From the NCBI RefSeq assembly GCF_006381105.1, contig NZ_VDET01000008.1:62001-126000 (forward strand): DNA of 64,000 nucleotides, read 5' to 3'. A program made the translations under genes and the position numbers. Within the stretch, counting starts at the first letter, position 1. Every line of letters starts with the position of its first letter. The notes beneath the pieces are model-generated. The model was not told the DNA's origin. It made no database searches and saw nothing but the letters and a program-made list of their open reading frames with translations. This document shows positions 1-64,000 of the stretch, in pieces. The DNA comes from Flavicella sediminum. GTDB lineage: Bacteria; Bacteroidota; Bacteroidia; Flavobacteriales; Flavobacteriaceae.

Positions 1-1322
1 TTTTTGGTTATGATTGGGTGGTTATTGGAGGCGCTAAACCATTTTACGAACGTTATTTTAATATTTCAGACATTCCAGCTTTACAAGGGTGGGCAATGGG
101 AAGTGCTTTAATCGGTTGTATTTTTGGAGCTATGGTTGCTGGAAAGATTACTGAACGTTTCGGTCGAAAAAAACCTTTAGGGTTAGCAGCTTTATTATTT
201 TTAGTATCGGCTGGTGGTACTGGTTGGTTTAATGATTTTGATTTGTTTATTGTTTTTAGAATAATTGGAGGTTTTGGTATTGGCTTGGCTTCTACTATTT
301 CTCCTTTATACATTGCTGAAGTTGCTCCATCAAATTATAGGGGGCGTTTGGTATCTCTTAATCAATTGGCTATTGTAATAGGAATATTGGCTGCGCAAGT
401 AATTAATTTTTTAATTGCAGATCCAGTTACAGAAGGTATGTCTACTATCGAAATGGTAAACTCTTGGAATGGTCAAACAGGATGGAGATGGATGTTTTGG
501 GCAGAATTAGTGCCAGCTACTTTGTTTTTTGTACTTATTTTTTGTATTCCTGAAAGTCCACGTTGGTTGTCTAGTAACAATCAAGTAGAAGCTTCAAAAA
601 AAATATTAGCAATTATTGGAGGTAATGATTATGCAGAAAAGGTGCAAAATCAAATAGGGTTAGCTTTAAAGGATACGGTAGAAAAAGTAAGTTTAAAAAA
701 GTTGTTTACGGGTAAAAATCGAAAACTTGTTTTTATAGGGATAATCTTAGCATTTATTCAACAATGGTGTGGTATTAATGTGGTATTTAATTATGCTGAA
801 GAAATTTTTGCCAATGCTGGTTATGGAGTTAGTGATGCGTTGTTTAATATTATTTTAACAGGTGTCGTTAATTTAGTATTTACCTTATTGGCCATGCAGG
901 TTATAGATAAATGGGGAAGAAAAAAACTATGGCTTTTAGGATCTTTAGGTTTAATGATACTGTATATTTTGATAGGTTTGTTTTACTTTTTCGAATTGAA
1001 AGGTTTTGTACTTGTAGTGTTGGTTGTAATAGCGATTGCAATTTATGCACTAACCTTAGCTCCTGTGTTTTGGGTTTTGGTATCTGAGATTTTTCCAAAC
1101 AGAATACGAGGCGCAGCACTTTCGTTAACAACTACAGCTTTATGGATAGCATGTTTTATGTTAACCTACAGTTTTCCTTCCTTAAATAATATTCTTGGAG
1201 CCTTTGGTACGTTTTGGGTGTATAGTGGAATTTGCTTAGTGAGTTTTCTTTATGTGAAATTTAAAATACCAGAGACTAAGAATAAAACCTTGGAAGAATT
1301 AGAAGATATTTTTGATAAATAA
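1..1322 (+). CDS. MFS sugar porter, 5' end outside the window
   Basis: Inner-membrane sugar:proton symporter of the MFS sugar porter (SP) family, about 12 membrane helices expected. The reading frame is open from base 3, and its first codons read FGYDWVVIGGA, which is helix 1 of SP proteins, so the GTG at 18 is internal and the true start lies upstream. Family motifs seen: RFGRKKP after helix 2, PESPRWL after helix 6, DKWGRKK after helix 8, and PETKNKTLEELE near the C-terminus. The visible part is 439 residues, so only a short N-terminus is missing. The neighbours (aldo/keto reductase, GH106 lipoprotein) on the same strand suggest it imports a sugar released from a glycan, possibly L-rhamnose. 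The substrate cannot be read from the sequence; xylose or glucose are equally possible. Confidence 0.92.
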   Translation, partial: FGYDWVVIGGAKPFYERYFNISDIPALQGWAMGSALIGCIFGAMVAGKITERFGRKKPLGLAALLFLVSAGGTGWFNDFDLFIVFRIIGGFGIGLASTISPLYIAEVAPSNYRGRLVSLNQLAIVIGILAAQVINFLIADPVTEGMSTIEMVNSWNGQTGWRWMFWAELVPATLFFVLIFCIPESPRWLSSNNQVEASKKILAIIGGNDYAEKVQNQIGLALKDTVEKVSLKKLFTGKNRKLVFIGIILAFIQQWCGINVVFNYAEEIFANAGYGVSDALFNIILTGVVNLVFTLLAMQVIDKWGRKKLWLLGSLGLMILYILIGLFYFFELKGFVLVVLVVIAIAIYALTLAPVFWVLVSEIFPNRIRGAALSLTTTALWIACFMLTYSFPSLNNILGAFGTFWVYSGICLVSFLYVKFKIPETKNKTLEELEDIFDK

Positions 1323-1607
1323 TATTACATACTAGTAAAATAACAATGCATATAAAAAATCTATAACTACCTGTTGGGTATGTGCGAATATTTTGTACTT
1401 ATGGGAACTTGTTGTTTTATAAAATGTGATATGTTACTGAAAAATTTATATAATAAAATCAATTAGTCAGTTAAAAGCGGATATCAAAAAGAGAACCACG
1501 AAAATAACAATATGGTAAGCATAGCTTCTTTGTCTAAAGTAGACGAATTACTTACAGGACAAATAAAATTTATTGTTTAAGTTTACGCTGTTTTTAAAAA
1601 ATATAAC

Positions 1608-2624
1608 ATGAGTCAAAATTTTAATATTCCCGTAGAAAAAAGTTACAATGCAAAAGACACTCGTTATGATAAAATGAGTTATCGTAGGTGTGGTCATAGT
1701 GGACTGCTATTACCTGCACTTTCGTTAGGACTTTGGCACAACTTCAGTTTTACAGATGATTTTGAAAATGCGAGAGACATTTTGCAAACGGCCTTTGATC
1801 ATGGAATTACTCATTTCGATTTAGCTAATAATTATGGACCTCCGTATGGTGGTGCAGAAGCTAATTTTGGGAAAATATTTGAAAAAGATTTCAAAGCCTA
1901 TAGAGATGAATTGATTATTTCAACAAAAGCAGGCTATGATATGTGGCCGGGACCTTATGGGAATTTTGGATCCAAAAAATATTTAATTTCTAGTTTAGAT
2001 CAGAGTCTAAAAAGAATGGGCTTAGACTATGTTGATATTTTTTACCACCATAGGCCAGATCCAGATACGCCTTTAGAAGAGACCATGGGAGCCTTAGCGC
2101 AAATTGTACGTCAAGGAAAAGCGTTGTATGTAGGTTTGTCAAACTATCAAGCTCCGGAAGCAGCAAAGGCATTTAAAATTCTTGAAGATTTAGGCGTACC
2201 TTGTTTAATTCATCAACCACGTTATAATATGTTAGATCGTTGGGTTGAGGATGGTTTGCTAGATACTTTAGAGGATAGTGGTGTTGGATCTATCGTGTTT
2301 TCACCTTTACGTCAAGGAGTATTGACGAATAAATACCTAAATGGTTTTCCAGAAGATTCCAGAGCTGTTAAAGATGGACGCTATTTAAAAACCGATCAAA
2401 TTAAGGAAACACTTGATCAGGTAAGAGCTTTAAATGAAATAGCCCTTGAAAGAGGTCAGACTTTAGCGCAAATGGCCATTGCTTGGTTGTTAAAAGATAA
2501 AAGGATAACCTCTGTATTGGTGGGGGCTAGTAGAAGTTCACAATTGCTAGATTCTATAAAAGCACTAGATTGCCAAGAGTTTGATGCAGCGACATTAGAA
2601 AGCATAGAAGAAATTTTAAAATAA
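1608..2624 (+). CDS. Aldo/keto reductase, YghZ (L-glyceraldehyde 3-phosphate reductase) type
   Basis: Cytosolic NADPH-dependent (beta/alpha)8-barrel reductase, 338 aa. It matches the E. coli YghZ (gpr) subfamily closely from memory: LPALSLGLWHNF, GITHFDLANNYGPP, ELIISTKAGYDMWPGPYG and SLDQSLKRMGL are almost identical. The catalytic tetrad is visible as Asp (FDLANNYG), Tyr (NNYG), Lys (STKAG) and His (YHHRPD). The C-terminal SVLVGASRSSQL segment binds the cofactor phosphate. Known activity of the subfamily is reduction of L-glyceraldehyde 3-phosphate, methylglyoxal and related short aldehydes. Placed between a sugar porter and a GH106 enzyme, it could reduce L-lactaldehyde from deoxy-hexose breakdown (inference). 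The ATG at 1608 gives the expected N-terminus. A strong terminator follows. Confidence 0.93.
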   Translation: MSQNFNIPVEKSYNAKDTRYDKMSYRRCGHSGLLLPALSLGLWHNFSFTDDFENARDILQTAFDHGITHFDLANNYGPPYGGAEANFGKIFEKDFKAYRDELIISTKAGYDMWPGPYGNFGSKKYLISSLDQSLKRMGLDYVDIFYHHRPDPDTPLEETMGALAQIVRQGKALYVGLSNYQAPEAAKAFKILEDLGVPCLIHQPRYNMLDRWVEDGLLDTLEDSGVGSIVFSPLRQGVLTNKYLNGFPEDSRAVKDGRYLKTDQIKETLDQVRALNEIALERGQTLAQMAIAWLLKDKRITSVLVGASRSSQLLDSIKALDCQEFDAATLESIEEILK

Positions 2625-2684
2625 GTCAATTTATTAAATACTTGAATGGCTGATTAGCTTAGTTATTTGAAGTTTTATTTTCAT

Positions 2685-2723
2685 AAAAAAAGCCTCTCAA
2701 CAAATTGTTGAGAGGCTTTTTTT
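2685..2723 (+). terminator. Rho-independent terminator after the aldo/keto reductase
   Basis: A 13-bp perfect inverted repeat (AGCCTCTCAACAA at 2691-2703 against 2705-2717) is flanked by A-run and T-run. It separates the reductase from the GH106 gene, so the GH106 gene probably has its own promoter in 2724-2866, where I could not identify one with certainty. Confidence 0.88.
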
Positions 2724-2866
2724 GATCTATGGTCCACAAATAAATCATGCAGAAGCTGATAATCTGTAGCACTAATAAATAGAGCCTTCTTAAGAGACAG
2801 GACAATACAGGATGGCTTTGAATCTGCTTATCTATAAATTATACCCTATAATTTATAAAGAAAAAA

Positions 2867-5800
2867 ATGAGGCCTAATTTGTTGATTAAATTTATTTTAT
2901 TGTTAGCAGTATGTCTGTTTAACTGTAGCATTCCCAAACAGAAGATTGCTGTAAAAAAGACAGATGTAATTGAAGAATTAAAGAAAGGATTTAAAGCGCC
3001 TTCTAAAAAATATTACCCTGAAACTTGGTTTCACCTCAATGGAAATAATATTAGTAAAGAAGGCTTAACCTTAGATCTTGAAGCCATAAAATATGCAGGA
3101 CTTCAGGGAATTCATCTTTTTAATAAAAATGGACGTCCGTATCCTGGTGTCGATCCTATTAAAATTCTATCTCCAGAATGGGAAGACATGATTCGGCATG
3201 CAGCCGATGAATGTGAACGTTTGGGGTTGAAATTTACCATGCAAAATTGTCCGGGCTGGTCTATGGCAGGTGGGCCTTGGGTTCCAGTAGCAGAAGCGCA
3301 ACGTGAAATGGTAGAAACAGTGTATAGGTTTACAGGAGGGAAAAAGCAGGAAAAAACGTTACAATTAGATCCATTGTACCATACTCCAGATTACGATTAT
3401 AAAGACATTCAGCTTTTGGCTTTTCCTACGCCAGAAGGAGATGATGCTGAACCCTTGAATCCTATAGCAATAGAAACAAATAATTCTTTGGTTCCTTGGA
3501 AAGCTATCTTTAATCCCGATTCAAAAATTAAAGTTACGCGTACTAAAACACAGTTGGATAAACCTTTAGAAGCCTATAGAGCTCAAGGGATTTCAAAAGT
3601 TAACAAGAAAGATACTTGGGTGAAAACTAAATTTCAACTCCCGGTTACATTACGCACTATTATTTTGCCTCAGTCTCGTCATATAATTATGGGCAAAGAA
3701 TATCCTAAGGTAGATGTTGCTATTAAAGTGGAGGCGCTTATAGAAGGAAGGTTTGTTGAAATAACAACGGTAAATCTACCAGATGCAAATTGGAATGATC
3801 GTCGAAAACACCTAACGTTGGCAATACCTGAAACAACTGCTACTGCCTTTGTTTTTACTTTTAAAGGTATGCATAGCATTGCGCCAGAATTTATCCGTTT
3901 AAGTTCAAAATCAAAATTACATAACCACGAAGCCAAGGCAGCAAAAGTATTAAGGCGTCTTGAAAAAGAGGTAGCGTATCAGTATTCGAAAAATTCTATA
4001 GTGAAAGGAAATTCGATCGTTTATTTAAATGATAAAATGACTTCGAAGGGAAGGCTAAATTGGGAAATTCCTGAAGGAAATTGGACTGTAGTTCGCTTTG
4101 GTCATATCAATATGCTACTTACAAATAAACCTGCGGTGCCCGAAGCTACGGGTTGGGAATCGAGTAAGTTAGATAAAATGGCCATAGAAAATCATTTACG
4201 AAATGGAATGATTGGAAACCTGATGAAAGAGGGTGGGCCAATTGGCAATGGAAAATTACATGGATTATTAATTGATAGTTGGGAAAGTCATGTCCCTACT
4301 TGGACGATGAATTCTAACGCAATGTTTCAAGAATTTAAACAACGTCGGGGTTACGATTTAAAAAAGTATTTACCGGCTACCATGGGGTATATTGTCGATA
4401 GTCCTGAAATTACGACCAAATTTTTACGAGATTTACGTCAGACTATGGACGATCTATTTATCGAAAACTTCTTCCAGCATTTTGCCACCATAGCGCATGA
4501 AATGGGAGCAGAGGTTTATACGGAAGGAGCAGGAGGAGAGGTTTTACCTATAGATCCTATGCGTTATTATGGTGTAAGTGATATTCCCATGACCGAGTTT
4601 TGGTATCCTAAGGCACCTTCAAGTCAAAATGAATTTGCCAAACCTATTTTATCCGCTGCCTCTGCTACACATTTATACAACAAGCCTGTTTTAGCCGCTG
4701 AAGCCTGTACACAATTAGGAGTCAAGTGGAATGAGCATCCATTTAGCGTAAAGTATTTGATAGATTACAATTTCACAAAAGGGGTCAACCATTTGGTTTT
4801 TCATACCTTTTCTCATACACCTCAAACCAATGTATATCCTGGCTCAAGTTTTGGAGGGAATATTGGTTTTCCTTTTGTAAGAGGTCAAACATGGTGGAAA
4901 TACATGCCCGATTGGATGAGGTATTTAGCACGTAATCAATATATGTTACAGCAAGGAGAATATGCCGCTGATGTGCTTTGGTATTATGGAGATCATTTTG
5001 ACCGACCTCCGTTTGATTTGAATGATTTTCCAAAAGGTTATCGTTATGATTATTTAAATGAAGAAATTTTACAAGAAAAAATTGCAATAAAAAACGGGAA
5101 AATACATGTTAAAGATGGTGGTGATTATCGTGTTATTCTTTTAAGAGATTCCAAAGACATGTTGTTGTCAACAGCTGAAAAATTGAAAGAATTAGTCGAA
5201 AATGGAGCCGTGATTGTTGGAGAGAAACCAATAGATTCTCCTAGTTTAATGGACGATGATCATGATTTGAAAAAACTTATGGTAATTTCTAATGAGTTAT
5301 GGGGGCGTACTGAAAGCGGAGTAAGACAAGTAGGCAAAGGAAAAGTATATTGGGGAAAATCTATAAAAGAAGTATTGGAGGCTGAAAAAGTAGAAGGAGA
5401 TGTATTGGTTCCAAATGGTGCCGATATAAATTGGATTCATCGAAAAACCAAAGAAGCGGATCTCTATTTTGTATCGACAAAAAGTAAAGAACCCATTGCT
5501 GTTTCGTTAAGTTTTCGAGTTGAAAATACCTGTCCTCAGTTTTGGGATGCTTTTACGGGGCTGTCGCAAGATGCGATGGTATGGAGTAAAGAAAAAGGAA
5601 GAACAAATGTAGCTGTTTCCTTAGAAGCTAGTGGAAGTGCGATTCTGGTTTTCCCGAAGGGGGCTAAAGAGCCTTTTTGTTCAAAAGTTGTTTTTGGAAA
5701 TCAAACTATTCTTAGCTCAGAAAAAGGCTGGTACAGACAACAAAGCGAAGAGGAATTTACTCGTCTTAGCTTCAAAGATAAAAAAATAAATACCTCAAAG

Positions 5801-6337
5801 TCTGGAATATATACCTTGTTTAAAAATGGCAAAGAAAAAAAGCTAGACCTTGTAGTTGATAAAATTGCACTTCAAAATAATTGGAAAGCGGAATTTGAAA
5901 AAGGTTGGGATACTCCAAGTTTCATTGAGGTTCCTAAATTAATGTCTCTTACAAATTTCAAAAATGAAGCCGTTAGACATTACTCGGGAACCGTAAGTTA
6001 TACCAAAAATATTGTTGTAGAAAATATAGCAAAAAGGAGCACTATTGATCTTGGTCAAGTTGAAAATATAGCAGAATTATTTTGTAATGGGAAAAAAGTT
6101 GGTGTTCGTTGGGCATCACCCTATATTTTTGAGTTGTCTGATTATCTTAGAAAAGGCGATAATTTATTGGAAGTTAAAGTCACAAATACTTGGAGAAACC
6201 AATTGATTTACGATCATACTCGAGCCAAAGATCAAAAGAAAACATGGACTACCAATGGACCTAAAAAAGGTGAAAGCAAATTAGAAAAATCAGGATTGAT
6301 AGGACCTGTTGTTTTGAATATGATTGAACAGAATTAA
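2867..6337 (+). CDS. GH106-type glycoside hydrolase lipoprotein (alpha-L-rhamnosidase family)
   Basis: Large exported hydrolase, 1156 aa. The N-terminus is a lipoprotein signal peptide with lipobox LFNC, so it is anchored in a membrane, probably facing the periplasm or cell surface. The N-terminal catalytic half shows the GH106 pattern WFHLNGNNISKEGLTLDLEAIKYAG followed by LKFTMQNCPGWSMAGGPW around residues 120-140. A middle beta-rich region and a C-terminal GH2-type sugar-binding jelly roll (GTVSYTKNI, then LGQVENIAELFCNGKKVG and DNLLEVKVTNTWRNQ) complete the usual GH106 layout. Characterised GH106 members remove alpha-L-rhamnose from plant pectin or algal ulvan side chains. No SusC/SusD pair is in view, so this is a partial or dispersed utilisation locus. 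Family assignment is solid; substrate is inference. Confidence 0.88.
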   Translation: MRPNLLIKFILLLAVCLFNCSIPKQKIAVKKTDVIEELKKGFKAPSKKYYPETWFHLNGNNISKEGLTLDLEAIKYAGLQGIHLFNKNGRPYPGVDPIKILSPEWEDMIRHAADECERLGLKFTMQNCPGWSMAGGPWVPVAEAQREMVETVYRFTGGKKQEKTLQLDPLYHTPDYDYKDIQLLAFPTPEGDDAEPLNPIAIETNNSLVPWKAIFNPDSKIKVTRTKTQLDKPLEAYRAQGISKVNKKDTWVKTKFQLPVTLRTIILPQSRHIIMGKEYPKVDVAIKVEALIEGRFVEITTVNLPDANWNDRRKHLTLAIPETTATAFVFTFKGMHSIAPEFIRLSSKSKLHNHEAKAAKVLRRLEKEVAYQYSKNSIVKGNSIVYLNDKMTSKGRLNWEIPEGNWTVVRFGHINMLLTNKPAVPEATGWESSKLDKMAIENHLRNGMIGNLMKEGGPIGNGKLHGLLIDSWESHVPTWTMNSNAMFQEFKQRRGYDLKKYLPATMGYIVDSPEITTKFLRDLRQTMDDLFIENFFQHFATIAHEMGAEVYTEGAGGEVLPIDPMRYYGVSDIPMTEFWYPKAPSSQNEFAKPILSAASATHLYNKPVLAAEACTQLGVKWNEHPFSVKYLIDYNFTKGVNHLVFHTFSHTPQTNVYPGSSFGGNIGFPFVRGQTWWKYMPDWMRYLARNQYMLQQGEYAADVLWYYGDHFDRPPFDLNDFPKGYRYDYLNEEILQEKIAIKNGKIHVKDGGDYRVILLRDSKDMLLSTAEKLKELVENGAVIVGEKPIDSPSLMDDDHDLKKLMVISNELWGRTESGVRQVGKGKVYWGKSIKEVLEAEKVEGDVLVPNGADINWIHRKTKEADLYFVSTKSKEPIAVSLSFRVENTCPQFWDAFTGLSQDAMVWSKEKGRTNVAVSLEASGSAILVFPKGAKEPFCSKVVFGNQTILSSEKGWYRQQSEEEFTRLSFKDKKINTSKSGIYTLFKNGKEKKLDLVVDKIALQNNWKAEFEKGWDTPSFIEVPKLMSLTNFKNEAVRHYSGTVSYTKNIVVENIAKRSTIDLGQVENIAELFCNGKKVGVRWASPYIFELSDYLRKGDNLLEVKVTNTWRNQLIYDHTRAKDQKKTWTTNGPKKGESKLEKSGLIGPVVLNMIEQN

Positions 6338-6361
6338 TAAAAGGAAAGAATGAATGGCATG

Positions 6362-6396
6362 AAAAAAGGTTCTACTATTTTAGTAGAACCTTTTTT
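6362..6396. terminator. Bidirectional terminator between convergent genes
   Basis: Sixteen-bp stem (six A, then GGTTCTACTA, loop TTT, mirror half and six T). It lies between the GH106 gene (+) and the DUF975 gene (-) and can stop transcription from both sides. Confidence 0.88.
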
Positions 6397-6447
6397 AAAC
6401 TAGTATCATTTTGTAGCCCGTAAAAAGGATTTTTAAATTGAGAGGAA

Positions 6448-7047
6448 CTAAACTCTTTCAATAGGTTTGTCTTTTATTTCTTCATAAAACTGCGCATTGA
6501 CTACTTGAACATAGGGCGCTAAAAATAAGAAGCCAATACCCAAAGTGAAAATACACAATATTGCCAAACCAAAAATTCTTAACAGGATTCCTGCATATTT
6601 CATTTTATAGCCATACATCATATCTTGACTTTTTTGAAGTACTTCACGTGGAGCTAAATCAGGATTTTCTGCTAAAATATAAAAGGTCATTGCGTAAGAA
6701 ATAGCAGCGATTATTCCAGGTATAATTAATAAAAGTGTCCAAAGAAGTATAAATAAAAGCATTAATAAATAAGTAACCAATGCGTTCCCGAAATTGTGAA
6801 AGCCTTCGAATATTTGTTCAAAACGAGTTTCTTCTTTTCTAACAATGGATAAAGCAAAAATGGCAATTCCTAAAGCTAGGGGGCCACTAATTAAAATAGA
6901 GCCTACGGAAGCCAATGGCGCTTTTTCTGCAATGACTTGAATGGCTGCTGAAATACAAAAGATGACTAGGTAAGTTCCTACTGCAATTCCCCATTTCCCA
7001 GTTAGGGAATCTTTGGCATCTTGCATAATTTCGTTGGTGGTTTTCAT
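6448..7047 (-). CDS. DUF975 family membrane protein
   Basis: Integral membrane protein of 199 aa with about five to six hydrophobic helices. It carries the DUF975 signature: an N-terminal LTGKWGIAVGTYLV stretch, the central IIPGIIAAISYAMTFYILAENPDL segment and REVLQKSQDMMYGYKMKYA, ending in LGIGFLFLAPYVQVVNAQFYEEI. The function of the family is unknown. The gene follows rodA on the same strand with a gap of about 33 nt, so it may be the last gene of the mre/rod transcript. Confidence 0.8.
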   Translation of the reverse strand: MKTTNEIMQDAKDSLTGKWGIAVGTYLVIFCISAAIQVIAEKAPLASVGSILISGPLALGIAIFALSIVRKEETRFEQIFEGFHNFGNALVTYLLMLLFILLWTLLLIIPGIIAAISYAMTFYILAENPDLAPREVLQKSQDMMYGYKMKYAGILLRIFGLAILCIFTLGIGFLFLAPYVQVVNAQFYEEIKDKPIERV

Positions 7048-7080
7048 AAAAATATGTTTTTGGGTTGTTGAATTAATTTT

Positions 7081-8358
7081 TTAGAGTTCGTAGGATTTAC
7101 TTGCGTCTAATTTTACAAATATAAAAAGTAAAATGGTGAATCCCCAAAGTCCTGAGCCTCCATAACTAAAAAAGGGTAGCGGTATTCCAATGGTAGGAAA
7201 TAATCCAATCACCATTCCGATATTAATCAAATAGTGGAAAAAGAAAACGGTGGCAATTCCATAACCATATACACGGCTAAAAGCAGTTTTTTGACGTTCT
7301 GCAAGTTGAATGATTCTTAATACAAATACGGTAAATAGAATTACGAGTAAAGAAGTTCCCATAAATCCCCATTCTTCTCCAATGGTACTAAAAATATAAT
7401 CGGTGTGCTGTTCAGGTACAAAATTTCCTTGCGTTCTATCGCCTTGTAAAAAACCTTTTCCAGAAAATCCACCTGATTTAATGGTAAGCACGGATTGATC
7501 GGTATTGTAACCGATTCCTCGTGTATCGTTATTTTTTCCTAGTAATATATTAAATCGATCTCGGTGTCGTTGTTCAAAAATATTATTGTAGACATAATCG
7601 ACACTAAAAATAAACAAACCAACAATGGCAAAAAGACTGAAAATTTTACTCCAATGAAATTTCAATGAAATTTTCCTGTAAAATTGGACATATAAAACAA
7701 AAAGAACGATGAGTAAATAGGAAAAAAACAAGATGCTGTTGAAACCAAAAGCAAGGGTTAAAATAAATAAAATTATGGCAGCTAGTCCTATGGCGATATA
7801 ATAAATAGGAAGCCCTTCTCGGTATAATACAAAAAAGAAAGAAGTATAAATTAAAGCAGAACCTGGATCAGGTTGTAGGGTAATCAATACCGCTGGAAAA
7901 AAAATGATGATAAATGCCTTAATTTGATTTTTTACCAGTTGTAAATCGTATTGTTTGTCGCTTAACAATTTGGACAAAGCCAATACGGTAGCGAATTTAG
8001 CAAATTCAGAAGGCTGTAAACTGGTGGCACCCAAATCGTACCAGGAGGTGGCTCCATTAATTTTTTTACCAAAAACAAATAGCAAGGCTAGCGATAATAA
8101 TGAGCCAATATAAATAAAGGATGAAAATTTTTCATAGGTCTTTCCATCAATAAATAAAATAGCAATAATAAGGATAAAGCTTAAGCCTATCCAAAGCATT
8201 TGTTTTCCGTATTTAGTTGTGAAATCAAATAAATGTTGCTCTTCATCTCCTACAGAAGCTGCATAGATATTCATCCAGCCAAAAAGCACTAGCAATAGGT
8301 AGAGTACAACTAGTGTAAAATCGACACCATAAAATATGTTATTCTTCTGTATTCTCAC
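7081..8358 (-). CDS. rodA: Rod shape-determining protein RodA, SEDS glycosyltransferase
   Basis: Peptidoglycan glycosyltransferase of the SEDS family, an inner-membrane protein of 425 aa with about ten helices. It polymerises glycan strands for cell elongation together with PBP2. Seen: the ATSLQPSEFAK segment, the LLITLQPDPGSA-like loop (VLITLQPDPGSALIY), the extracellular QGDRTQGNFVPEQHTDYIFSTIGEEWGF loop and the final GIPLPFFSYGGSGL motif, all SEDS hallmarks. Its start overlaps the end of mrdA by 20 bp, which indicates translational coupling of the polymerase with its transpeptidase partner. Confidence 0.96.
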   Translation of the reverse strand: MRIQKNNIFYGVDFTLVVLYLLLVLFGWMNIYAASVGDEEQHLFDFTTKYGKQMLWIGLSFILIIAILFIDGKTYEKFSSFIYIGSLLSLALLFVFGKKINGATSWYDLGATSLQPSEFAKFATVLALSKLLSDKQYDLQLVKNQIKAFIIIFFPAVLITLQPDPGSALIYTSFFFVLYREGLPIYYIAIGLAAIILFILTLAFGFNSILFFSYLLIVLFVLYVQFYRKISLKFHWSKIFSLFAIVGLFIFSVDYVYNNIFEQRHRDRFNILLGKNNDTRGIGYNTDQSVLTIKSGGFSGKGFLQGDRTQGNFVPEQHTDYIFSTIGEEWGFMGTSLLVILFTVFVLRIIQLAERQKTAFSRVYGYGIATVFFFHYLINIGMVIGLFPTIGIPLPFFSYGGSGLWGFTILLFIFVKLDASKSYEL

Positions 8359-10228
8359 TTTTGGTTTGCATTATTTTTAGTTGTCTGTTGTAAACGTCTT
8401 CTAAACTGGTTTCAAACATGCGTTGTTCGTACCATTTATTGGTTGTTTTTCCAGTTAAATATTTTTCAATCATCAAGCTTGTTATGGGAGCAGCAATGGT
8501 AGATCCATAGCCTCCGTTTTCAATATAAACAGCAATGGCAATTTTCGGATTTTTTTTAGGGGCAAAAGCCACAAATATGGAATGGTCTTCAAATTGAATT
8601 TTTTGATCATTTACACGAACAAAATTTTCTGCTGTTCCTGTTTTTCCGCATATTTCAATATTTTTTAAGCGCACATGCTTTGCTGTACCCGATTTAAATA
8701 CATCATGCATTCCTTCAATGACAGGTGTAAAATGTTTTTTATCAATGGTAGTGTTGTGTACCGTGGTATATAAGCTATCCGTAATATGTACGCCATTCTG
8801 TTTTTTTAGGATGTGTGGTGTATAATAATGTCCTCTGTTGGCAATTGCAGCCGTCATATTGGCAAGTTGAATAGGAGTGGTTAGTATTTGTCCTTGACCA
8901 ATGGCATTTGAAATGGTGTAGGTTGCTCTCCATCGACCATCAGGATACCAATGGTTGTACAAGGCTGCATCTGGAATAAGTCCTCTTTTTCCTTGCGGTA
9001 AATCATAGCCTAAAAATTCTCCCAAGCCAAAACTTTTTACATGTTTGCTCCAAGCATTCATCCCTTCGGAAGCAGTAGGATATTTTTCTATGATACGTCT
9101 ATAAACGTTTGAAAAGTAGCTGTTACAGGATTTAGCAATACCTCGCTGTAATTTGATAGGCATATTATAGATGTTACAGTGACAGCCCATAAAAGCACTT
9201 TCACCAGCACCATAACGATAGCCATGAAAACATCTAAAAGGTGTTTCAGGAGTAATAACTTCTTCTTGTAAACCCACTAAACCTTGAATCATTTTAAATG
9301 GTGATCCAGGCGCATATTGTGCCAACAAACTTCTGTCGTACATGGGTTTGTTAATGGTGTCTCCAAAAAACTGAACAGAGTATTTAGATCGGAGTCGACC
9401 TACCATATAATTAGGATTGTAGCTTGGTGCTGTGATCAATGCTAGAATTTCACCTGTAGCGGGTTCAATGGCTACAATTCCTCCACGTTTTCCTTGTAAA
9501 AGTTGTTCTCCGTATTGTTGGAGCTCGCTGTCTATGGTCAAAGTTAAATCTTGTCCGGCAATAGGTAAAGTGTCGTAGATGCTATTTTTGTAGGGACCGG
9601 TTATTTTATTAAATCGATCGCGCTGCATGTATTTTACACCTTTTACACCTCTTAATTGTTTTTCGTATTGTTTTTCAATACCTGTGGTTCCTATCAATTC
9701 TCCAGCCTGGTAATAAGGATTTTTTCTTGCCGTTTCATCGTTTACTTCATTTACATAGCCTAAAATATTGGCAGCAGAATTTAAAGGGTAATATCGTAAA
9801 GATTTTTTGACAATATAAAACCCAATATACTTGTGCATTTTTTCTTGCAAATAGGCATAGTTTTCTTTAGAAATATGTGCTAGAAATACAGAAGGTAGTC
9901 GTGGGGACCAATGTCTTGCTTTTTCGTATCTTTTTTTAAATGACTCTTTGTCGATTCCAATTAGTTGGCAAAATTCTAAGGTGTCTAAAGGCTGTACTTC
10001 TTTGGGGATAACCATTAAGTTGTACGATTGCTTATCAGTAACTAATAAAACATTATTTCGATCTAAAATATAGCCGCGTTCAGGGTAGTCATAAATTCTT
10101 TTTACGGTAGAACTTTGCAGGGAATTTGTATTGTGTTCCTGATTCACCACTTGTAGAAAAAACAGTTTGGCAATAAAAATACCCGCTGTTAATAGGATAA
10201 AAAATGAAAGTAAGTATCCTCGTTTCAC
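8339..10228 (-). CDS. mrdA: Penicillin-binding protein 2 (class B transpeptidase)
   Basis: Elongation-specific peptidoglycan DD-transpeptidase, 629 aa. It has one N-terminal membrane helix (residues about 6-28), a PBP dimerisation domain with the YPERGYILDRN segment, and a C-terminal transpeptidase domain. The active-site motifs are all present: SxxK at S309-P-F-K312, SxN as SCN in KSCNSYF, and KTG in GKTGTAENF. It acts in the periplasm with RodA, whose gene it overlaps by 20 bp, and is scaffolded by the MreBCD proteins encoded just upstream. Confidence 0.96.
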   Translation of the reverse strand: MKRGYLLSFFILLTAGIFIAKLFFLQVVNQEHNTNSLQSSTVKRIYDYPERGYILDRNNVLLVTDKQSYNLMVIPKEVQPLDTLEFCQLIGIDKESFKKRYEKARHWSPRLPSVFLAHISKENYAYLQEKMHKYIGFYIVKKSLRYYPLNSAANILGYVNEVNDETARKNPYYQAGELIGTTGIEKQYEKQLRGVKGVKYMQRDRFNKITGPYKNSIYDTLPIAGQDLTLTIDSELQQYGEQLLQGKRGGIVAIEPATGEILALITAPSYNPNYMVGRLRSKYSVQFFGDTINKPMYDRSLLAQYAPGSPFKMIQGLVGLQEEVITPETPFRCFHGYRYGAGESAFMGCHCNIYNMPIKLQRGIAKSCNSYFSNVYRRIIEKYPTASEGMNAWSKHVKSFGLGEFLGYDLPQGKRGLIPDAALYNHWYPDGRWRATYTISNAIGQGQILTTPIQLANMTAAIANRGHYYTPHILKKQNGVHITDSLYTTVHNTTIDKKHFTPVIEGMHDVFKSGTAKHVRLKNIEICGKTGTAENFVRVNDQKIQFEDHSIFVAFAPKKNPKIAIAVYIENGGYGSTIAAPITSLMIEKYLTGKTTNKWYEQRMFETSLEDVYNRQLKIMQTKSENTEE

Positions 10229-10246
10229 AAAGTGTAAGTTTAAAAA

Positions 10247-10759
10247 TTAGACTGTTTTTTTCTTGGTAATAAGTACCAAACTTAAGATGCTTAAAATAAT
10301 GGTAAAGATACTTGTCGTGAATGATTTATACAAGACGAGTGATAGGTTTTTAAAACTGAAATAATCTAAGTAGAATAGGATAAAATGATGTGCAAAGGTT
10401 AGGGTTGCTATGTAAATAAATATTTTAATAGACTGCTCGGAAGTCAATTTAAATAGTTTGTAATCGATGTCAAATTTGTTGAGGACTAATTTTAATACAT
10501 AGAGCCTAATATAGGCTATAAATAGGGTTGCCGCTGCATTGATTCCTCCTGAATTTGAAAAGAAGTCGACACATAGCCCAAGTAAAAATGCTACGATAAG
10601 GAAATTAGTTCGCTTTTGTTCAAGCGGATATAGAAAGACAAATAAGATGTACAAGTTCGGATTGATGTACCCAAAAAAGTTGATATTATTTAAGACTAAT
10701 ACTTGCAAAAGCAAAAGAAAAATAAAGCGAATAGCTATGGATAGGGTATCTCTAGTCAT
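10247..10759 (-). CDS. mreD: Rod shape-determining protein MreD
   Basis: Small inner-membrane protein of the elongasome, 170 aa with about five hydrophobic helices. Sequence alone is weakly conserved in this family, but the pattern (LNNINFFGYINPNLYILFVFLYP, then LLGLCVDFFSNSGGINAAATLF) is typical of the Bacteroidetes MreD. Its position is decisive: it overlaps mreC by 8 bp upstream and sits 18 nt before mrdA. Confidence 0.9.
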   Translation of the reverse strand: MTRDTLSIAIRFIFLLLLQVLVLNNINFFGYINPNLYILFVFLYPLEQKRTNFLIVAFLLGLCVDFFSNSGGINAAATLFIAYIRLYVLKLVLNKFDIDYKLFKLTSEQSIKIFIYIATLTFAHHFILFYLDYFSFKNLSLVLYKSFTTSIFTIILSILSLVLITKKKTV

Positions 10760-11561
10760 TTTGGTTTTCTAATTTTTCAATTTCTTCTTTGTCGTTGTTT
10801 TTGATGACATGCACATAGCCCAAATTACTCATGTCTGTAAAAAGTTCAACTTCTATGTTTTCGTAATTTTTATTATTGATTTTAAAATCAGAAATACGAC
10901 CGATAAGTATACCTTCTGGAAATAAAATTGATTTTCCTCCACTCACTATCGTGTCGCCAATTTGAATTGGTGCTTGTCGTTGTATATCTTGAAGTTGAGA
11001 ATATCGATAATTTTTCCCGTTCCAATCTAAAGTTCCAAAGTAATGACTTCTTTTTAGTTTTACGTTTATTTTAGATTTGCTGTTTAAAATAGAAAGTACG
11101 GTAGCGTAATTGGAAGAAATATTATTGATGACTCCAATTATTCCGTGGCTTGTAATAACACCCATATCAATGCTTAAACCATCATTCGTACCTTTGTCAA
11201 TGGTTAAAACATTGTTTCTTTTTTTGAAATTGTTACTGATGACTTTTGCCGTTATAAATTCATTGGTTTGTAAGGTAGAATCTAAGGGTATTGTGTGGAT
11301 TTGTTCAGGTATGCTGGCCAATTGATTTCTGAGCAATGTGTTTTCTTCCGCCAATCGAAGATTTTCTTTTTTCAAAGTAGTGTATTCAAAAAAGGAATTA
11401 GAGGTTTCAAAAAAGCCGCCAGTTATGGCATTTGCAGAATTTATAAACTGACTTTTGTGGTACGATCTAGATTGAACGGTTAATAAAAACGCAAATACTT
11501 CTAGCAATATAAAAAGCAAGAAGTATTTGTATTTTTGAATAAAGTATGCAATATGCTGCAT
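10752..11561 (-). CDS. mreC: Rod shape-determining protein MreC
   Basis: Periplasmic scaffold of the cell-elongation complex, 269 aa. It has one N-terminal membrane helix (residues about 10-30), a coiled-coil stretch (YTTLKKENLRLAEENTLLRNQL region, residues about 60-90) and the paired beta-domains with NVLTIDKGTNDGLSIDMGVITSHGIIG and GDTIVSGGKSILFPEGILIG, the two conserved MreC signatures. It links cytosolic MreB to PBP2. The gene lies between mreB and mreD. Confidence 0.94.
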   Translation of the reverse strand: MQHIAYFIQKYKYFLLFILLEVFAFLLTVQSRSYHKSQFINSANAITGGFFETSNSFFEYTTLKKENLRLAEENTLLRNQLASIPEQIHTIPLDSTLQTNEFITAKVISNNFKKRNNVLTIDKGTNDGLSIDMGVITSHGIIGVINNISSNYATVLSILNSKSKINVKLKRSHYFGTLDWNGKNYRYSQLQDIQRQAPIQIGDTIVSGGKSILFPEGILIGRISDFKINNKNYENIEVELFTDMSNLGYVHVIKNNDKEEIEKLENQND

Positions 11562-11652
11562 GTTCGTTAGGTGTTATTTATTTTCATGTCCCTTGGGTAT
11601 GAAAATTCAGTTTTAATTTATTTGAATGACCTTGGTCTCTAAAATCAAAAAA

Positions 11653-12681
11653 CTATTTCAACAACACGCTCTTGTAGGTGTCTATTTTTTTTAAGGCAAT
11701 ACCAGTCCCTCTAACAACAGCTCTTAATGGATCTTCAGCGATATAAACAGGAAGGTCTGTTTTTTTAGACAAACGTTTGTCTAAGCCTCTCAACATAGAT
11801 CCACCACCGGCTAAATAAATTCCAGTATTGTAAATATCTGCCGCCAATTCTGGAGGTGTTTTTGATAAGGTTTCCATTACCGCATCTTCAATTCTAAGAA
11901 TAGATTTGTCTAATGCTTTGGCAATTTCTCTATAAGAAACTTGTACTTGTTTTGGTTTACCGCTCAATAAATCACGACCTTGAACCAACATGTCATCTGG
12001 CGGTGTATCTAAATCTTCCGTAGCGGCACCAATTTGAATTTTAATTTTTTCAGCAGTCGTTTCACCAACAAATAAATTGTGTTGGGTACGCATATAATAT
12101 GTAATATCACTAGTAAATAAATCACCAGCTACTTTTACAGATTTATCACAAACAATACCTGCTAAGGCAATAACAGCAATTTCTGTAGTTCCACCACCTA
12201 TGTCAATAATCATATTTCCTTTAGGTTCCATGATATCAATTCCAACCCCAATTGCCGCAGCCATTGGTTCGTAAATTAAATAAATTTCCTTGGCATTCAT
12301 ATGCATGGCAGAATCACGTACCGCACGTTTTTCTACTTCTGTAATTCCAGAAGGAATACATATTACCATACGCAAGGCAGGTGGGAATAATCTTTTTTTA
12401 ATGGAAGGAATACTTTTGATAAATTCCTTAATCATTTCCTCAGAAGCTTGGAAGTCAGCAATAACTCCATCTTTTAAGGGGCGAATTGTTTTGATGTTTT
12501 CATGGGTTTTACCTTGCATTAAACTGGCTTTTTGTCCAGTAGCAATAATTTTACCCGTAGTTCTATCTCTAGCTACAATTGAAGGGCTGTCAATGACAAC
12601 TTTTCCGTTATGGATAATTAGTGTATTCGCTGTTCCTAAATCAATAGCAACATCTTCAATCATGAAATCAAAAAAACCCAT
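11653..12681 (-). CDS. mreB: Actin-like rod shape-determining protein MreB
   Basis: Cytoskeletal ATPase that forms membrane-bound filaments and guides lateral wall synthesis, 342 aa. The actin-fold phosphate loops are visible: IDLGTANTLI near the N-terminus, IDIGGGTTEIAVI in the middle, and the adenosine site YLAGGGSMLRGLD near residues 290-300. Length and termini are standard. It leads the mreB-mreC-mreD-mrdA-rodA series, and a terminator just upstream isolates it from purH, so the cluster should have its own start point in the short 12682-12710 gap or inside mreB's upstream terminator region. The gap to mreC (about 90 nt) contains a small hairpin near 11580-11605. Confidence 0.97.
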   Translation of the reverse strand: MGFFDFMIEDVAIDLGTANTLIIHNGKVVIDSPSIVARDRTTGKIIATGQKASLMQGKTHENIKTIRPLKDGVIADFQASEEMIKEFIKSIPSIKKRLFPPALRMVICIPSGITEVEKRAVRDSAMHMNAKEIYLIYEPMAAAIGVGIDIMEPKGNMIIDIGGGTTEIAVIALAGIVCDKSVKVAGDLFTSDITYYMRTQHNLFVGETTAEKIKIQIGAATEDLDTPPDDMLVQGRDLLSGKPKQVQVSYREIAKALDKSILRIEDAVMETLSKTPPELAADIYNTGIYLAGGGSMLRGLDKRLSKKTDLPVYIAEDPLRAVVRGTGIALKKIDTYKSVLLK

Positions 12682-12709
12682 AGTGTTTTTTAGTGTATTT
12701 AGTTAATTT

Positions 12710-12743
12710 AAAAAGATGTATTCACCGTTTTGGCGAATACATC
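12710..12743 (-). terminator. Rho-independent terminator of purH
   Basis: On the minus strand a 12-bp stem (GATGTATTCGCC and its partner, 12715-12743) is followed by five T. It lies 17 nt after the purH stop and before mreB. Confidence 0.85.
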
Positions 12744-12759
12744 CCTCAAATTTAGTGAA

Positions 12760-14286
12760 TTAATGTTTAAAATGGCGAGTTCCAGTGAAAACCATTCCGA
12801 TATTCTTTTCGTTACAATAATCGATAGATAATTGATCTTTTATAGAACCTCCTGGTTGAATAACTGCATCAATTCCAGCGTTTCCTGCAATTTCTACACA
12901 GTCAGGAAATGGGAAAAAAGCATCACTTGCCATTACGGCTCCGCTTAGGTCAAACCCAAATGTTTTTGCTTTTGCAATGGCTTGTTCTAAGGCATCAACT
13001 CTAGATGTTTGTCCGGTACCTCCTGCACACAATTGTTTGTTTTTAACAAGAATAATTGTGTTCGATTTTGTGTGTTTACAAATTTTAGAAGCAAATAATA
13101 AATCGTCAATTTGTTCTTCTGAAACCAATCTGTTGGTTACGTTTGTCAAACCTTCTTTTGTGTCAGTAACTGTATTTGGATCTTGCGCTAAAACACCGTT
13201 TAAGGCCGTTCTATAGCTAATAGCAGGTAACTCTACATTTTTCTGAACTAAGATAATTCTGTTTTTCTTTCCTTTCAAAATTTGTAAAGCTTCTTCAGAA
13301 TAAGAAGGAGCAATGACAACTTCGCAAAACAAACTATGAATTTCTTCAGCCGTTGCTTTGTCAATTTCTTTGTTGGCAATTAAAACCCCTCCAAAAGCAG
13401 AAGTTGGATCACCAGCCAAAGCATCAATATATGCTTGAACCAAAGTTTCTCTTTGTGCAAAACCACAAGCGTTGTTGTGTTTTAAGATGGCGAAAGTTGG
13501 CGCTTCGTTTTTAAATTCTCTAATTAAGTTTACGGCAGCATCAACATCTAATAAATTGTTGAATGATAATTCTTTTCCGTGTAACTGGTCAAATAACTGA
13601 TCCAAATCACCGTAGAAGAAACCTCTTTGGTGTGGGTTTTCTCCGTAACGTAATTGTTTAGAAATATCAAAACTTTGTCTGAAAGTTGGCTCTTCTACGT
13701 TTAAGTAATTGAAGATAGCCGTGTCGTAGTGACTTGATACTGCAAAAGATTTAGCAGAAAAAGCTTTACGTTCTGCCAAAGTTGTAGCACCGTTGTTTTT
13801 TGTTATAATATCTAGGAAATCATCGTATTGATTCATAGAAGATACGCAAATAACATCTTTAAAGTTTTTTGCAGCAGCTCTAATTAAAGAAATTCCACCT
13901 ATGTCAATTTTTTCAATAATATCTTCTTCAGAAGCACCGCTAGCTACAGTTTTTTCAAAAGGATATAAATCCACAATCACAATGTCAATTTCAGGGATTT
14001 CAAATTCTTCAATTTGTTTTTGATCTCCTTCGTTTTCACGTCTGTTTAAAATTCCTCCAAAAACTTTAGGATGTAAAGTTTTAACTCGGCCTCCTAAAAT
14101 AGAAGGGTAAGAAGTTAAATCTTCTACACGAACTACATCGATTCCTAGGTCTTTGATAAATGTTTCTGTTCCTCCAGTTGTATAAATAGTTATGTTTAAC
14201 TCATTTAATTTCTTTACGATAGGTTCTAACCCATCTTTGTGAAAAACTGAAATTAAGGCAGATTTTGCTGTTTTGCTAGTGCTCAT
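12760..14286 (-). CDS. purH: Bifunctional AICAR transformylase / IMP cyclohydrolase PurH
   Basis: Catalyses the last two steps of de novo IMP synthesis in the cytosol; 508 aa. The N-terminal MGS-like IMP cyclohydrolase domain (SALISVFHKDG, TTGGTE, GRVKTLHPKVFGGIL, DLYPF) is followed by the AICAR transformylase domain (RYGENPHQ, LKHNNACGFA, DAFFPFPD, QPGGSIKD). The frame is open further upstream to 14343, but I place the start at 14286 (MSTSKTAK), because the family begins there and a promoter at 14310-14340 lies inside the longer reading frame. It is divergent from xrtF. Confidence 0.96.
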   Translation of the reverse strand: MSTSKTAKSALISVFHKDGLEPIVKKLNELNITIYTTGGTETFIKDLGIDVVRVEDLTSYPSILGGRVKTLHPKVFGGILNRRENEGDQKQIEEFEIPEIDIVIVDLYPFEKTVASGASEEDIIEKIDIGGISLIRAAAKNFKDVICVSSMNQYDDFLDIITKNNGATTLAERKAFSAKSFAVSSHYDTAIFNYLNVEEPTFRQSFDISKQLRYGENPHQRGFFYGDLDQLFDQLHGKELSFNNLLDVDAAVNLIREFKNEAPTFAILKHNNACGFAQRETLVQAYIDALAGDPTSAFGGVLIANKEIDKATAEEIHSLFCEVVIAPSYSEEALQILKGKKNRIILVQKNVELPAISYRTALNGVLAQDPNTVTDTKEGLTNVTNRLVSEEQIDDLLFASKICKHTKSNTIILVKNKQLCAGGTGQTSRVDALEQAIAKAKTFGFDLSGAVMASDAFFPFPDCVEIAGNAGIDAVIQPGGSIKDQLSIDYCNEKNIGMVFTGTRHFKH

Positions 14287-14309
14287 TTTATGTCTTGTAA
14301 AATTTTGTG

Positions 14310-14340
14310 CAAAGTTACTAATTAAGTAATGCTTTCGCAA
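14310..14340 (-). promoter_or_regulatory. Bacteroidetes-type promoter of purH
   Basis: On the minus strand TTG (14338-14340) is followed after 20 nt by TAACTTTG (14310-14317), matching the -33 TTTG and -7 TAnnTTTG consensus. The expected transcription start is about 20 nt before the ATG at 14286, which supports the shorter purH start. Confidence 0.65.
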
Positions 14341-14480
14341 CATAAATTTAATATCAAAATCAATTAATTTTTAGCGCTTTAGAATGGCTTTTTTGTCTTG
14401 ATTTTTCAATAGAAACAAGAAGATTCTTTTTTGATAAATAAATTGCCTATTTTCGTTAGGGACTTCAAAAAAACACCAGT

Positions 14481-15038
14481 GTGAGCAAACGTAAAAGTAT
14501 TCGGTTTTTTTTATTGAAATTTTTCTCGACGTATTTTTTACTATTCGGGTTGTATTCTTTGTACTTGAACAAGACACAAATTAAATCGCCAATTTATAAA
14601 TGCGCTCCAATCACTAATCTAGTAGCTAGTCAAACGGAAGGCTTGTTGAATTTTTTCGGATATAATGTTCGTGCGGTGGCACATGAAAGTGAATTGTCGG
14701 TAAAATTATTGGTACATAATGTTTATACCGCTAGGGTTATTGAAGGTTGCAATTCTATTAGTTTGATTATCCTTTTTATTGCGTTTATTGTGGCTTTCCC
14801 CGGATCTTTAAAAACAACAGTGTTGTATGCCTTGTTAGGCAGTGTGCTTATTTATGGGGTTAATATTTTTAGGATTGCTTTTTTAACAATGGCATTGTAC
14901 AAATGGCCATATGAGCAAAAACTGCTGCATAGTTTGGTGTTTCCAAGTATTATTTATGGAATGGTATTTCTACTTTGGGTAGTTTGGGTGAATGTGTTTT
15001 CTAACTATAAAAAATTGAAAGATGCGAAGAAGGTATAA
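14481..15038 (+). CDS. xrtF: Exosortase family protein XrtF
   Basis: Inner-membrane transpeptidase-like protein of the exosortase superfamily, 185 aa with about five to six helices. Exosortases cleave short C-terminal sorting signals of exported proteins. The catalytic Cys sits in VIEGCNSISLIILFIAF, the conserved Arg in NIFRIAFL and the His in LLHSLVFP, giving the Cys-Arg-His set of the family. The start is a GTG at 14481; no in-frame ATG gives the conserved N-terminus. It overlaps the next gene by 17 bp. Flavobacterial XrtF is known as a family, but its substrates are poorly known, and none is recognisable in this window. Confidence 0.9.
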   Translation: MSKRKSIRFFLLKFFSTYFLLFGLYSLYLNKTQIKSPIYKCAPITNLVASQTEGLLNFFGYNVRAVAHESELSVKLLVHNVYTARVIEGCNSISLIILFIAFIVAFPGSLKTTVLYALLGSVLIYGVNIFRIAFLTMALYKWPYEQKLLHSLVFPSIIYGMVFLLWVVWVNVFSNYKKLKDAKKV

Positions 15039-15465
15039 ATATCCACTTTTGTTTTTGCTGTTCGGTTTATTGGTTTTAGTTAGAGCCTATGAAGATGCTT
15101 TATTCTATGATCCTTTTATCGTATATTTTCAAAACGATTATTTATATACCCAAATGCCTGAATACAAAACAGGTGAATTATTTTTGAATTTAGGGTATCG
15201 GTTTTTTCTAAACTCAATGATTTCTTTGGCGATCGTATATGTTGCTTTTGAAAAAATAGGCTATGTAATTCTGTCCTCAAAACTATACCTACTTGCTTTT
15301 TTTGTGCTAGGTGTCGTTTATTATATTTTACTGGCAAACGATTTTAATAACGGGTATTTATTGCCTTTTTATATCAGAAGATTTATAATTCATCCGTTGT
15401 TTTTGTTGCTGTTACTTGCGGCGCTGTATTATGAAAAATTAACCGATGTTGAGCCGACACTTTAA
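15022..15465 (+). CDS. Exosortase F system-associated membrane protein
   Basis: Small membrane protein, 147 aa, with an N-terminal helix and three further hydrophobic segments. The pattern VRAYEDALFYDPFIVYFQNDY near the N-terminus and the LLANDFNNGYLLPFYIRRFIIHPLFLLLLLAALYY tail are those of the family always found next to XrtF in flavobacteria. The 17-bp overlap with xrtF implies translational coupling and a shared complex. Its own biochemical role is unknown. Confidence 0.85.
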   Translation: MRRRYKYPLLFLLFGLLVLVRAYEDALFYDPFIVYFQNDYLYTQMPEYKTGELFLNLGYRFFLNSMISLAIVYVAFEKIGYVILSSKLYLLAFFVLGVVYYILLANDFNNGYLLPFYIRRFIIHPLFLLLLLAALYYEKLTDVEPTL

Positions 15466-15469
15466 AAGT

Positions 15470-18262
15470 TTAGGCGCTTCTTTTTTTCTGTTTCTTTGCT
15501 TTTTTACTTCCACCATTTAAACGGTAGGTATAGCTAAGTACAATATATCTTCCCAAACTTTGGTTGGTAGTTTCTTCAAAATAATTCAAATTACTTCGTC
15601 TAGAAATATCTACATTTTTATTTAATAAGTCGATAAGTACTAATTTTACAATACTTTTTTTGTTTTCCGTTAAAGCATAAGAGATAGCTGCGTTCCACAA
15701 AGGTATTTTTTGATTGGAAACAAATTGGTTGTCTGTAAGTAGGTTGTAATCGAATTGAGAATTGACGTTTAATCTTTTTGAAATTCGGTAGTCGACCATG
15801 GCAAAATAATGCTGCTTGATAAACTTACGGTTCAAATCTTGTGTGGTGGCCGTCATGTCAACAACTTCCTCTTCGTCTAAAGAAAATTTCGTTTCATTAA
15901 CGGTATAGCTAGCACCTACTTTTACGTCAAAAATATTTTTATTAAAGTTTTCAAAAGACAGGTTTACATTGTAATTATGTGAAATTACGTCGTTGTTTTT
16001 TCTGTTGACTAAGGCATTGTAGGTACTTAGGTTTCCTCTTAGTTTTAGATTGGTTCTAAGGCCAATTTTATTTATTTTTTTACTTATAGATACAAAAGCA
16101 TTTGCGTTTTCTTTAGTGCCTTTATTTGCATAATCTCTAGTTCTAATGTATTCATATTCTTCATCCGTTTCTATAGTTTGAATAATGGCATCATCCGTAT
16201 GTGTATAGGCAAGTTTTGAAACAAATATTAAAGAAGATTTGTAATCGTTGATGATAGATCGAAAGGAAATATTATTTAACTTTTCCGTTTTTAAGTTCGG
16301 ATTTCCTTTTCTAATATAGTTTGGATTTACATCATTTATTACTGCTGTTATTTGCGAGTTTCTAGGGCTATTAATACTTTTTTTGTAGGTTAAATTGTAT
16401 TTTCTTCCTTTTTTTGGAGTCAATTGAATCCGAGCGGTAGGGTTCACATAAAATTGTGATTTGTTGTATTTGTCTTCTCCTACCAAGCCGAAAGTACGAT
16501 CTAGTTGCAACAATTCTGCACCGGCAAAATAATTTACTTTTTCAGTATTGTAGGTGTGTTGCACATTTGTAATATATCGGTATTCATCAAAATCTTGATC
16601 AAATATTAAAGGAAATTTATTTTCAGTTGCGTTTTCTGTTTCCGTTTTGTTTTGATTGATATTTTCTCTTGATGTTTTAATATCGGTAACACTTTCAATT
16701 TTAAAATAGTGGTCGTTACCTAGTGGTTGTGTAAATTTAAATGAGAATATGAAATTGTTATTTAGTACCGCATCATCTCTTTCAATTTCAGTTAATTTAG
16801 AAACAGGGCTGTCGGTGTTGTATTTTGATAAACGTTCTGTGTCTTGTGTGTTGTTTATATTTTGTTTGTTAAGAACATCTTTTACACCGATGTTAAAACT
16901 AGTTCCTATGCTATCTAGTTTTTTGTAATAATTGGCTTGTATGTTGGCTGAATTTTGAATTTTTTCTAGTTCAGAATCAGAAAAAGTGTAGGTTTTGACT
17001 TCGTTATCAGAATTGAAAATGGAGTCGTTTCTTCCCAATAAATAGTTGGAACGTGTGTTTTTAAATCCTCCTTTAATATAGAGACTGCTTGTTTTTTTTG
17101 ATTGATTTTTATAGTTGAAATTTAAACGATGGTTTGTTGAGGTATTGTGGTATTGTCTTTCGTTGGCAGAATCAAATGAGGAATTGGGATTGAATGTAGT
17201 TCTTTTGGTATTGGAAATTCCATGGTTTTCTGAAGATGAATATGAATAATCTGTGTTGAATGATTCCTTTTTCTGAAATTCATGACCATAATGTACTCCG
17301 GCTAGTGAGGTTTGCAAATAACCACTTAGACTTTTTACTCTAGGGCTAGAATCATTGTCGTCAGATTCATCTGCAAGACCGTCAGAGTTGTTTAAGAAAC
17401 TTTGAATGCTAGATCCGGTAACATTAATATTGTTGAATTTACCAATGGCAGAAAATTGTGATTTAGAATCAAATTTATTGTAGTTAAGGTTGGTGAAATA
17501 GCGATTGTCTAAGCCCATACCTGCCGATAATTTTCCAAAGCCTCTTTTTTTCTTTGTCTTTTTTAAAGAGAAATTGATGACTACCTGTTTGTTTCCATCT
17601 TCAACACCTGTCAGTTCTGATTCGTCACTTTTCTTATCAATAATTTCAATTTTGGCAATGGCATCGGCCGGTAAGTTTTTTAAAACCATACTTGGATCTC
17701 CTCCAAAAAATTCTTTTCCATCCACAAAAATTTTCGTCACCTCATTTCCATTGGCACTTATTTTTCCGTCAGATTCTAATTCTACACCAGGAAGTTTTTT
17801 TAGTAAACCTTCAATGTTTTCATCATAGTTCACTTTAAAAGAACTGGCATTATAGGCAATGGTGTCTTTTTTTATTTGAATAGGAATCACTGCAGTGATG
17901 GTAACTTCATCTAATAAATCAATATTTTCCTCTAAAATCACTGTTTTAAAATCGAAAGTTTCTTTGCTTTTAATTACTTGTTGGAAATATGCTTTGTAAC
18001 CAGTTGAAAATAATTGCACCAATAAAGTGTCTTTTGAGTTTTCTGTAATTTCAAAAAAACCTTTTATATCTGTGGTGGTGAAATTGATCATTGTTGAATC
18101 CTTAGGATGCAATAAGGCAACAGATACAAATTCTAAAGGTTCGTTTTGTGGGTTGATTACGGTTCCTTTAATTTTTCCTGATTGAGCAGTTATTGAAGTT
18201 GTTAAAAGAAAAAGGAAGGCACATAATTGAAAGATTCGAGTTTTGGAAGTGTTAGAACGCAT
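15470..18262 (-). CDS. Outer-membrane beta-barrel protein, TonB-receptor-like
   Basis: Exported protein of 930 aa. A signal peptide ending at ITAQ is followed by a carboxypeptidase-regulatory-like beta-sandwich (GKIKGTVINPQNEPLEFVSVALL to about residue 105), a plug-like region (KLPGVELESDGKISANGNEVTKIFVDGKEFFGGDP, about 155-190) and a long beta-barrel of the OMP_b-brl_3 type that ends in RLNGGSKKAKKQKKRSA. A barrel usually ends in an aromatic residue, so the Lys-rich extension is slightly odd. Such proteins are single-gene TonB-dependent-receptor relatives without a SusD partner; the ligand is unknown. It converges with the exosortase genes with only 4 nt between stops. Confidence 0.85.
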   Translation of the reverse strand: MRSNTSKTRIFQLCAFLFLLTTSITAQSGKIKGTVINPQNEPLEFVSVALLHPKDSTMINFTTTDIKGFFEITENSKDTLLVQLFSTGYKAYFQQVIKSKETFDFKTVILEENIDLLDEVTITAVIPIQIKKDTIAYNASSFKVNYDENIEGLLKKLPGVELESDGKISANGNEVTKIFVDGKEFFGGDPSMVLKNLPADAIAKIEIIDKKSDESELTGVEDGNKQVVINFSLKKTKKKRGFGKLSAGMGLDNRYFTNLNYNKFDSKSQFSAIGKFNNINVTGSSIQSFLNNSDGLADESDDNDSSPRVKSLSGYLQTSLAGVHYGHEFQKKESFNTDYSYSSSENHGISNTKRTTFNPNSSFDSANERQYHNTSTNHRLNFNYKNQSKKTSSLYIKGGFKNTRSNYLLGRNDSIFNSDNEVKTYTFSDSELEKIQNSANIQANYYKKLDSIGTSFNIGVKDVLNKQNINNTQDTERLSKYNTDSPVSKLTEIERDDAVLNNNFIFSFKFTQPLGNDHYFKIESVTDIKTSRENINQNKTETENATENKFPLIFDQDFDEYRYITNVQHTYNTEKVNYFAGAELLQLDRTFGLVGEDKYNKSQFYVNPTARIQLTPKKGRKYNLTYKKSINSPRNSQITAVINDVNPNYIRKGNPNLKTEKLNNISFRSIINDYKSSLIFVSKLAYTHTDDAIIQTIETDEEYEYIRTRDYANKGTKENANAFVSISKKINKIGLRTNLKLRGNLSTYNALVNRKNNDVISHNYNVNLSFENFNKNIFDVKVGASYTVNETKFSLDEEEVVDMTATTQDLNRKFIKQHYFAMVDYRISKRLNVNSQFDYNLLTDNQFVSNQKIPLWNAAISYALTENKKSIVKLVLIDLLNKNVDISRRSNLNYFEETTNQSLGRYIVLSYTYRLNGGSKKAKKQKKRSA

Positions 18263-18289
18263 TAGTTGTACAGAGTGGTGTTTAGTTTA

Positions 18290-18319
18290 GAAATATATAG
18301 TTTCATTTTGCTTATCAAA
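18290..18319 (-). promoter_or_regulatory. Probable promoter of the outer-membrane barrel gene
   Basis: On the minus strand TTTG (18316-18319) and TATATTTC (18290-18297) are 18 nt apart, one mismatch from the Bacteroidetes -33/-7 consensus, 28 nt before the start codon. Confidence 0.5.
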
Positions 18320-18611
18320 TTTGATGCCGTAAAAATCAATAATACGCTATTGTGTTGGTATGCAGTTTTTTAAATAATGTATTTTATACGTTTGTAATTG
18401 GTGTACATACTTGACGCCCATGGTAGGGTTTGTTTTTGATGTTCAATAAGGATGTTTTTTTGCAATAAATTTATAGAAATCAAAAAGCAATTTCTGAAAA
18501 CAAAGGCTGGTTGGCGTTCTATGGACTATAAAAATGCCATAGAGTTTAATTGGCTACTTTTATTTATTTGTTGAAAGATGATAGAAATGCAGTTAAAGAA
18601 AGGTGGTTAAC
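18320..18611. other. Intergenic stretch without a recognisable gene
   Basis: This is the rest of the 408-nt gap between the barrel gene and groEL. I see no convincing reading frame. A TACGTTTG box on the plus strand near 18380-18390 has no matching -33 element, and a CTATGG/CCATAG hairpin lies near 18519-18542. Neither is strong enough to call a gene. Confidence 0.4.
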
Positions 18612-18650
18612 AAAAAAAATGCTTTCGAAATTAATCGAAAGCATTTTTAA
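18612..18650 (-). terminator. Terminator of the groESL transcript
   Basis: A stem of ATGCTTTCGA with its mirror (18620-18644) is flanked by A-run and T-run, 21 nt after the groEL stop. Confidence 0.85.
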
Positions 18651-18670
18651 ATAGGTGATAGAAAGGAATT

Positions 18671-20326
<1,656 letters not shown>

Positions 20327-20427
20327 CTATTCGCATAGGGCTTTTAGCTAAAATGAATTATATAAGTTTTAGTTTGTTTTTTAACGTAAAAATTTAGCGC
20401 TGAACAAAAGTTCATTGCTATCGTTAA

Positions 20428-20706
20428 TTAAACAATTGCGAAAATATCGCTCTCTCTCATGATTAAATAATCGGTACCTTCTAATTTCAGCTCAGTTCCA
20501 GCATATTTACCGTACAATACGGTGTCACCAACTTTAACTGTTAAAGGCTCATCTTTTGTTCCGTTTCCAACGGCAACAACAGTTCCTTCAGATGGTTTTT
20601 CTTTTGCTGAATCAGGAATAATCAATCCAGATGCAGTAGTAGTTTCAGCTGCTTTAGGTTCTACAAGCACTCTGTCTGCTAATGGTCTAATGTTTACGTT
20701 ACTCAT
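20428..20706 (-). CDS. groES: 10-kDa co-chaperonin GroES
   Basis: Lid of the GroEL chamber, 92 aa. Seen: [12 protein letters not shown] at the N-terminus, the mobile-loop region around [27 protein letters not shown] and the C-terminal [10 protein letters not shown]. It precedes groEL and is preceded by a promoter-like element and the secG terminator, so groESL is an independent unit. Confidence 0.98.
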
Positions 20707-20756
20707 TGTAGTTATATTTTTAAGGTAAATTTTAATTGTTTTGTTTAGTAAGTGTC

Positions 20757-20789
20757 TAAAAGTATGCCAATTCTAACATTCTGACAAAA
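20757..20789 (-). promoter_or_regulatory. Probable groESL promoter
   Basis: On the minus strand TTTTG (20785-20789) and TACTTTTA (20757-20764) are 20 nt apart, close to the Bacteroidetes consensus. The downstream element overlaps a TTGGCA (20765-20770), which recalls the -24 part of a sigma-54 site, but the -12 GC is absent. No CIRCE inverted repeat is visible. Confidence 0.5.
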
Positions 20790-20792
20790 TGT

Positions 20793-20832
20793 AAAAAAAA
20801 ATGCCAAGGTGTCATTTACCTTGGCATTTTTA
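20793..20832 (-). terminator. Terminator after secG
   Basis: A 10-bp perfect stem (ATGCCAAGGT at 20801-20810, partner at 20818-20827) has eight A on one side, read as a T-run on the minus strand, and five T on the other. Confidence 0.85.
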
Positions 20833-20857
20833 CTGTCAACTTTAAGTTGATGTATTG

Positions 20858-21208
20858 TTATTCTGCAGCTTCTTCAGTCGCTTCTTCTTTCAATTGAGGA
20901 AGTTGTGCTGGAGCTTCGTCAGAAATTTCTCTATCGTTGATTCTGTTTTCAATTTGAGAGTTTTCAGAATTACCTTCTCTAGGAATGGCAAAGTTTGATA
21001 ATAAAATCAAAGCCATTAGCGTAATTGCTAAAGTCCAAGTTCCTTTGTCTAAAAAGTTGTTTGTGCTTTGAACACCTCCCATTGATTGAGATCCTCCTCC
21101 TCCAAAAGAAGATGAAAGTCCACCACCTTTAGGGTTTTGCACCATAATTAATAAAATTAATAGTACGGCTACAATAAGTATTAAGCTAAGGAACAGTGTA
21201 TATGTCAT
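20858..21208 (-). CDS. secG: Preprotein translocase subunit SecG
   Basis: Small accessory subunit of the SecYEG channel, 116 aa. It has two membrane helices (residues about 3-22 and 55-75) around the conserved VQNPKGGGLSSSFGGGGSQS loop, followed by a charged, Glu-rich flavobacterial tail (QLPQLKEEATEEAAE). The ATG overlaps the stop of the upstream TPR gene by 4 nt (ATGA), so the two are translationally coupled. Confidence 0.95.
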   Translation of the reverse strand: MTYTLFLSLILIVAVLLILLIMVQNPKGGGLSSSFGGGGSQSMGGVQSTNNFLDKGTWTLAITLMALILLSNFAIPREGNSENSQIENRINDREISDEAPAQLPQLKEEATEEAAE

Positions 21209-21918
21209 GATTTATTTGTTTTAATGTATTCTATATTCTTAATTTGGTCTGCAAAGAAACCACTTTTTTCTGGATATTTCAAAATTAAAATCTCATATGC
21301 TTTGATTGCATTTGAATATTTTTTTTGTTCTAAATAAACTTTGGCCAAAGTTTCGGTCATGATGCCTGAATTATCCAAAACTATTTTCTTTTCTGAGGAA
21401 GGTTTGGCTTCTTTGTCTATAGGTTGAATACTCGGATTGTTCTCTATAAATAAGTCAATTAAATCTAACTTGTTTTCTAACTTGCTAGTGCCTAAATTTT
21501 CATCTCCTCGCTGAATTGGCTTTGTGGCACTAAGCTGTAACCATTCTGTAAAAGAGTGGGTTTCTTTTTTTGCAAATTCAAGTGGTTTTCCTAACTCAAG
21601 TTTGTGTTTTATGGTAGTGAGTTTGCTCTCTGTTTTTTGAATTTTTTCTGAAGTCTTGGCAAAAGGAATTGTTTTGTTTTGGGCGTCAAAATCGGTAATA
21701 TAATCAAACAAAACAGCTCGATCTGTTGTTAGGGCTGCTGTTTCTTTAAGGACTTTATTGTACTTAAAATTATTGTTTTGCTTTAGACCTTTTAAATAAA
21801 TGGCTTTGGCAAGTTGAAAGTAAGGATATTCTTTCGTGATATTTTCTATGGCTTCAATTTCATTTTCTGAAATGTTTTGCGAGCTAGATGCGAAGTTTAA
21901 AAAAATATTTTTTTCCAT
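21205..21918 (-). CDS. Tetratricopeptide-type protein in the lptE-secG operon
   Basis: Protein of 237 aa without a signal peptide. The C-terminal part shows a TPR-like helix pair (ETLAKVYLEQKKYSNAIKAYEILILKYPEKSGFFADQI). The N-terminal part (EYPYFQLAKAIYLKGLKQNNNFKYNKVLKETAALTTDRAVLFDYI) is the domain seen in the same place in other flavobacteria. The frame could start at a TTG (21927) overlapping lptE, but the ATG at 21918 is the better start. Role unknown; its constant location next to lptE and secG suggests envelope biogenesis (inference). Confidence 0.75.
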   Translation of the reverse strand: MEKNIFLNFASSSQNISENEIEAIENITKEYPYFQLAKAIYLKGLKQNNNFKYNKVLKETAALTTDRAVLFDYITDFDAQNKTIPFAKTSEKIQKTESKLTTIKHKLELGKPLEFAKKETHSFTEWLQLSATKPIQRGDENLGTSKLENKLDLIDLFIENNPSIQPIDKEAKPSSEKKIVLDNSGIMTETLAKVYLEQKKYSNAIKAYEILILKYPEKSGFFADQIKNIEYIKTNKS

Positions 21919-21920
21919 AA

Positions 21921-22436
21921 TTACCAATTGGCTACAGAAGCATTAAATATATCTTGGGTAATTCTTTCAAAAATTTCTTCTAAAGCAGCATCTAAACTAC
22001 TTCCACTCAAAATGTCATTGGCTGGATAGTCATAGAAATGTGTGAATTTTCTTTCAAAATTCTTAGCTTCATCTAAGTTGTTGTAAAAACGTACATTGAT
22101 AACAATCGTAAGTCTGTTTTCTGCAGCTGTTTGATCTGCAGTGGCCGTCATTGGAGTGATAGAATAGTTGGTTACTTCTCCTTCAAAAAATAAATCTCCT
22201 TTAGATTTTATCAAACTTAAGTTGGTTTGTCTTACAAATAAATCTTGTAAGGCTTGTGTAAAAGTCTGACTTAAACCAGGTTCAATTAAGGGAGCATTGT
22301 TTGGAAAATAATCAATTTGTATGGTTTTTGCATCTCCAGTATTACCACCTGTAAAACTATAAATACCACAACTAATAGTGGTTAAAAATAAGCTTAGGCT
22401 AACAAATAATACAACTTTCATTTTCATATACTCCAT
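21921..22436 (-). CDS. lptE: LPS-assembly lipoprotein LptE
   Basis: Outer-membrane lipoprotein that plugs the LptD barrel in lipopolysaccharide export, 171 aa from the first ATG. Signal peptide with lipobox TISC, then the family pattern CGIYSFTGG, KTIQIDYFPNNAPLIEPGLSQTFTQALQD and the C-terminal FERITQDIFNASVANW. The internal ATGs at 22427 and 22421 are also possible starts. It follows the sigma-54 activator gene by 36 nt. Confidence 0.88.
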   Translation of the reverse strand: MEYMKMKVVLFVSLSLFLTTISCGIYSFTGGNTGDAKTIQIDYFPNNAPLIEPGLSQTFTQALQDLFVRQTNLSLIKSKGDLFFEGEVTNYSITPMTATADQTAAENRLTIVINVRFYNNLDEAKNFERKFTHFYDYPANDILSGSSLDAALEEIFERITQDIFNASVANW

Positions 22437-22472
22437 TTGGTTTTACAATAGTACAAATATTGTGATCTAATT

Positions 22473-23708
22473 TTAAAGATCGTACTGTTTAATTTTTCGA
22501 TACAGTGTACGCTCTGAAATTCCTAGTTCTTTTGCGGCTAATTTTCTTTTGTTCTGATTTTTTTCTAATGATTTTTTTATCATTTCTATTTCTTTCTCAT
22601 GTAAAGATAGCGATTCGTCTTCTTCAATAGTTTCTATGTCTTCATAGTTGCTTTGAAGTGGCGGGTTTGTTTGTTGAATTTGAATCAATTCAACATTGTT
22701 TGTTTGAGAGAAGTTTTTTTCTTTGCTTTGAATTTTATCAATAAGATGTCTGTTCTCCTGTACAACCTGATCACTGTTTTCATTGTTTAGTAAATCTAGC
22801 GTAAGTTTTTTAAGATCATTAATGTCTTTACGCATTTCATACATGGCTTTGTAAATCAGATCTCGGTCTTCTTCAAAAGATTTTGAATTGCTGTCGTCCG
22901 CATTAACAAGTGCTGGTAGGTTATTGTAATTAGGTAAATATTGAATTAATTTATTTTTGTCAATGGTTCTGCTCTCTTCAATTACTGAAATTTGTTCCGC
23001 TATATTTTTTAACTGACGAATGTTTCCAGGGAAATTAAAATTGATCAGTAGGTTTACAGCGTCTTCTGTAAGTCTAACCGTTGGCATTCTATACTTTTGG
23101 GCAAAGTCAGAAGCAAATTTTCGAAACAATAAATGGATGTCATTTTCTCTATTTCTTAAAGGAGGAAGTTCTAATTCTATGGTACTCAATCGGTAGTATA
23201 AATCTTCTCTAAATTTTCCCTTTTGAATGGCTTGCTGCATTTTTAAATTGGTTGCAGCTACAATACGAACATCTGTTTTCTGAACATTGGAAGATCCTAC
23301 TTTGATAAATTCTCCATTTTCTAACACACGCAACAAACGAACCTGCGTCGTTAAGGGAAGTTCTCCAACTTCATCTAAAAAAATGGTTCCACCATCAGCG
23401 ACTTCAAAATAGCCTTTTCTTGTGGTTGTTGCACCTGTAAAAGCTCCTTTTTCATGTCCGAAAAGTTCACTGTCTATGGTTCCTTCAGGAATAGCACCAC
23501 AATTCACAGCGATATAATTTGCGTGTTTTCTGTGTGATAATTGATGGATTATTTTAGGAATGGTTTCTTTACCAACACCACTTTCACCTGTTACTAGAAC
23601 AGAAATGTCTGTTGGTGCTACTCGAATTGCTTTTTCAAGAGAGCGATTTAACTTTTCATTGTTTCCAATAATTTCAAAGCGCTGTTTTATAGCCGTTAAT
23701 CCTTCCAT
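22473..23708 (-). CDS. Sigma-54-dependent transcriptional activator (AAA+ and Fis HTH, no receiver)
   Basis: Cytosolic enhancer-binding protein, 411 aa. The AAA+ domain starts almost at the N-terminus: Walker A GESGVGKE (residues 41-48), the sigma-54 contact loop GAFTGA, Walker B ADGGTIFLDEVGELPL and the arginine-finger region FREDLYYRLSTIELELPPLRNRENDI. A long linker leads to a C-terminal Fis-type helix-turn-helix (AAKELGISERTLYRKIKQY). No phosphoacceptor or sensor domain precedes the AAA+ domain, so activity must be controlled otherwise. It sits 17 nt after miaB and heads the lptE-TPR-secG series, the usual flavobacterial arrangement. Confidence 0.93.
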   Translation of the reverse strand: MEGLTAIKQRFEIIGNNEKLNRSLEKAIRVAPTDISVLVTGESGVGKETIPKIIHQLSHRKHANYIAVNCGAIPEGTIDSELFGHEKGAFTGATTTRKGYFEVADGGTIFLDEVGELPLTTQVRLLRVLENGEFIKVGSSNVQKTDVRIVAATNLKMQQAIQKGKFREDLYYRLSTIELELPPLRNRENDIHLLFRKFASDFAQKYRMPTVRLTEDAVNLLINFNFPGNIRQLKNIAEQISVIEESRTIDKNKLIQYLPNYNNLPALVNADDSNSKSFEEDRDLIYKAMYEMRKDINDLKKLTLDLLNNENSDQVVQENRHLIDKIQSKEKNFSQTNNVELIQIQQTNPPLQSNYEDIETIEEDESLSLHEKEIEMIKKSLEKNQNKRKLAAKELGISERTLYRKIKQYDL

Positions 23709-23725
23709 GTAATGTTTTTTTTAGG

Positions 23726-25189
23726 TTAAACTGCAAATGGTATTTCTTGTGGTTCACTTACCGCTTTTCCAATTAAGGTTGCCGAAGTACAGTCTTCAAT
23801 TTTCACCATGACATAGTCGCCTACTTTTTCATTTCCTTTAGGGAAAACCGCAACATAATTCTGCGTATTTCTTGCCATCCAATGTTGGTCAGATTTTTTA
23901 GAAACACCTTCAATTAAGACTTCCATTGTTTTTCCTATATATCTATCGGTGTGTTCGCTACTCAATCTTCGTTGTACAGCAATCACTTCGTTCAGTCTTC
24001 TTTTCTTTGTTTTTTCAGGAACATCATCTTCCAATCTTTTAGCAGCTAAAGTTCCAGGTCTTTCAGAATAGGCGTACATAAAACCATAATCGTAGCCTAC
24101 ATATTCCATCATGCTCAAGGTTTCCTGATGCTCTTCTTCAGTTTCTCCACAAAAACCAATAATCATGTCTTGAGAAATGGCAACTCCAGGAATAATTCTT
24201 TTAATATTGTCAATCAATTCCATGTATTCTTCTCGGGTATGCTGTCTGTTCATTCTTTTTAAAACAGTGGTGCTTCCAGATTGTACAGGTAAATGCAAAT
24301 ACCTACAAATGTTTGGATGTTTCGCGATTACATGTAAAACCTCAAGTTCTAAATCTTGTGGATTGCTAGTAAAAAAACGAACTCGTAATGTTGGAAATGT
24401 TGTGGCGACCAAATCTAATAAGTTAGAAAATCCAACGGCAGTTGCTTTGGCAATGTCTGAAGCCTTTTCAAAGTCCTTTTTTAATCCTCCACCATACCAA
24501 AGGTAGCTGTCTACATTTTGTCCTAAAAGTGTTATTTCTCTAAAATTACGGTCTTTTAAGTTTTGAATTTCTTCAATAATACTTTGTGGGTCTCTACTTC
24601 GTTCTCTTCCTCTGGTAAAAGGAACCACACAAAAAGTACACATATTATCACAGCCTCTAGTAATAGATACAAAGGCAGAAACTCCATTAGAGTTTAAACG
24701 TACAGGAGCAATATCTCCATAGGTTTCATCTTTAGAAAGAACCACGTTTACGGCATCTCTTCCTTCGTTTACCTCCGCTAGTAAATTCGGTAAATCTTTG
24801 TATGCATCTGGACCAACCACCAAATCAACAATTTTTTCTTCATCTAAGAATTTAGATTTTAAACGTTCTGCCATACAGCCTAAAACGCCCACCTTCATTG
24901 TTGGGTTGATTCTTTTTATTGAATTGTATTTTTGTAGCCTTTTTCTAATGGTTTGTTCTGCTTTATCTCGAATAGAACAGGTATTTACCAATACCAAATC
25001 GGCTTCTTCTATAAATTGAGTAGTGTTAAAATTATTTTCTGCAAGGATGGAAGCAACAATTTCACTGTCATTTAAATTCATTTGACAGCCGTAGCTTTCT
25101 ATATAAAGTTTTTTGGTGTTTCCTTTGATGTCATTTGTCAATAAAGGGTGACCTTGTTTGTTGGCGTCTATGATTTTTTCTGTCTCCAT
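23726..25189 (-). CDS. miaB: tRNA-2-methylthio-N6-isopentenyladenosine synthase MiaB
   Basis: Radical SAM methylthiotransferase that modifies A37 of tRNAs; 487 aa. Domains in order: UPF0004 (YIESYGCQMN, NTCSIRDKAE, GVLGCMAERL), radical SAM with the CxxxCxxC cluster in RGCDNMCTFCVVPFTRGRERSR, and a C-terminal TRAM domain. The frame runs on to 25243, but the start at 25189 (METEKI) is preferred: a TATATTTG -7 box on the minus strand at 25210-25217 lies between the two possible starts. Confidence 0.95.
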   Translation of the reverse strand: METEKIIDANKQGHPLLTNDIKGNTKKLYIESYGCQMNLNDSEIVASILAENNFNTTQFIEEADLVLVNTCSIRDKAEQTIRKRLQKYNSIKRINPTMKVGVLGCMAERLKSKFLDEEKIVDLVVGPDAYKDLPNLLAEVNEGRDAVNVVLSKDETYGDIAPVRLNSNGVSAFVSITRGCDNMCTFCVVPFTRGRERSRDPQSIIEEIQNLKDRNFREITLLGQNVDSYLWYGGGLKKDFEKASDIAKATAVGFSNLLDLVATTFPTLRVRFFTSNPQDLELEVLHVIAKHPNICRYLHLPVQSGSTTVLKRMNRQHTREEYMELIDNIKRIIPGVAISQDMIIGFCGETEEEHQETLSMMEYVGYDYGFMYAYSERPGTLAAKRLEDDVPEKTKKRRLNEVIAVQRRLSSEHTDRYIGKTMEVLIEGVSKKSDQHWMARNTQNYVAVFPKGNEKVGDYVMVKIEDCTSATLIGKAVSEPQEIPFAV

Positions 25190-25313
25190 GTAAGCTAAAA
25201 ATTGGACTGCAAATATACAATCAAAAAATAGGAATAGTGACATTGTGTCAGAAAATAAAAGGTTAAAATTAAGTGAAGAAATAAGATTTATTTTAATTTA
25301 TTCGAAACTTAAA

Positions 25314-25343
25314 TTTGAAATTTAAAAAAACTCTCTACTTTTG
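25314..25343 (+). promoter_or_regulatory. Bacteroidetes-type promoter of topA
   Basis: TTTG (25314-25317), 18 nt, then TACTTTTG (25336-25343), a full match to the -33/-7 consensus. The leader to the topA ATG is about 80 nt. Confidence 0.75.
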
Positions 25344-25429
25344 CAAACAGTTATATAGGAGTGATTTTACTGAATTTTACAGAAAAAATACTTTAAAATG
25401 ACATTCTAAAAATATTTACGAAGCAATTT

Positions 25430-27943
25430 ATGGCAAAGAATTTAGTAATAGTTGAGTCACCAGCAAAAGCAAAGACAATTGAGAAATTTTTGGGAAAAGA
25501 TTTCCAGGTAGAGTCCAGTTTTGGACATATTGCCGATTTGCCTTCAAGTGAGTTGGGGATTAATGTAGATGGAGATTTTAAACCCAGTTATATTGTTTCG
25601 GACGATAAAAAAGCAGTCGTTAAGAAATTAAAATCTTTAGCAAAAAAAGCAGATACTGTTTGGCTAGCGAGTGATGAGGATCGCGAGGGAGAAGCAATTG
25701 CTTGGCATTTAAAAGAGCAATTGAAATTAACAGACGACAATACCAAACGTATTGTTTTTCATGAGATTACAAAGAAAGCCATTTTAAAAGCAGTTGAAAA
25801 TCCAAGAGATATTAATTACGATATGGTAAATGCGCAACAAGCGCGTAGAGTACTAGATCGTTTGGTGGGGTATGAATTGTCACCCGTATTGTGGAGAAAA
25901 GTGAAAGGAGGTTTGTCGGCAGGTAGAGTACAATCTGTATCCGTTCGATTGATCGTTGAAAGAGAAAGAAGTATCCGCGAGTTTCAAACTTCAGCACATT
26001 ATAAAGTGGTTGCTGAATTTTTAAACAGCGAAGGAAAGAAATTCAAAGCCACAATTCCTAAAAACTTTGATTCAAGAGAAGAAGCAGAAGCCTTTTTAAA
26101 ATCTGCTGCCGATGCTGATTTTTCTATAGTAGATTTACAAAAGAAACCTGCTAAGAAATCACCAGCTCCGCCATTTACAACATCAACGTTACAACAAGAA
26201 GCTTCAAGAAAATTGGGGTATTCAGTGGCAAGAACCATGCAAGTTGCACAACGATTGTATGAAGCCGGTTTGATTACTTATATGAGAACAGATAGTTTGA
26301 ACTTATCTGACGATGCTAGAAAAGAAGCAGAAGAAGAGATTACAAATTACTATGGTGCTGAATACAGCAATCCACGTGTATTCAAAACAAAATCTAAAGG
26401 CGCACAAGAAGCGCATGAGGCGATTCGTCCAACGGATATGAAACGTCATTCAGTAAATGTTGAGCACGATCAAGATCGTTTGTACGATTTAATTTGGAAG
26501 AGAACTTTAGCTTCTCAAATGAGTGATGCACAATTAGAAAGAACCAATGTAAAAATAGAGAATACCAAAAACGAGAAGATTTTTTCTGCAAATGGAGAGA
26601 TGATTAAGTTTGAAGGTTTCTTAAAAGTATATTTAGAAGGAAATGATAATGAAGAGGAAGAGCAAGCAGGAATGTTGCCTCAATTATCAAAAGGGGAAGC
26701 TTTAGAATATGATTTTATAACAGCTACACAAAGATTTACAAGTCCGCCTTACCGTTTTACAGAAGCTTCTTTAGTAAAACGATTGGAAGAGTTAGGTATT
26801 GGTAGACCTTCTACCTATGCACCAACTATTTCTACCGTTCAGCGTAGAGGTTATGTTCAAAAAGGTGAAATTGATGGCGTTGAAAGAGAATACGAGCAAT
26901 TTGTTTTAAAATCTGGAAAAGTAACAAATAACAACCTTGTTGAGCGTGTGGGGTCTGATAAAGGGAAGTTGGTTCCTACAGATATTGGAAACATCGTAAA
27001 TGATTTCTTGGTTGCTAATTTTTCAAATATTTTAGATTTTGGTTTTACGGCTAAGGTTGAGGCTGATTTTGATAATATTTCTGAAGGAGACCAGGATTGG
27101 ATTGCCATGATTAAGGAGTTTTATGAAGCTTTTCACCCTACAGTACAGGATGTTTCTGAAAATGCTGAGAGAGAAAGTGGAGAAAGAATTTTAGGAAAAC
27201 ACCCTGAAACAGGAAGAACTATTTTGGTTCGTTTAGGGAAGTTTGGTCCGATGGCTCAAATTGGAGATCCTGAAGACGAAGAGAAATTATTTGCATCTTT
27301 ATTAAAAGAGCAAACTTTAGGAACTATTACTTTGGAGGAAGCTTTAGAGTTGTTTTTACTTCCTAAAAACTTAGGCGTATACGAAGGAGAAGATGTTGTG
27401 GTGTCAAATGGTAGGTTTGGACCTTATATCAAGTTTGGAACGATGTATGTTTCTTTGGATAGAGGAGAAGATCCTATGGCTGTAGATATGCCTAGAGCAA
27501 CTGAATTGATTGTCGCTAAGCAAAAAGCAGATGCACCAATTGCGGAATACGAAAATTTACCGGTTCAAAAAGGAGTTGGTCGTTTTGGCCCCTTTATTAA
27601 ATGGAACAGTATTTTTATCAATGTGAATAAAAAATACGATTTTGACAATTTGAGTTACGATAATATCGTTGAATTAATTGAAGATAAAAAGCGTAAAGAA
27701 ATTGAAAAAGTAATTCACAATTGGGAAGAAGAAGGAATTCGTTTAGAAAAAGCCAGATGGGGACGTTTTAATATTCTTAAGGGAAAATTAAAAATTGAAT
27801 TGCCAAAAACTACGGATGCTAAAAACATGACTTTGGAAGAGGTTCTTGAAATTATTGAGAAAAAGACTCCGAAAAAGAAGCCTAGAAAAACAGCAGCTAA
27901 GAAACCAGCAGCTAAGAAAAAAGTTGTCAAAAAGAAAAAGTAG
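25430..27943 (+). CDS. topA: DNA topoisomerase I
   Basis: Type IA topoisomerase that relaxes negative supercoils, 837 aa. The Toprim domain (KNLVIVESPAKAKTIEKFLG, then DEDREGEAIAWHL) is followed by the core domains with the active-site Tyr in GLITYMRTDS and the RVQSVSVRLIVERE region. The C-terminal part holds repeat modules of the Bacteroidetes type (GRFGPYIKFG, GRFGPFIKWN) in place of classic zinc fingers and a Lys/Ala-rich histone-like tail (KKKPRKTAAKKPAAKKK) likely to bind DNA non-specifically. It has its own promoter. Confidence 0.97.
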   Translation: MAKNLVIVESPAKAKTIEKFLGKDFQVESSFGHIADLPSSELGINVDGDFKPSYIVSDDKKAVVKKLKSLAKKADTVWLASDEDREGEAIAWHLKEQLKLTDDNTKRIVFHEITKKAILKAVENPRDINYDMVNAQQARRVLDRLVGYELSPVLWRKVKGGLSAGRVQSVSVRLIVERERSIREFQTSAHYKVVAEFLNSEGKKFKATIPKNFDSREEAEAFLKSAADADFSIVDLQKKPAKKSPAPPFTTSTLQQEASRKLGYSVARTMQVAQRLYEAGLITYMRTDSLNLSDDARKEAEEEITNYYGAEYSNPRVFKTKSKGAQEAHEAIRPTDMKRHSVNVEHDQDRLYDLIWKRTLASQMSDAQLERTNVKIENTKNEKIFSANGEMIKFEGFLKVYLEGNDNEEEEQAGMLPQLSKGEALEYDFITATQRFTSPPYRFTEASLVKRLEELGIGRPSTYAPTISTVQRRGYVQKGEIDGVEREYEQFVLKSGKVTNNNLVERVGSDKGKLVPTDIGNIVNDFLVANFSNILDFGFTAKVEADFDNISEGDQDWIAMIKEFYEAFHPTVQDVSENAERESGERILGKHPETGRTILVRLGKFGPMAQIGDPEDEEKLFASLLKEQTLGTITLEEALELFLLPKNLGVYEGEDVVVSNGRFGPYIKFGTMYVSLDRGEDPMAVDMPRATELIVAKQKADAPIAEYENLPVQKGVGRFGPFIKWNSIFINVNKKYDFDNLSYDNIVELIEDKKRKEIEKVIHNWEEEGIRLEKARWGRFNILKGKLKIELPKTTDAKNMTLEEVLEIIEKKTPKKKPRKTAAKKPAAKKKVVKKKK

Positions 27944-27966
27944 TTACGATCCACTTAATTTAGTTA

Positions 27967-29124
27967 ATGAACTTAGATTTTTTAATACCCCTAGAAAATG
28001 AAGTTTTGGAAACGATTCAATCGTATCCAGAACATGCATTAGCGCATTCTATTCAAATACATACAGAAGAACAAGGCTTGCCAGAGCTTTCAAACGTTAC
28101 AATAGCAATTGTTGGGGTTTTAGAGGGAAGAGGTGCTGTAAATAATGATACAACTGGATATGGTTTGTCAAGTGTTCGTGAATATTTTTACAAACTTTTT
28201 CCGGGTAACTGGGGATTGAATATTGTTGATTTAGGAAATGTCCCTCAAGGGAATTCTTTAAGTGATACCCATTTTGTTTTAAAAGAAGTAGTGGCTTCTT
28301 TGGCAAAAAAGAATATTTTACCGGTAATTATTGGCGGTGGTCAGGATCTAACCTATGCAAATTACAGAGCGTATGATGCTTTAGAGCAAATGGTAAATGT
28401 GGTTGTGGTTGATTCTAAATTTGATTTAGGGAATTTGGAAGATTCTTTAAATTCACAGTCGTATTTGAGTAAGATTGTTATGGAAGAGCCTGCCAATTTA
28501 TTCAATTTTAGTAATATTGGTTACCAAACTTTTTTTAATGCTCAAGAAGAAATTGATTTAATTCAAAGTCTGTCTTTTGATGCCTATCGATTGGGAGAAG
28601 CGAAAGATTTAAAAATTGTGGAGCCCATTATGAGAGATGCCGATATAGTGAGCATTGATATGGGAGCGGTTCGAAGAAGTGAAGCGCCAGGAAATGCGAA
28701 TGCAGGACCTAATGGTTTTTATGGAGATGAAATTTGCGCGATTTCAAGATATGCAGGTATCAGTGATAAGGTGACTTCTTTCGGAGTGTATGAATTCAAT
28801 AATAGATTGGATAATTCAGGCCAGACAGCACATTTAGTCGCACAAATGATTTGGTATTTTATTGAAGGCGTAAGTTGCAGAGCTAAAGATTATCCCTATT
28901 GTACAAAGGAGAAATATTTAAAGTACATTGTGCCGTTGGAAGGGGATGTGATGAATTTTTATAAGAGTCATAAGAGTGGTAGATGGTGGTTGGAAATTCA
29001 TACTTTAACTGACAATAAATACAAGAGGCATGCGTTAATACCTTGTACTTATCAAGACTATTTGGACGCTACAAATCAAAACATACCGGAAAGATGGTAT
29101 AAAGCCTTGAAGAAATTAGGTTAG
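27967..29124 (+). CDS. Arginase-family ureohydrolase (formimidoylglutamase-like)
   Basis: Cytosolic binuclear-manganese hydrolase fold, 385 aa. Family features: IGGGQDLTYANYRAY (the GGxH motif has Gln in place of His), VVVDSKFDLG (Asp pair variant DSKFD in place of DAHxD) and SIDMGAVRRSEAPGNA (D-x-D/E variant). Several metal ligands therefore look replaced (GGGQ for GGDH, DSKFD for DAHLD, DMGAV for DxD), so catalytic activity is uncertain even though flavobacterial proteins of this type are commonly labelled formimidoylglutamase. It lies 23 nt after topA and before gldK, a common flavobacterial order. Confidence 0.75.
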   Translation: MNLDFLIPLENEVLETIQSYPEHALAHSIQIHTEEQGLPELSNVTIAIVGVLEGRGAVNNDTTGYGLSSVREYFYKLFPGNWGLNIVDLGNVPQGNSLSDTHFVLKEVVASLAKKNILPVIIGGGQDLTYANYRAYDALEQMVNVVVVDSKFDLGNLEDSLNSQSYLSKIVMEEPANLFNFSNIGYQTFFNAQEEIDLIQSLSFDAYRLGEAKDLKIVEPIMRDADIVSIDMGAVRRSEAPGNANAGPNGFYGDEICAISRYAGISDKVTSFGVYEFNNRLDNSGQTAHLVAQMIWYFIEGVSCRAKDYPYCTKEKYLKYIVPLEGDVMNFYKSHKSGRWWLEIHTLTDNKYKRHALIPCTYQDYLDATNQNIPERWYKALKKLG

Positions 29125-29245
29125 TATTGCATGTAATACGTAAGAAATTATATTAAAAAGTACAATATTTATTGGCATAAAATCATTGTTTTTGATAAAA
29201 AAAAATGATAGGTTTACGTCGAAATTTGAAAGACAAGGATAAAAT

Positions 29246-30625
29246 ATGAGGAAATTAACATTATACATAGTACTAGTTTTAGTAGTATGTAGTTGTGGTT
29301 CAAATGATAGAGGAGAGGTAGTTGGTGCAAAATCATCTACAAAGTGGTTTACAGAAAAACCGTTCGGGATGGTGTTAGTTCCTGGAGGATCTTTTACTAT
29401 GGGGAATTCTGACGAAGACCCGTTTGGAGGTATAGGAACTTCGGCAAGAACCATTACGGTTGGAAAATATTTCATGGATGAATCTGAAATCACCAACAGT
29501 GAATATAAAGAATATGTACAATGGGTACGCGATTCAATAGTTAGAACTGAGTTGGCTTTGATGGCTGATGAAATGCGATATTTGGATGCAAGTACAGGTA
29601 ATAGTGTTGATGAAGGAATTGCAAGATATGCCTTTGTAGAACCAGATACAACAACGGAAGATGCTACCGTGTATGAAAAATACATGATTGAAAACTATGG
29701 AGGGATTAACAATGTAAATTCTATTACGGAAGGAAGATCTTTAAATTGGAGAGAACCAATTCTTTGGGGAAAACAAGATTATCCTGATGCAGCTTATGCT
29801 GAAGTAATGGACTCTATGTATTTACCTTTGGAAGATACTTTTGAAGGAAAAAGAATTTTGAAAGTAAAGAAATTGGTGTACACATATTCTTGGTTCGACA
29901 AAGCGGCTGCGGCTCAAAGTAAAGTTGGGACAAGAAAAGATTTTATTCAAACAGAAGATGTTTCGGTATATCCTGATACAACGGTATGGGTAAAAGATTT
30001 TAGTTATTCTTATAACGATCCAATTCATGAAAACTATTTCTGGCATCAAGCTTATGAGGAATACCCTGTAGTTGGGGTAAACTGGTACCAAGCAAAAGCT
30101 TTTTGTAATTGGAAAACAAAAAAGAAAAACGATTACTTAGCCTCAAGAAAACACCCAATAAAAGTTCCTAATTTTAGATTGCCAACAGAAGCAGAATGGG
30201 AATATGCTGCCCGTGGTGGTTTAGACAATGCTACTTACCCTTGGGGTGGACCTTACACCACAAGTGATAGAGGTTGTTTCTTAGCGAATTTCAAACCTGT
30301 TCGTGGTAATTATGCAATTGACGGTGCTTTGTATACCGTTGAAGCCTATTCTTACAATGCAAACGGCTATGGTTTGTACAATATGTCTGGAAATGTTTCT
30401 GAATGGACAAATACATCGTACAACGCAGGGTCTTATCAAGTAGGATCAAGTATCAATGCAAATGTTGTGGATAGAGAAAATAAAAGAAAAGTAATACGTG
30501 GAGGTTCTTGGAAAGACATTGCGTATTTCTTACAAGTTAGCACAAGAGATTATGAGTATGCAGATTCTTTAAAAAGTTATATTGGCTTTAGAACTGTTCA
30601 AGATTTTTCTGGTCTAGCAAATTAA
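29246..30625 (+). CDS. gldK: Gliding motility / type IX secretion lipoprotein GldK
   Basis: Outer-membrane lipoprotein (PorK homologue) that forms the periplasmic ring of the type IX secretion system with GldN; 459 aa. Signal peptide with lipobox VVCSC, then an FGE-sulfatase-like fold: GMVLVPGGSFTMGNSDEDPFGG, DESEITNSEYKEYVQW, VPNFRLPTEAEWEYAARGG, MSGNVSEWTNTSY and KVIRGGSWKD. The fold is kept as a structural module, not as an enzyme. It is the first gene of gldKLMN. A weak promoter (TTG, 20 nt, TAGGTTTA) is near 29186-29215. Confidence 0.96.
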   Translation: MRKLTLYIVLVLVVCSCGSNDRGEVVGAKSSTKWFTEKPFGMVLVPGGSFTMGNSDEDPFGGIGTSARTITVGKYFMDESEITNSEYKEYVQWVRDSIVRTELALMADEMRYLDASTGNSVDEGIARYAFVEPDTTTEDATVYEKYMIENYGGINNVNSITEGRSLNWREPILWGKQDYPDAAYAEVMDSMYLPLEDTFEGKRILKVKKLVYTYSWFDKAAAAQSKVGTRKDFIQTEDVSVYPDTTVWVKDFSYSYNDPIHENYFWHQAYEEYPVVGVNWYQAKAFCNWKTKKKNDYLASRKHPIKVPNFRLPTEAEWEYAARGGLDNATYPWGGPYTTSDRGCFLANFKPVRGNYAIDGALYTVEAYSYNANGYGLYNMSGNVSEWTNTSYNAGSYQVGSSINANVVDRENKRKVIRGGSWKDIAYFLQVSTRDYEYADSLKSYIGFRTVQDFSGLAN

Positions 30626-30665
30626 AAAGATGAATTAAAACTAACCCCTAAAATAAATTACGAAT

Positions 30666-31298
30666 ATGGCACAGTCAGTAAAAAGCAAGAAAATATTAAA
30701 TATGGTCTACGGACTAGGAGCATCAGTGGTATTAATTGGTGCCTTATTTAAAATATTACACTTTCAAGTAGGTGTATTAACCGGTGGAGTAATGTTAACT
30801 GTTGGTTTGTTAACAGAGGCATTTATCTTTGCTTATTCAGCTTTCTTTGAACCTATTGAAGAAGATTTGGATTGGACTTTAGCGTATCCTGAATTAGCAG
30901 GAGGTAAGGCCAAAGAAAAAAATGAAACAGCAGATGGTTTGTTGACCAAAAAATTAGATGATATGTTAAGACAATCTAATTTAGATGCTGAATTGGTAGA
31001 GAGTTTAGCTACAAGTATTAAAAATTTTAAAGGAGCCGCAGATAGCATTAATACATCTGTTGATACGGTGGCAAATACTCATAAATACAACGAAGAAATG
31101 GCTGTAGCTGCCGTTCATTTAGAATCGTTAAATAGTTTGTACAAAGTTCAGTCTGAAAATACTGAGCGTCAAGCATTTTTAAATGAGTCTATGTTGAAAC
31201 ATTCAGAGAAGTTGGAAACGCAAATGGAAGCATTGGCAAACAACTTGTCTTCTTTAAATTCAGTTTATGGAGGAATGTTAACTGCGATGAACAAATAA
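30666..31298 (+). CDS. gldL: Type IX secretion inner-membrane motor protein GldL
   Basis: Inner-membrane protein of the rotary motor that powers gliding and type IX secretion, 210 aa. Two N-terminal helices (LGASVVLIGALFKILHFQVG and VMLTVGLLTEAFIFAYSAF) contain the conserved acidic residue (Glu in LLTEAFIF) proposed to take part in proton conduction. The long C-terminal cytosolic part is helical/coiled coil. It lies 40 nt after gldK. Confidence 0.96.
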   Translation: MAQSVKSKKILNMVYGLGASVVLIGALFKILHFQVGVLTGGVMLTVGLLTEAFIFAYSAFFEPIEEDLDWTLAYPELAGGKAKEKNETADGLLTKKLDDMLRQSNLDAELVESLATSIKNFKGAADSINTSVDTVANTHKYNEEMAVAAVHLESLNSLYKVQSENTERQAFLNESMLKHSEKLETQMEALANNLSSLNSVYGGMLTAMNK

Positions 31299-31333
31299 TA
31301 ATTAGTACTAATATTAAAAAAAGCTAATTAATT

Positions 31334-32896
31334 ATGGCAGGAGGAAAACAATCAGCAAGGCAGAAGATGATCAACTTGATGTACCTTGTATTTATCGCAA
31401 TGTTGGCGTTAAATATGGGTAAAAAAGTACTATCATCCTTCGGATATTTAAATCAAAAAATAGAAACAGCAAACGAAAAATCAATTAGTGACGTAGAAAG
31501 TACTTTAGAGGGTTTAAGCGTAAAGGCTTCAGAACAACCTGAAAAGTATGGAATTATAAATGATAAGGCAATTCAAATTCACGATTTATCAATGGCACTT
31601 TTTGGTCATGTACAAGGAGTAAAGGATACCTTATTAAATACTTTAGCTCCTGAATTACATCATGATTACGAGTCAATGGATACGGAAACGGCTGGAGATG
31701 AGTATTTCTTTACAGGAGAAAAATTTACCAAAAACGGAGAGTTATTTATTTCGAAAATAAATGAATTTAAAGAAGGTGTAAAAACAATTCTAGGTGAAGA
31801 GTCTAAAGAATATGCTGAAATTAAAACGGATGTTGAAAAACGTTTTGATATTAGCGATCAAGAAGTAGAAGGAGCAAAACAACCATGGTTAAGAAATAGA
31901 TACGAAGGATTTCCCTTAGTAGCTACTTTAACAAATTTATCGGTAATTCAATCAGATGTAAAAGCGACTGAAAAAGATATTTTGGCTGTTTTAATGGGAA
32001 AACAATTAACAGCAGATGCTTCTATTAGTCAAAAAACATATAGAGCTATTGTGTTGCCTTCTAAACCTGCTTATTTTGCAGGAGAACAATTTGAAGGATC
32101 AATTGTATTAGGGAAATACGATGCTAGTTTACAACCAGATCGTTTGACCGTTAATGGGAAAAATTATACAGGTCGTGATGATAAAGGTGCGGCGCTCGTA
32201 AAATTTAAGACCGGAAGTGTAGGAGAGAATAAAATTATTGGAGAGTTTGTTTTTCAACAAGATGGAAAGCCTGTAGTAATTCCAATTAATTCTACCTATT
32301 TAGTGGTAAATAAACCAAATTCTGCAGTGGTTTCTGCTGATAAGATGAATGTGGTGTATCGTGGCGTACAAAATCCAATTACGATTTCTATTCCTGGTAT
32401 TGCAGATAGCGATGTAAAAGCATCGGCAACAGGATTGAAAAAAGCAAGTGGTATTGGGAAATACACATTGTCTCCAGGTAAAGGGAAAGAAGTGGTAATT
32501 AATGTGTCAGGGAAAACTCCAGATGGGACGGTAATTAAATCACCTCCAGTAACTTTTAGAATAAAAGACATTCCACCACCAGCAGCTTCAATAAGAAAAC
32601 AAATTGGTAGCATTCGTATGCCTAAATCTAGTTTGGCAAAATCTGTAATTGATGCGGCCTTGATAGATTTTGATTTCGATTTGAAATTAAAAGTTTCTGG
32701 ATTTAAAATAAAAGTACCTGGTCAATCTACAGTAGTTGTCAACGGAACAAGATTGGATGCAAGAGCACAAAAAGCATTGACAAGAGCTAGAAGAGGTGAT
32801 GTTATTAGTATTTTTGATGTAAAAGCTAGTATTATTGGAAATTCAAGCTATAGATTAAAAGGAGTATTGCCTTTGAGTGTTGAGTTAACGAACTAA
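31334..32896 (+). CDS. gldM: Type IX secretion motor protein GldM
   Basis: Second component of the T9SS motor, 520 aa. One N-terminal membrane helix (MINLMYLVFIAMLALNMGK) is followed by a long periplasmic region of helical and beta domains (D1-D4), the last two of which carry LPSKPAYFAGEQFEGSIVLGKYD and SVELTN at the end. It spans the periplasm to contact the GldK/GldN ring. It follows gldL by 35 nt. Confidence 0.96.
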   Translation: MAGGKQSARQKMINLMYLVFIAMLALNMGKKVLSSFGYLNQKIETANEKSISDVESTLEGLSVKASEQPEKYGIINDKAIQIHDLSMALFGHVQGVKDTLLNTLAPELHHDYESMDTETAGDEYFFTGEKFTKNGELFISKINEFKEGVKTILGEESKEYAEIKTDVEKRFDISDQEVEGAKQPWLRNRYEGFPLVATLTNLSVIQSDVKATEKDILAVLMGKQLTADASISQKTYRAIVLPSKPAYFAGEQFEGSIVLGKYDASLQPDRLTVNGKNYTGRDDKGAALVKFKTGSVGENKIIGEFVFQQDGKPVVIPINSTYLVVNKPNSAVVSADKMNVVYRGVQNPITISIPGIADSDVKASATGLKKASGIGKYTLSPGKGKEVVINVSGKTPDGTVIKSPPVTFRIKDIPPPAASIRKQIGSIRMPKSSLAKSVIDAALIDFDFDLKLKVSGFKIKVPGQSTVVVNGTRLDARAQKALTRARRGDVISIFDVKASIIGNSSYRLKGVLPLSVELTN

Positions 32897-32909
32897 CAAA
32901 TTAAGAACA

Positions 32910-33818
32910 ATGATGAAATTGAAAAGTTATTTACTATTAGGGGCGGTGTTTATGTTAACGTGTAACGTTAATGCTCAAGCTGATTTTAATTTACTGAATG
33001 CAAATACACCCGATGAAATTGGTCAGGTGCCTGAGGCGAGAAAATTAGCGAACAAAGACAAACCTTTGCCTTATGGTTATATTGATGATCGAGATATTTT
33101 ATATTCTAAGGTTATTTGGGAGCATATCGACTTAAATGAGCGTATCAATTTACCATTGTACTATCCTATTGATTCTACTTATGTAGATAGTAGTAGAAAA
33201 TCGATGTTTTATACCTTGTTAAAAGGAATAAAAGATGGTGAAATTAGCGAAGTTTATGATGATTCTTTTTTCAAGTCAAAATTGACAATGAAAGATATCA
33301 ATCAAAAATTAACAAGAGTTGATACTTCTGATTATGCTTATGAATTGTTAAATGAAGGTCAGACGAACATCAAGGATTATGTAGATGAAATTTCAATAAA
33401 ATCAGAAGATATTGATGGGTATAGAATCAAAGGAATTTGGTTCTTCGACAAACGTCAAGGAGAAATGCGTTACAGAATGTTGGCCATTGCACCTATGGCG
33501 CCAGATGTTCAGATATTGGGAAGAGATGACATCGATGGAAATGAAAGTTTGCCTTTGTTTTGGGTTTTTTATCCAAATGCTCGAGAAGTATTGCATAAAG
33601 GAACTGCCTTTAATGAAAACAATCATAGATCGCCAATTTCATTTGATCAAATATTAAATGCCAGACGTTTTACAGCTGTTATTTTAAGAGAAGAAAATTT
33701 ATACGGAAACAGAGCGATTACCGAATATATTCGTGGAAATGCTTTGTTGCAGATTTTAGAATCGGAACGTATCAAGGAAACAATTCGAAATAAAGAATTG
33801 GATATGTGGAATTATTAA
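32910..33818 (+). CDS. gldN: Gliding motility / type IX secretion protein GldN
   Basis: Periplasmic ring protein of the T9SS that pairs with GldK, 302 aa. A signal peptide ends at VNAQ; conserved stretches are DRDILYSKVIWEHIDLNERINLPLYYPID, GIWFFDKRQGEMRYRMLAIAPMAPDV and the tail RIKETIRNKELDMWNY. It follows gldM by 13 nt and closes the cluster; a terminator lies behind it. Confidence 0.96.
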   Translation: MMKLKSYLLLGAVFMLTCNVNAQADFNLLNANTPDEIGQVPEARKLANKDKPLPYGYIDDRDILYSKVIWEHIDLNERINLPLYYPIDSTYVDSSRKSMFYTLLKGIKDGEISEVYDDSFFKSKLTMKDINQKLTRVDTSDYAYELLNEGQTNIKDYVDEISIKSEDIDGYRIKGIWFFDKRQGEMRYRMLAIAPMAPDVQILGRDDIDGNESLPLFWVFYPNAREVLHKGTAFNENNHRSPISFDQILNARRFTAVILREENLYGNRAITEYIRGNALLQILESERIKETIRNKELDMWNY

Positions 33819-33842
33819 TTAGTTCTACACCTAAAGAGTACC

Positions 33843-33874
33843 GCAAAAAGATCTATTTATTAGGTCTTTTTGTG
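33843..33874 (+). terminator. Terminator of the gldKLMN transcript
   Basis: An 11-bp stem with two G-T pairs (33843-33853 against 33863-33873) has a T-rich 3' arm, 25 nt after the gldN stop. Confidence 0.75.
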
Positions 33875-33908
33875 TTTTTAAGAAGTTTTAAATGAAAGTA
33901 AATAAAAG

Positions 33909-34955
33909 ATGGAAGTAGATTATATAATTGTTGGTTTTGGTTTGGCAGGAATGGCTTTTGCAGATATTCTAGCAGACAATAACAAAACATTTTTGGTGTA
34001 TGAAGATGCTTCTCAAACCTCTTCTAACGTTGCTGGTGGTGTATACAATCCGGTCGTTTTAAAAAGATTTACTCCAGTATGGCAAGGAAAGCAGCAGATT
34101 GAAGATGCATTGCCTTTCTATAAAAAATTAGAAAATAAATTTTCTGCTATTTACGATCATACCTTCGATACCTACCGTGTTTTTAAATCGATAGAGGAAC
34201 AAAACAATTGGTTTGTAGCTTCTGAAAAACCCTTGCTGAATTCTTTTATGGATGATAAAATCGTCAAAAATTCAAATACAGGCATTATTGCCGATTATGG
34301 ATTTGGTCGATTAAAAAATACGGGAAGAATAGATACGAAATTGGTGTTGCAGGATTATAAAAAATTATTGGAGCAACAAAAATCAATTCGATATGAAACC
34401 TTTGACTACGATGAACTGAATTTTAAAGAAGAAAAGGTTCACTATAAGGACGTTTTAGCCAAAAAAGTTGTTTTTTGTGAAGGCTATGGTTTGCATAAAA
34501 ATCCATTTTTTCAACATTTACCAATGAATGAGGCCAAAGGAGAATTGTTAACTATTTATGCCCCAGAATTGGATGTAGATTTTTTAATAAAAGCTTCGGT
34601 TTTTGTTTTGCCATTGGGTAATCATCAGTACAAAGTAGGAGCTACTTTTAATTGGAAAGACAAAAGCTTAAAAGCAACGGAAGAAGGTAAAAAAGAATTG
34701 TTAGAAAAATTAGATAGTTTTATCAAAGTTCCATATAAAGTGCTAGCACAATCGGCAGGTATTAGACCTACGGTTAAAGACAGAAGGCCTTTGGTAGGAA
34801 TTCATAAGGAGTATAAAGAATTGGCCGTTTTAAACGGCTTGGGAACACGTGGGGTAATGATAGCGCCTAAAGTAGCTAAAGAACTCTATGAGTATTTAGA
34901 AATGGCTACGCCGCTAGATCCTGAATGCGATATTCAACGGTTTTATAAAAAATAA
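33909..34955 (+). CDS. FAD-dependent oxidoreductase (DAO family)
   Basis: Flavoenzyme of 348 aa with the N-terminal dinucleotide-binding motif VGFGLAGMAFADIL followed by SNVAGGVYNP, and the C-terminal FAD contact segment SAGIRPTVKDRRPLVG and NGLGTRGVMIAP. This is the D-amino-acid oxidase/glycine oxidase fold (as in MnmC C-domain). The substrate is unknown; no neighbour indicates one. No signal peptide. Confidence 0.85.
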   Translation: MEVDYIIVGFGLAGMAFADILADNNKTFLVYEDASQTSSNVAGGVYNPVVLKRFTPVWQGKQQIEDALPFYKKLENKFSAIYDHTFDTYRVFKSIEEQNNWFVASEKPLLNSFMDDKIVKNSNTGIIADYGFGRLKNTGRIDTKLVLQDYKKLLEQQKSIRYETFDYDELNFKEEKVHYKDVLAKKVVFCEGYGLHKNPFFQHLPMNEAKGELLTIYAPELDVDFLIKASVFVLPLGNHQYKVGATFNWKDKSLKATEEGKKELLEKLDSFIKVPYKVLAQSAGIRPTVKDRRPLVGIHKEYKELAVLNGLGTRGVMIAPKVAKELYEYLEMATPLDPECDIQRFYKK

Positions 34956-34956
34956 A

Positions 34957-35340
34957 TTATTTTTTTTCTTGGGCTTTGTATTTTACAAAAATATTGATCC
35001 AAATAATTCTTGAAAATTTTAGGTTTATGGGGCCGGTAATTAATAGTAAAATAATAATAGCTAAAAAAGACTCTAATAAATCAAGCCCAAAAACTAAGTT
35101 TGAAATCACAAATATTAGAATGGAAAGTCCAACAGTTAATCCGTAAGCTACATACATTGCACCATAAAAAAATGATGGTTCCATCATGTATTTTAAATTA
35201 CAGTTAGGACAGTGCTCGTGCAATTGGGTTAACTTTGAAAGCTTGAATGATCTTTTGTCAATAAAAAACTCTCCCTCATGACATTGTGGACATTTGAATT
35301 TTAAAATACTATATAATTTACTTCCCTTTTTAAGAAACAT
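34957..35340 (-). CDS. DUF983 family membrane protein
   Basis: Small protein of 127 aa. The N-terminal cytosolic part has two paired-cysteine motifs (CPQCHEG and CPNC), which probably bind zinc, followed by MMEPSFFYGAMYVAYG and two membrane helices. It fits DUF983, whose function is unknown. It converges on the FAD oxidoreductase with one nt between the stops. Confidence 0.85.
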   Translation of the reverse strand: MFLKKGSKLYSILKFKCPQCHEGEFFIDKRSFKLSKLTQLHEHCPNCNLKYMMEPSFFYGAMYVAYGLTVGLSILIFVISNLVFGLDLLESFLAIIILLLITGPINLKFSRIIWINIFVKYKAQEKK

Positions 35341-35460
35341 ATCGACGAGTTTTTTGCTAAAACAAAAATACCAATTATCTAATTGATGTAATCAAATTCA
35401 ACCAAATAAATAACTAGAAAGACTATTTCATTTTGAAGATTTTAATCTAAAAATTTATAA

Positions 35461-35468
35461 TAGCTTTG
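35461..35468 (+). promoter_or_regulatory. -7 box upstream of the ABC-F gene
   Basis: TAGCTTTG matches TAnnTTTG 25 nt before the ATG; no good -33 TTG is at the expected spacing, so only this half is called. Confidence 0.45.
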
Positions 35469-35493
35469 CAAAACTAAAAAACACGATATATAC

Positions 35494-37413
35494 ATGTTAA
35501 ACGTTCATAATTTAACGGTCTCATTTGCCGGCTCAGATTTATTTTCTGGAATTACATTTAAATTGAATAAAGGAGATAGAATTGGATTGATTGGTAAAAA
35601 TGGAGCAGGAAAATCAACACTTTTAAAGGTTTTGTCCAAAGACGTTGAAACGAGTGGTGGTACCATGGCTTTTGAGAAAGACGTTCGAATGGGTTTTTTA
35701 CGTCAAGATATTGATTTTGTTGAAGGAAGAACCATACTTGAAGAGGCTTACCAGGCGTTTACTGAAATAAAAGAGATTGAAGTAAAGCTTGAAAAAATAA
35801 ACGAACAGTTAGCTACTAGAACCGATTATGAAAGTGAAGAGTATACGAAGTTAATTCACGATTTAACAGATTTAACAGAGCGTTATGAACTTTTAGGAGG
35901 GTATAACTACCAAGGAGATACGGAAAAAATATTACAAGGTTTAGGTTTTCAACGTGACGACTTTGACAAGTTAACGGATACTTTTTCTGGAGGTTGGCGT
36001 ATGCGTATTGAATTGGCCAAATTGTTATTGCAAGACAATGACATTTTGTTGTTAGATGAGCCTACCAATCACTTGGATATAGAATCTATTATTTGGTTGG
36101 AAAATTTTTTAAAATCATATTCAGGTGCAATTGTATTGGTTTCGCATGATAAAATGTTTTTAGACAATGTAACAAATAGAACCATTGAAATTTCTTTGGG
36201 ACAGATTTACGACTATAAAAAGCCCTATTCTGAATTTTTGTTATTAAGAGGTGAAATCAAAGAAAAACAATTACAAGCCCAGAAAAATCAAGAAAAAGAA
36301 ATAAAAGCGAAACAGCAATTAATTGATAAATTTAGAGCAAAGGCAAGTAAATCGGCCATGGCACAATCTTTAATTAAGCAGCTTGATAAAGTAGAAAGAA
36401 TTGAAGTAGATGGTGATGACAATGCAACCATGAATATTCGTTTTGCCATTTCTAAGGAACCCGGTAAAATTGTTGTAGAAGCCGAAAAAATGTGCAAAAG
36501 CTACGGTGATAAACATGTTTTGGAAAATGTTGATTTGTTAATTGAAAGAAATAGTAGAATTGCTTTTGTGGGTCAAAACGGACAAGGAAAATCTACTTTG
36601 GCTAAAATGATGGTGGGAGATATTCCTTTTGAAGGACACCTAAAATTAGGGCACAATGTAGAAATTGGATATTTTGCTCAAAATCAATCAGAGCATTTAC
36701 CGCCGGAAGAAACGGTTTTGGAAATTATGGAAAATGCGGCAACAGATTCTAACCGAGCTCGTGTTAGAGATATGTTGGGGTCCTTTTTGTTTGGTGGTGA
36801 TGCCGCAGATAAAAAAGCGAAAGTGCTTTCTGGGGGAGAACGAAATCGTTTGGCGCTTTGTAAATTGTTACTAGCACCTTTCAATGTACTGATTATGGAT
36901 GAGCCTACCAATCACTTAGACATTGCTTCAAAAAATGTATTGAAACAAGCTTTGAAAAAATTTGATGGAACCTTAATTATCGTTTCGCATGATCGTGATT
37001 TTCTTCAGGGGTTAACAGATACAGTTTATGGGTTTAAAGACAAAGTCATTAAAGAATATTTAGGAGATATTGATTATTTCTTAGAAGAACACAAATTGGA
37101 GAATTTGCGCGAAGCAGAAAAGAAAACCAAAGTAGTGGTTAAAAAAGAACCAAAGAAGGAAGCTTATAAATTAAGCAGAGAAGATGAGAAGGAATTAAAA
37201 CAACTTAAAAATAAATTAAGTAAAGTTGAGCGAAGTATTTCAGATATAGAAAAGGAAATTTCTAATATGGATGCAAAATTAGCGGAGGATTACGAAAAGA
37301 CTTCTGCAGAGCCAACTTTCTTTGAAAAATACCAAGCTAAAAAAGACAGTTTAGATAAATTGATGGAGGATTGGTCAGAGTTGGATGATCAGGTGAACGC
37401 ATACAATTCATAA
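35494..37413 (+). CDS. ABC-F family ATPase (Uup-like)
   Basis: Soluble twin-ATPase protein of 639 aa without membrane segments. First ABC domain: Walker A GKNGAGKST, signature FSGGWRMR, Walker B LLLDEPTNHLD. Second: Walker A GQNGQGKST, signature LSGGERNRL, Walker B LIMDEPTNHLD. The inter-domain linker (about residues 245-310) is charged and helical, and the C-terminus (SREDEKELKQLKNKLSKVERSI) is a coiled coil as in Uup. ABC-F proteins act at the ribosome; Uup types may also bind branched DNA. A resistance role is not indicated. The next gene starts 2 nt after the stop. Confidence 0.93.
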   Translation: MLNVHNLTVSFAGSDLFSGITFKLNKGDRIGLIGKNGAGKSTLLKVLSKDVETSGGTMAFEKDVRMGFLRQDIDFVEGRTILEEAYQAFTEIKEIEVKLEKINEQLATRTDYESEEYTKLIHDLTDLTERYELLGGYNYQGDTEKILQGLGFQRDDFDKLTDTFSGGWRMRIELAKLLLQDNDILLLDEPTNHLDIESIIWLENFLKSYSGAIVLVSHDKMFLDNVTNRTIEISLGQIYDYKKPYSEFLLLRGEIKEKQLQAQKNQEKEIKAKQQLIDKFRAKASKSAMAQSLIKQLDKVERIEVDGDDNATMNIRFAISKEPGKIVVEAEKMCKSYGDKHVLENVDLLIERNSRIAFVGQNGQGKSTLAKMMVGDIPFEGHLKLGHNVEIGYFAQNQSEHLPPEETVLEIMENAATDSNRARVRDMLGSFLFGGDAADKKAKVLSGGERNRLALCKLLLAPFNVLIMDEPTNHLDIASKNVLKQALKKFDGTLIIVSHDRDFLQGLTDTVYGFKDKVIKEYLGDIDYFLEEHKLENLREAEKKTKVVVKKEPKKEAYKLSREDEKELKQLKNKLSKVERSISDIEKEISNMDAKLAEDYEKTSAEPTFFEKYQAKKDSLDKLMEDWSELDDQVNAYNS

Positions 37414-37415
37414 AC

Positions 37416-38348
37416 ATGCGTAGTTCTTCTGAAGCAAGTAAATTGGAACCAATTTTTCTTCCTCTTTTAGAGGAAAAGAAAGTTTCTGTTTTTATTAAAA
37501 GAGAAGATCAGTTGCATCCTATTATTTCTGGAAATAAATTCAGAAAATTAAAGTACAACATAGGTAAAGCTCAAGAAAAAGGCTACAAACAACTGCTGAC
37601 TTTTGGAGGGGCTTTTTCCAATCATATTTTAGCAACTGCTGGTGCAGGGAAAGAATATGGAATGGAAACCATCGGAATTATTAGAGGAGAAGAGCTCGGT
37701 GTTCATGTTGAAAAAACCTTGGCAGGAAATGCAACCTTACGCCAGGCTGCTGTGTTTGGTATGCAATTTCAATTTATTTCAAGAGGCGATTATCGTTTAA
37801 AAGAAATCCCTGGATTTCTAGAGAAACTAAGAAAGCAATACCCAGAAGCCTACATAGTTCCAGAAGGAGGTACCAATGATTTGGCTATAAAAGGTTGCGA
37901 AGAAATCCTAAATTCGGATGATGATAAATTTGATGTTGTTTGCTGTGCCGTGGGTACAGGAGGAACTATTTCGGGTATAATCAACAGTGCCTTTGTACAT
38001 CAAAAAATTCTAGGATTTCCTGCTTTAAAAGGCGATTTTTTAAAAGATGAAATCCTAAAATACAGTCCTAATACTAAAAATTGGGATCTGATTTCTGAAT
38101 ATCATTTTGGTGGTTACGGAAAGGTATCAAAAGAGTTGGTCGATTTTATCAATGATTTTAAAGAAGCGAATCAAATTCCACTAGATCCGGTTTATACGGG
38201 AAAAATGGTATATGGAGTTTTAGATTTGATAGAAAAAGACTATTTTTCAGAAGGATCAAAAATATTACTGATACACACGGGAGGCCTACAAGGTATTTCG
38301 GGTATGAATTCAGTGTTAAAGAAAAAGGCGTTGCCCTTATTAAAATAA
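37416..38348 (+). CDS. PLP-dependent deaminase, ACC deaminase / D-cysteine desulfhydrase family
   Basis: Fold-type II PLP enzyme, 310 aa. The cofactor lysine lies in HPIISGNKFRKLKYNI, the substrate/phosphate loops in TFGGAFSNHILATA and CAVGTGGTISGII, and the C-terminal LLIHTGGLQG motif is typical. Members act on 1-aminocyclopropane-1-carboxylate or D-cysteine; sequence alone does not separate these here. It lies between the ABC-F gene (2 nt) and the glucosaminidase gene (6 nt) as part of one run of genes. Confidence 0.87.
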   Translation: MRSSSEASKLEPIFLPLLEEKKVSVFIKREDQLHPIISGNKFRKLKYNIGKAQEKGYKQLLTFGGAFSNHILATAGAGKEYGMETIGIIRGEELGVHVEKTLAGNATLRQAAVFGMQFQFISRGDYRLKEIPGFLEKLRKQYPEAYIVPEGGTNDLAIKGCEEILNSDDDKFDVVCCAVGTGGTISGIINSAFVHQKILGFPALKGDFLKDEILKYSPNTKNWDLISEYHFGGYGKVSKELVDFINDFKEANQIPLDPVYTGKMVYGVLDLIEKDYFSEGSKILLIHTGGLQGISGMNSVLKKKALPLLK

Positions 38349-38354
38349 AAATTT

Positions 38355-39155
38355 ATGAGAATTGTAAAAGCTTCCGTTTCTGTTGCCCTCTTGCTATTAT
38401 TTGTTAGTTGTGGGTCTTCAAAATCGGTTTCAAAAGGAAAAAGAATTCCTCTTCCAAAGGTGGTTATTGAAAAACCAAAGGACAAAAAAGTAAAAAAAGA
38501 AGTAGATAAGTTAGTCAAGAAAAAAGCCAATTTGGACGTGCGTACCGTTGCCTATATTAGCAAATATGCAGAGGTGGCCATGGAGGAGATGAAAAAGAAT
38601 AAAATTCCAGCAAGTATTACTTTGGCGCAGGGTATTTTAGAATCAGGAAGTGGGGTTAGTCAATTGGCACTAAAATCAAATAATCATTTTGGTGTAAAAT
38701 GTCATGTTGGTTGGAAAGGAGATTATGTAAAGCATGATGATGATGAAAAACAAGAATGTTTTCGGAAGTATAAAGAAATAGAGACGTCCTATAAGGATCA
38801 TTCTGAATTCTTAAAAACACGTTCTCGATATGATGCTTTGTTCAAACTAAAAAAGGATGATTACAAAGGCTGGGCAAAGGGTTTAAGAAAGGCTGGCTAT
38901 GCAACAGATAAAAGATATCCGGAAAAATTAATTCGTTTGATTGAGACCTATAAATTGAATAACTATGATAAAATTGTTTTAAAAAAGAAAATTAAGGACG
39001 ATCCAAAAGAGAGATTTAAAAAGCATAAAATACGAAAAGGTGATACTTTATATTCCATTTCAAGAAAACACAAATTAAGTGTTGAAGAGTTAAAAGCATT
39101 GAATAATTTAGATTCCAATACCATTAGTATTGGAGATGAACTAAGAGTAGAATAA
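38355..39155 (+). CDS. Glucosaminidase-LysM lipoprotein
   Basis: Exported peptidoglycan hydrolase, 266 aa. Lipobox FVSC follows a short signal helix; a Lys-rich spacer (residues about 30-65) leads to a glucosaminidase domain (SITLAQGILESGSGVSQLALKSNNHFGVKCH, with the catalytic Glu in ILESGSG) and GLRKAGYATDKRYPEKLIRLI. The last 50 residues are one LysM module (KGDTLYSISRKHKLSVEELKALN). It likely trims the cell wall as an N-acetylglucosaminidase. A terminator follows immediately. Confidence 0.93.
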   Translation: MRIVKASVSVALLLLFVSCGSSKSVSKGKRIPLPKVVIEKPKDKKVKKEVDKLVKKKANLDVRTVAYISKYAEVAMEEMKKNKIPASITLAQGILESGSGVSQLALKSNNHFGVKCHVGWKGDYVKHDDDEKQECFRKYKEIETSYKDHSEFLKTRSRYDALFKLKKDDYKGWAKGLRKAGYATDKRYPEKLIRLIETYKLNNYDKIVLKKKIKDDPKERFKKHKIRKGDTLYSISRKHKLSVEELKALNNLDSNTISIGDELRVE

Positions 39156-39187
39156 AAAAAAGACCCAATGTAAGGGTCTTTTTTTTA
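39154..39187. terminator. Bidirectional terminator
   Basis: A-run, AGACCC, seven-nt loop, GGGTCT, T-run. It overlaps the stop of the LysM lipoprotein gene and serves the convergent Spy-like gene as well. Confidence 0.85.
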
Positions 39188-39190
39188 TAA

Positions 39191-39673
39191 TTATGCTGCT
39201 TGTTTATGCTTGCGGCTTTTTTTGCCTTTTTCACCCTGAGGTCCTTTTCCTTTCTCACTCATTTTTCCATGACCTTTTCTACCTTCTCTATGAGATTTCA
39301 TTTTTAGCCATTTTTCAAATTGATCTTTGTTTAAGATACTTTTGATTTTCTTTTGAGCTGCAATTTTTTCATCCAACATCTTGTTCATCTTTACATAAGC
39401 TTCATCAGACGATAGTTGCTTTTTTTGAGATCTATTTGCTTTGTGTTCAGCCATTACCGCTTCTCGCTTTTGAATACCTTCCATAATTAGAGGTTTCAAT
39501 TTTTGCTGTTGCGAAGTAGAAAGATCTAATGCTAATGTCAATTTCTTAACGGCCAATCTTGATTTTTGCTCTGGAGTAAAATCCATTTTTTTAGACCCGT
39601 GTTGTTTTGGCTGCGCCATTGCCATGGTAACTGTTAATACCATTAATACTGCTGATAAAATTACTTTTTTCAT
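39191..39673 (-). CDS. Small exported Spy/CpxP-like helical protein
   Basis: Periplasmic protein of 160 aa. A signal peptide ends at AMAQ; the mature part has the LTxxQ-like arrangement (FTPEQKSRLAVKKLTLALDLSTSQQQKLKPLIMEG and LNKDQFEKWLKMKSHRE) of the Spy/CpxP group of periplasmic chaperone-like proteins, and a very basic tail (KGKGPQGEKGKKSRKHKQ). In Bacteroidetes such genes are often linked to envelope stress, but no sensor pair is adjacent here. Confidence 0.7.
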   Translation of the reverse strand: MKKVILSAVLMVLTVTMAMAQPKQHGSKKMDFTPEQKSRLAVKKLTLALDLSTSQQQKLKPLIMEGIQKREAVMAEHKANRSQKKQLSSDEAYVKMNKMLDEKIAAQKKIKSILNKDQFEKWLKMKSHREGRKGHGKMSEKGKGPQGEKGKKSRKHKQAA

Positions 39674-39800
39674 TTTTATATGTTTTTAAGATTCTACTCT
39701 AAGACCTAAGACTTATTGTTAAGTTTAAATAGCTTAACACTCTTTAACACTAAAAGGAAAAATCCTTCTTAGAACTTCTTAAAATGGGCAATAGGTTCGT

Positions 39801-42353
39801 TTAAAAAAGTCCTTTCAATAAATTTTTAGCTTTGTCTTTTAAATCACTAGAGCTGTTTTTTGTTGAATCTTTTTCTTTTGAGGTTTTGCCCAATAGTTTA
39901 TCTACTAATTTCGTTTTTTGCGTACTAACTATTTTTTGTGAAAGTGCTGAAGTTGCAGATTTTAAATCGGGTTGAACAGATGGCTTGCTTACGGCACCTC
40001 CAATATGTATAGTAAAAGGAACTTTCATCGTGTTTTGATCGGTAGCCGATAAGCTAGATAACAATCCTGAAACTTCACTTCCTAAGTATTTGGCAGGTAA
40101 ATCCATGGTTACTTTATAATCCATTTGGTTTTCAAAACTGTGCGACCCTCCTAAGGTAATTGGCATACCGTCGTAGGTCGCAATTTTAAAGGGGGTAAAA
40201 ATTACCTTTTGTTCAGCAAAATTTAATTTAGCCGCTACTTTTTTAACATCAAGTTTTGAGAAATCTATAAAAGAAAGTTTGCTTTCCATCAAGCTCATCG
40301 CTTTCGATTTCGAGGCGTCTACTTTTGTAACATCTAAATTTGCCAAAGCATCTCCTTTTAACGATTTTGTATCGGGAAAGAAATCATTGTCTAGTGCGCC
40401 ACTTAAGTTAAAATTGGTACTCATTTTTCCGTCAATGGAATTGGCAAAAGGAGCCATAGAAGCAAGTAAATCTAAAGAAGTAAATGAATTGGCAATATCA
40501 AAATCTTTGATATTTAATTTAAAATCGAAATTACTTGGTGTCGGCTGGGTATCTACTTTTCCGGTAATTGCAATAGTTCCACCCAACATATTGGCTTTGG
40601 TGTTTTCAAAAATAGCCTTTTGATCTTTAATTTTCAATACACCTGTTAATTGCGACAGTACAAGGTTGTCGTACAAAACCTCCTGTGCTTTTACATTGAT
40701 AACAGCATCAATTTTTGCCGGTATTTTTATTGCTTCCGAAGTAGTCGCAATTTGTAGTGAGTCTTTTTGAGATGCAACAGTGGTCGTGTCAGCTGCAGTT
40801 AGCAGGTCGCTAATTTTAAGTTTTTTTGATGATAAATTGAAATTACCTTTTAAATCGTTGTCGCTAAAAATGTAGCCATATAAATTGTCAATACGCCCGT
40901 TTATGGACAAATCACTATCACCTGTTTTGGCTTCAAATTTTGTGAGTTTAAAAGATTTAGAATCGAAGACCAATTCTGAAGTCGCAATGGCAATTTCATG
41001 AGGCAAGAGCTCTGTTTTTGTTGTGAAGTTTTTTATGCGAATAACACCGCTGTTTTTTATTTCTTGGTATTTGTTTTTATCAATGGCTTCCATATTAAAT
41101 GCCGTTTGCAATTGGGCGCTTATGGTTCCATGGAGTTCCTGCTCTAAAGCAACCGGATAGGCTTTTGATAGATTGTCAAGGTTGACAACACCTTCTAATT
41201 TGGCAGTAACCGTTGGGTTGCTTGTTAAATTGGTTATGATGCTAGATGCTTTAAAAACATCTTTGTCAATTTGAAAACCAAAATCTTTGATGTTTACTTT
41301 GATATCTTCCTCTTTACCCGTGGTATTTATAATACTTGTTATAATGGTAATATTGCTGACAGATTTAGGTAAATCAGGGTATTGGAATGAAGCATTTTTA
41401 GAGTCGATATGAATGTCGAATTTAGGAATTTCGGTTTCCGCATATTGTCCATGTATTCTTCCTTCTAAATTTAAGCCTCCACTCGCTTTTACATCTTTAA
41501 AATTCGAAGCATAGGCTGAAGGAACTAACGATAATAAACTTTTGAACTGAGATTCTTTTGCAGCTATTTTTAAGTCCATAAGAATCCCGGCATCATTGGG
41601 TTGAATAAATCCGTCAAAGGAAATATTTAAATCGTTTAAATGGGCTAGGTTTTCTTTAAAGTCTACTTTAAGTGAGTTTAAATCGATGGCCAATACGGCA
41701 TTCCAATTGATAGTAACTTTATTTAGATAGGGAATTTCTCCCATAGAAAAGGTAAAGGATTCTAAAGTTGAATTTGTATTTAACAACATCGAGTTATCGA
41801 TGTATTTTCCAGTACCGGTATGATTTAGGTTTTTTAGTACGACACTCATGTCGCTACTGTCATCTTTGTACAAAAAGTCAATATTACTCAGACTGTAGTT
41901 TTCAATTTCTAAAGAAAAATTAGACGATTCGTTGCTTGTTTCTTCAACAGTAGCCCCAGTGTCTTTTACAATATTATAATTTACCGCACCTTCCTTGTTG
42001 GTAAGAATGGCAATTTGTGCGTTTGAAATACTAATATTTTTGACTTTAGGTTGTTGTGAAATTAAATCTGAAAGATTTGTTTCTAGTAATATGGTTTCGC
42101 TTGAAAATAGGGGAGTCTCATCAAAAGGAGCTTTCGGAACAATTGAAAAATCTGATAGGATAATAGTTGCACTTGGAAAATTTTTAAGTAAGCTTATACT
42201 AAAACTATCAAAAGAAACATCTGCAGTTAGTGTATTCTTAATTTCCTTGGTAATGATTTCTTCAATTTGACTTTTGAATAAAAATGGAATAGTTATTAAT
42301 AAGACAATAATGCTTAGAAATACAATGGTAATGATTTTGATCGCTTTTTTCAT
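39801..42353 (-). CDS. AsmA-like protein
   Basis: Large envelope protein of 850 aa with one N-terminal membrane helix (residues about 5-25) and a long beta-rich periplasmic part. The N-terminal AsmA domain and the C-terminal AsmA_2-like repeats (LTGVLKIKDQKAIFENTKANMLGGTIAITGKV; GDALANLDVTKVDASKSKAMSLMESKLSFIDF; FKIATYDGMPITLGGSHSFENQMDYKVTMDLP) are those of the AsmA/TamB-type bridge proteins implicated in lipid transport to the outer membrane. The frame begins at 42374, but the ATG at 42353 (MKKAIK) precedes the helix and is preferred. Confidence 0.87.
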   Translation of the reverse strand: MKKAIKIITIVFLSIIVLLITIPFLFKSQIEEIITKEIKNTLTADVSFDSFSISLLKNFPSATIILSDFSIVPKAPFDETPLFSSETILLETNLSDLISQQPKVKNISISNAQIAILTNKEGAVNYNIVKDTGATVEETSNESSNFSLEIENYSLSNIDFLYKDDSSDMSVVLKNLNHTGTGKYIDNSMLLNTNSTLESFTFSMGEIPYLNKVTINWNAVLAIDLNSLKVDFKENLAHLNDLNISFDGFIQPNDAGILMDLKIAAKESQFKSLLSLVPSAYASNFKDVKASGGLNLEGRIHGQYAETEIPKFDIHIDSKNASFQYPDLPKSVSNITIITSIINTTGKEEDIKVNIKDFGFQIDKDVFKASSIITNLTSNPTVTAKLEGVVNLDNLSKAYPVALEQELHGTISAQLQTAFNMEAIDKNKYQEIKNSGVIRIKNFTTKTELLPHEIAIATSELVFDSKSFKLTKFEAKTGDSDLSINGRIDNLYGYIFSDNDLKGNFNLSSKKLKISDLLTAADTTTVASQKDSLQIATTSEAIKIPAKIDAVINVKAQEVLYDNLVLSQLTGVLKIKDQKAIFENTKANMLGGTIAITGKVDTQPTPSNFDFKLNIKDFDIANSFTSLDLLASMAPFANSIDGKMSTNFNLSGALDNDFFPDTKSLKGDALANLDVTKVDASKSKAMSLMESKLSFIDFSKLDVKKVAAKLNFAEQKVIFTPFKIATYDGMPITLGGSHSFENQMDYKVTMDLPAKYLGSEVSGLLSSLSATDQNTMKVPFTIHIGGAVSKPSVQPDLKSATSALSQKIVSTQKTKLVDKLLGKTSKEKDSTKNSSSDLKDKAKNLLKGLF

Positions 42354-42444
42354 TCTGATACGTTTTACCAACAAAAATACAATCTATAAATATCTTTTTA
42401 TTTTTTTTCTTGTTAAATATGAATAAAAAAGAGGAAGCTTTGGA

Positions 42445-42528
42445 GCAAAAAAAACCCACTCTACGAATAGAGTGGGAAAATTGCTATGAAAAAGAAGTTG
42501 GTGCATAACACCAACTTGGTCAAAAGTA
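42445..42528 (-). ncRNA. Candidate small RNA or structured leader upstream of the AsmA-like gene
   Basis: On the minus strand TACTTTTG (42521-42528), a perfect -7 box, is followed 3 nt later by a 9-bp hairpin (42495-42503 with 42509-42517), an unpaired U-rich stretch, and a terminator hairpin CCCACTCT/AGAGTGGG (42455-42476) ending in eight T. The whole would be about 72 nt. The -33 element is poor. Alternatively it is an attenuator in the leader of the AsmA-like gene, whose ATG is 92 nt downstream. No coding frame fits. Confidence 0.5.
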
Positions 42529-42625
42529 ATAAAAAATTGTAATGTACCGTTATAAAACAATGTTTTTTTATGATAAAAACGTGTTTTGTAAAAGTATGTT
42601 TATAAAATAACGCAATTTTAGAACT

Positions 42626-42676
42626 TTAGTGAATGGTTTATTGTGGTTAGTGAATGGTAAAGATTCTTTAGTGAAT
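42626..42676. promoter_or_regulatory. Three 9-bp direct repeats with exact 21-bp period
   Basis: TTAGTGAAT occurs at 42626-42634, 42647-42655 and 42668-42676; the first two extend to TTAGTGAATGGT. A period of 21 bp puts the repeats on the same face of the helix. Nine-bp direct repeats separated by 12 bp are the pattern bound by LytTR-family response regulators (for example AgrA), so this is a likely operator. On the minus strand a promoter-like TACTTTTA follows about 40 nt downstream, reading towards the small-RNA/AsmA region. Confidence 0.55.
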
Positions 42677-42984
42677 AACTTTTTGTAAAAAAATCATTTT
42701 TTTTAAAGAGGCCAACAACTGTGTTATTAGGAGTGTTTTTTGAAGTATCTAAATTTTTATTTGAAATCGATTAAAAATGGGCAGTATTTCGAAAATTATA
42801 AGGAGGTGAAAATGGACTATTATTCAATTTAGTTCTCCTTTTTAGAAGTGATGAGAGGTGTATTTATAGGAGTGACTACTTTTCGAGACTAAATATTTGG
42901 AAAAATCCGTGGTTTAATTTTTCGTAGGAAATGAATAAGATATCCTCCTTACTTTCAATTTTAGAGTGTTTTTATAAAACAAAA

Positions 42985-43020
42985 AAAGGAACCCCTTTTG
43001 AGGATTCCTTTCTATTATAT
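42985..43020 (-). terminator. Original lysS terminator, now beside the displaced lysS tail
   Basis: On the minus strand a stem of AAAGGAATCC with its partner GGGGTTCCTTT, six-nt loop, ends in a T-run, about 16 nt after the stop of the displaced lysS 3' fragment. Confidence 0.75.
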
Positions 43021-43035
43021 TTTTGTGAATTGAGT

Positions 43036-43266
43036 TTAAGCCAACTCCACAAATAAACCTTCTTCTGTTTTATTAACAGATGCCAAATTATTTTTTGTTA
43101 ATCCTTTTATGGTTTTATCCCATTTTTTATTTGATAATCCTGATTGGGTTTTTAAATCAGCTAAGGCTATTTTCTCAGCTTTTGTTACAATGGCCAATAC
43201 AGATTTTTCTTCCTCGTTCAATTCTACAGAAGGAGCTTTTTTCTCAGGTCTCATTTGAGGGAAGAA
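43036..43266 (-). pseudogene. lysS: Displaced 3' end of lysS (attachment-site copy)
   Basis: A 76-codon remnant of the lysyl-tRNA synthetase C-terminus that reads QMRPEKKAPSVELNEEEK and ends GLFVELA. It aligns without gaps to the 3' end of the intact lysS (52478-52708) with about 29 mismatches in 231 bp, eight of them changing an amino acid. It is followed by a lysS-type terminator and preceded directly by island DNA. The geometry says it is the host's original tail, cut off when the element inserted. Confidence 0.9.
43247..43266 (-). repeat. Attachment-site core, distal copy
   Basis: The 20-bp sequence ggtctcatttgagggaagaa. Homology to the lysS-proximal copy stops exactly at its outer edge (43267), where island DNA begins. 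Confidence 0.8.
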
Positions 43267-43327
43267 TGAATCGTATCTCGTGAATACCCTTTGTTTACTG
43301 TTGTTTTTAAGAGTTGTGTATTGTGTC

Positions 43328-43343
43328 GTGACAAATACGTGAC
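43328..43343. repeat. Paired GTGAC repeat near the left island end, possible integrase arm site
   Basis: GTGACAAATACGTGAC: two GTGAC units 11 bp apart. It matches 14 of 16 bases, in the same orientation, with the site at 52342-52357 next to the integrase gene. Confidence 0.5.
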
Positions 43344-43376
43344 GAAAACTGTAGTTGTATCTGATATAATGTGCGA

Positions 43377-43634
43377 TTATGAAATATGTTCGGGAAATTG
43401 GTATTTCGCCTCTAAGTCTTTAATTAATTCTTTATCTTCTATTTCAAAGATTCTTTCTTGTGTGATTTCAAGTTTAGCAAAAGGATGTCCTAAGAATTCT
43501 TTATATAAAATTGTTAAAACGGTGTTTGTTGGTTTTAACTTATTACTTTTTTTATTAAAATCAGTTTTAGAATCTCCTGAAACCCATCCAGTAGGTGTAA
43601 GATGCCAATATGTATATTCATTACTTGTAGCCAT
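43377..43634 (-). CDS. Small hypothetical protein at the left island end
   Basis: Protein of 85 aa, not recognised. It opens with YTYWHLTPTGWVSGDSKTDFN and ends in a Glu/Lys-rich helical region; no signal peptide or membrane segment. The composition looks like a real soluble protein, whereas the overlapping plus-strand frame (43291-43647) is Cys/Val/Leu-rich and looks like a shadow. It is the last gene before the island border, 60 nt after the anchored protein gene. Confidence 0.55.
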   Translation of the reverse strand: MATSNEYTYWHLTPTGWVSGDSKTDFNKKSNKLKPTNTVLTILYKEFLGHPFAKLEITQERIFEIEDKELIKDLEAKYQFPEHIS

Positions 43635-43694
43635 AGTTTTTTTGTAAAAATACTTAATTATTTGCTAAACCATAATAAGGAATAAGGTTTTTCG

Positions 43695-44555
43695 TTAATG
43701 AGTTAATTTCTGTTTAATGATTTCCCCTTTCCAAGTGTTATTACCTTGGTAATATACCTCAACCCAAATATTAGCAGGATTAAGATAATTCTGATTGCAA
43801 TCAAATTCGCAATAGGTTTTAACCAAGTAACCAAAGTTACCAATGTTCTTGAGAAGGTATGGTTGATAGATACCCTGACGGATTACTTTACAGTTTTCTT
43901 TTTTGTTTATCGCCTTTTGAACATATTGTAGGGCTACATCATATGCCTCTTTTCTCCAATGTTCTGAGGATTCAAATTCTCCTGATGTAGGTTCCTTACT
44001 TTTGTTATTATTAGGTTCAGGTATTTGATTGGTTTTATACTTGTCTAGTATTTTATTATCTATTTTTCTTATTCCTTTATATATAATCTCTGCACCATCT
44101 TCTAGTGTGTATATAATATTACCGTCTTTTCTAATTGTTACCTTTTTGAAGTATGGTTCGTTTAGATTGAATACTGTACTTGACCCATCAATGATTTTTT
44201 TAGGGATATTATATTCATCTATTTTAAAAGGAAGAGTAAGTGTATTTTCATTTTGATAGTTTATGATTACTAAGGTTATGATTTTCTTTTGTAAATCGAA
44301 AGAATGAAAACTTTTCTTTTCTACTTCAAATATAGTGTCTATCTGATAGGATTTGTTTTTGTTCCTTTTTAATTCATCATATCTGTTACTACTATATGAA
44401 TATACTAAAGAGTTATCTTCTTTTTGTGTAGGATTTTCTTTTTTAGGTCTAGATTCTTCTTTTGGTTCTTCTCTTTCGTTTGATTGGTAATTCTTAAATC
44501 CTAATACACCAATGATACCAATCAACCCTAGTATAATTATGTTTTTATTCTTCAT
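43695..44555 (-). CDS. Membrane-anchored hypothetical protein
   Basis: Protein of 286 aa, not recognised. The N-terminus is a single helix (NIIILGLIGIIGVLGF, residues about 5-20) with basic residues before it, probably an inner-membrane anchor. A charged linker (residues 24-48, Glu/Lys/Pro-rich) leads to a beta-rich middle part and a C-terminal domain with three cysteines (KENCKVIRQG, KTYCEFDCNQN) and SEHWRKEAYDVALQYVQKAI. The domain must lie outside the cytosol if the N-in topology holds. The gene follows the hairpin region; a link to the nuclease operon is possible but not shown. Confidence 0.65.
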   Translation of the reverse strand: MKNKNIIILGLIGIIGVLGFKNYQSNEREEPKEESRPKKENPTQKEDNSLVYSYSSNRYDELKRNKNKSYQIDTIFEVEKKSFHSFDLQKKIITLVIINYQNENTLTLPFKIDEYNIPKKIIDGSSTVFNLNEPYFKKVTIRKDGNIIYTLEDGAEIIYKGIRKIDNKILDKYKTNQIPEPNNNKSKEPTSGEFESSEHWRKEAYDVALQYVQKAINKKENCKVIRQGIYQPYLLKNIGNFGYLVKTYCEFDCNQNYLNPANIWVEVYYQGNNTWKGEIIKQKLTH

Positions 44556-44760
44556 AGTGATAGGGATTTTAAGTTGATTGATACCCTACGACTTGAATCT
44601 TCAAGTATAGGTCTTATAAAGGTTTGAGTGAATCTGTTTTCAAGAGGTTGTCTTGTTTGGAATAGTGTTTTACCTATTGAATAGATAAAAGTTGACTTCA
44701 TCATAATTAGTGTGTTTCTAATGACAACCTAGTACCAAGATTGAAAGGTTATAAAATGAA
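44556..44760. other. Non-coding stretch with a small hairpin upstream of the anchored protein
   Basis: This is the left part of a 502-nt gene-free stretch. A hairpin with arms ACTTGA/TCAAGT and outer CCTA/TAGG lies near 44584-44611, 30-55 nt before the start codon at 44555 and so in its likely leader. No promoter of the standard type was found. Confidence 0.4.
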
Positions 44761-44927
44761 TAAGGCATGGTACCATAGCCCACTCTTGGACGAGGTACTG
44801 GTATACCTATCAAGTAAAGTGAACTAAGCCCATGCCCATAAGAGACACGGGCATTAGTTCATCCTTTTCCTACTTGATTGTTAAAAATTACCAGTTTTTG
44901 TCCAAGTTATTAGATGACTAATGCCTT
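44761..44927. ncRNA. Large nested hairpin: candidate structured RNA or replication/packaging signal
   Basis: Six helices nest in perfect order: AAGGCAT 44762-44768 with 44921-44927; CTTGGAC 44785-44791 with 44900-44906; ACTGGTA 44797-44803 with 44889-44895; ATCAAGTA 44809-44816 with 44871-44878; TGAACTAA 44820-44827 with 44854-44861; TGCCC 44833-44837 with 44849-44853, closing on an 11-nt loop. That gives 42 base pairs in 167 nt, separated by internal loops. It is more GC-rich than the region around it. No reading frame and no T-run terminator are present, so the transcribed strand is not clear. It lies between the cargo operon and the anchored protein gene. Alternatives: a regulatory ncRNA of the cargo system, or a single-strand origin/packaging hairpin of the Rep element. 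Confidence 0.65.
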
Positions 44928-45057
44928 TCGGTTATTATATGTAAAGAACTTTATTTTCCTATATGTTGTTTGTTTTAGTGATGTTCAAATATATGGGAAT
45001 TTTGTTAATCCCTGATTGTGTTTTGTTAAATCTATTTTATTCCATCCTTAGTTTAGA
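44928..45057. other. Non-coding stretch after the cargo operon
   Basis: AT-rich sequence between the hairpin and the stop of the NdpA-like gene. I see no terminator or reading frame in it. Confidence 0.4.
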
Positions 45058-46101
45058 CTAACTTTCGTCCTTGTAATATATTTTGTAAAATTTTCGTCCG
45101 TCTTTTTCTATTCCTTGTTCTATTAAGTCTTTATCACCATGGATATAGATATGAAAATTTTTATCTAGTTTTAGAACTTTTTTAAAAGCTCTAATTTGTT
45201 TTTTTACAGCTTGTGAAGATATATCGAAATTATCAGAAAGGATTATATCATTAGTGTTCCTATAAGAATTATCAAAACCTTGGAAGGATTCAATTAATTC
45301 TTTGTTTTGGAAAACCGTTTTTTCAAATTCATTTTTTTCAAATTTATCATTCGTTTTAAAATATTCAACAGAACGATTTAATAAGTCAATTTGTTCTGCT
45401 TTTGTTACTTCAAAATCCTCTGTCATCTGCTTTGTAACAAATTGTTTAGTAATCCCTAAGAATTGATTCGTTTGATGAAATTCATTCTTTACAGGCTCAA
45501 CACCTAAGAAGTCATCTTTCCAATATTGTGCTTCAATATTACGATTAGTGTTATCAATAATAGAAAGAATAAAACCAGTTTCTTTTTGAGTATTAAAAAT
45601 TAACACTCCTTTATCTAATTTATTAATGTTAATTCCTTTTCGAGATTCTATTTCAAATCCGTCTATGATTGGTTCAACCTCTAAAAAAGTGTCTTTATTT
45701 TCAGATTTGAATAAACCTATACCATCAAGAATTTCACCATCTAAAACACAGTTTTTAAAATAAACCAAATAAAATTCTCCACCTTTAATTTTAGGATGTG
45801 TACTTTGGTTGTATAAATGTCGAGCGATATTAGATGATTGCTCTATAAGTAAACTAGGGTCTGTGAAAATTTTTGAAGTATAAGAATATGTTTCGTTATA
45901 AGATAATTCTGTATCGTGATAAAAACGATATAGTTCAGCAGATTTGAATTGAGATAAAAAATAATGGGATAGAAGTAGAGTTGTTTCTTTATCAAGAATT
46001 ACCTCTTTTTTTGAAATCACAAAATTTTCATCTGCAACTTTATTCCCAACTTTGTGAACAACAAGCTTCTCAATAGAGGCTTCAATAAAATTAATGGACA
46101 T
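45058..46101 (-). CDS. NdpA/YejK-like nucleoid-associated protein, third gene of the cargo operon
   Basis: Cytosolic protein of 347 aa that fits the 37-kDa nucleoid-associated protein family (NdpA/YejK). Supporting stretches: IEKLVVHKVGNKVADENFVISKKEV at the start, IARHLYNQSTHPKIKGGEFYLVYF, GIGLFKSENKDTFLEV, GININKLDKGVLIFN and SVEYFKTNDKF in the middle, and a C-terminal FHIYIHGDKDLIEQGIEKDGRKFYKIYY. Family members bind DNA. It starts 2 nt after the GAPS4b-like gene stops, so it is co-translated with it. Placed downstream of a nuclease it may be a DNA-bound sensor, a specificity factor or a protector (inference). Family call is from memory. Confidence 0.75.
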   Translation of the reverse strand: MSINFIEASIEKLVVHKVGNKVADENFVISKKEVILDKETTLLLSHYFLSQFKSAELYRFYHDTELSYNETYSYTSKIFTDPSLLIEQSSNIARHLYNQSTHPKIKGGEFYLVYFKNCVLDGEILDGIGLFKSENKDTFLEVEPIIDGFEIESRKGININKLDKGVLIFNTQKETGFILSIIDNTNRNIEAQYWKDDFLGVEPVKNEFHQTNQFLGITKQFVTKQMTEDFEVTKAEQIDLLNRSVEYFKTNDKFEKNEFEKTVFQNKELIESFQGFDNSYRNTNDIILSDNFDISSQAVKKQIRAFKKVLKLDKNFHIYIHGDKDLIEQGIEKDGRKFYKIYYKDES

Positions 46102-46103
46102 AT

Positions 46104-47228
46104 TTAAGAATTCTTAAGTTTATAATCTAAAAAATTATTGTAAACTGTAGATTTTTGTTTATCCATTTCAGACAATAATTTGTGTTTCAGCTTTATTTTA
46201 GCTCTAGTATCTAAAGAGTTATTGGGTTTAAAAGATGAAATGTTTAATTCAAATTCAGACTTCCCACCTTTTTTAGTATAATCAGGAAACCCGAAATCTA
46301 TTGTGAAAGTCCCTGTTTGTCCCTTAAAGTCATAAGAGTAAACAGAGTCTATACTCCATATGATTAAGTGTTTATGATAACTACTGTCCTTTATAAACTC
46401 TTTTTTATCAAGTGATTTACCAGATAAAAGGATTTTATTGAGTTTTTCCATCCATTTTATTTTATCAGGTAAAACAGTGTCTTCAGGTTTAATCGAAAAT
46501 TCTTTTATATCCTGAAAATCAAAATAATCTGAATCTAAACTACTTGTTAACCTAAAGAAAAATATAAAACGTTCTTCATTCGTAAAATCATTAAAGAAAA
46601 TTTTTCTAGGTTCTTCTTTTTGGGCAACTATATTTTTTTCTTTATATTTTTTGATTTGTTGTTTTACTACAAATTCAGCAAGTTCTTTAGTCTCAGGGGC
46701 TGTATGTGATATTATGATTCTTCCCGTTCCAGTCTCATCTTTAATAATCTCAATTTTTGCTTCAAATAAATTAGTTTGTTCATACCAAGATTTGTTTATG
46801 TCATTTCTTTTAATACTAAATTGAGCCCTAAGATGATTGATGTTTGATTCAACCGGTGAAAACCTAATGGGTTGTTCTAATGAACAAGTAGGTAGGTTTA
46901 TTTTTAAAAAATTCTCTACTTCTACTGACATCATATCAGGTACGAATATTTTGGAGTTTTGAACCCAGTTTATGTCACTAGAATTAACTTTAGGGTTATC
47001 TTCTCGTGTAGAAAAAGCTTCTCTTATTTTATCAAACTCGCTTGGAGATAACAATAACGTTTGGAGTAACGGGACCGTGAATTCCTTATCAGAATTTAAT
47101 GCAAAGATTCCTCTCTCTTTTAAAATCCTATTCAATTCTGCTGAAGTTATATACTTTTGATTTACAAACCCTCTTAAATATTCTCCGAAGGGAATTATTT
47201 TTTTTATGTCTTTATGTTCTGAATTCAT
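46104..47228 (-). CDS. GAPS4b-like partner protein of the nuclease
   Basis: Protein of 374 aa with no signal peptide or membrane segment. The N-terminus (IIPFGEYLRGFVNQKYITSAELNRILKERGIFALNSDKE, then TVPLLQTLLLSPSEFDKI) matches what I remember of GAPS4b, the second protein of the two-gene GAPS4 anti-phage system; the helical part resembles an HTH-like fold. The rest is alpha/beta, ending SFKPNNSLDTRAKIKLKHKLLSEMDKQ. It starts 10 nt after the nuclease gene and ends 2 nt before the NdpA-like gene. Mechanism unknown; complex formation with the nuclease is likely. The family call is from memory and was not checked by a search. Confidence 0.65.
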   Translation of the reverse strand: MNSEHKDIKKIIPFGEYLRGFVNQKYITSAELNRILKERGIFALNSDKEFTVPLLQTLLLSPSEFDKIREAFSTREDNPKVNSSDINWVQNSKIFVPDMMSVEVENFLKINLPTCSLEQPIRFSPVESNINHLRAQFSIKRNDINKSWYEQTNLFEAKIEIIKDETGTGRIIISHTAPETKELAEFVVKQQIKKYKEKNIVAQKEEPRKIFFNDFTNEERFIFFFRLTSSLDSDYFDFQDIKEFSIKPEDTVLPDKIKWMEKLNKILLSGKSLDKKEFIKDSSYHKHLIIWSIDSVYSYDFKGQTGTFTIDFGFPDYTKKGGKSEFELNISSFKPNNSLDTRAKIKLKHKLLSEMDKQKSTVYNNFLDYKLKNS

Positions 47229-47238
47229 TTATTAGGAT

Positions 47239-48207
47239 TTAAAAAGCATTAATAGGGTTCATGAAATTAACAACCTTAATATTTTTTGTGTATTCACTTG
47301 CTTGAAACTTCTGTTTTGTTTGAGTCACTATCAAATCGTGTTTTACTTCATCAAAATCATGAAAAGCTATTATAACTTCTCCTACGAGTTCAGTAGAAAT
47401 ATCTTTCGATAGTCCAATAAGTCTCATCAAGTCATCTTCTTCAAAATTATCTATGGTAGCTAGAATTAAAGATTTTTCTTTGTCATTATTTTTGTTGACT
47501 AATTTGATGGGTATAATACTTGAATTTAAATACTCAACAGGTAATATTTTTCCGTCATTTATTCTAGTTATTGGGTTAATATTTTGTCCTGTGTTAGGAT
47601 AATAGAAAGAGTAGTTGTATTTGTCACTTTTCGTTTTAATAAACTTCATTACTTCTAAAATAAAAACAACACGTTTATTATCTAGAATAAAAATCACTTT
47701 ATTGGTGTGAGTATCTAAGACCCTTGAGTTTGAAACAGAACTAATTAAATCATCATTACTTTCAGGGTTATTATTTAACCAAATTAATATTCCAATATCA
47801 TTAACAAATGAAGTTTGGAAACTGGAAATAACGTTGCTCTTGATTTCAGAGCCATCATAACACTCTAATGCAATAATCAAATCATCCATATATTCTTTGA
47901 ATTTTTGAGAAGAGCTATTAGGGTATTTTGATGTTTTGTATTTCGCAGAAATTAATATATTATTAAGTTGACCTGAAACTAAAGGATTTGTATAGGAATA
48001 TAAAAAATCTACACCGTGAGTTTTTCTCGGATTACCATTTTTATTTTTATGTGATTCGTTAAGGCAAGGGATATCAATACCCTTAGATAGATCATTCCAC
48101 CCCACAATTGTGAAAAATTTTTCTACAATATTCTCTCCATATTCCCCAATTTTTTTTGACCATTCTCCCATAAGCTTTTTTTTAGAATTTTCTATAAAAC
48201 TAATCAA
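47239..48207 (-). CDS. PD-(D/E)xK-like nuclease, GAPS4a-like, first gene of the cargo operon
   Basis: Predicted cytosolic nuclease of 322 aa. The N-terminal domain shows a restriction-endonuclease-like core: helix with Glu (GEWSKKIGEYGENIVEKFF, E25/E29), H64-G-V-D67 in KTHGVDFLYSY, and S87-A-K89 in NNILISAKYK, where the usual Glu before x-Lys is Ser. A helix follows with FKEYMDDLIIALECY. This layout is that of GAPS4a as I remember it. The C-terminal half (GILIWLNNN, HTNKVIFILDNKRVVFILEVMKFIK, LILATIDNFEEDDLMRLIGLSKDI) is alpha/beta and of unknown role. Met13 (48171) is a possible alternative start. It heads the three-gene operon and is preceded by a decayed copy of the rep 3' end. Confidence 0.7.
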   Translation of the reverse strand: MISFIENSKKKLMGEWSKKIGEYGENIVEKFFTIVGWNDLSKGIDIPCLNESHKNKNGNPRKTHGVDFLYSYTNPLVSGQLNNILISAKYKTSKYPNSSSQKFKEYMDDLIIALECYDGSEIKSNVISSFQTSFVNDIGILIWLNNNPESNDDLISSVSNSRVLDTHTNKVIFILDNKRVVFILEVMKFIKTKSDKYNYSFYYPNTGQNINPITRINDGKILPVEYLNSSIIPIKLVNKNNDKEKSLILATIDNFEEDDLMRLIGLSKDISTELVGEVIIAFHDFDEVKHDLIVTQTKQKFQASEYTKNIKVVNFMNPINAF

Positions 48208-48247
48208 TTTATCTTTAAGATGATAATGAAAAATTCACAGTAATAGA

Positions 48248-48408
48248 AATGGGACTAGAATATAGACCAAAGTGTCCCTTTGAATAATTAATAGATAAAA
48301 AAAGTTTGTTTTATCATCCAATCCCTTTATTAAGGACGTCTCTAGTGAGTTTTATTTTGTTTCAAGTAAAATACTATTAGTCTTAGATTACATTTTTACT
48401 ACGGTTGT
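48248..48408 (-). pseudogene. Decayed duplicate of the rep gene 3' end and its terminator
   Basis: This stretch aligns to 48471-48673 in the same orientation: the terminator arms (GGGAC/GTCCC here, GGCAC/GTGCC there), the following AATAATTAAT, and then about 100 bp of the rep coding end (shared blocks include TCTCTAGTGAGTTTT and CAAGTAAAATACTATTA). The frame is broken here by stops and shifts, and about 40 bp are missing. It carries no function as a gene. It marks a past recombination or tandem insertion between rep and the cargo operon. Confidence 0.75.
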
Positions 48409-48469
48409 CCTTTCGAGGTGAATAGGAGAGATATCCCTTATACACTTATCCCAAAATTTGTGGCATTAA

Positions 48470-48506
48470 AAAAGGCACCTAGTATATATAACAAAGTGCC
48501 TTTTTA
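48470..48506 (-). terminator. Terminator of the rep gene
   Basis: GGCAC (48474-48478) pairs with GTGCC (48496-48500) inside longer A-run and T-run arms, 32 nt after the rep stop. A diverged copy with compensating base changes lies at 48251-48278. Confidence 0.6.
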
Positions 48507-48537
48507 AATAATTAATGGGGGACAAAATTTATTAATA

Positions 48538-49503
48538 TTAATTTATATAATTATATACATTCAAAATATTAATTTTATCATCTAATTCCTTAACTAAGGA
48601 CTTCTCTAGTGAGTTTTTATTGGACTCAAGTAAAATACTATTAACTACATATTTCATTTTACTACGCTTACTCCTTGGGTTTTTGACATCAAAGGTTAAA
48701 TCTGAAATAGAATTAATAACCTTGTCATATCCAACATATGATAAACCACAGGATGCTAAATATTTTAAAACACCGTTGTATTCCTTCAATAAAAAAAGGG
48801 GTTCATTTAAGGATTCGAACTTCATAACTTTATCATATCCATTATCCCATTTTCCTAATAACATATTCCAAGTGTTTTTATTGTAAAGTGTTCTAACCTT
48901 GATTTTCCTTTTTTTTAGATGGTATTTTAAATTTCGTCTTAATCTTATCTCATACCTTATGATGTTTTTATTTCTGATTTCTTTTGAGAAAGTTCTATAA
49001 AGGTCTTTGTCTTTATTTTTAATCTCTTTGATTTTATCATAGAAAATTAAAGATTTAGAAGAATACTTAGTGAAAAATGTAACTGAGTCTTTATACCTAC
49101 AATATTCAAGTCTTGGATAGGATTTAAGGCATTCTATATATTTATGAATAGGATGTTCTAATTCTATATTTACACCAATGTCAACCCTAGTAAGTATTGC
49201 TTTTCTAAAATCTACTCCTAAATTATCCGATATTTCTTTAATCGCTTTCATAGTGCTTTCTCTATCTAATGCCTTAAGATTATTACCGAAATAGAATTTT
49301 GATAATGACCCTCTGAAATAAAACTTGTGAGGTATCTTATCCTCATTACATTTAATCCTAATAGAAAGATTAGACAAAGGGACTACAATTGTAAACCCTC
49401 TGTCATTCTTCCATTCCTTTCCCTCATCTGATTCCATTACATCTTTAATGGATGTAATGTCATCTTTACTTAAGTCCATATAACCACTTATTGTATCAAT
49501 CAT
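48538..49503 (-). CDS. Replication protein of the phage/plasmid gene II/X type
   Basis: Predicted replication initiator of 321 aa, very Lys/Ile/Asn-rich. It resembles the Bacteroidetes members of the filamentous-phage gene II/X replication family: it begins MIDTISGYMDL and shows ILTRVDIGVNIEL (about residues 104-116), KSLIFYDKIKEIKNK (about 148-162) and IIRYEIRLRRNLKYHLKKRK (about 178-197), the motif order of that group. Such proteins nick one strand to start rolling-circle replication, so the element may replicate after excision. Family call is from motif memory; a plasmid Rep of another type is the alternative. Confidence 0.65.
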   Translation of the reverse strand: MIDTISGYMDLSKDDITSIKDVMESDEGKEWKNDRGFTIVVPLSNLSIRIKCNEDKIPHKFYFRGSLSKFYFGNNLKALDRESTMKAIKEISDNLGVDFRKAILTRVDIGVNIELEHPIHKYIECLKSYPRLEYCRYKDSVTFFTKYSSKSLIFYDKIKEIKNKDKDLYRTFSKEIRNKNIIRYEIRLRRNLKYHLKKRKIKVRTLYNKNTWNMLLGKWDNGYDKVMKFESLNEPLFLLKEYNGVLKYLASCGLSYVGYDKVINSISDLTFDVKNPRSKRSKMKYVVNSILLESNKNSLEKSLVKELDDKINILNVYNYIN

Positions 49504-49548
49504 ATATTCTAATTGTTTCTTTGTTAAGGAAATTTGTTAAGCTTATTA

Positions 49549-50133
49549 TTATAAAGGTTTATGATGCTGGACTTTTTGAAATAAAGGTTTTTTAACTATG
49601 TATTCACTAATTATTTTTCTGTTTTTTTTAGGAATTAGTCTGTAAAGATTTATTTTTTCGTCATAAATTCTAATATCAATGTCTGATTCTCCCATATTTA
49701 TAGCCTCTTGAATGTCATAAAATAATATGATACCCTTGGCTTTTGTCTTTGTTAAAACTGTATATAAATGGTATTCATCTGTATGTCGTAACATTATCAG
49801 GTTTATGTATACAAAACTAATATTATTATCATTGATGTAATTTTCTAAATCATCACATTTAAGAATGTAATCTACAGTAGTAAAAGCTTCGACCCCCTCT
49901 ATAAGAGCTCTTTGGTCTGAAAGTAATTCTTCGAATAATCCACCTGATGTTTCTGCGATATCATCCTTATACACTAGTATTAAAGCTTTTTCGTTACTTT
50001 TTTCTGGATGTTCGATTTGGTGTTTTATTAAATTTCGACAAAATAATTCTCCATTATATCCATCTTCTGAGTGCACTCTTAAAATTGTTACTTCTTTAAT
50101 TCTGTTTAAAATTTTTCTTTCTAATTTCTTCAT
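49549..50133 (-). CDS. Hypothetical island protein
   Basis: Soluble protein of 194 aa, not recognised. It has an alternating strand/helix pattern (VTILRVHSEDGYNGELFC, KALILVYKDDIAETSGGLFEELL, NISFVYINLIMLRHTDEYHLYTVLTK, AKGIILFYDIQEAINM) like a Rossmann- or RecA-like alpha/beta fold, but no Walker A motif is visible. It starts 5 nt after the HTH gene and precedes rep by 45 nt, so a role in replication or its control is a reasonable guess only. Confidence 0.6.
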   Translation of the reverse strand: MKKLERKILNRIKEVTILRVHSEDGYNGELFCRNLIKHQIEHPEKSNEKALILVYKDDIAETSGGLFEELLSDQRALIEGVEAFTTVDYILKCDDLENYINDNNISFVYINLIMLRHTDEYHLYTVLTKTKAKGIILFYDIQEAINMGESDIDIRIYDEKINLYRLIPKKNRKIISEYIVKKPLFQKVQHHKPL

Positions 50134-50138
50134 AATTT

Positions 50139-50438
50139 CTAGTTTTTTAAGTTTATTAAAGTGTTGGATACAAGAGTGTCAACCTCATCATTAGTTTTGA
50201 TAGGATTACTCAGAATAAAGTTTTCTAAATCCCTCCGTTTGATAAAGATTAGTTTTCCTGAGGGTTTGGAATGGGGGAGTTGTTTGGAACCAACCAACTT
50301 TTGCATATAGGAAAGACTTACTCCTATTACAAATGCCGATTCTTTAATTGTGTAGATACGTTTCCGATAAAGATGACTTTTCTTTATCTCACGTTTGAGA
50401 GATTTTACCTCTTTTACTAATTCTTTGATCTTGACCAT
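50139..50438 (-). CDS. Helix-turn-helix protein, excisionase-like
   Basis: DNA-binding protein of 99 aa. A charged N-terminal helix is followed by a MerR-like winged HTH of the HTH_17/excisionase type: IYTIKESAFVIGVSLSYMQKLVGSKQLPHSKPSGKLIFIKRRDLENFI (residues about 28-76). Proteins of this kind are regularly found in Bacteroidetes integrative elements and act as excisionases or replication-gene activators. It is co-directional with the integrase and rep genes. Confidence 0.8.
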   Translation of the reverse strand: MVKIKELVKEVKSLKREIKKSHLYRKRIYTIKESAFVIGVSLSYMQKLVGSKQLPHSKPSGKLIFIKRRDLENFILSNPIKTNDEVDTLVSNTLINLKN

Positions 50439-50512
50439 ATTTAAAATATTTAAAATTAATATGGTGTAAATGTCTTAACTAATAGAGGTTTAGTCGATAA
50501 GTGGAAAGTGAG

Positions 50513-51220
50513 TTATAAGTGAGTACTTATTTCTTGAATGATTTTAAAAGTGATATCATCATTAGGTATCATTACTCTTTTATCTGCCAAAACAGAACTT
50601 AATTGTTTCTCTTTATAAGGGTTTTCTTTTTTGTTAATAAAGTGTGATGAAATAACCTTGTATTTGAAGTTTTGTGTCTCGTTATCTAAGATGTTGTTTT
50701 CGATTAATAAAGTGATTAAATGTGTTAACTGTATTTCGGTTCCTAACCATCGGATTTTACTATCCCAGTTAGTTTCGAAATGTGATTTAAATGTGTCTTC
50801 ATCTTCATTGATGAGTTTGTTATTTAATAACAAGGTATAGATTAGATTAATAATGTTTTCCTTGTTAATATTACTATTGAAAATGAATTGAGTATTACGG
50901 GTTTTAGTTCTTGAAGGATTGTTATTGTTTGTTTTAATCTTAGAGAGTCTAGTGTCAATAATTCTTTTTAATTTGATTAATCGAATCTTTATCTCCATGA
51001 ATTCACTAGTCATATTGTCTTCTGTCTCTAGAAGTAGATTGATGATATCATTACTATATCTTGAAAAATATTCTTCATAATAAAAGGAATCTTCAATTTG
51101 GTCTTCATATCCTCCATCATAAAAATCTTCTAACACTAAATAACTAAAATGTGTTTCAAAGTTGTGAATTATTTTGTCCTCAAAATTCTCAACCAATGTT
51201 TTTATCTCTTGTAGTTCCAT
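50513..51220 (-). CDS. Hypothetical protein next to the integrase
   Basis: Soluble protein of 235 aa, not recognised with certainty. The N-terminal half is helical and acidic (EDQIEDSFYYEEYFSRYSNDI), the C-terminal half (NINKENIINLIYTLLLNNKLI, WLGTEIQLTHLITLLIENNILD, KVISSHFINKKENPYKEKQLSSVLADKR) resembles the C-terminal domain seen in proteins beside Bacteroidetes integrases (RteC-like or related regulators). It begins 3 nt after the integrase stop, so it is in the integrase transcript. Function unknown. Confidence 0.6.
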   Translation of the reverse strand: MELQEIKTLVENFEDKIIHNFETHFSYLVLEDFYDGGYEDQIEDSFYYEEYFSRYSNDIINLLLETEDNMTSEFMEIKIRLIKLKRIIDTRLSKIKTNNNNPSRTKTRNTQFIFNSNINKENIINLIYTLLLNNKLINEDEDTFKSHFETNWDSKIRWLGTEIQLTHLITLLIENNILDNETQNFKYKVISSHFINKKENPYKEKQLSSVLADKRVMIPNDDITFKIIQEISTHL

Positions 51221-51223
51221 AAT

Positions 51224-52294
51224 CTAAAATTCTAAATTCAACATACTGTTTACTGCCCTTTGTTTTTCTTCATCAATTACCTTAGCATATACCTGTGTAC
51301 TTTTTATATCCTTGTGACCCATTAGTTTTGATACTGTGAATATATTAATTCCTGAACTAACTAATAAGGTTGCGAATGTATGTCGTGCACAATGAAAGTG
51401 TACCTTTTTGTCTATTTCTGCTAATTTAATAAGTTTTTTTATAGTTCTATTCATTGAACAGATATGTTCAGAAAGATTAAATACGGATTCCTTATTATGT
51501 TTTTGGTTTAATAATATATTATTACAAGTTTGGTTTAAGGGTATTCGAACAATGTTTTTTGTTTTTTTCTGTTTGAGTTGAATAGTGTTATCTTTTATAT
51601 CAGTCCATTTTAAAGCCTTAATATCTGAAGCCCTTAATCCACTATAACAACTGAATAAAAAAGCATTCTTTGATTCATTATCCCAAAAGGGAGTGTCATT
51701 TACTTTTTGAATTTCTTTTTTAGTCAAATAAACAATTTCGGTTTCTTCTTTTTTAGGTCTTTCTATATATCTCATAGGGTTTTCGACTATGATATTATCC
51801 TTAATAGCCTTATTGAGAGTTGCGTTTATTTTATTGATATAGGTTACAATAGAATTATTAGAAAGATTTTGTTCCTTTAAGTGAATAATAAAATTTTCAA
51901 TCCAATTTTTAGAGATATTTTCAAAGGTTAACCTTTTACCTTGAAACTCTACTAAATGTTTTAAGGTAGTGTCCCAAGTTGATTTAGTGTTTCCATCTTT
52001 AGTATTACCGAAATTCTCAAAGTATAGAATAAAATTGGCTTTTTGTAGTTGTCTTGATACCAAACCATTTTTTTTATTACCTAATTCGATTTCTAGTTTA
52101 GCCCTTACTGTTTCAACTATTCTATCTTTTTGTTTTTTTTCTTCTTTGGAGTCGGTAGGGTAGTAGGTTATATCTTTTACGGTTTCTCTTGCCCTTTTAC
52201 CGTCAGAGATATAATCTAGTTGTTTTTTATAAGGACGATTTTTTTTAGATAATGATTTATTACCAATGTACCTTATTCTTAAGTTTACTGACAT
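51224..52294 (-). CDS. Tyrosine recombinase (integrase) of the lysS island
   Basis: Site-specific recombinase of 356 aa. It has an N-terminal arm-binding domain (about residues 1-60), a SAM-like core-binding domain (TWDTTLKHLVEFQGKRLTFENISKNW) and a C-terminal catalytic domain with Arg (SCYSGLRASDIKAL), His-x-x-Arg (FHCARHTFATLL), His (LMGHKDIKSTQVY) and the Tyr in QVYAKV. The frame is open to 52414, but the ATG at 52294 (MSVNLRIRYI) gives the family N-terminus, and the lysS terminator lies inside the longer frame. Its position directly beside the lysS tail fits an integrase adjacent to its attachment site. Confidence 0.92.
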   Translation of the reverse strand: MSVNLRIRYIGNKSLSKKNRPYKKQLDYISDGKRARETVKDITYYPTDSKEEKKQKDRIVETVRAKLEIELGNKKNGLVSRQLQKANFILYFENFGNTKDGNTKSTWDTTLKHLVEFQGKRLTFENISKNWIENFIIHLKEQNLSNNSIVTYINKINATLNKAIKDNIIVENPMRYIERPKKEETEIVYLTKKEIQKVNDTPFWDNESKNAFLFSCYSGLRASDIKALKWTDIKDNTIQLKQKKTKNIVRIPLNQTCNNILLNQKHNKESVFNLSEHICSMNRTIKKLIKLAEIDKKVHFHCARHTFATLLVSSGINIFTVSKLMGHKDIKSTQVYAKVIDEEKQRAVNSMLNLEF

Positions 52295-52341
52295 ATCATT
52301 TTGTTTTAGTGTTCTAAATTTAATAGATAATAACGACTCAA

Positions 52342-52357
52342 GTGACAGATAAGTGAC
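52342..52357. repeat. Paired GTGAC repeat at the integrase end, possible arm site
   Basis: GTGACAGATAAGTGAC, 14 of 16 bases identical to 43328-43343. The overlapping CAGATAA (52346-52352) recurs inverted as TTATCTG at 52371-52377 and 52381-52387. These short repeats upstream of the integrase are the kind of sites bound by integrase arms or an excisionase. Confidence 0.5.
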
Positions 52358-52390
52358 ACTATTTAGTATGTTATCTGCTATTATCTGCAA

Positions 52391-52419
52391 CAAAAATAGG
52401 TTGCCGAGTGGCAACCTAT
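52391..52419 (-). terminator. Terminator of the restored lysS, supplied by the island
   Basis: A 10-bp perfect stem (ATAGGTTGCC, 52396-52405 with 52410-52419), 4-nt loop, then five T on the minus strand. It lies 59 nt after the lysS stop and replaces the original terminator at 42985-43020. Confidence 0.85.
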
Positions 52420-52477
52420 GATGAGTATAAACTAGGTACTTAATAAGTACTAAGTTATAATGATATGATAATTGGAA

Positions 52478-54175
52478 CTAAACCAACTCTACAAATAAAC
52501 CTTCTTCTGTTTTATTTACAGATGCCAAATTGTTCTTAGTCAGTCCTTTAATGGTTTTGTCCCATTTTTTATTTGATAATCCTGATTTGGTTTTTAAATC
52601 CGATAACCCGATTTTCTCAGCTTTTTCTATAATTGCCAATACAGATTTCTCTTCCTCATTCAATTCAACTGTTGAAGCTTTTTTCTCTGGTCTCATTTGA
52701 GGGAAGAACAATACTTCTTGAATTGATTGATTGTTGGTTAAATACATGATCAAACGGTCCATTCCAATTCCTAAACCAGATGTAGGTGGCATTCCGTATT
52801 CTAAGGCTCGTAAGAAATCTTCATCAATAAAGTTTGATGCTTCGTCATCACCTCTTTCTGCTAGTTTCAATTGCGCTTCAAAACGTTCTCTTTGATCTAT
52901 TGGATCATTCAACTCAGAATAGGCGTTGGCAACTTCTTTACCACAAATCATTAACTCAAAACGCTCTGTTAATTCAGGATTGTCCCTATGTTCTTTACAT
53001 AAGGGAGACATTTCTTTCGGATAGTCGGTAATAAAGGTTGGTTGAATGTAATTTCCTTCACATTTTTCTCCAAACATTTCATCAATCAACTTTCCTTTCC
53101 CCATGGTATTGTCAACTTCAATACCCATCTCTATGGCCGCAGCTCTTAATTCATCTTCATTTTTACCGGTAATATCAAAACCTGTAAAATGTTTGATAGA
53201 ATCTGCCATGGTAATTCTTGCAAATGGCGCTTTAAAGCTAACTTCATGTTCTCCAAAAACAACATCTGTAGTTCCGTTCACTGCTAGTGCACAATGCTCT
53301 AACAAGTTTTCGGTAAATTCCATCATCCAGTTGTAATCTTTATAAGCCACATATATTTCCATGGCCGTAAACTCTGGGTTGTGCGTTCTGTCCATACCTT
53401 CGTTACGAAAGTTTTTAGAAAACTCGTACACCCCATCAAAACCACCAACAATTAATCGTTTTAAATACAATTCATTGGCAATACGCATATACAACGGAAT
53501 GTCTAATGAATTGTGATGTGTGATAAACGGTCTTGCTGATGCACCCCCTGCAATAGGTTGCAAAACTGGCGTTTCTACCTCAAAATATCCAGCTTCGTTA
53601 AAGAAATTTCGCATGGCGTTGAATAACTTTGTACGCTTTACAAATACTTCTTTTACATGTGGGTTCACTACTAAATCGGCGTAACGCTGACGGTAGCGCA
53701 ATTCAGGATCGTTAAATTCATCGTATGTTTTTCCTTCGGCATCCGTTTTTGGTAAAGGCAAAGGTTTTAAAGCTTTACTCAATAATTTAAAAGTGCTTAC
53801 TTTTACTGAAATTTCACCTACTTGTGTTTTAAATAACACACCTTCAATTCCAACAAAATCTCCTAAGTCCAATAATTTTTTAAAAACATCATTGTACAAA
53901 GTTTTGTCTTCATCCGGACAAATTTCATCTCTATTTAAATAGATTTGAATTCTTCCTTCCGCATCTTGTATTTCTGCAAAGGAAGCTTTTCCTTGAATCT
54001 TCTTTCGCATTAAACGTCCAGCAAGAACAACTTTTTTCCCTTCTACATAATTTTCCTTAATCTGTTTAGAATAAATATCTACAGGAAATAAATCCGCAGG
54101 ATAAGGGTTGATTCCCAAAGCTCTTAATTTGTCAAGCTTTTCTCTTCTTACAATTTCTTGTTCTGATAATTGCAT
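52478..54175 (-). CDS. lysS: Lysyl-tRNA synthetase, class II, with an island-supplied C-terminus
   Basis: Charges tRNA-Lys in the cytosol; 565 aa. An N-terminal OB-fold anticodon-binding domain (VVLAGRLMRKKIQGKASFAEIQDAEGRIQIYL) is followed by the class II core: motif 2 FRNEGMDRTHNPEF and motif 3 GLGIGMDRLIMYL. The last about 70 residues after QMRPEKK form a flavobacterial C-terminal extension. The mobile element inserted at the codons for that junction; the last 231 bp are probably the element's own copy, so the gene is a chimera that keeps the full frame. On the minus strand a TATCTTTG -7 box lies at 54213-54220, about 38 nt before the ATG. Confidence 0.96.
   Translation of the reverse strand: MQLSEQEIVRREKLDKLRALGINPYPADLFPVDIYSKQIKENYVEGKKVVLAGRLMRKKIQGKASFAEIQDAEGRIQIYLNRDEICPDEDKTLYNDVFKKLLDLGDFVGIEGVLFKTQVGEISVKVSTFKLLSKALKPLPLPKTDAEGKTYDEFNDPELRYRQRYADLVVNPHVKEVFVKRTKLFNAMRNFFNEAGYFEVETPVLQPIAGGASARPFITHHNSLDIPLYMRIANELYLKRLIVGGFDGVYEFSKNFRNEGMDRTHNPEFTAMEIYVAYKDYNWMMEFTENLLEHCALAVNGTTDVVFGEHEVSFKAPFARITMADSIKHFTGFDITGKNEDELRAAAIEMGIEVDNTMGKGKLIDEMFGEKCEGNYIQPTFITDYPKEMSPLCKEHRDNPELTERFELMICGKEVANAYSELNDPIDQRERFEAQLKLAERGDDEASNFIDEDFLRALEYGMPPTSGLGIGMDRLIMYLTNNQSIQEVLFFPQMRPEKKASTVELNEEEKSVLAIIEKAEKIGLSDLKTKSGLSNKKWDKTIKGLTKNNLASVNKTEEGLFVELV
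52689..52708 (-). repeat. Attachment-site core, copy inside intact lysS
   Basis: The same 20 bp as at 43247-43266. It codes for part of the FFPQMRP junction just before the C-terminal extension of LysS. Confidence 0.8.
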
Positions 54176-54310
54176 GGTTCGTTTTATTTAAGATAATGAA
54201 TTTTATAGCTTGCAAAGATACCGAATGAAAAGTGAATTAGAAATAATAAAAGCCAAACTTTCTATGCACCAATTTAATAGCTATTTATTCTGGTTTTGAT
54301 AGTTAATAAT

Positions 54311-54342
54311 TTTTGCTAAACGTTGTAATTTGCCTATATTTG
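54311..54342 (+). promoter_or_regulatory. Perfect Bacteroidetes promoter with no gene downstream
   Basis: TTTTG (54311-54315), exactly 19 nt, TATATTTG (54335-54342). It is the best promoter match in the window and points to a non-coding stretch that ends in a terminator. Confidence 0.8.
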
Positions 54343-54346
54343 CCAT

Positions 54347-54433
54347 GTGTTGTTTTGATGCTTTTAGAAAAAAGCATCGTGGTTTTTGTTGAAACCAGTG
54401 GAAAGCTTCCCTAAATAGGGTTGCTTTTTTTTT
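54347..54433 (+). ncRNA. Candidate free-standing small RNA
   Basis: Starting a few nt after the promoter, about 87 nt hold three successive hairpins: GATGCTTTT with AAAAGCATC (54357-54378), TGGTTT with AAACCA (54380-54397), and AAAGC..CCCT with AGGG..GCTTT (54402-54427), ending in nine T. No coding frame fits. The size and architecture are those of a trans-acting sRNA; the flavobacterial Flavo-1 RNA is one family to test. It lies between divergent lysS and the DUF456 gene's 3' end. Confidence 0.7.
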
Positions 54434-54439
54434 GTCTTA

Positions 54440-54940
54440 TTAGGAAAAAAAATCAGCTTTGAAGGCCCATAGATCTGCAAAGAAGTAATAGCAAAACACA
54501 ATTCCCACAATAAGTTTTAGTCCTGTTGAAAACAAGAATCCTATAAACGAACCAACAGCTACTTTAAAAGCGTGCTTTGTTTGTTTTGGGTTGCCTAAGT
54601 ATTCACCTAAGAATGCTCCCAAAAAGGGGCCTGCAATGATTCCGATGGGGCCAAAAAAAAGTCCAACAATCAATCCTAAGGTGGCGCCCCAAACACCTTT
54701 TTTTGTGCCTCCAAATTTTTTTGTACTTAGTATTGGAATGATATAATCTAAAACAGTCACTAGTATGGCAATAAATAAGGTAGTCCATAAAAAGTTCCAG
54801 TTAGTAGGTATAGCATCGGTAAGGTGCAATAATAGAAGTCCAACCCAACCTGTAGGTGGCCCCGGTAATACGGGAAGAAAGGAGCCTATGATTCCTAAAC
54901 TTATAAAAAGAAACCCTAGTATCGCTAAAATAATATCCAT
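54440..54940 (-). CDS. DUF456 family membrane protein
   Basis: Small inner-membrane protein of 166 aa, with about four to five hydrophobic helices and glycine-rich turns: FLFISLGIIGSFLPVLPGPPTGWVGLLLLHL, GTKKGVWGATLGLIVGLFFGPIGIIAGPFLGAFLGEYLG. The LPVLPGPP motif and the glycine-rich repeat are typical of DUF456, whose function is unknown. Its 3' end faces the small RNA terminator. Confidence 0.85.
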   Translation of the reverse strand: MDIILAILGFLFISLGIIGSFLPVLPGPPTGWVGLLLLHLTDAIPTNWNFLWTTLFIAILVTVLDYIIPILSTKKFGGTKKGVWGATLGLIVGLFFGPIGIIAGPFLGAFLGEYLGNPKQTKHAFKVAVGSFIGFLFSTGLKLIVGIVFCYYFFADLWAFKADFFS

Positions 54941-55086
54941 TGTTTTTTATGCAAAGTAAGTTTATTTTTTGTTGAATTAAAAGTGGGGTATGCAATTGTA
55001 CCATTTTAAGGTTAATCAGGTCTATTTCAGGTGTTTTATTATCTATTTAATTGTCGTAATTTCACCAATAATTAAAGTAGCAAATT

Positions 55087-55563
55087 TTGTTTAAAAGAGT
55101 ACTTCTTATTTTTGTGTTTTCTACGTTGGTGTCCTGTGAATTTTTACAAAAAAATATTGGAGCTAAGTTGAGTCCTGTTTCTTTAGATACGGTGGTTGAT
55201 TTTGGGAAGGTAGATCAGTTTCCTGCATTTGCTAGTTGCGATAGTATTTTAGATTTGGATCGTAAAAATAGATGCTTTACAAAAGAATTGTATGCGCATT
55301 TATCCAGTACCTTATTGACGCAAACGTTTCAGGTAAGTGAAAGCATTAATGAAGTGGTGAAAGTAAAATTGGAAATTGATAACTTAGGGAAGTCTACGGT
55401 TGTGAAAATTGAAGCCAGTGATTTGATTTTAAAACAGCTACCTAGTTTGGATAGTTTGATCCGAAGAAGTGTAAAAACATTGCCTCAACTGTTTCCTGCA
55501 CAAAAAAGAGGAATTCCTGTAAAAACGGTATATGAGATACCGATTGTTATTCAGATAGAATAG
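55087..55563 (+). CDS. Small lipoprotein with a TonB-C-like domain
   Basis: Exported lipoprotein of 158 aa with lipobox TLVSC. The mature part (FPAFASCDSILDLDRKNRCFTKELYAHLSSTLL, then KVKLEIDNLGKSTVVKIEASD and GIPVKTVYEIPIVIQIE) resembles the TonB C-terminal fold found in many small Bacteroidetes envelope proteins, including the paired cysteines. The only possible start in the frame is a TTG at 55087, since an upstream stop (TAG 55078) and the absence of any ATG exclude others. Function unknown. Confidence 0.75.
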   Translation: MFKRVLLIFVFSTLVSCEFLQKNIGAKLSPVSLDTVVDFGKVDQFPAFASCDSILDLDRKNRCFTKELYAHLSSTLLTQTFQVSESINEVVKVKLEIDNLGKSTVVKIEASDLILKQLPSLDSLIRRSVKTLPQLFPAQKRGIPVKTVYEIPIVIQIE

Positions 55564-55598
55564 AAAAAGGAGATACAAAACAATTGTATCTCCTTTTT
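55564..55598. terminator. Bidirectional terminator
   Basis: Fifteen-bp stem (AAAAAGGAGATACAA and its mirror, 5-nt loop) between the lipoprotein gene (+) and obgE (-). Confidence 0.88.
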
Positions 55599-55618
55599 TA
55601 TTATTTAAATGGTACTTA

Positions 55619-56611
55619 TTAATTATTAAGCAATGCCCAAATTTTGTCTTTCAACTCCATCAATCCTATTTGTGCTACGGAAGAGAAAAATAAACTAGGA
55701 ACACCTTCTGGAAGTTCCTTTGCGAGTTCTTCTTTTAGTTCGTCGTCCAACATATCACATTTAGAAATTGCTAAAAAACGTTCTTTATCTAAAAGTTCTG
55801 GATTGTGCTTTTTTAATTCATTTAGCAAGACTTTGTATTCAGCCTTTATATCGTCTGAGTCTGCAGGAATTAAGAACAATAATGCAGAGTTACGTTCAAT
55901 ATGTCTTAGAAAACGATGTCCTAAACCTTTTCCTTCAGAAGCACCTTCAATAATTCCAGGAATATCCGCCATCACAAAACTTTGATGATTTCTATAATCA
56001 ACAATTCCTAAATTTGGCTTTAGGGTTGTAAAAGCATAATCAGCAATTTTAGGTTTTGCTGCGGTAATGGCTGCTAATAAAGTAGATTTTCCTGCATTTG
56101 GAAATCCAACCAATCCTACATCGGCTAATAATTTTAATTCCATTTGAAACCAACCGTCAATACCAGGCATACCCGGTTGGGCATATCTAGGTGTTTGGTT
56201 GGTAGATGATTTAAAGTTCCAGTTTCCTAGACCTCCCATACCACCTTCAACTAAAATTTTTTCTTCACCATCTTCAGTAATTTCAAAAAGGATTTCTTGT
56301 GTTTCTGAATCTCGCACAATGGTTCCTAAGGGAACAGGTATGTATTTATCAGCACCATCTTTTCCTGTACTCCTACTTTTACTACCGTTTCCACCATGGT
56401 CTGCTCTACTATGTTTTAAAAAGCGCAGGTGGTGTAATGTCCACATTCCTTTATCGCCTTTTAGTATTACATGTCCTCCACGTCCACCATCACCACCATC
56501 GGGTCCACCTTTGGTAATAAATTTTTCACGGTGTAAATGTGTAGATCCACCTCCACCATCACCAGATGCTGCGTAGATTTTAATATAGTCAATAAAGTTT
56601 CCTTCTGTCAT
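55619..56611 (-). CDS. obgE: GTPase ObgE (CgtA)
   Basis: Ribosome-associated GTPase involved in large-subunit maturation and stress control, 330 aa. The glycine-rich Obg domain ([33 protein letters not shown]) covers residues about 1-155; the G domain has P-loop [31 protein letters not shown] and SKCD. There is no C-terminal OCT extension, as is usual in this phylum. It follows adk by 23 nt. Confidence 0.96.
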
Positions 56612-56634
56612 GTTTTCTATAATTTAGTAAGTAC

Positions 56635-57207
56635 TTATAAAGTATCTACTACGTCAGAAATTAGTTGGGTAATAGAGGCAATAGAACCAACTCCGTTAAT
56701 TCCGTAATATTTATTTTGTTTTTCGTAATAGTCTTTTACAATAGCCGTTTTAGTATTGTATTCGTTGAATCTATTGCGAATTTTTGCTTCATCTTGATCA
56801 TCCGCACGTCCAGAAACTTTTCCTCTTTCTAACAAACGTCCTACTAAGATATCTTCTTCAACTTCTAAAGCAACCATACCGTTAATAGTCGCATCTTTTT
56901 TTGCTAAAAAAGCATCTAGTGCGGCAGCTTGATCTTCCGTTCTTGGAAAACCGTCAAAAATAAATCCGTTAGCTTGTGGATTTTTTTCTACTTCTGCTTC
57001 CAACATGTTGATGGTTACTTCGTCAGGAACTAAGTTTCCATTTTCGATATAAGACTTTGCTAATAAGCCAAGTTCCGTATCGTTTTTCATGTTGTAACGA
57101 AATACATCACCTGTAGAAATGTGTACTAAGTTGTATTTGTCTTTTAATACATCTGCTTGAGTTCCTTTTCCTGCTCCAGGAGGGCCGAATAATACAATAT
57201 TCTTCAT
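56635..57207 (-). CDS. adk: Adenylate kinase
   Basis: Interconverts ATP, ADP and AMP; 190 aa, short-lid form. P-loop GPPGAGKGTQ, AMP-binding STGDVFRYNM, GFPRTEDQA and the RADDQDE segment. It follows hpt by 6 nt and precedes obgE. Confidence 0.97.
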   Translation of the reverse strand: MKNIVLFGPPGAGKGTQADVLKDKYNLVHISTGDVFRYNMKNDTELGLLAKSYIENGNLVPDEVTINMLEAEVEKNPQANGFIFDGFPRTEDQAAALDAFLAKKDATINGMVALEVEEDILVGRLLERGKVSGRADDQDEAKIRNRFNEYNTKTAIVKDYYEKQNKYYGINGVGSIASITQLISDVVDTL

Positions 57208-57213
57208 GTTGCT

Positions 57214-57750
57214 TTAATTTGATAATTTATATATATCTGGAAGGTTTCTTCCCAATCCATCATAATCCAAACCATACCCAACAATAAAATGATCAGGGAT
57301 GGAAAAACCGACATAGTCGATATGCAATTCTTTTCTGAAAACTTCTGGTTTAAAGAAAAGTGTTGCCACTTTTAATTGCTTTACTGGTTCCTTTTTTAGG
57401 AGGTCGTACACTGTTTGAAGTGTCGTGCCAGTATCTATTATATCTTCTAAAATAACAACCGTTCTATTGGTTAAATCTTCATTTAAACCTATTAACTGGT
57501 TCACAATACCTGTGGAACTTGTTTTTTCATAAGAAGCCAATTTTAAAAAAGAAATTTCACAATTCCCTTCATAAGACCTCATAATATCTGCAGTGAAAAT
57601 AAAAGAGCCGTTGAGGATGCCAATAAATAATGGAATTTCCTCCTGTAAATCTGTTTTAATTTCTTTAGCCAAGCGTTTAACGGCTAAGTTTATTTTTTTA
57701 CTTTCTATAAAACAATCAAAACTTTTATCGTAAAGTTTAGCTGACTTCAT
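57214..57750 (-). CDS. hpt: Hypoxanthine phosphoribosyltransferase
   Basis: Purine salvage enzyme of 178 aa, converting hypoxanthine/guanine and PRPP to IMP/GMP. The PRPP-binding motif VVILEDIIDTGTTL (residues about 96-109) and the base-binding segment FSIPDHFIVGYGLDYDGLGRNLPDIYKL near the C-terminus are diagnostic. It heads the hpt-adk-obgE run. Confidence 0.95.
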   Translation of the reverse strand: MKSAKLYDKSFDCFIESKKINLAVKRLAKEIKTDLQEEIPLFIGILNGSFIFTADIMRSYEGNCEISFLKLASYEKTSSTGIVNQLIGLNEDLTNRTVVILEDIIDTGTTLQTVYDLLKKEPVKQLKVATLFFKPEVFRKELHIDYVGFSIPDHFIVGYGLDYDGLGRNLPDIYKLSN

Positions 57751-57790
57751 TTTGCAAGGGTACTAAATTTATTTTTACTTGAAATAACAC

Positions 57791-57822
57791 AAAACCGTCC
57801 ACAAAATAATTTGGGACGGTTT
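57791..57822 (-). terminator. Terminator of secDF
   Basis: Nine-bp stem AAACCGTCC (57792-57800) with 57814-57822, followed by TTTTGTG on the minus strand, 21 nt after the secDF stop. Confidence 0.7.
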
Positions 57823-57843
57823 GCTACAGAGTTTCCTCGTATA

Positions 57844-60831
57844 TTATTTCTTTTTTTCTTCTGCTTTTTCAGAAGTATCAAACATAATTGGTGATGCAAT
57901 AAATAGAGAAGAGTAGGTACCTACTACAACTCCAATAATCAATGCAAACATAAATCCTCTAATAGAATTTCCTCCAAATGTGAAGATAGCTAGTAAAACA
58001 ATTAAGGTAGTTAAAGAAGTATTGATAGTTCTTCCTAAGGTACTACTTAATGCTTTGTTTACTACATCACTATATTTCCAGTTTTCATGTAGGTTTGCAT
58101 ATTCTCTAATTCTATCAAATATAACCACGGTATCATTCAATGAGTATCCAACCACGGTTAGAATTGCCGCAATAAATGATTGTCCGATTTCCATATCAAA
58201 AGGCATTACTTTGTAAGCAATAGAAAATATAGAAAGTACAATTAATACATCATGGAATACAGCAGCAACAGCTCCTAAACTATATTGCCATTTTTTGAAA
58301 CGCAATAAGATGTATAAGAAAACAACTAATAAAGATCCGATAATAGCCCATTGAGCAGCCGTTTTAATATCATCTGCAATGGTAGGTTCTACCTTAACAG
58401 CGCTAAATACACCGACTTTTTGTGCGTCAAACCCTCCGTTGAATTCTTCTAAAGTAGTTCCGTCAGGTAGTAAAGATTTTACACCTTCAAATAAAGCCGT
58501 TTGCACTTCTTCATCTACTTTAGGTCCTTCTTCGTTAATTCTATATTTTGTTGTGATTTTTAAGTTGTTGCTAGCTCCATAAGTTTTTACCTCAGGAGAA
58601 CTTCCAAATACTTCTTTTAAGTTACTTGCAACCTCTGTAGGGCTTACTGCTTGTTCAAAACGAACAACATAAGAACGTCCTCCAACAAAATCAACTCCAT
58701 AGTTCAATCCGTTTGTAAACAAAGATCCTAAACCAACGACAATAATAATAGCAGATACGATGTACATTGATTTACGTTTCTTTAAGAAATCAACATTGAT
58801 TGTTGTAAACCATTTTTTAGTAATTCCAGTATTAAATGTCAATGTTTGTCCTTTACCAGAATAAGCATCAATAAATAATCTTGTAATAAAAATAGCTGTA
58901 AATAAAGAAGTAGCAATACCGATCATTAAGGTAGAAGCAAATCCTTTTACAGGACCAGTTCCGAATATAAATAAGATAAGACCTGTTAATAAAGTCGTAA
59001 TATTTGCATCTAAAATAGAAGACAATGCGTTGTTAAAACCGTCACTGATTCCTTCTTTTAAGGTTTTACCTTTTGCCAATTCTTCTTTGATACGTTCAAA
59101 GATAAGAACGTTCGCATCAACCGACATACCAATTGTTAATACAATACCTGCAATACCAGGCAATGTTAACACGGCTCCAAAGGCAGATAAAATTCCGAAT
59201 ATGAATAAAATATTTACTGCCAAAGCAATATCACTAAAGATACCTGCTTTTCCGTAATAGAATACCATCCATACCAATACTAAAATCAAAGCCAATACAA
59301 ATGAAATCATTCCGCTGTCAATAGCTTCTTGTCCTAAAGAAGGACCTACAATTTCCGATTGGATGATATGTGCTGCAGCTGGTAATTTACCTGCTTTTAA
59401 TACATTTGCTAAATCTTGCGCTTCTAATACAGTAAAGTTACCAGAAATAGAAGTTCTTCCTCCTGTAATAGCTGTATTTACACTTGGAGCAGTATACACA
59501 TAGTCATCTAAAACCACGGCAACAAATTTCCCTACATTTTCAGTAGTCATTTTTGCCCATAACTTAGAACCTCTAGAGTTCATGGTCATGCTTACTTCAG
59601 GTTTTGTTCCTAATTGATCGTATTCTTGAGAAGCATTTACAATAACGTCTCCTTGAATAGGAGCGATATCTTTTCTGTTTCCTTTAATAGCATATAAATT
59701 AATAACCTCAGTATCTTTAATAGGTTTTGCGTCCCATAAAAATTTAACATACTTTAATTCTGCTGGCAAAAGATCTCTAACTTCTTTCATTGAAAGATAT
59801 TGGTTTACCTTTGCTGTATCAATAACAGAAGCCGATCCAATAATTGAAGAAATTTCATTTTGACTTCTAGGAATTCTAGGGTACAAAACACTAAATAGAT
59901 TATTTACTTGTGCTGCATCAGTAGCTGTAGAATCTTTAACTTCTCCTAATAAATCGTCAATATCACTTCCTTCTTTTTTAGCGTCACTTTGCGTTTCTTC
60001 AGTAGACTCTTGTGCTTTTAAAAGTTCAGTGATTTTTAAATTAGCTGTGTATAAGAATTGTGCTGTTTCTTGGTTAGAGTATACTTCCCAAAATTGTAAT
60101 TCAGCAGTAGATTGTAATAATTTCTTTACACGCTCTATATCTTTAGCTCCAGGCAATTCAATTAAAATACGTCCCGAGTTACCAATACGTTGAATGTTTG
60201 GTTGTGTTACCCCAAACTTATCAATTCTACTTCTTAATACCTCAAAAGCAGTGTTGATTGAGCTACTAATTTCTAAACGAATAGCTTCTTTAGTCTCAGT
60301 ATCTGTTTTTTGGAAATTGATTTTCTCACGAAGCGTTTTGTTTCCAAAAATATCAGGAGCGTTTAATTTCACATCTCCTTTGCTGATTTCATCAAATGCA
60401 GTAAAAAACAAATCTAAATAAGGTGCAGTACTTTGTTTTTGAGCAATGGTAGCTGCTTTTAAAGCTTCATTGAAAACTGCGTTTTTAGAGTTGTTTGAAA
60501 GTCCAATTAAGATATCTTTTACAGATACTTGTAAAGTTGCGTTGATTCCTCCCTTTAAGTCAAGTCCTAAATTGATTTCTTTGTCTTTGATGTCGTTGTA
60601 GCTAAAAGTTACACCGAATTGATCGAAAACAGGAACATTGGCAACTGAATCTAAATAGATTCTTTCGAATTTTGCAAGAGCCCGTCCATCATTTTCATCT
60701 TCTGCATGCGCAATCGCATATTCTTTTGCGTCTTTTTCAACGCCACCAGCTAACCAAGTAAATGAAAGTTGGTACAAACTAACGATTCCAAAAAGGATAG
60801 CGAATAGTTTTATGAGTCCTTTGTTTTGCAT
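57844..60831 (-). CDS. secDF: Fused protein-export membrane protein SecDF
   Basis: Proton-driven accessory factor of Sec translocation; SecD and SecF fused in one 995-aa chain, as is normal in Bacteroidetes. SecD part: first helix, the DLKGGINATLQVSV motif, RIDKFGVTQPNIQRIG, the large P1 domain and VLTIGMSVDANVLIFERIKEEL. SecF part: GVDFVGGRSYVVRFE, and VVGYSLNDTVVIFDRIREY with GRTINTSLTTL near the end. About twelve membrane helices in total. Confidence 0.97.
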   Translation of the reverse strand: MQNKGLIKLFAILFGIVSLYQLSFTWLAGGVEKDAKEYAIAHAEDENDGRALAKFERIYLDSVANVPVFDQFGVTFSYNDIKDKEINLGLDLKGGINATLQVSVKDILIGLSNNSKNAVFNEALKAATIAQKQSTAPYLDLFFTAFDEISKGDVKLNAPDIFGNKTLREKINFQKTDTETKEAIRLEISSSINTAFEVLRSRIDKFGVTQPNIQRIGNSGRILIELPGAKDIERVKKLLQSTAELQFWEVYSNQETAQFLYTANLKITELLKAQESTEETQSDAKKEGSDIDDLLGEVKDSTATDAAQVNNLFSVLYPRIPRSQNEISSIIGSASVIDTAKVNQYLSMKEVRDLLPAELKYVKFLWDAKPIKDTEVINLYAIKGNRKDIAPIQGDVIVNASQEYDQLGTKPEVSMTMNSRGSKLWAKMTTENVGKFVAVVLDDYVYTAPSVNTAITGGRTSISGNFTVLEAQDLANVLKAGKLPAAAHIIQSEIVGPSLGQEAIDSGMISFVLALILVLVWMVFYYGKAGIFSDIALAVNILFIFGILSAFGAVLTLPGIAGIVLTIGMSVDANVLIFERIKEELAKGKTLKEGISDGFNNALSSILDANITTLLTGLILFIFGTGPVKGFASTLMIGIATSLFTAIFITRLFIDAYSGKGQTLTFNTGITKKWFTTINVDFLKKRKSMYIVSAIIIVVGLGSLFTNGLNYGVDFVGGRSYVVRFEQAVSPTEVASNLKEVFGSSPEVKTYGASNNLKITTKYRINEEGPKVDEEVQTALFEGVKSLLPDGTTLEEFNGGFDAQKVGVFSAVKVEPTIADDIKTAAQWAIIGSLLVVFLYILLRFKKWQYSLGAVAAVFHDVLIVLSIFSIAYKVMPFDMEIGQSFIAAILTVVGYSLNDTVVIFDRIREYANLHENWKYSDVVNKALSSTLGRTINTSLTTLIVLLAIFTFGGNSIRGFMFALIIGVVVGTYSSLFIASPIMFDTSEKAEEKKK

Positions 60832-61050
60832 TCTTTTTAATCTTAAATTTTATAAACGTGCAAATATAGTATTTCAAATAAGAAAAGGCAATTTTTTGCT
60901 GTCTTATATTTAAATACTTGCTTTATATCTAATTAGCTTGTTATTTCTATGCTTTTCGATGGTTTATTGCATTTTTTGTTTTAGAATTTTGTTCTAAAAA
61001 TTTGTGTTTTCTGCTTTTGTCATTTTCGTGAAAAACGATAAAAATTTAAT

Positions 61051-61084
61051 AAAAAAAAGAGCAACTCCATTTGGAGTTGCTCTT
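61051..61084 (-). terminator. Terminator of mdh
   Basis: Twelve-bp perfect stem AAGAGCAACTCC (61058-61069 with 61073-61084), 3-nt loop, followed by a T-run on the minus strand, about 24 nt after the mdh stop. Confidence 0.88.
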
Positions 61085-61107
61085 CATTAATTTTATGGAA
61101 TATCGAC

Positions 61108-62034
61108 TTACAATTCTAAAAGAGCATTTGTCTTTTTAACTGCAGCAGCGCTTTCGCCTAATTTTGTTTTTTCAGCGTCGCTTAATTCAATTTCTACAAT
61201 TGATTCAATACCGTTTTTACCTAGTACTACTGGTACTCCAATACATAAATCATTCAATCCATATTCTCCTTCTAGCAAAGTAGAACAAGGGAATATTTTT
61301 TTCGTGTCACATGCAATTGCTTGAACCATAGCAGATACTGCTGCTCCTGGTGCATACCATGCTGATGTTCCTAACATTCCTGTTAATGTAGCTCCTCCAA
61401 CCATGGTTGCTTTGGCTACTTGTCCAAGTTTTTCTTCTGATAAAAATGCGCTAACTGGAACAGAGTTTCTAGTTGCTAATCTTGTCAAAGGAATCATTCC
61501 TGTATCACTATGACCACCAATAACCATTCCGTCAACATCAGAGGCTGGTGCTCCTAAAGCTTCACTTAATCTGTATTTAAAACGAGCACTGTCTAAAGCT
61601 CCACCCATACCAATAATTTGATTTTTAGGTAAACCGGTTGCTTTGTGTGCCAAATAAGTCATCGTGTCCATTGGGTTACTCACAACAATAATAATTGCGT
61701 TAGGAGAATGTGCAATTATATTTTGAGATACCGTTTTTACGATTCCAGCATTGATTCCGATCAATTCTTCGCGAGTCATTCCTGGTTTACGAGGAATACC
61801 ACTTGTAATTACGGCAATATCGCTATTTGCTGTTTTTGTATAATCATTTGTACTTCCTGTAATTTTTGTATCAAATCCATTTAAAGAAGCTGTTTGCATA
61901 AGGTCCATTGCTTTTCCTTCTGCGTAATTTTCTTTAATGTCTACTATTACAACCTCAGCTGCAAAGTTTTTGATGGCAATGTACTCAGCACAACTTGCAC
62001 CAACAGCACCTGCTCCAACAACGGTAACTTTCAT
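61108..62034 (-). CDS. mdh: Malate dehydrogenase (LDH-like type)
   Basis: TCA-cycle NAD-dependent dehydrogenase of 308 aa. N-terminal Rossmann motif [14 protein letters not shown], substrate loop [27 protein letters not shown], and the catalytic His in [13 protein letters not shown]. Length and loop place it in the LDH-like, usually tetrameric group. Flanked by secDF and the sulfatase; it stands alone between its terminator and upstream gap. Confidence 0.96.
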
Positions 62035-62222
62035 TTTGTTTATATTTAGATGTTTTACTTAAATCTCTGAAGTAAAATTACTAAATAATAGCTAAATAAA
62101 CATGCTTTTGGTAGATAGATTTCTGAAAAAACAGCAACTCTTAAAGCTTTAAAATCAGTAGGATTGTATTGAGGATATGTTATTTATTTCCTATGATTTT
62201 TATCACTTTAGTAAATGAAAAA

Positions 62223-64000
62223 TTATTTTCTTTCTAAGAAATCTTGGTAGCTGTTTTGAGTGATCGCTTTTCCTAAGTCTTCATGTTTTTTTGCATTGTT
62301 TCCTGTTGAAATGATTTCTTTTTTACTTAGGTAGTCGTATACAAAAACATTGTCTTTACTGATGTTTCCAAATCCACGGTTGAATATATAGTGCGCATAG
62401 TGGTTTTTTGAACTTGTAAAAATGTTCTTGCTCCATTCAAATTTAGTGGTGTCTCCTTTTAGTAAAGAAAGTAAAGTATATGGGAAATCAGATTGTGATC
62501 CAAAAGTGTCTACTTGTTCGCTTGTTTTATTGAGTGCACCTCCTATCCATAACATGGGTATGTGGAATTTTTTCGGACTGTTAAAGGCACCTTCGTGCTT
62601 TGGTTGTGCGTGTCCATGGTCTGCCATAATTACAATCAATGTATTTTTCCACCAAGTTTGTTTTTTTGCATGCGCAATAAAATTTCCAATGGTTTTGTCG
62701 GTATAGGCATGGGAGCTTCTGAATTTGTCTGTGTCTGTGGTTTTTCCAAATTTATAGCTGTCTGGAAATTCAAAAGGTTCATGACTGGATAGTGTAAATA
62801 GGGTTTTGAAAAATGGTTGTTTTGTAGTTTCACGATCAAGGTCTTTTGAGAATTTGTTAAAAAGCACATGGTCATGGGCTCCCCATTTTGAATTGTGGTC
62901 TTTGCTATCAAAATCACTTTCGTCAACAAAGTAATCTACTCCACCAGATCTTAAGTAGGTTTTCATATTTCCAAAACTCAAGTCGCCACCATGGTAAAAA
63001 GAGGTGTTGTAACCTAGTTTCTCCATTTCTTTAAATAAAGAAGGAAGCGTTCTGGTTTTGCTTGGTGATTTGATGATGCTTTTGTGTGCTTGCGGGAAAT
63101 AGCCACTTAATATGGCAACCAAACCTTTGTCGCTTCTGTCTCCATTAGCGTAGAAGTTCGTAAAGAACAAGCCTTCTTTTGAAAGTTGGTTTAAGTTTTC
63201 TGTAACGGTGGGTTCTCCATCCAATGCTCCAACTAGTTTGGCGGTAAGACTTTCCCAAATGATTAAAATGACATTGGGTTTGTCTGTGTTTAAAATAGTT
63301 GTAAATCTTGAGTCTATCGGGGCATTGTTTATTAATTCGTTTTCTTGTTGAATCAGTTTTTGAGCTTCTTCTATTGGTGATAATAGGAACGGATTTGTCA
63401 TGTCGTAACTATTAGAGCTAACGGCATTGGCAAAATTCCAAGCGTAGTTTATGGCTGCATGATTTGCATACATTTTATCAGAAAAATAAACATTGCTGTG
63501 ATTGATGGGGGTATTTTGAAGTCCGCCACGCATGATAATAACTAGGGAACCTGTGGTGAGTAGAAGAATAGGGAAATTCCAAATTGATTTTTTGCCAAAG
63601 CTTGAAAATCCTTTGTTAATGACTTTGTTGAAAATGATGCCGCAAAAAATGGAGCTAAGTATCCATGCGCCAATCGTTAAATAAAGTTCAAGAGTTGGGA
63701 CAGAAGCTAGCATTTCTCCTGGGGTATTGATATAGGTTAAAGGAGTTGCATCAAGTCGTATTCCCCACGGGCCATATAAAGCCAAGTCGAATAGCAATAA
63801 TAAAATCATTAGAACAATAAAGATATAGGTGTAGGTCTTTAGTATGTGTTTTAGAAATGTAGTCGAATTAAAAAGAGAGCTAATAGTGATAAGTAAAAAG
63901 GGGATACTAGCAAGGTATGCACTAAAGGCTAGGTCTAACTTGAATCCGTAAATGGGTATTTGTAGAAAGGTAGTAAAATCTAGTTCTGCAGTTTTGCTGG
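62223..64000 (-). CDS. LTA-synthase-like sulfatase membrane protein, 5' end outside the window
   Basis: Inner-membrane phosphoglycerol-transferase-like enzyme. The frame is open through base 64000 on the minus strand, so the ATG at 63809 is internal; the part beyond it still codes for membrane helices (AYLASIPFLLITISSLF), and the visible length is 592 codons. The C-terminal two thirds form an extracytoplasmic sulfatase/alkaline-phosphatase-type domain: NVILIIWESLTAKLVG (nucleophile Thr region), NFYANGDRSDKGLVAILSG, YHGGDLSFGNM, LFTLSSHEPFEFP and VIMADHGHAQP (metal-binding DHG). Gram-negative relatives modify glycans or lipids with phosphoglycerol or phosphoethanolamine; the substrate here is unknown. 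Confidence 0.88.
   Translation of the reverse strand, partial: SKTAELDFTTFLQIPIYGFKLDLAFSAYLASIPFLLITISSLFNSTTFLKHILKTYTYIFIVLMILLLLFDLALYGPWGIRLDATPLTYINTPGEMLASVPTLELYLTIGAWILSSIFCGIIFNKVINKGFSSFGKKSIWNFPILLLTTGSLVIIMRGGLQNTPINHSNVYFSDKMYANHAAINYAWNFANAVSSNSYDMTNPFLLSPIEEAQKLIQQENELINNAPIDSRFTTILNTDKPNVILIIWESLTAKLVGALDGEPTVTENLNQLSKEGLFFTNFYANGDRSDKGLVAILSGYFPQAHKSIIKSPSKTRTLPSLFKEMEKLGYNTSFYHGGDLSFGNMKTYLRSGGVDYFVDESDFDSKDHNSKWGAHDHVLFNKFSKDLDRETTKQPFFKTLFTLSSHEPFEFPDSYKFGKTTDTDKFRSSHAYTDKTIGNFIAHAKKQTWWKNTLIVIMADHGHAQPKHEGAFNSPKKFHIPMLWIGGALNKTSEQVDTFGSQSDFPYTLLSLLKGDTTKFEWSKNIFTSSKNHYAHYIFNRGFGNISKDNVFVYDYLSKKEIISTGNNAKKHEDLGKAITQNSYQDFLERK

What the first reader, a model, noticed from the sequence alone, without database searches (positions are those of the whole stretch)
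45058..48207. Candidate three-gene defence operon: GAPS4a/b-like pair plus an NdpA-like DNA-binding protein
Seen: three genes on one strand with gaps of 10 and 2 nt, inside an integrase-bearing island. The first has a restriction-endonuclease-like core (E25/E29, H64-GV-D67, S87-A-K89); the second begins like GAPS4b; the third fits the NdpA/YejK family. Established: GAPS4 is described as a two-gene anti-phage system found on mobile elements. Inference: the co-translated NdpA-like gene is a third component, which could sense invading DNA, direct the nuclease, or shield the host nucleoid. I know of no described system with this composition. Also notable is the Ser in place of Glu before the catalytic Lys.
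Basis: partly seen in the sequence, partly recalled or inferred. Interest (0 to 1): 0.8.

Follow-up and report, generated by a model that had tools for sequence, protein, structure and literature searches.

The report
GAPS4 defence operon with nucleoid protein
A mobile DNA island in a bacterium carries a known two-gene anti-phage system plus a third gene for a chromosome-coating (nucleoid) protein, and related genomes show the same kind of protein joined repeatedly to this and to other defence systems, so it is probably a working part and not a passenger.

Summary
Observation confirmed. The genes are GapS4a (NF047933, 361 bits), GapS4b (NF047934, 364 bits) and NA37/YejK-NdpA (PF04245, 118 bits), gaps 10 and 2 nt, in an integrase island whose ends are repeats 9.4 kb apart. 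NA37 is a recurrent third gene: it directly follows GapS4b in 5 of 7 Bacteroidota genomes found by searching for GapS4b alone (4 of 5 over the cut-off) and in 0 of 2 plasmids; base rate 22 NA37 genes in 109 genomes. It was joined or replaced more than once: window, L073 and L085 share one GapS4ab clade, yet one clade for their NA37 is rejected (p = 2e-5). In four loci with a common downstream flank, NA37 differs with the upstream module while the next gene, 5 nt on, stays 81-91% identical. NA37 also ends some Lamassu and RelA/SpoT operons. In five relatives a decayed GapS4a core is fused to a Cap4-like nuclease domain, NA37 kept. Most likely NA37 is a DNA-side control subunit; mechanism inferred. 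A YejK-domain defence unit was validated in E. coli in 2026 (PMC13092281), so: new variant of a known kind.

The parts
47239..48207 (-). gapS4a, putative PD-(D/E)XK-like nuclease subunit; likely true start ATG at 48171
   Evidence: NF047933 361 bits; invariant E15, E25, D67, S87, K89 in 11 of 11; the nuclease reading rests on residues, no fold was predicted
46104..47228 (-). gapS4b, second core subunit, fold unknown
   Evidence: NF047934 364 bits; model pLDDT 69.8, no Foldseek match under 1e-3
45058..46101 (-). NA37 / YejK-NdpA nucleoid-associated protein, third gene
   Evidence: PF04245 118 bits; model pLDDT 87.1; E. coli YejK 9be2 is the only PDB match under 1e-3: E 2.9e-9, TM 0.45, Z 14.3 over 274 residues, rmsd 9.1
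51224..52414 (-). tyrosine integrase of the island
   Evidence: PF00589 2.6e-23, PF13102 2.5e-19
50139..50438 (-). excisionase-like HTH protein
   Evidence: TIGR01764 29.4 bits, cut-off 28.8; PF12728 30.6, cut-off 27
48538..49503 (-). G2P-like replication initiator of the island
   Evidence: PF05144 Phage_CRI 1.1e-12, 48.6 bits, cut-off 21.7
52470..52708 (.). attachment-site-like repeat at the integrase side: 3' end of a lysyl-tRNA synthetase gene (52478-54175; gene name recognised by eye)
   Evidence: 239-nt direct repeat, 87% identical, spacing 9442
43028..43266 (.). attachment-site-like repeat at the far side: 72-codon remnant of the same gene end
   Evidence: ORF 43036-43254

Best explanation
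This is a GAPS4 anti-phage system of a three-gene form found in Bacteroidota. GapS4a and GapS4b are the core: GapS4a carries the nuclease site, GapS4b is the partner it needs. The NA37 protein is a real accessory subunit that binds DNA or coated DNA and decides where or when the core acts: it probably holds the core inactive on the host nucleoid and lets it act when phage DNA or phage-driven damage to the nucleoid is met. Shown: family membership, operon layout, repeated linkage, inheritance of NA37 with its module over short times. Inferred: nuclease activity, physical contact, DNA binding by this NA37, and the on/off logic. My split: NA37 is a functional part of the system about 0.8; DNA-side control of the core as described about 0.4.
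For: GapS4b searched for alone: NA37 is the next gene in 5 of 7 Bacteroidota genomes (own, G285, G253, G654, G012; not G324, G154), or 4 of the 5 whose GapS4b is over the cut-off; NA37 is rare (22 copies in 109 genomes). Eight separate and five fused GAPS4 loci end in NA37, with spacing -4 to +13 nt in 12 of 13 (L008 is -23 by its longest ORF). Repeated joining or replacement: AU test rejects one NA37 clade for window, L073, L085 (p 2.0e-5) although their GapS4ab form one clade at 100/100 and are 57-65% identical; all eight GAPS4 NA37 as one clade rejected (p 1.1e-5). In L028, L042, L068 and L075, which share their downstream flank, NA37 is 47-56% identical between module types and 80% within one, while the next gene is 81-91% identical throughout. 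The fused form has lost K89 in 5 of 5, has no aligned counterpart of the E15-E25 segment, carries a Cap4-like domain (PDLC00735 8.1e-14, tested for L063) and keeps NA37. NA37 also follows Lamassu genes. The host has another, lone NA37, only 36% identical. A unit with a YejK domain protects E. coli from phage (PMC13092281 section 5).
Against: GapS4ab occurs without NA37 in L010, L011, L013 and L014, so the core can persist alone. NA37 also follows a RelA/SpoT synthetase (Pfam for L033), which is not a nuclease, so nuclease control cannot be its only job. Only 1 of 30 LmuB loci examined has NA37 beside it (one, L112, had too little DNA to tell). Many NA37 genes stand alone: 41 of 76 judged loci have no same-strand upstream neighbour within -60 to +30 nt, and some lone ones (L051, L055, L094) lie beside GAPS4-linked ones in the tree, so gain and loss cannot be told apart. 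No DNA binding, contact or protection was tested. In the ICE precedent NdpA2 by itself did not shift DNA (PMC8565334 passages).
Confidence: 0.6

Rival explanations
1. NA37 is a transcription regulator (silencer or counter-silencer) of the operon or island, as NdpA2 is for the ICE PAPI-1, and takes no part in the strike itself.
For: NdpA2, a YejK-family protein on an ICE, acts with TprA and raises MvaT affinity for a promoter; its loss lowers ICE transfer 40-fold in strain M0 (PMC8565334 passages). NA37 is also carried by phages. Fits non-nuclease partners such as RelA/SpoT.
Against: NA37 is the last gene of the operon and in four loci goes with the upstream module, not with the shared flank. 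I looked for no operator sites; the promoter scans showed nothing clear before gapS4a.
Confidence: 0.2
2. NA37 shields host DNA or restrains the nuclease, that is, an immunity or safety gene for the host.
For: 14 of the 24 module-linked loci have nuclease-type modules (10 GAPS4 or fused, 4 Lamassu); a further one, L049, follows a Res-like endonuclease gene.
Against: GapS4ab without NA37 exists; the RelA/SpoT operons have no evident nuclease (other members by clustering).
Confidence: 0.15
3. Passenger: NA37 is frequent island cargo or a recombination anchor and sits beside GAPS4 by repeated insertion in a hot spot.
For: NA37 is carried by phages and viral contigs, and different modules with NA37 lie before one shared transposon flank.
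Against: Before that flank NA37 differs with the module (47-56%) while the gene 5 nt downstream is 81-91% identical, the reverse of what an anchor would show; same order and strand in 13 of 13 GAPS4-NA37 loci; base rate 22 in 109 genomes.
Confidence: 0.05

Closest known systems
GAPS4 (GapS4a/GapS4b, NCBIfam NF047933/NF047934)
   Same: Both subunits over curated cut-offs, on a mobile element
   Different: Adds a third NA37 gene; recalled as a two-gene system from Mahata et al. 2024, whose text I did not see (only its citation)
YejK / NdpA nucleoid-associated proteins (PF04245; PDB 9be2)
   Same: Profile, and fold as far as a predicted model shows
   Different: Linked to a defence operon, 36% identical to the lone copy of the same genome
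Defence unit with a YejK domain, DefensePredictor (PMC13092281)
   Same: YejK domain in a phage-protective transcription unit
   Different: Its partner genes, if any, are not given in the parts I read; whether it is a GAPS4 or Lamassu relative is unknown
Lamassu (LmuA-LmuC-LmuB) followed by NA37: L027, L028, L048, L071, L082
   Same: Last-gene NA37 in a defence operon (PADLOC for L027; the rest by clustering)
   Different: SMC-like core; NA37 is rare beside LmuB in general (1 of 30 loci)
Nuclease-protease pairs acquired by several immune systems (PMC12799240)
   Same: One gene set recruited repeatedly by unrelated defence systems (abstract and introduction seen)
   Different: Different proteins; that work showed the mechanism by experiment

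Membership tests
GAPS4 | GapS4a profile over cut-off | tested here: met
   361.2 bits vs 270
GAPS4 | GapS4b profile over cut-off, adjacent and same strand | tested here: met
   363.7 bits vs 300; 10-nt gap
GAPS4 | Nuclease-like conserved residues in GapS4a | tested here: met
   E15, E25, D67, S87, K89 identical in 11 of 11 separate proteins; fold and activity not tested
GAPS4 | Two-gene composition (recalled, not seen in print) | tested here: inconclusive
   Both core genes are present and intact, but a third gene follows 2 nt downstream: a variant form; GapS4ab pairs without it also occur
GAPS4 | Protection against phage | not testable with these tools
   needs plaque assays
NA37 / YejK-NdpA | PF04245 over gathering score | tested here: met
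   118.4 vs 24.6 bits
NA37 / YejK-NdpA | YejK fold | tested here: met
   9be2: Foldseek 2.9e-9, TM 0.45/0.47; Z 14.3, rmsd 9.1 over 274 residues; next row Z 4.8. The large rmsd suggests a different domain arrangement in the model
NA37 / YejK-NdpA | Nucleoid or DNA binding | not testable with these tools
   -
Kiwa (KwaB) | KwaB similarity of the NA37 gene | tested here: inconclusive
   No KwaB among PADLOC matches up to E = 1; no Kiwa chain among the listed fold matches

The most novel reading that the evidence does not exclude
NA37 is an exchangeable control module of bacterial immunity: a nucleoid-bound guard that watches the state of the chromosome and can be wired to unrelated effectors (GapS4 nuclease, Cap4-like fusion, Lamassu, RelA/SpoT synthetase, membrane proteins), so that phage attack on the nucleoid or a phage's own NA37 protein triggers the attached effector.
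Probability: 0.3. Interest if true: 0.82.

Novelty: new variant of a known kind. Interest (0 to 1): 0.6.

Why it matters
It ties an old, poorly understood chromosome protein family to immunity in a way that can be tested at once, and suggests that several defence systems share a removable last gene. It also gives a natural dissection of GAPS4: a form in which the GapS4a nuclease site has decayed and a Cap4-like nuclease domain is fused in front, while GapS4b and NA37 stay, which points to GapS4b plus NA37 as the recognition side.

Tried and rejected
GapS4b of the window found nothing in viral contigs or phages. Profile searches of solved structures gave nothing credible for the three proteins (E 0.07 to 0.44), not even YejK, which only the fold comparison found. 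The GapS4b model is poor (pLDDT 69.8, pTM 0.44); weak START/Bet v 1-like matches (best E 6e-3) are not used. No Kiwa structure is among the listed fold matches of the NA37 model. Recombination-anchor idea for NA37: speaks against it. NA37 as a general Lamassu part: not borne out, 1 of 30 LmuB loci; the LmuB profile rings in 394 of 395 genomes and all 14 controls through kin of SMC type, so only the 30 loci kept (E up to 3e-27) were examined. Bacillota NA37: two of four plasmid-record hits examined, neighbours look like housekeeping genes. No promoter of the Bacteroidota pattern lies just before gapS4a, and sigma-70-like sites are 29 against 21.4 expected (sd 4.7). Papers: no hit on GAPS4 as a defence system came up (the listed hits of 8 and 82 are physics, materials, ecology and the like, of which I saw the listing only); NdpA with defence or Lamassu gave no listed paper that describes this link (listings); YejK with defence and phage gave PMC13092281. 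Rows dropped: L048 (NA37 broken) from the NA37 tree; L059 (GapS4a/b broken) from the GapS4ab tree.
Full report
What is there. Three minus-strand genes at 45058-48207, gaps 10 and 2 nt. NCBIfam names the first two clearly: GapS4a (361.2 bits, cut-off 270) and GapS4b (363.7, cut-off 300). The third is NA37, the YejK/NdpA nucleoid-associated family (118.4 bits, cut-off 24.6). AlphaFold2 on a 34-sequence alignment gave the NA37 protein at mean pLDDT 87.1; the only PDB match under 1e-3 is E. coli YejK (9be2; E 2.9e-9, TM 0.45; Z 14.3 with rmsd 9.1 over 274 residues; next row Z 4.8). GapS4b did not fold well. PADLOC 2023 does not recognise GapS4a or GapS4b.

GapS4a is probably 12 residues shorter, starting at the ATG at 48171. 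Across 11 separate GapS4a proteins E15, E25, D67, S87 and K89 never vary and E22 is D once; H64 is H or N, and E29 is not conserved. The Ser before Lys is thus the family's normal form.

The island. A 239-nt direct repeat (87% identical) at 43028-43266 and 52470-52708, spacing 9442, is the 3' end of a gene that I recognise by eye as lysS (lysyl-tRNA synthetase; ORFs). Between the copies lie a tyrosine integrase, an excisionase-like protein, a G2P-like replication initiator and the operon. This looks like a small integrative element with the defence operon as cargo. The genome has a second, lone NA37 on another contig, beside what reads as glnS (label by eye), 36% identical to the island copy.

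Is the third gene linked? Searching for GapS4b alone in 395 genomes of the phylum, 296 relatives and 397 of the family (overlapping sets) gave seven genomes in all at E up to 1e-3. NA37 is the next gene in five: the window's, G285, G253, G654 and G012; not in G324 or G154. Five of the seven are over the curated cut-off, and of these four have NA37; G012 (fused form) and G154 are under it. Two plasmids, of Pantoea and Ewingella, carry GapS4ab without it. NA37 is not common: 22 copies in 20 of 109 genomes of the phylum, and the two genomes with two copies (own, G012) are both GAPS4 carriers. With a few thousand genes per genome, 4 of 6 adjacent outside the window is far beyond chance, even if G285 and G253, whose GapS4ab are close, count once.

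More loci. Ten have GapS4a/b directly upstream: six as separate genes (L042, L059, L064, L073, L077, L085; L059 has both core genes broken) and four fused (L063, L068, L075, L096). L042 and L064 are the same loci as G253 and G654. With the window, G285 and G012 this makes 13 distinct GAPS4-NA37 loci: eight separate and five fused.

The fused form. In L012, L063, L068, L075 and L096 one protein of 892-897 residues holds an N-terminal domain, a GapS4a-like part and a GapS4b-like part. The N-terminal domain of L063 matches a PADLOC CBASS endonuclease effector (8.1e-14, residues 1-98); the other four align with it. In the GapS4a part K89 is replaced in 5 of 5 and the segment with E15, E22 and E25 has no aligned counterpart, while D67 stays in 3 of 5. 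I read this as a decayed nuclease site replaced by a new domain in cis, with GapS4b and NA37 kept. This is an inference; it fits GapS4a as nuclease and shows that NA37 is not tied to that site.

NA37 with other modules. Of the 80 loci, 4 could not be judged; 35 of the other 76 have an upstream neighbour on the same strand within -60 to +30 nt. These are 10 GAPS4, 4 Lamassu (a fifth, L048, has a broken NA37), 4 with the order NA37, RelA/SpoT, NA37, 4 with a DUF6731-like gene and a small protein that reads by eye as membrane-bound, 2 with two unknown genes of about 350 and 500 residues, and 11 others, three of them a TerC-like gene (label from memory) in Pedobacter-type loci and one a Res-like endonuclease (L049). 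Only one member of each kind was named by profile: L027 (LmuA 4.5e-49, LmuB 4.2e-83, LmuC 6.2e-7), L033 (RelA_SpoT 67 bits, NA37 72 bits) and L030 (DUF6731 23 bits, under its cut-off of 27); the rest were assigned by clustering. The reverse does not hold for Lamassu: of 30 LmuB loci taken from 395 genomes only L125 has NA37 beside it.

History. In a tree of 83 NA37 proteins the separate-GAPS4 ones need four changes of label, all four forced by well-supported branches; the fused ones need one. The clearest case: window, L073 and L085 have GapS4ab of one clade (100/100, 57-65% identical), but an AU test rejects one clade for their NA37 proteins (p 2.0e-5). The window's NA37 is nearest to NA37 genes of two Chitinophagaceae (62%, L023 and L024, no close defence partner seen), the other two to Bacteroidales NA37. 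One clade for all eight is rejected too (p 1.1e-5). So NA37 was joined, or replaced by another NA37, more than once at the same place. These groups were tested after the tree was seen, which makes the p values generous; the identities say the same. Lone NA37 genes lie beside GAPS4-linked ones in places (L051, L055, L094), so gains and losses cannot be told apart.

A natural experiment. L028 (Lamassu), L042 (GAPS4), L068 and L075 (fused GAPS4) hold their modules before the same 266-residue gene (PADLOC PD-Lambda-3_B and Pfam Hypoth_Ymh for L042) and the same three following genes, which I take by eye for conjugative-transposon genes. L042, L068 and L075 also share genes upstream; L028 has other genes in the 4.4 kb seen there. 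The 266-residue gene is 81-91% identical in all six pairs. NA37, which ends 5 nt before it, is 47-56% identical between module types and 80% between the two fused loci. The exchange boundary thus lies behind NA37: module and NA37 move as a unit. This speaks against a passenger or a recombination anchor.

How it may work. I take GapS4ab as core and NA37 as a DNA-side control part. For: fold, partners that are in good part nucleases (14 of 24 module-linked loci), retention through a nuclease change, repeated joining. Against a purely nuclease-directed role: the RelA/SpoT operons. This favours a more general role, sensing or licensing, over shielding. The regulator rival has a true precedent: NdpA2 on the ICE PAPI-1 acts on transfer genes with TprA and MvaT (PMC8565334, passages seen). 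Phages carry NA37 as well: 23 phage records, of which 19 from Polaribacter and Tenacibaculum and 4 labelled Listeria, and 21 viral contigs, 16 with a long match; so a role of phage NA37 as trigger or counter-measure is open.

What is known. DefensePredictor (PMC13092281; section 5 read) tested 94 units in E. coli, validated 42, and lists a YejK nucleoid-associated domain among domains not validated in defence before. That shows a YejK-family domain in a protective unit, though the parts I read do not give its partners. Recurrent acquisition of one gene pair by unrelated defence systems has been shown for nuclease-protease pairs (PMC12799240, abstract and introduction seen). I found no paper in the library that describes GAPS4 with NA37 or NA37 with Lamassu (searches; listings only except as stated); the original GAPS4 paper did not come up and its content is recalled.

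Verdict. Mechanism unproven. Interest 0.6.

Noticed in passing
L012 8594-11281 (minus strand), L063 5314-8001, L068 5323-8004, L075 5326-8004, L096 5308-8001: Fused protein of 892-897 residues: Cap4-like nuclease domain + decayed GapS4a + GapS4b, followed by NA37.
   Followed up: partly
L033 5968-9047, L045 268-3349, L072 5920-9044, L076 5965-9047; also L065 5732-8987: Operon NA37-like gene, RelA/SpoT synthetase, NA37 (in L065 NA37, unknown 398-residue gene, NA37): looks like a defence candidate.
   Followed up: partly
L030 6513-9029, L041 3-2344, L070 6548-9020, L095 6618-9017; similar layout in L067, L084 and viral contig L149: DUF6731-like gene, small protein that reads as membrane-bound, NA37 in tight order; L030 matches PADLOC candidate PDC-M67A at 1e-5.
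   Followed up: partly
L028, L042, L068, L075 around 9038-9850: One transposon flank with different defence modules before a constant PD-Lambda-3_B/Hypoth_Ymh gene.
   Followed up: yes
window 48291-48396 and 48555-48660: 106-nt direct repeat (77%): a copy of the 3' end of the replication initiator gene lies between that gene and the GAPS4 operon, perhaps a scar of cargo insertion.
   Followed up: no
L122 (own genome, contig C12 1347569-1349575): The same genome carries an LmuB-like gene (349 bits) with no NA37 within 1.5 kb.
   Followed up: partly
phage records H9-H28 (20 of 23 listed) and viral contigs L141-L156: Phages and viral contigs encode NA37; in the six viral contigs whose genes I listed it often lies among what look like early genes. 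Could be a trigger, a decoy or a counter-silencer.
   Followed up: no
L059 5941-7998: GapS4a and GapS4b are both broken while the NA37 that follows is open.
   Followed up: no
L049 1-3588 (NA37 clade L049, L054, L056, L058): In L049 NA37 starts directly after a gene ending in a Res-like endonuclease domain (PF19778).
   Followed up: no
L008 10441-12993: In G285 the gene after the GAPS4-NA37 operon matches PADLOC TmtA (1e-147), so several defence genes lie together there.
   Followed up: no
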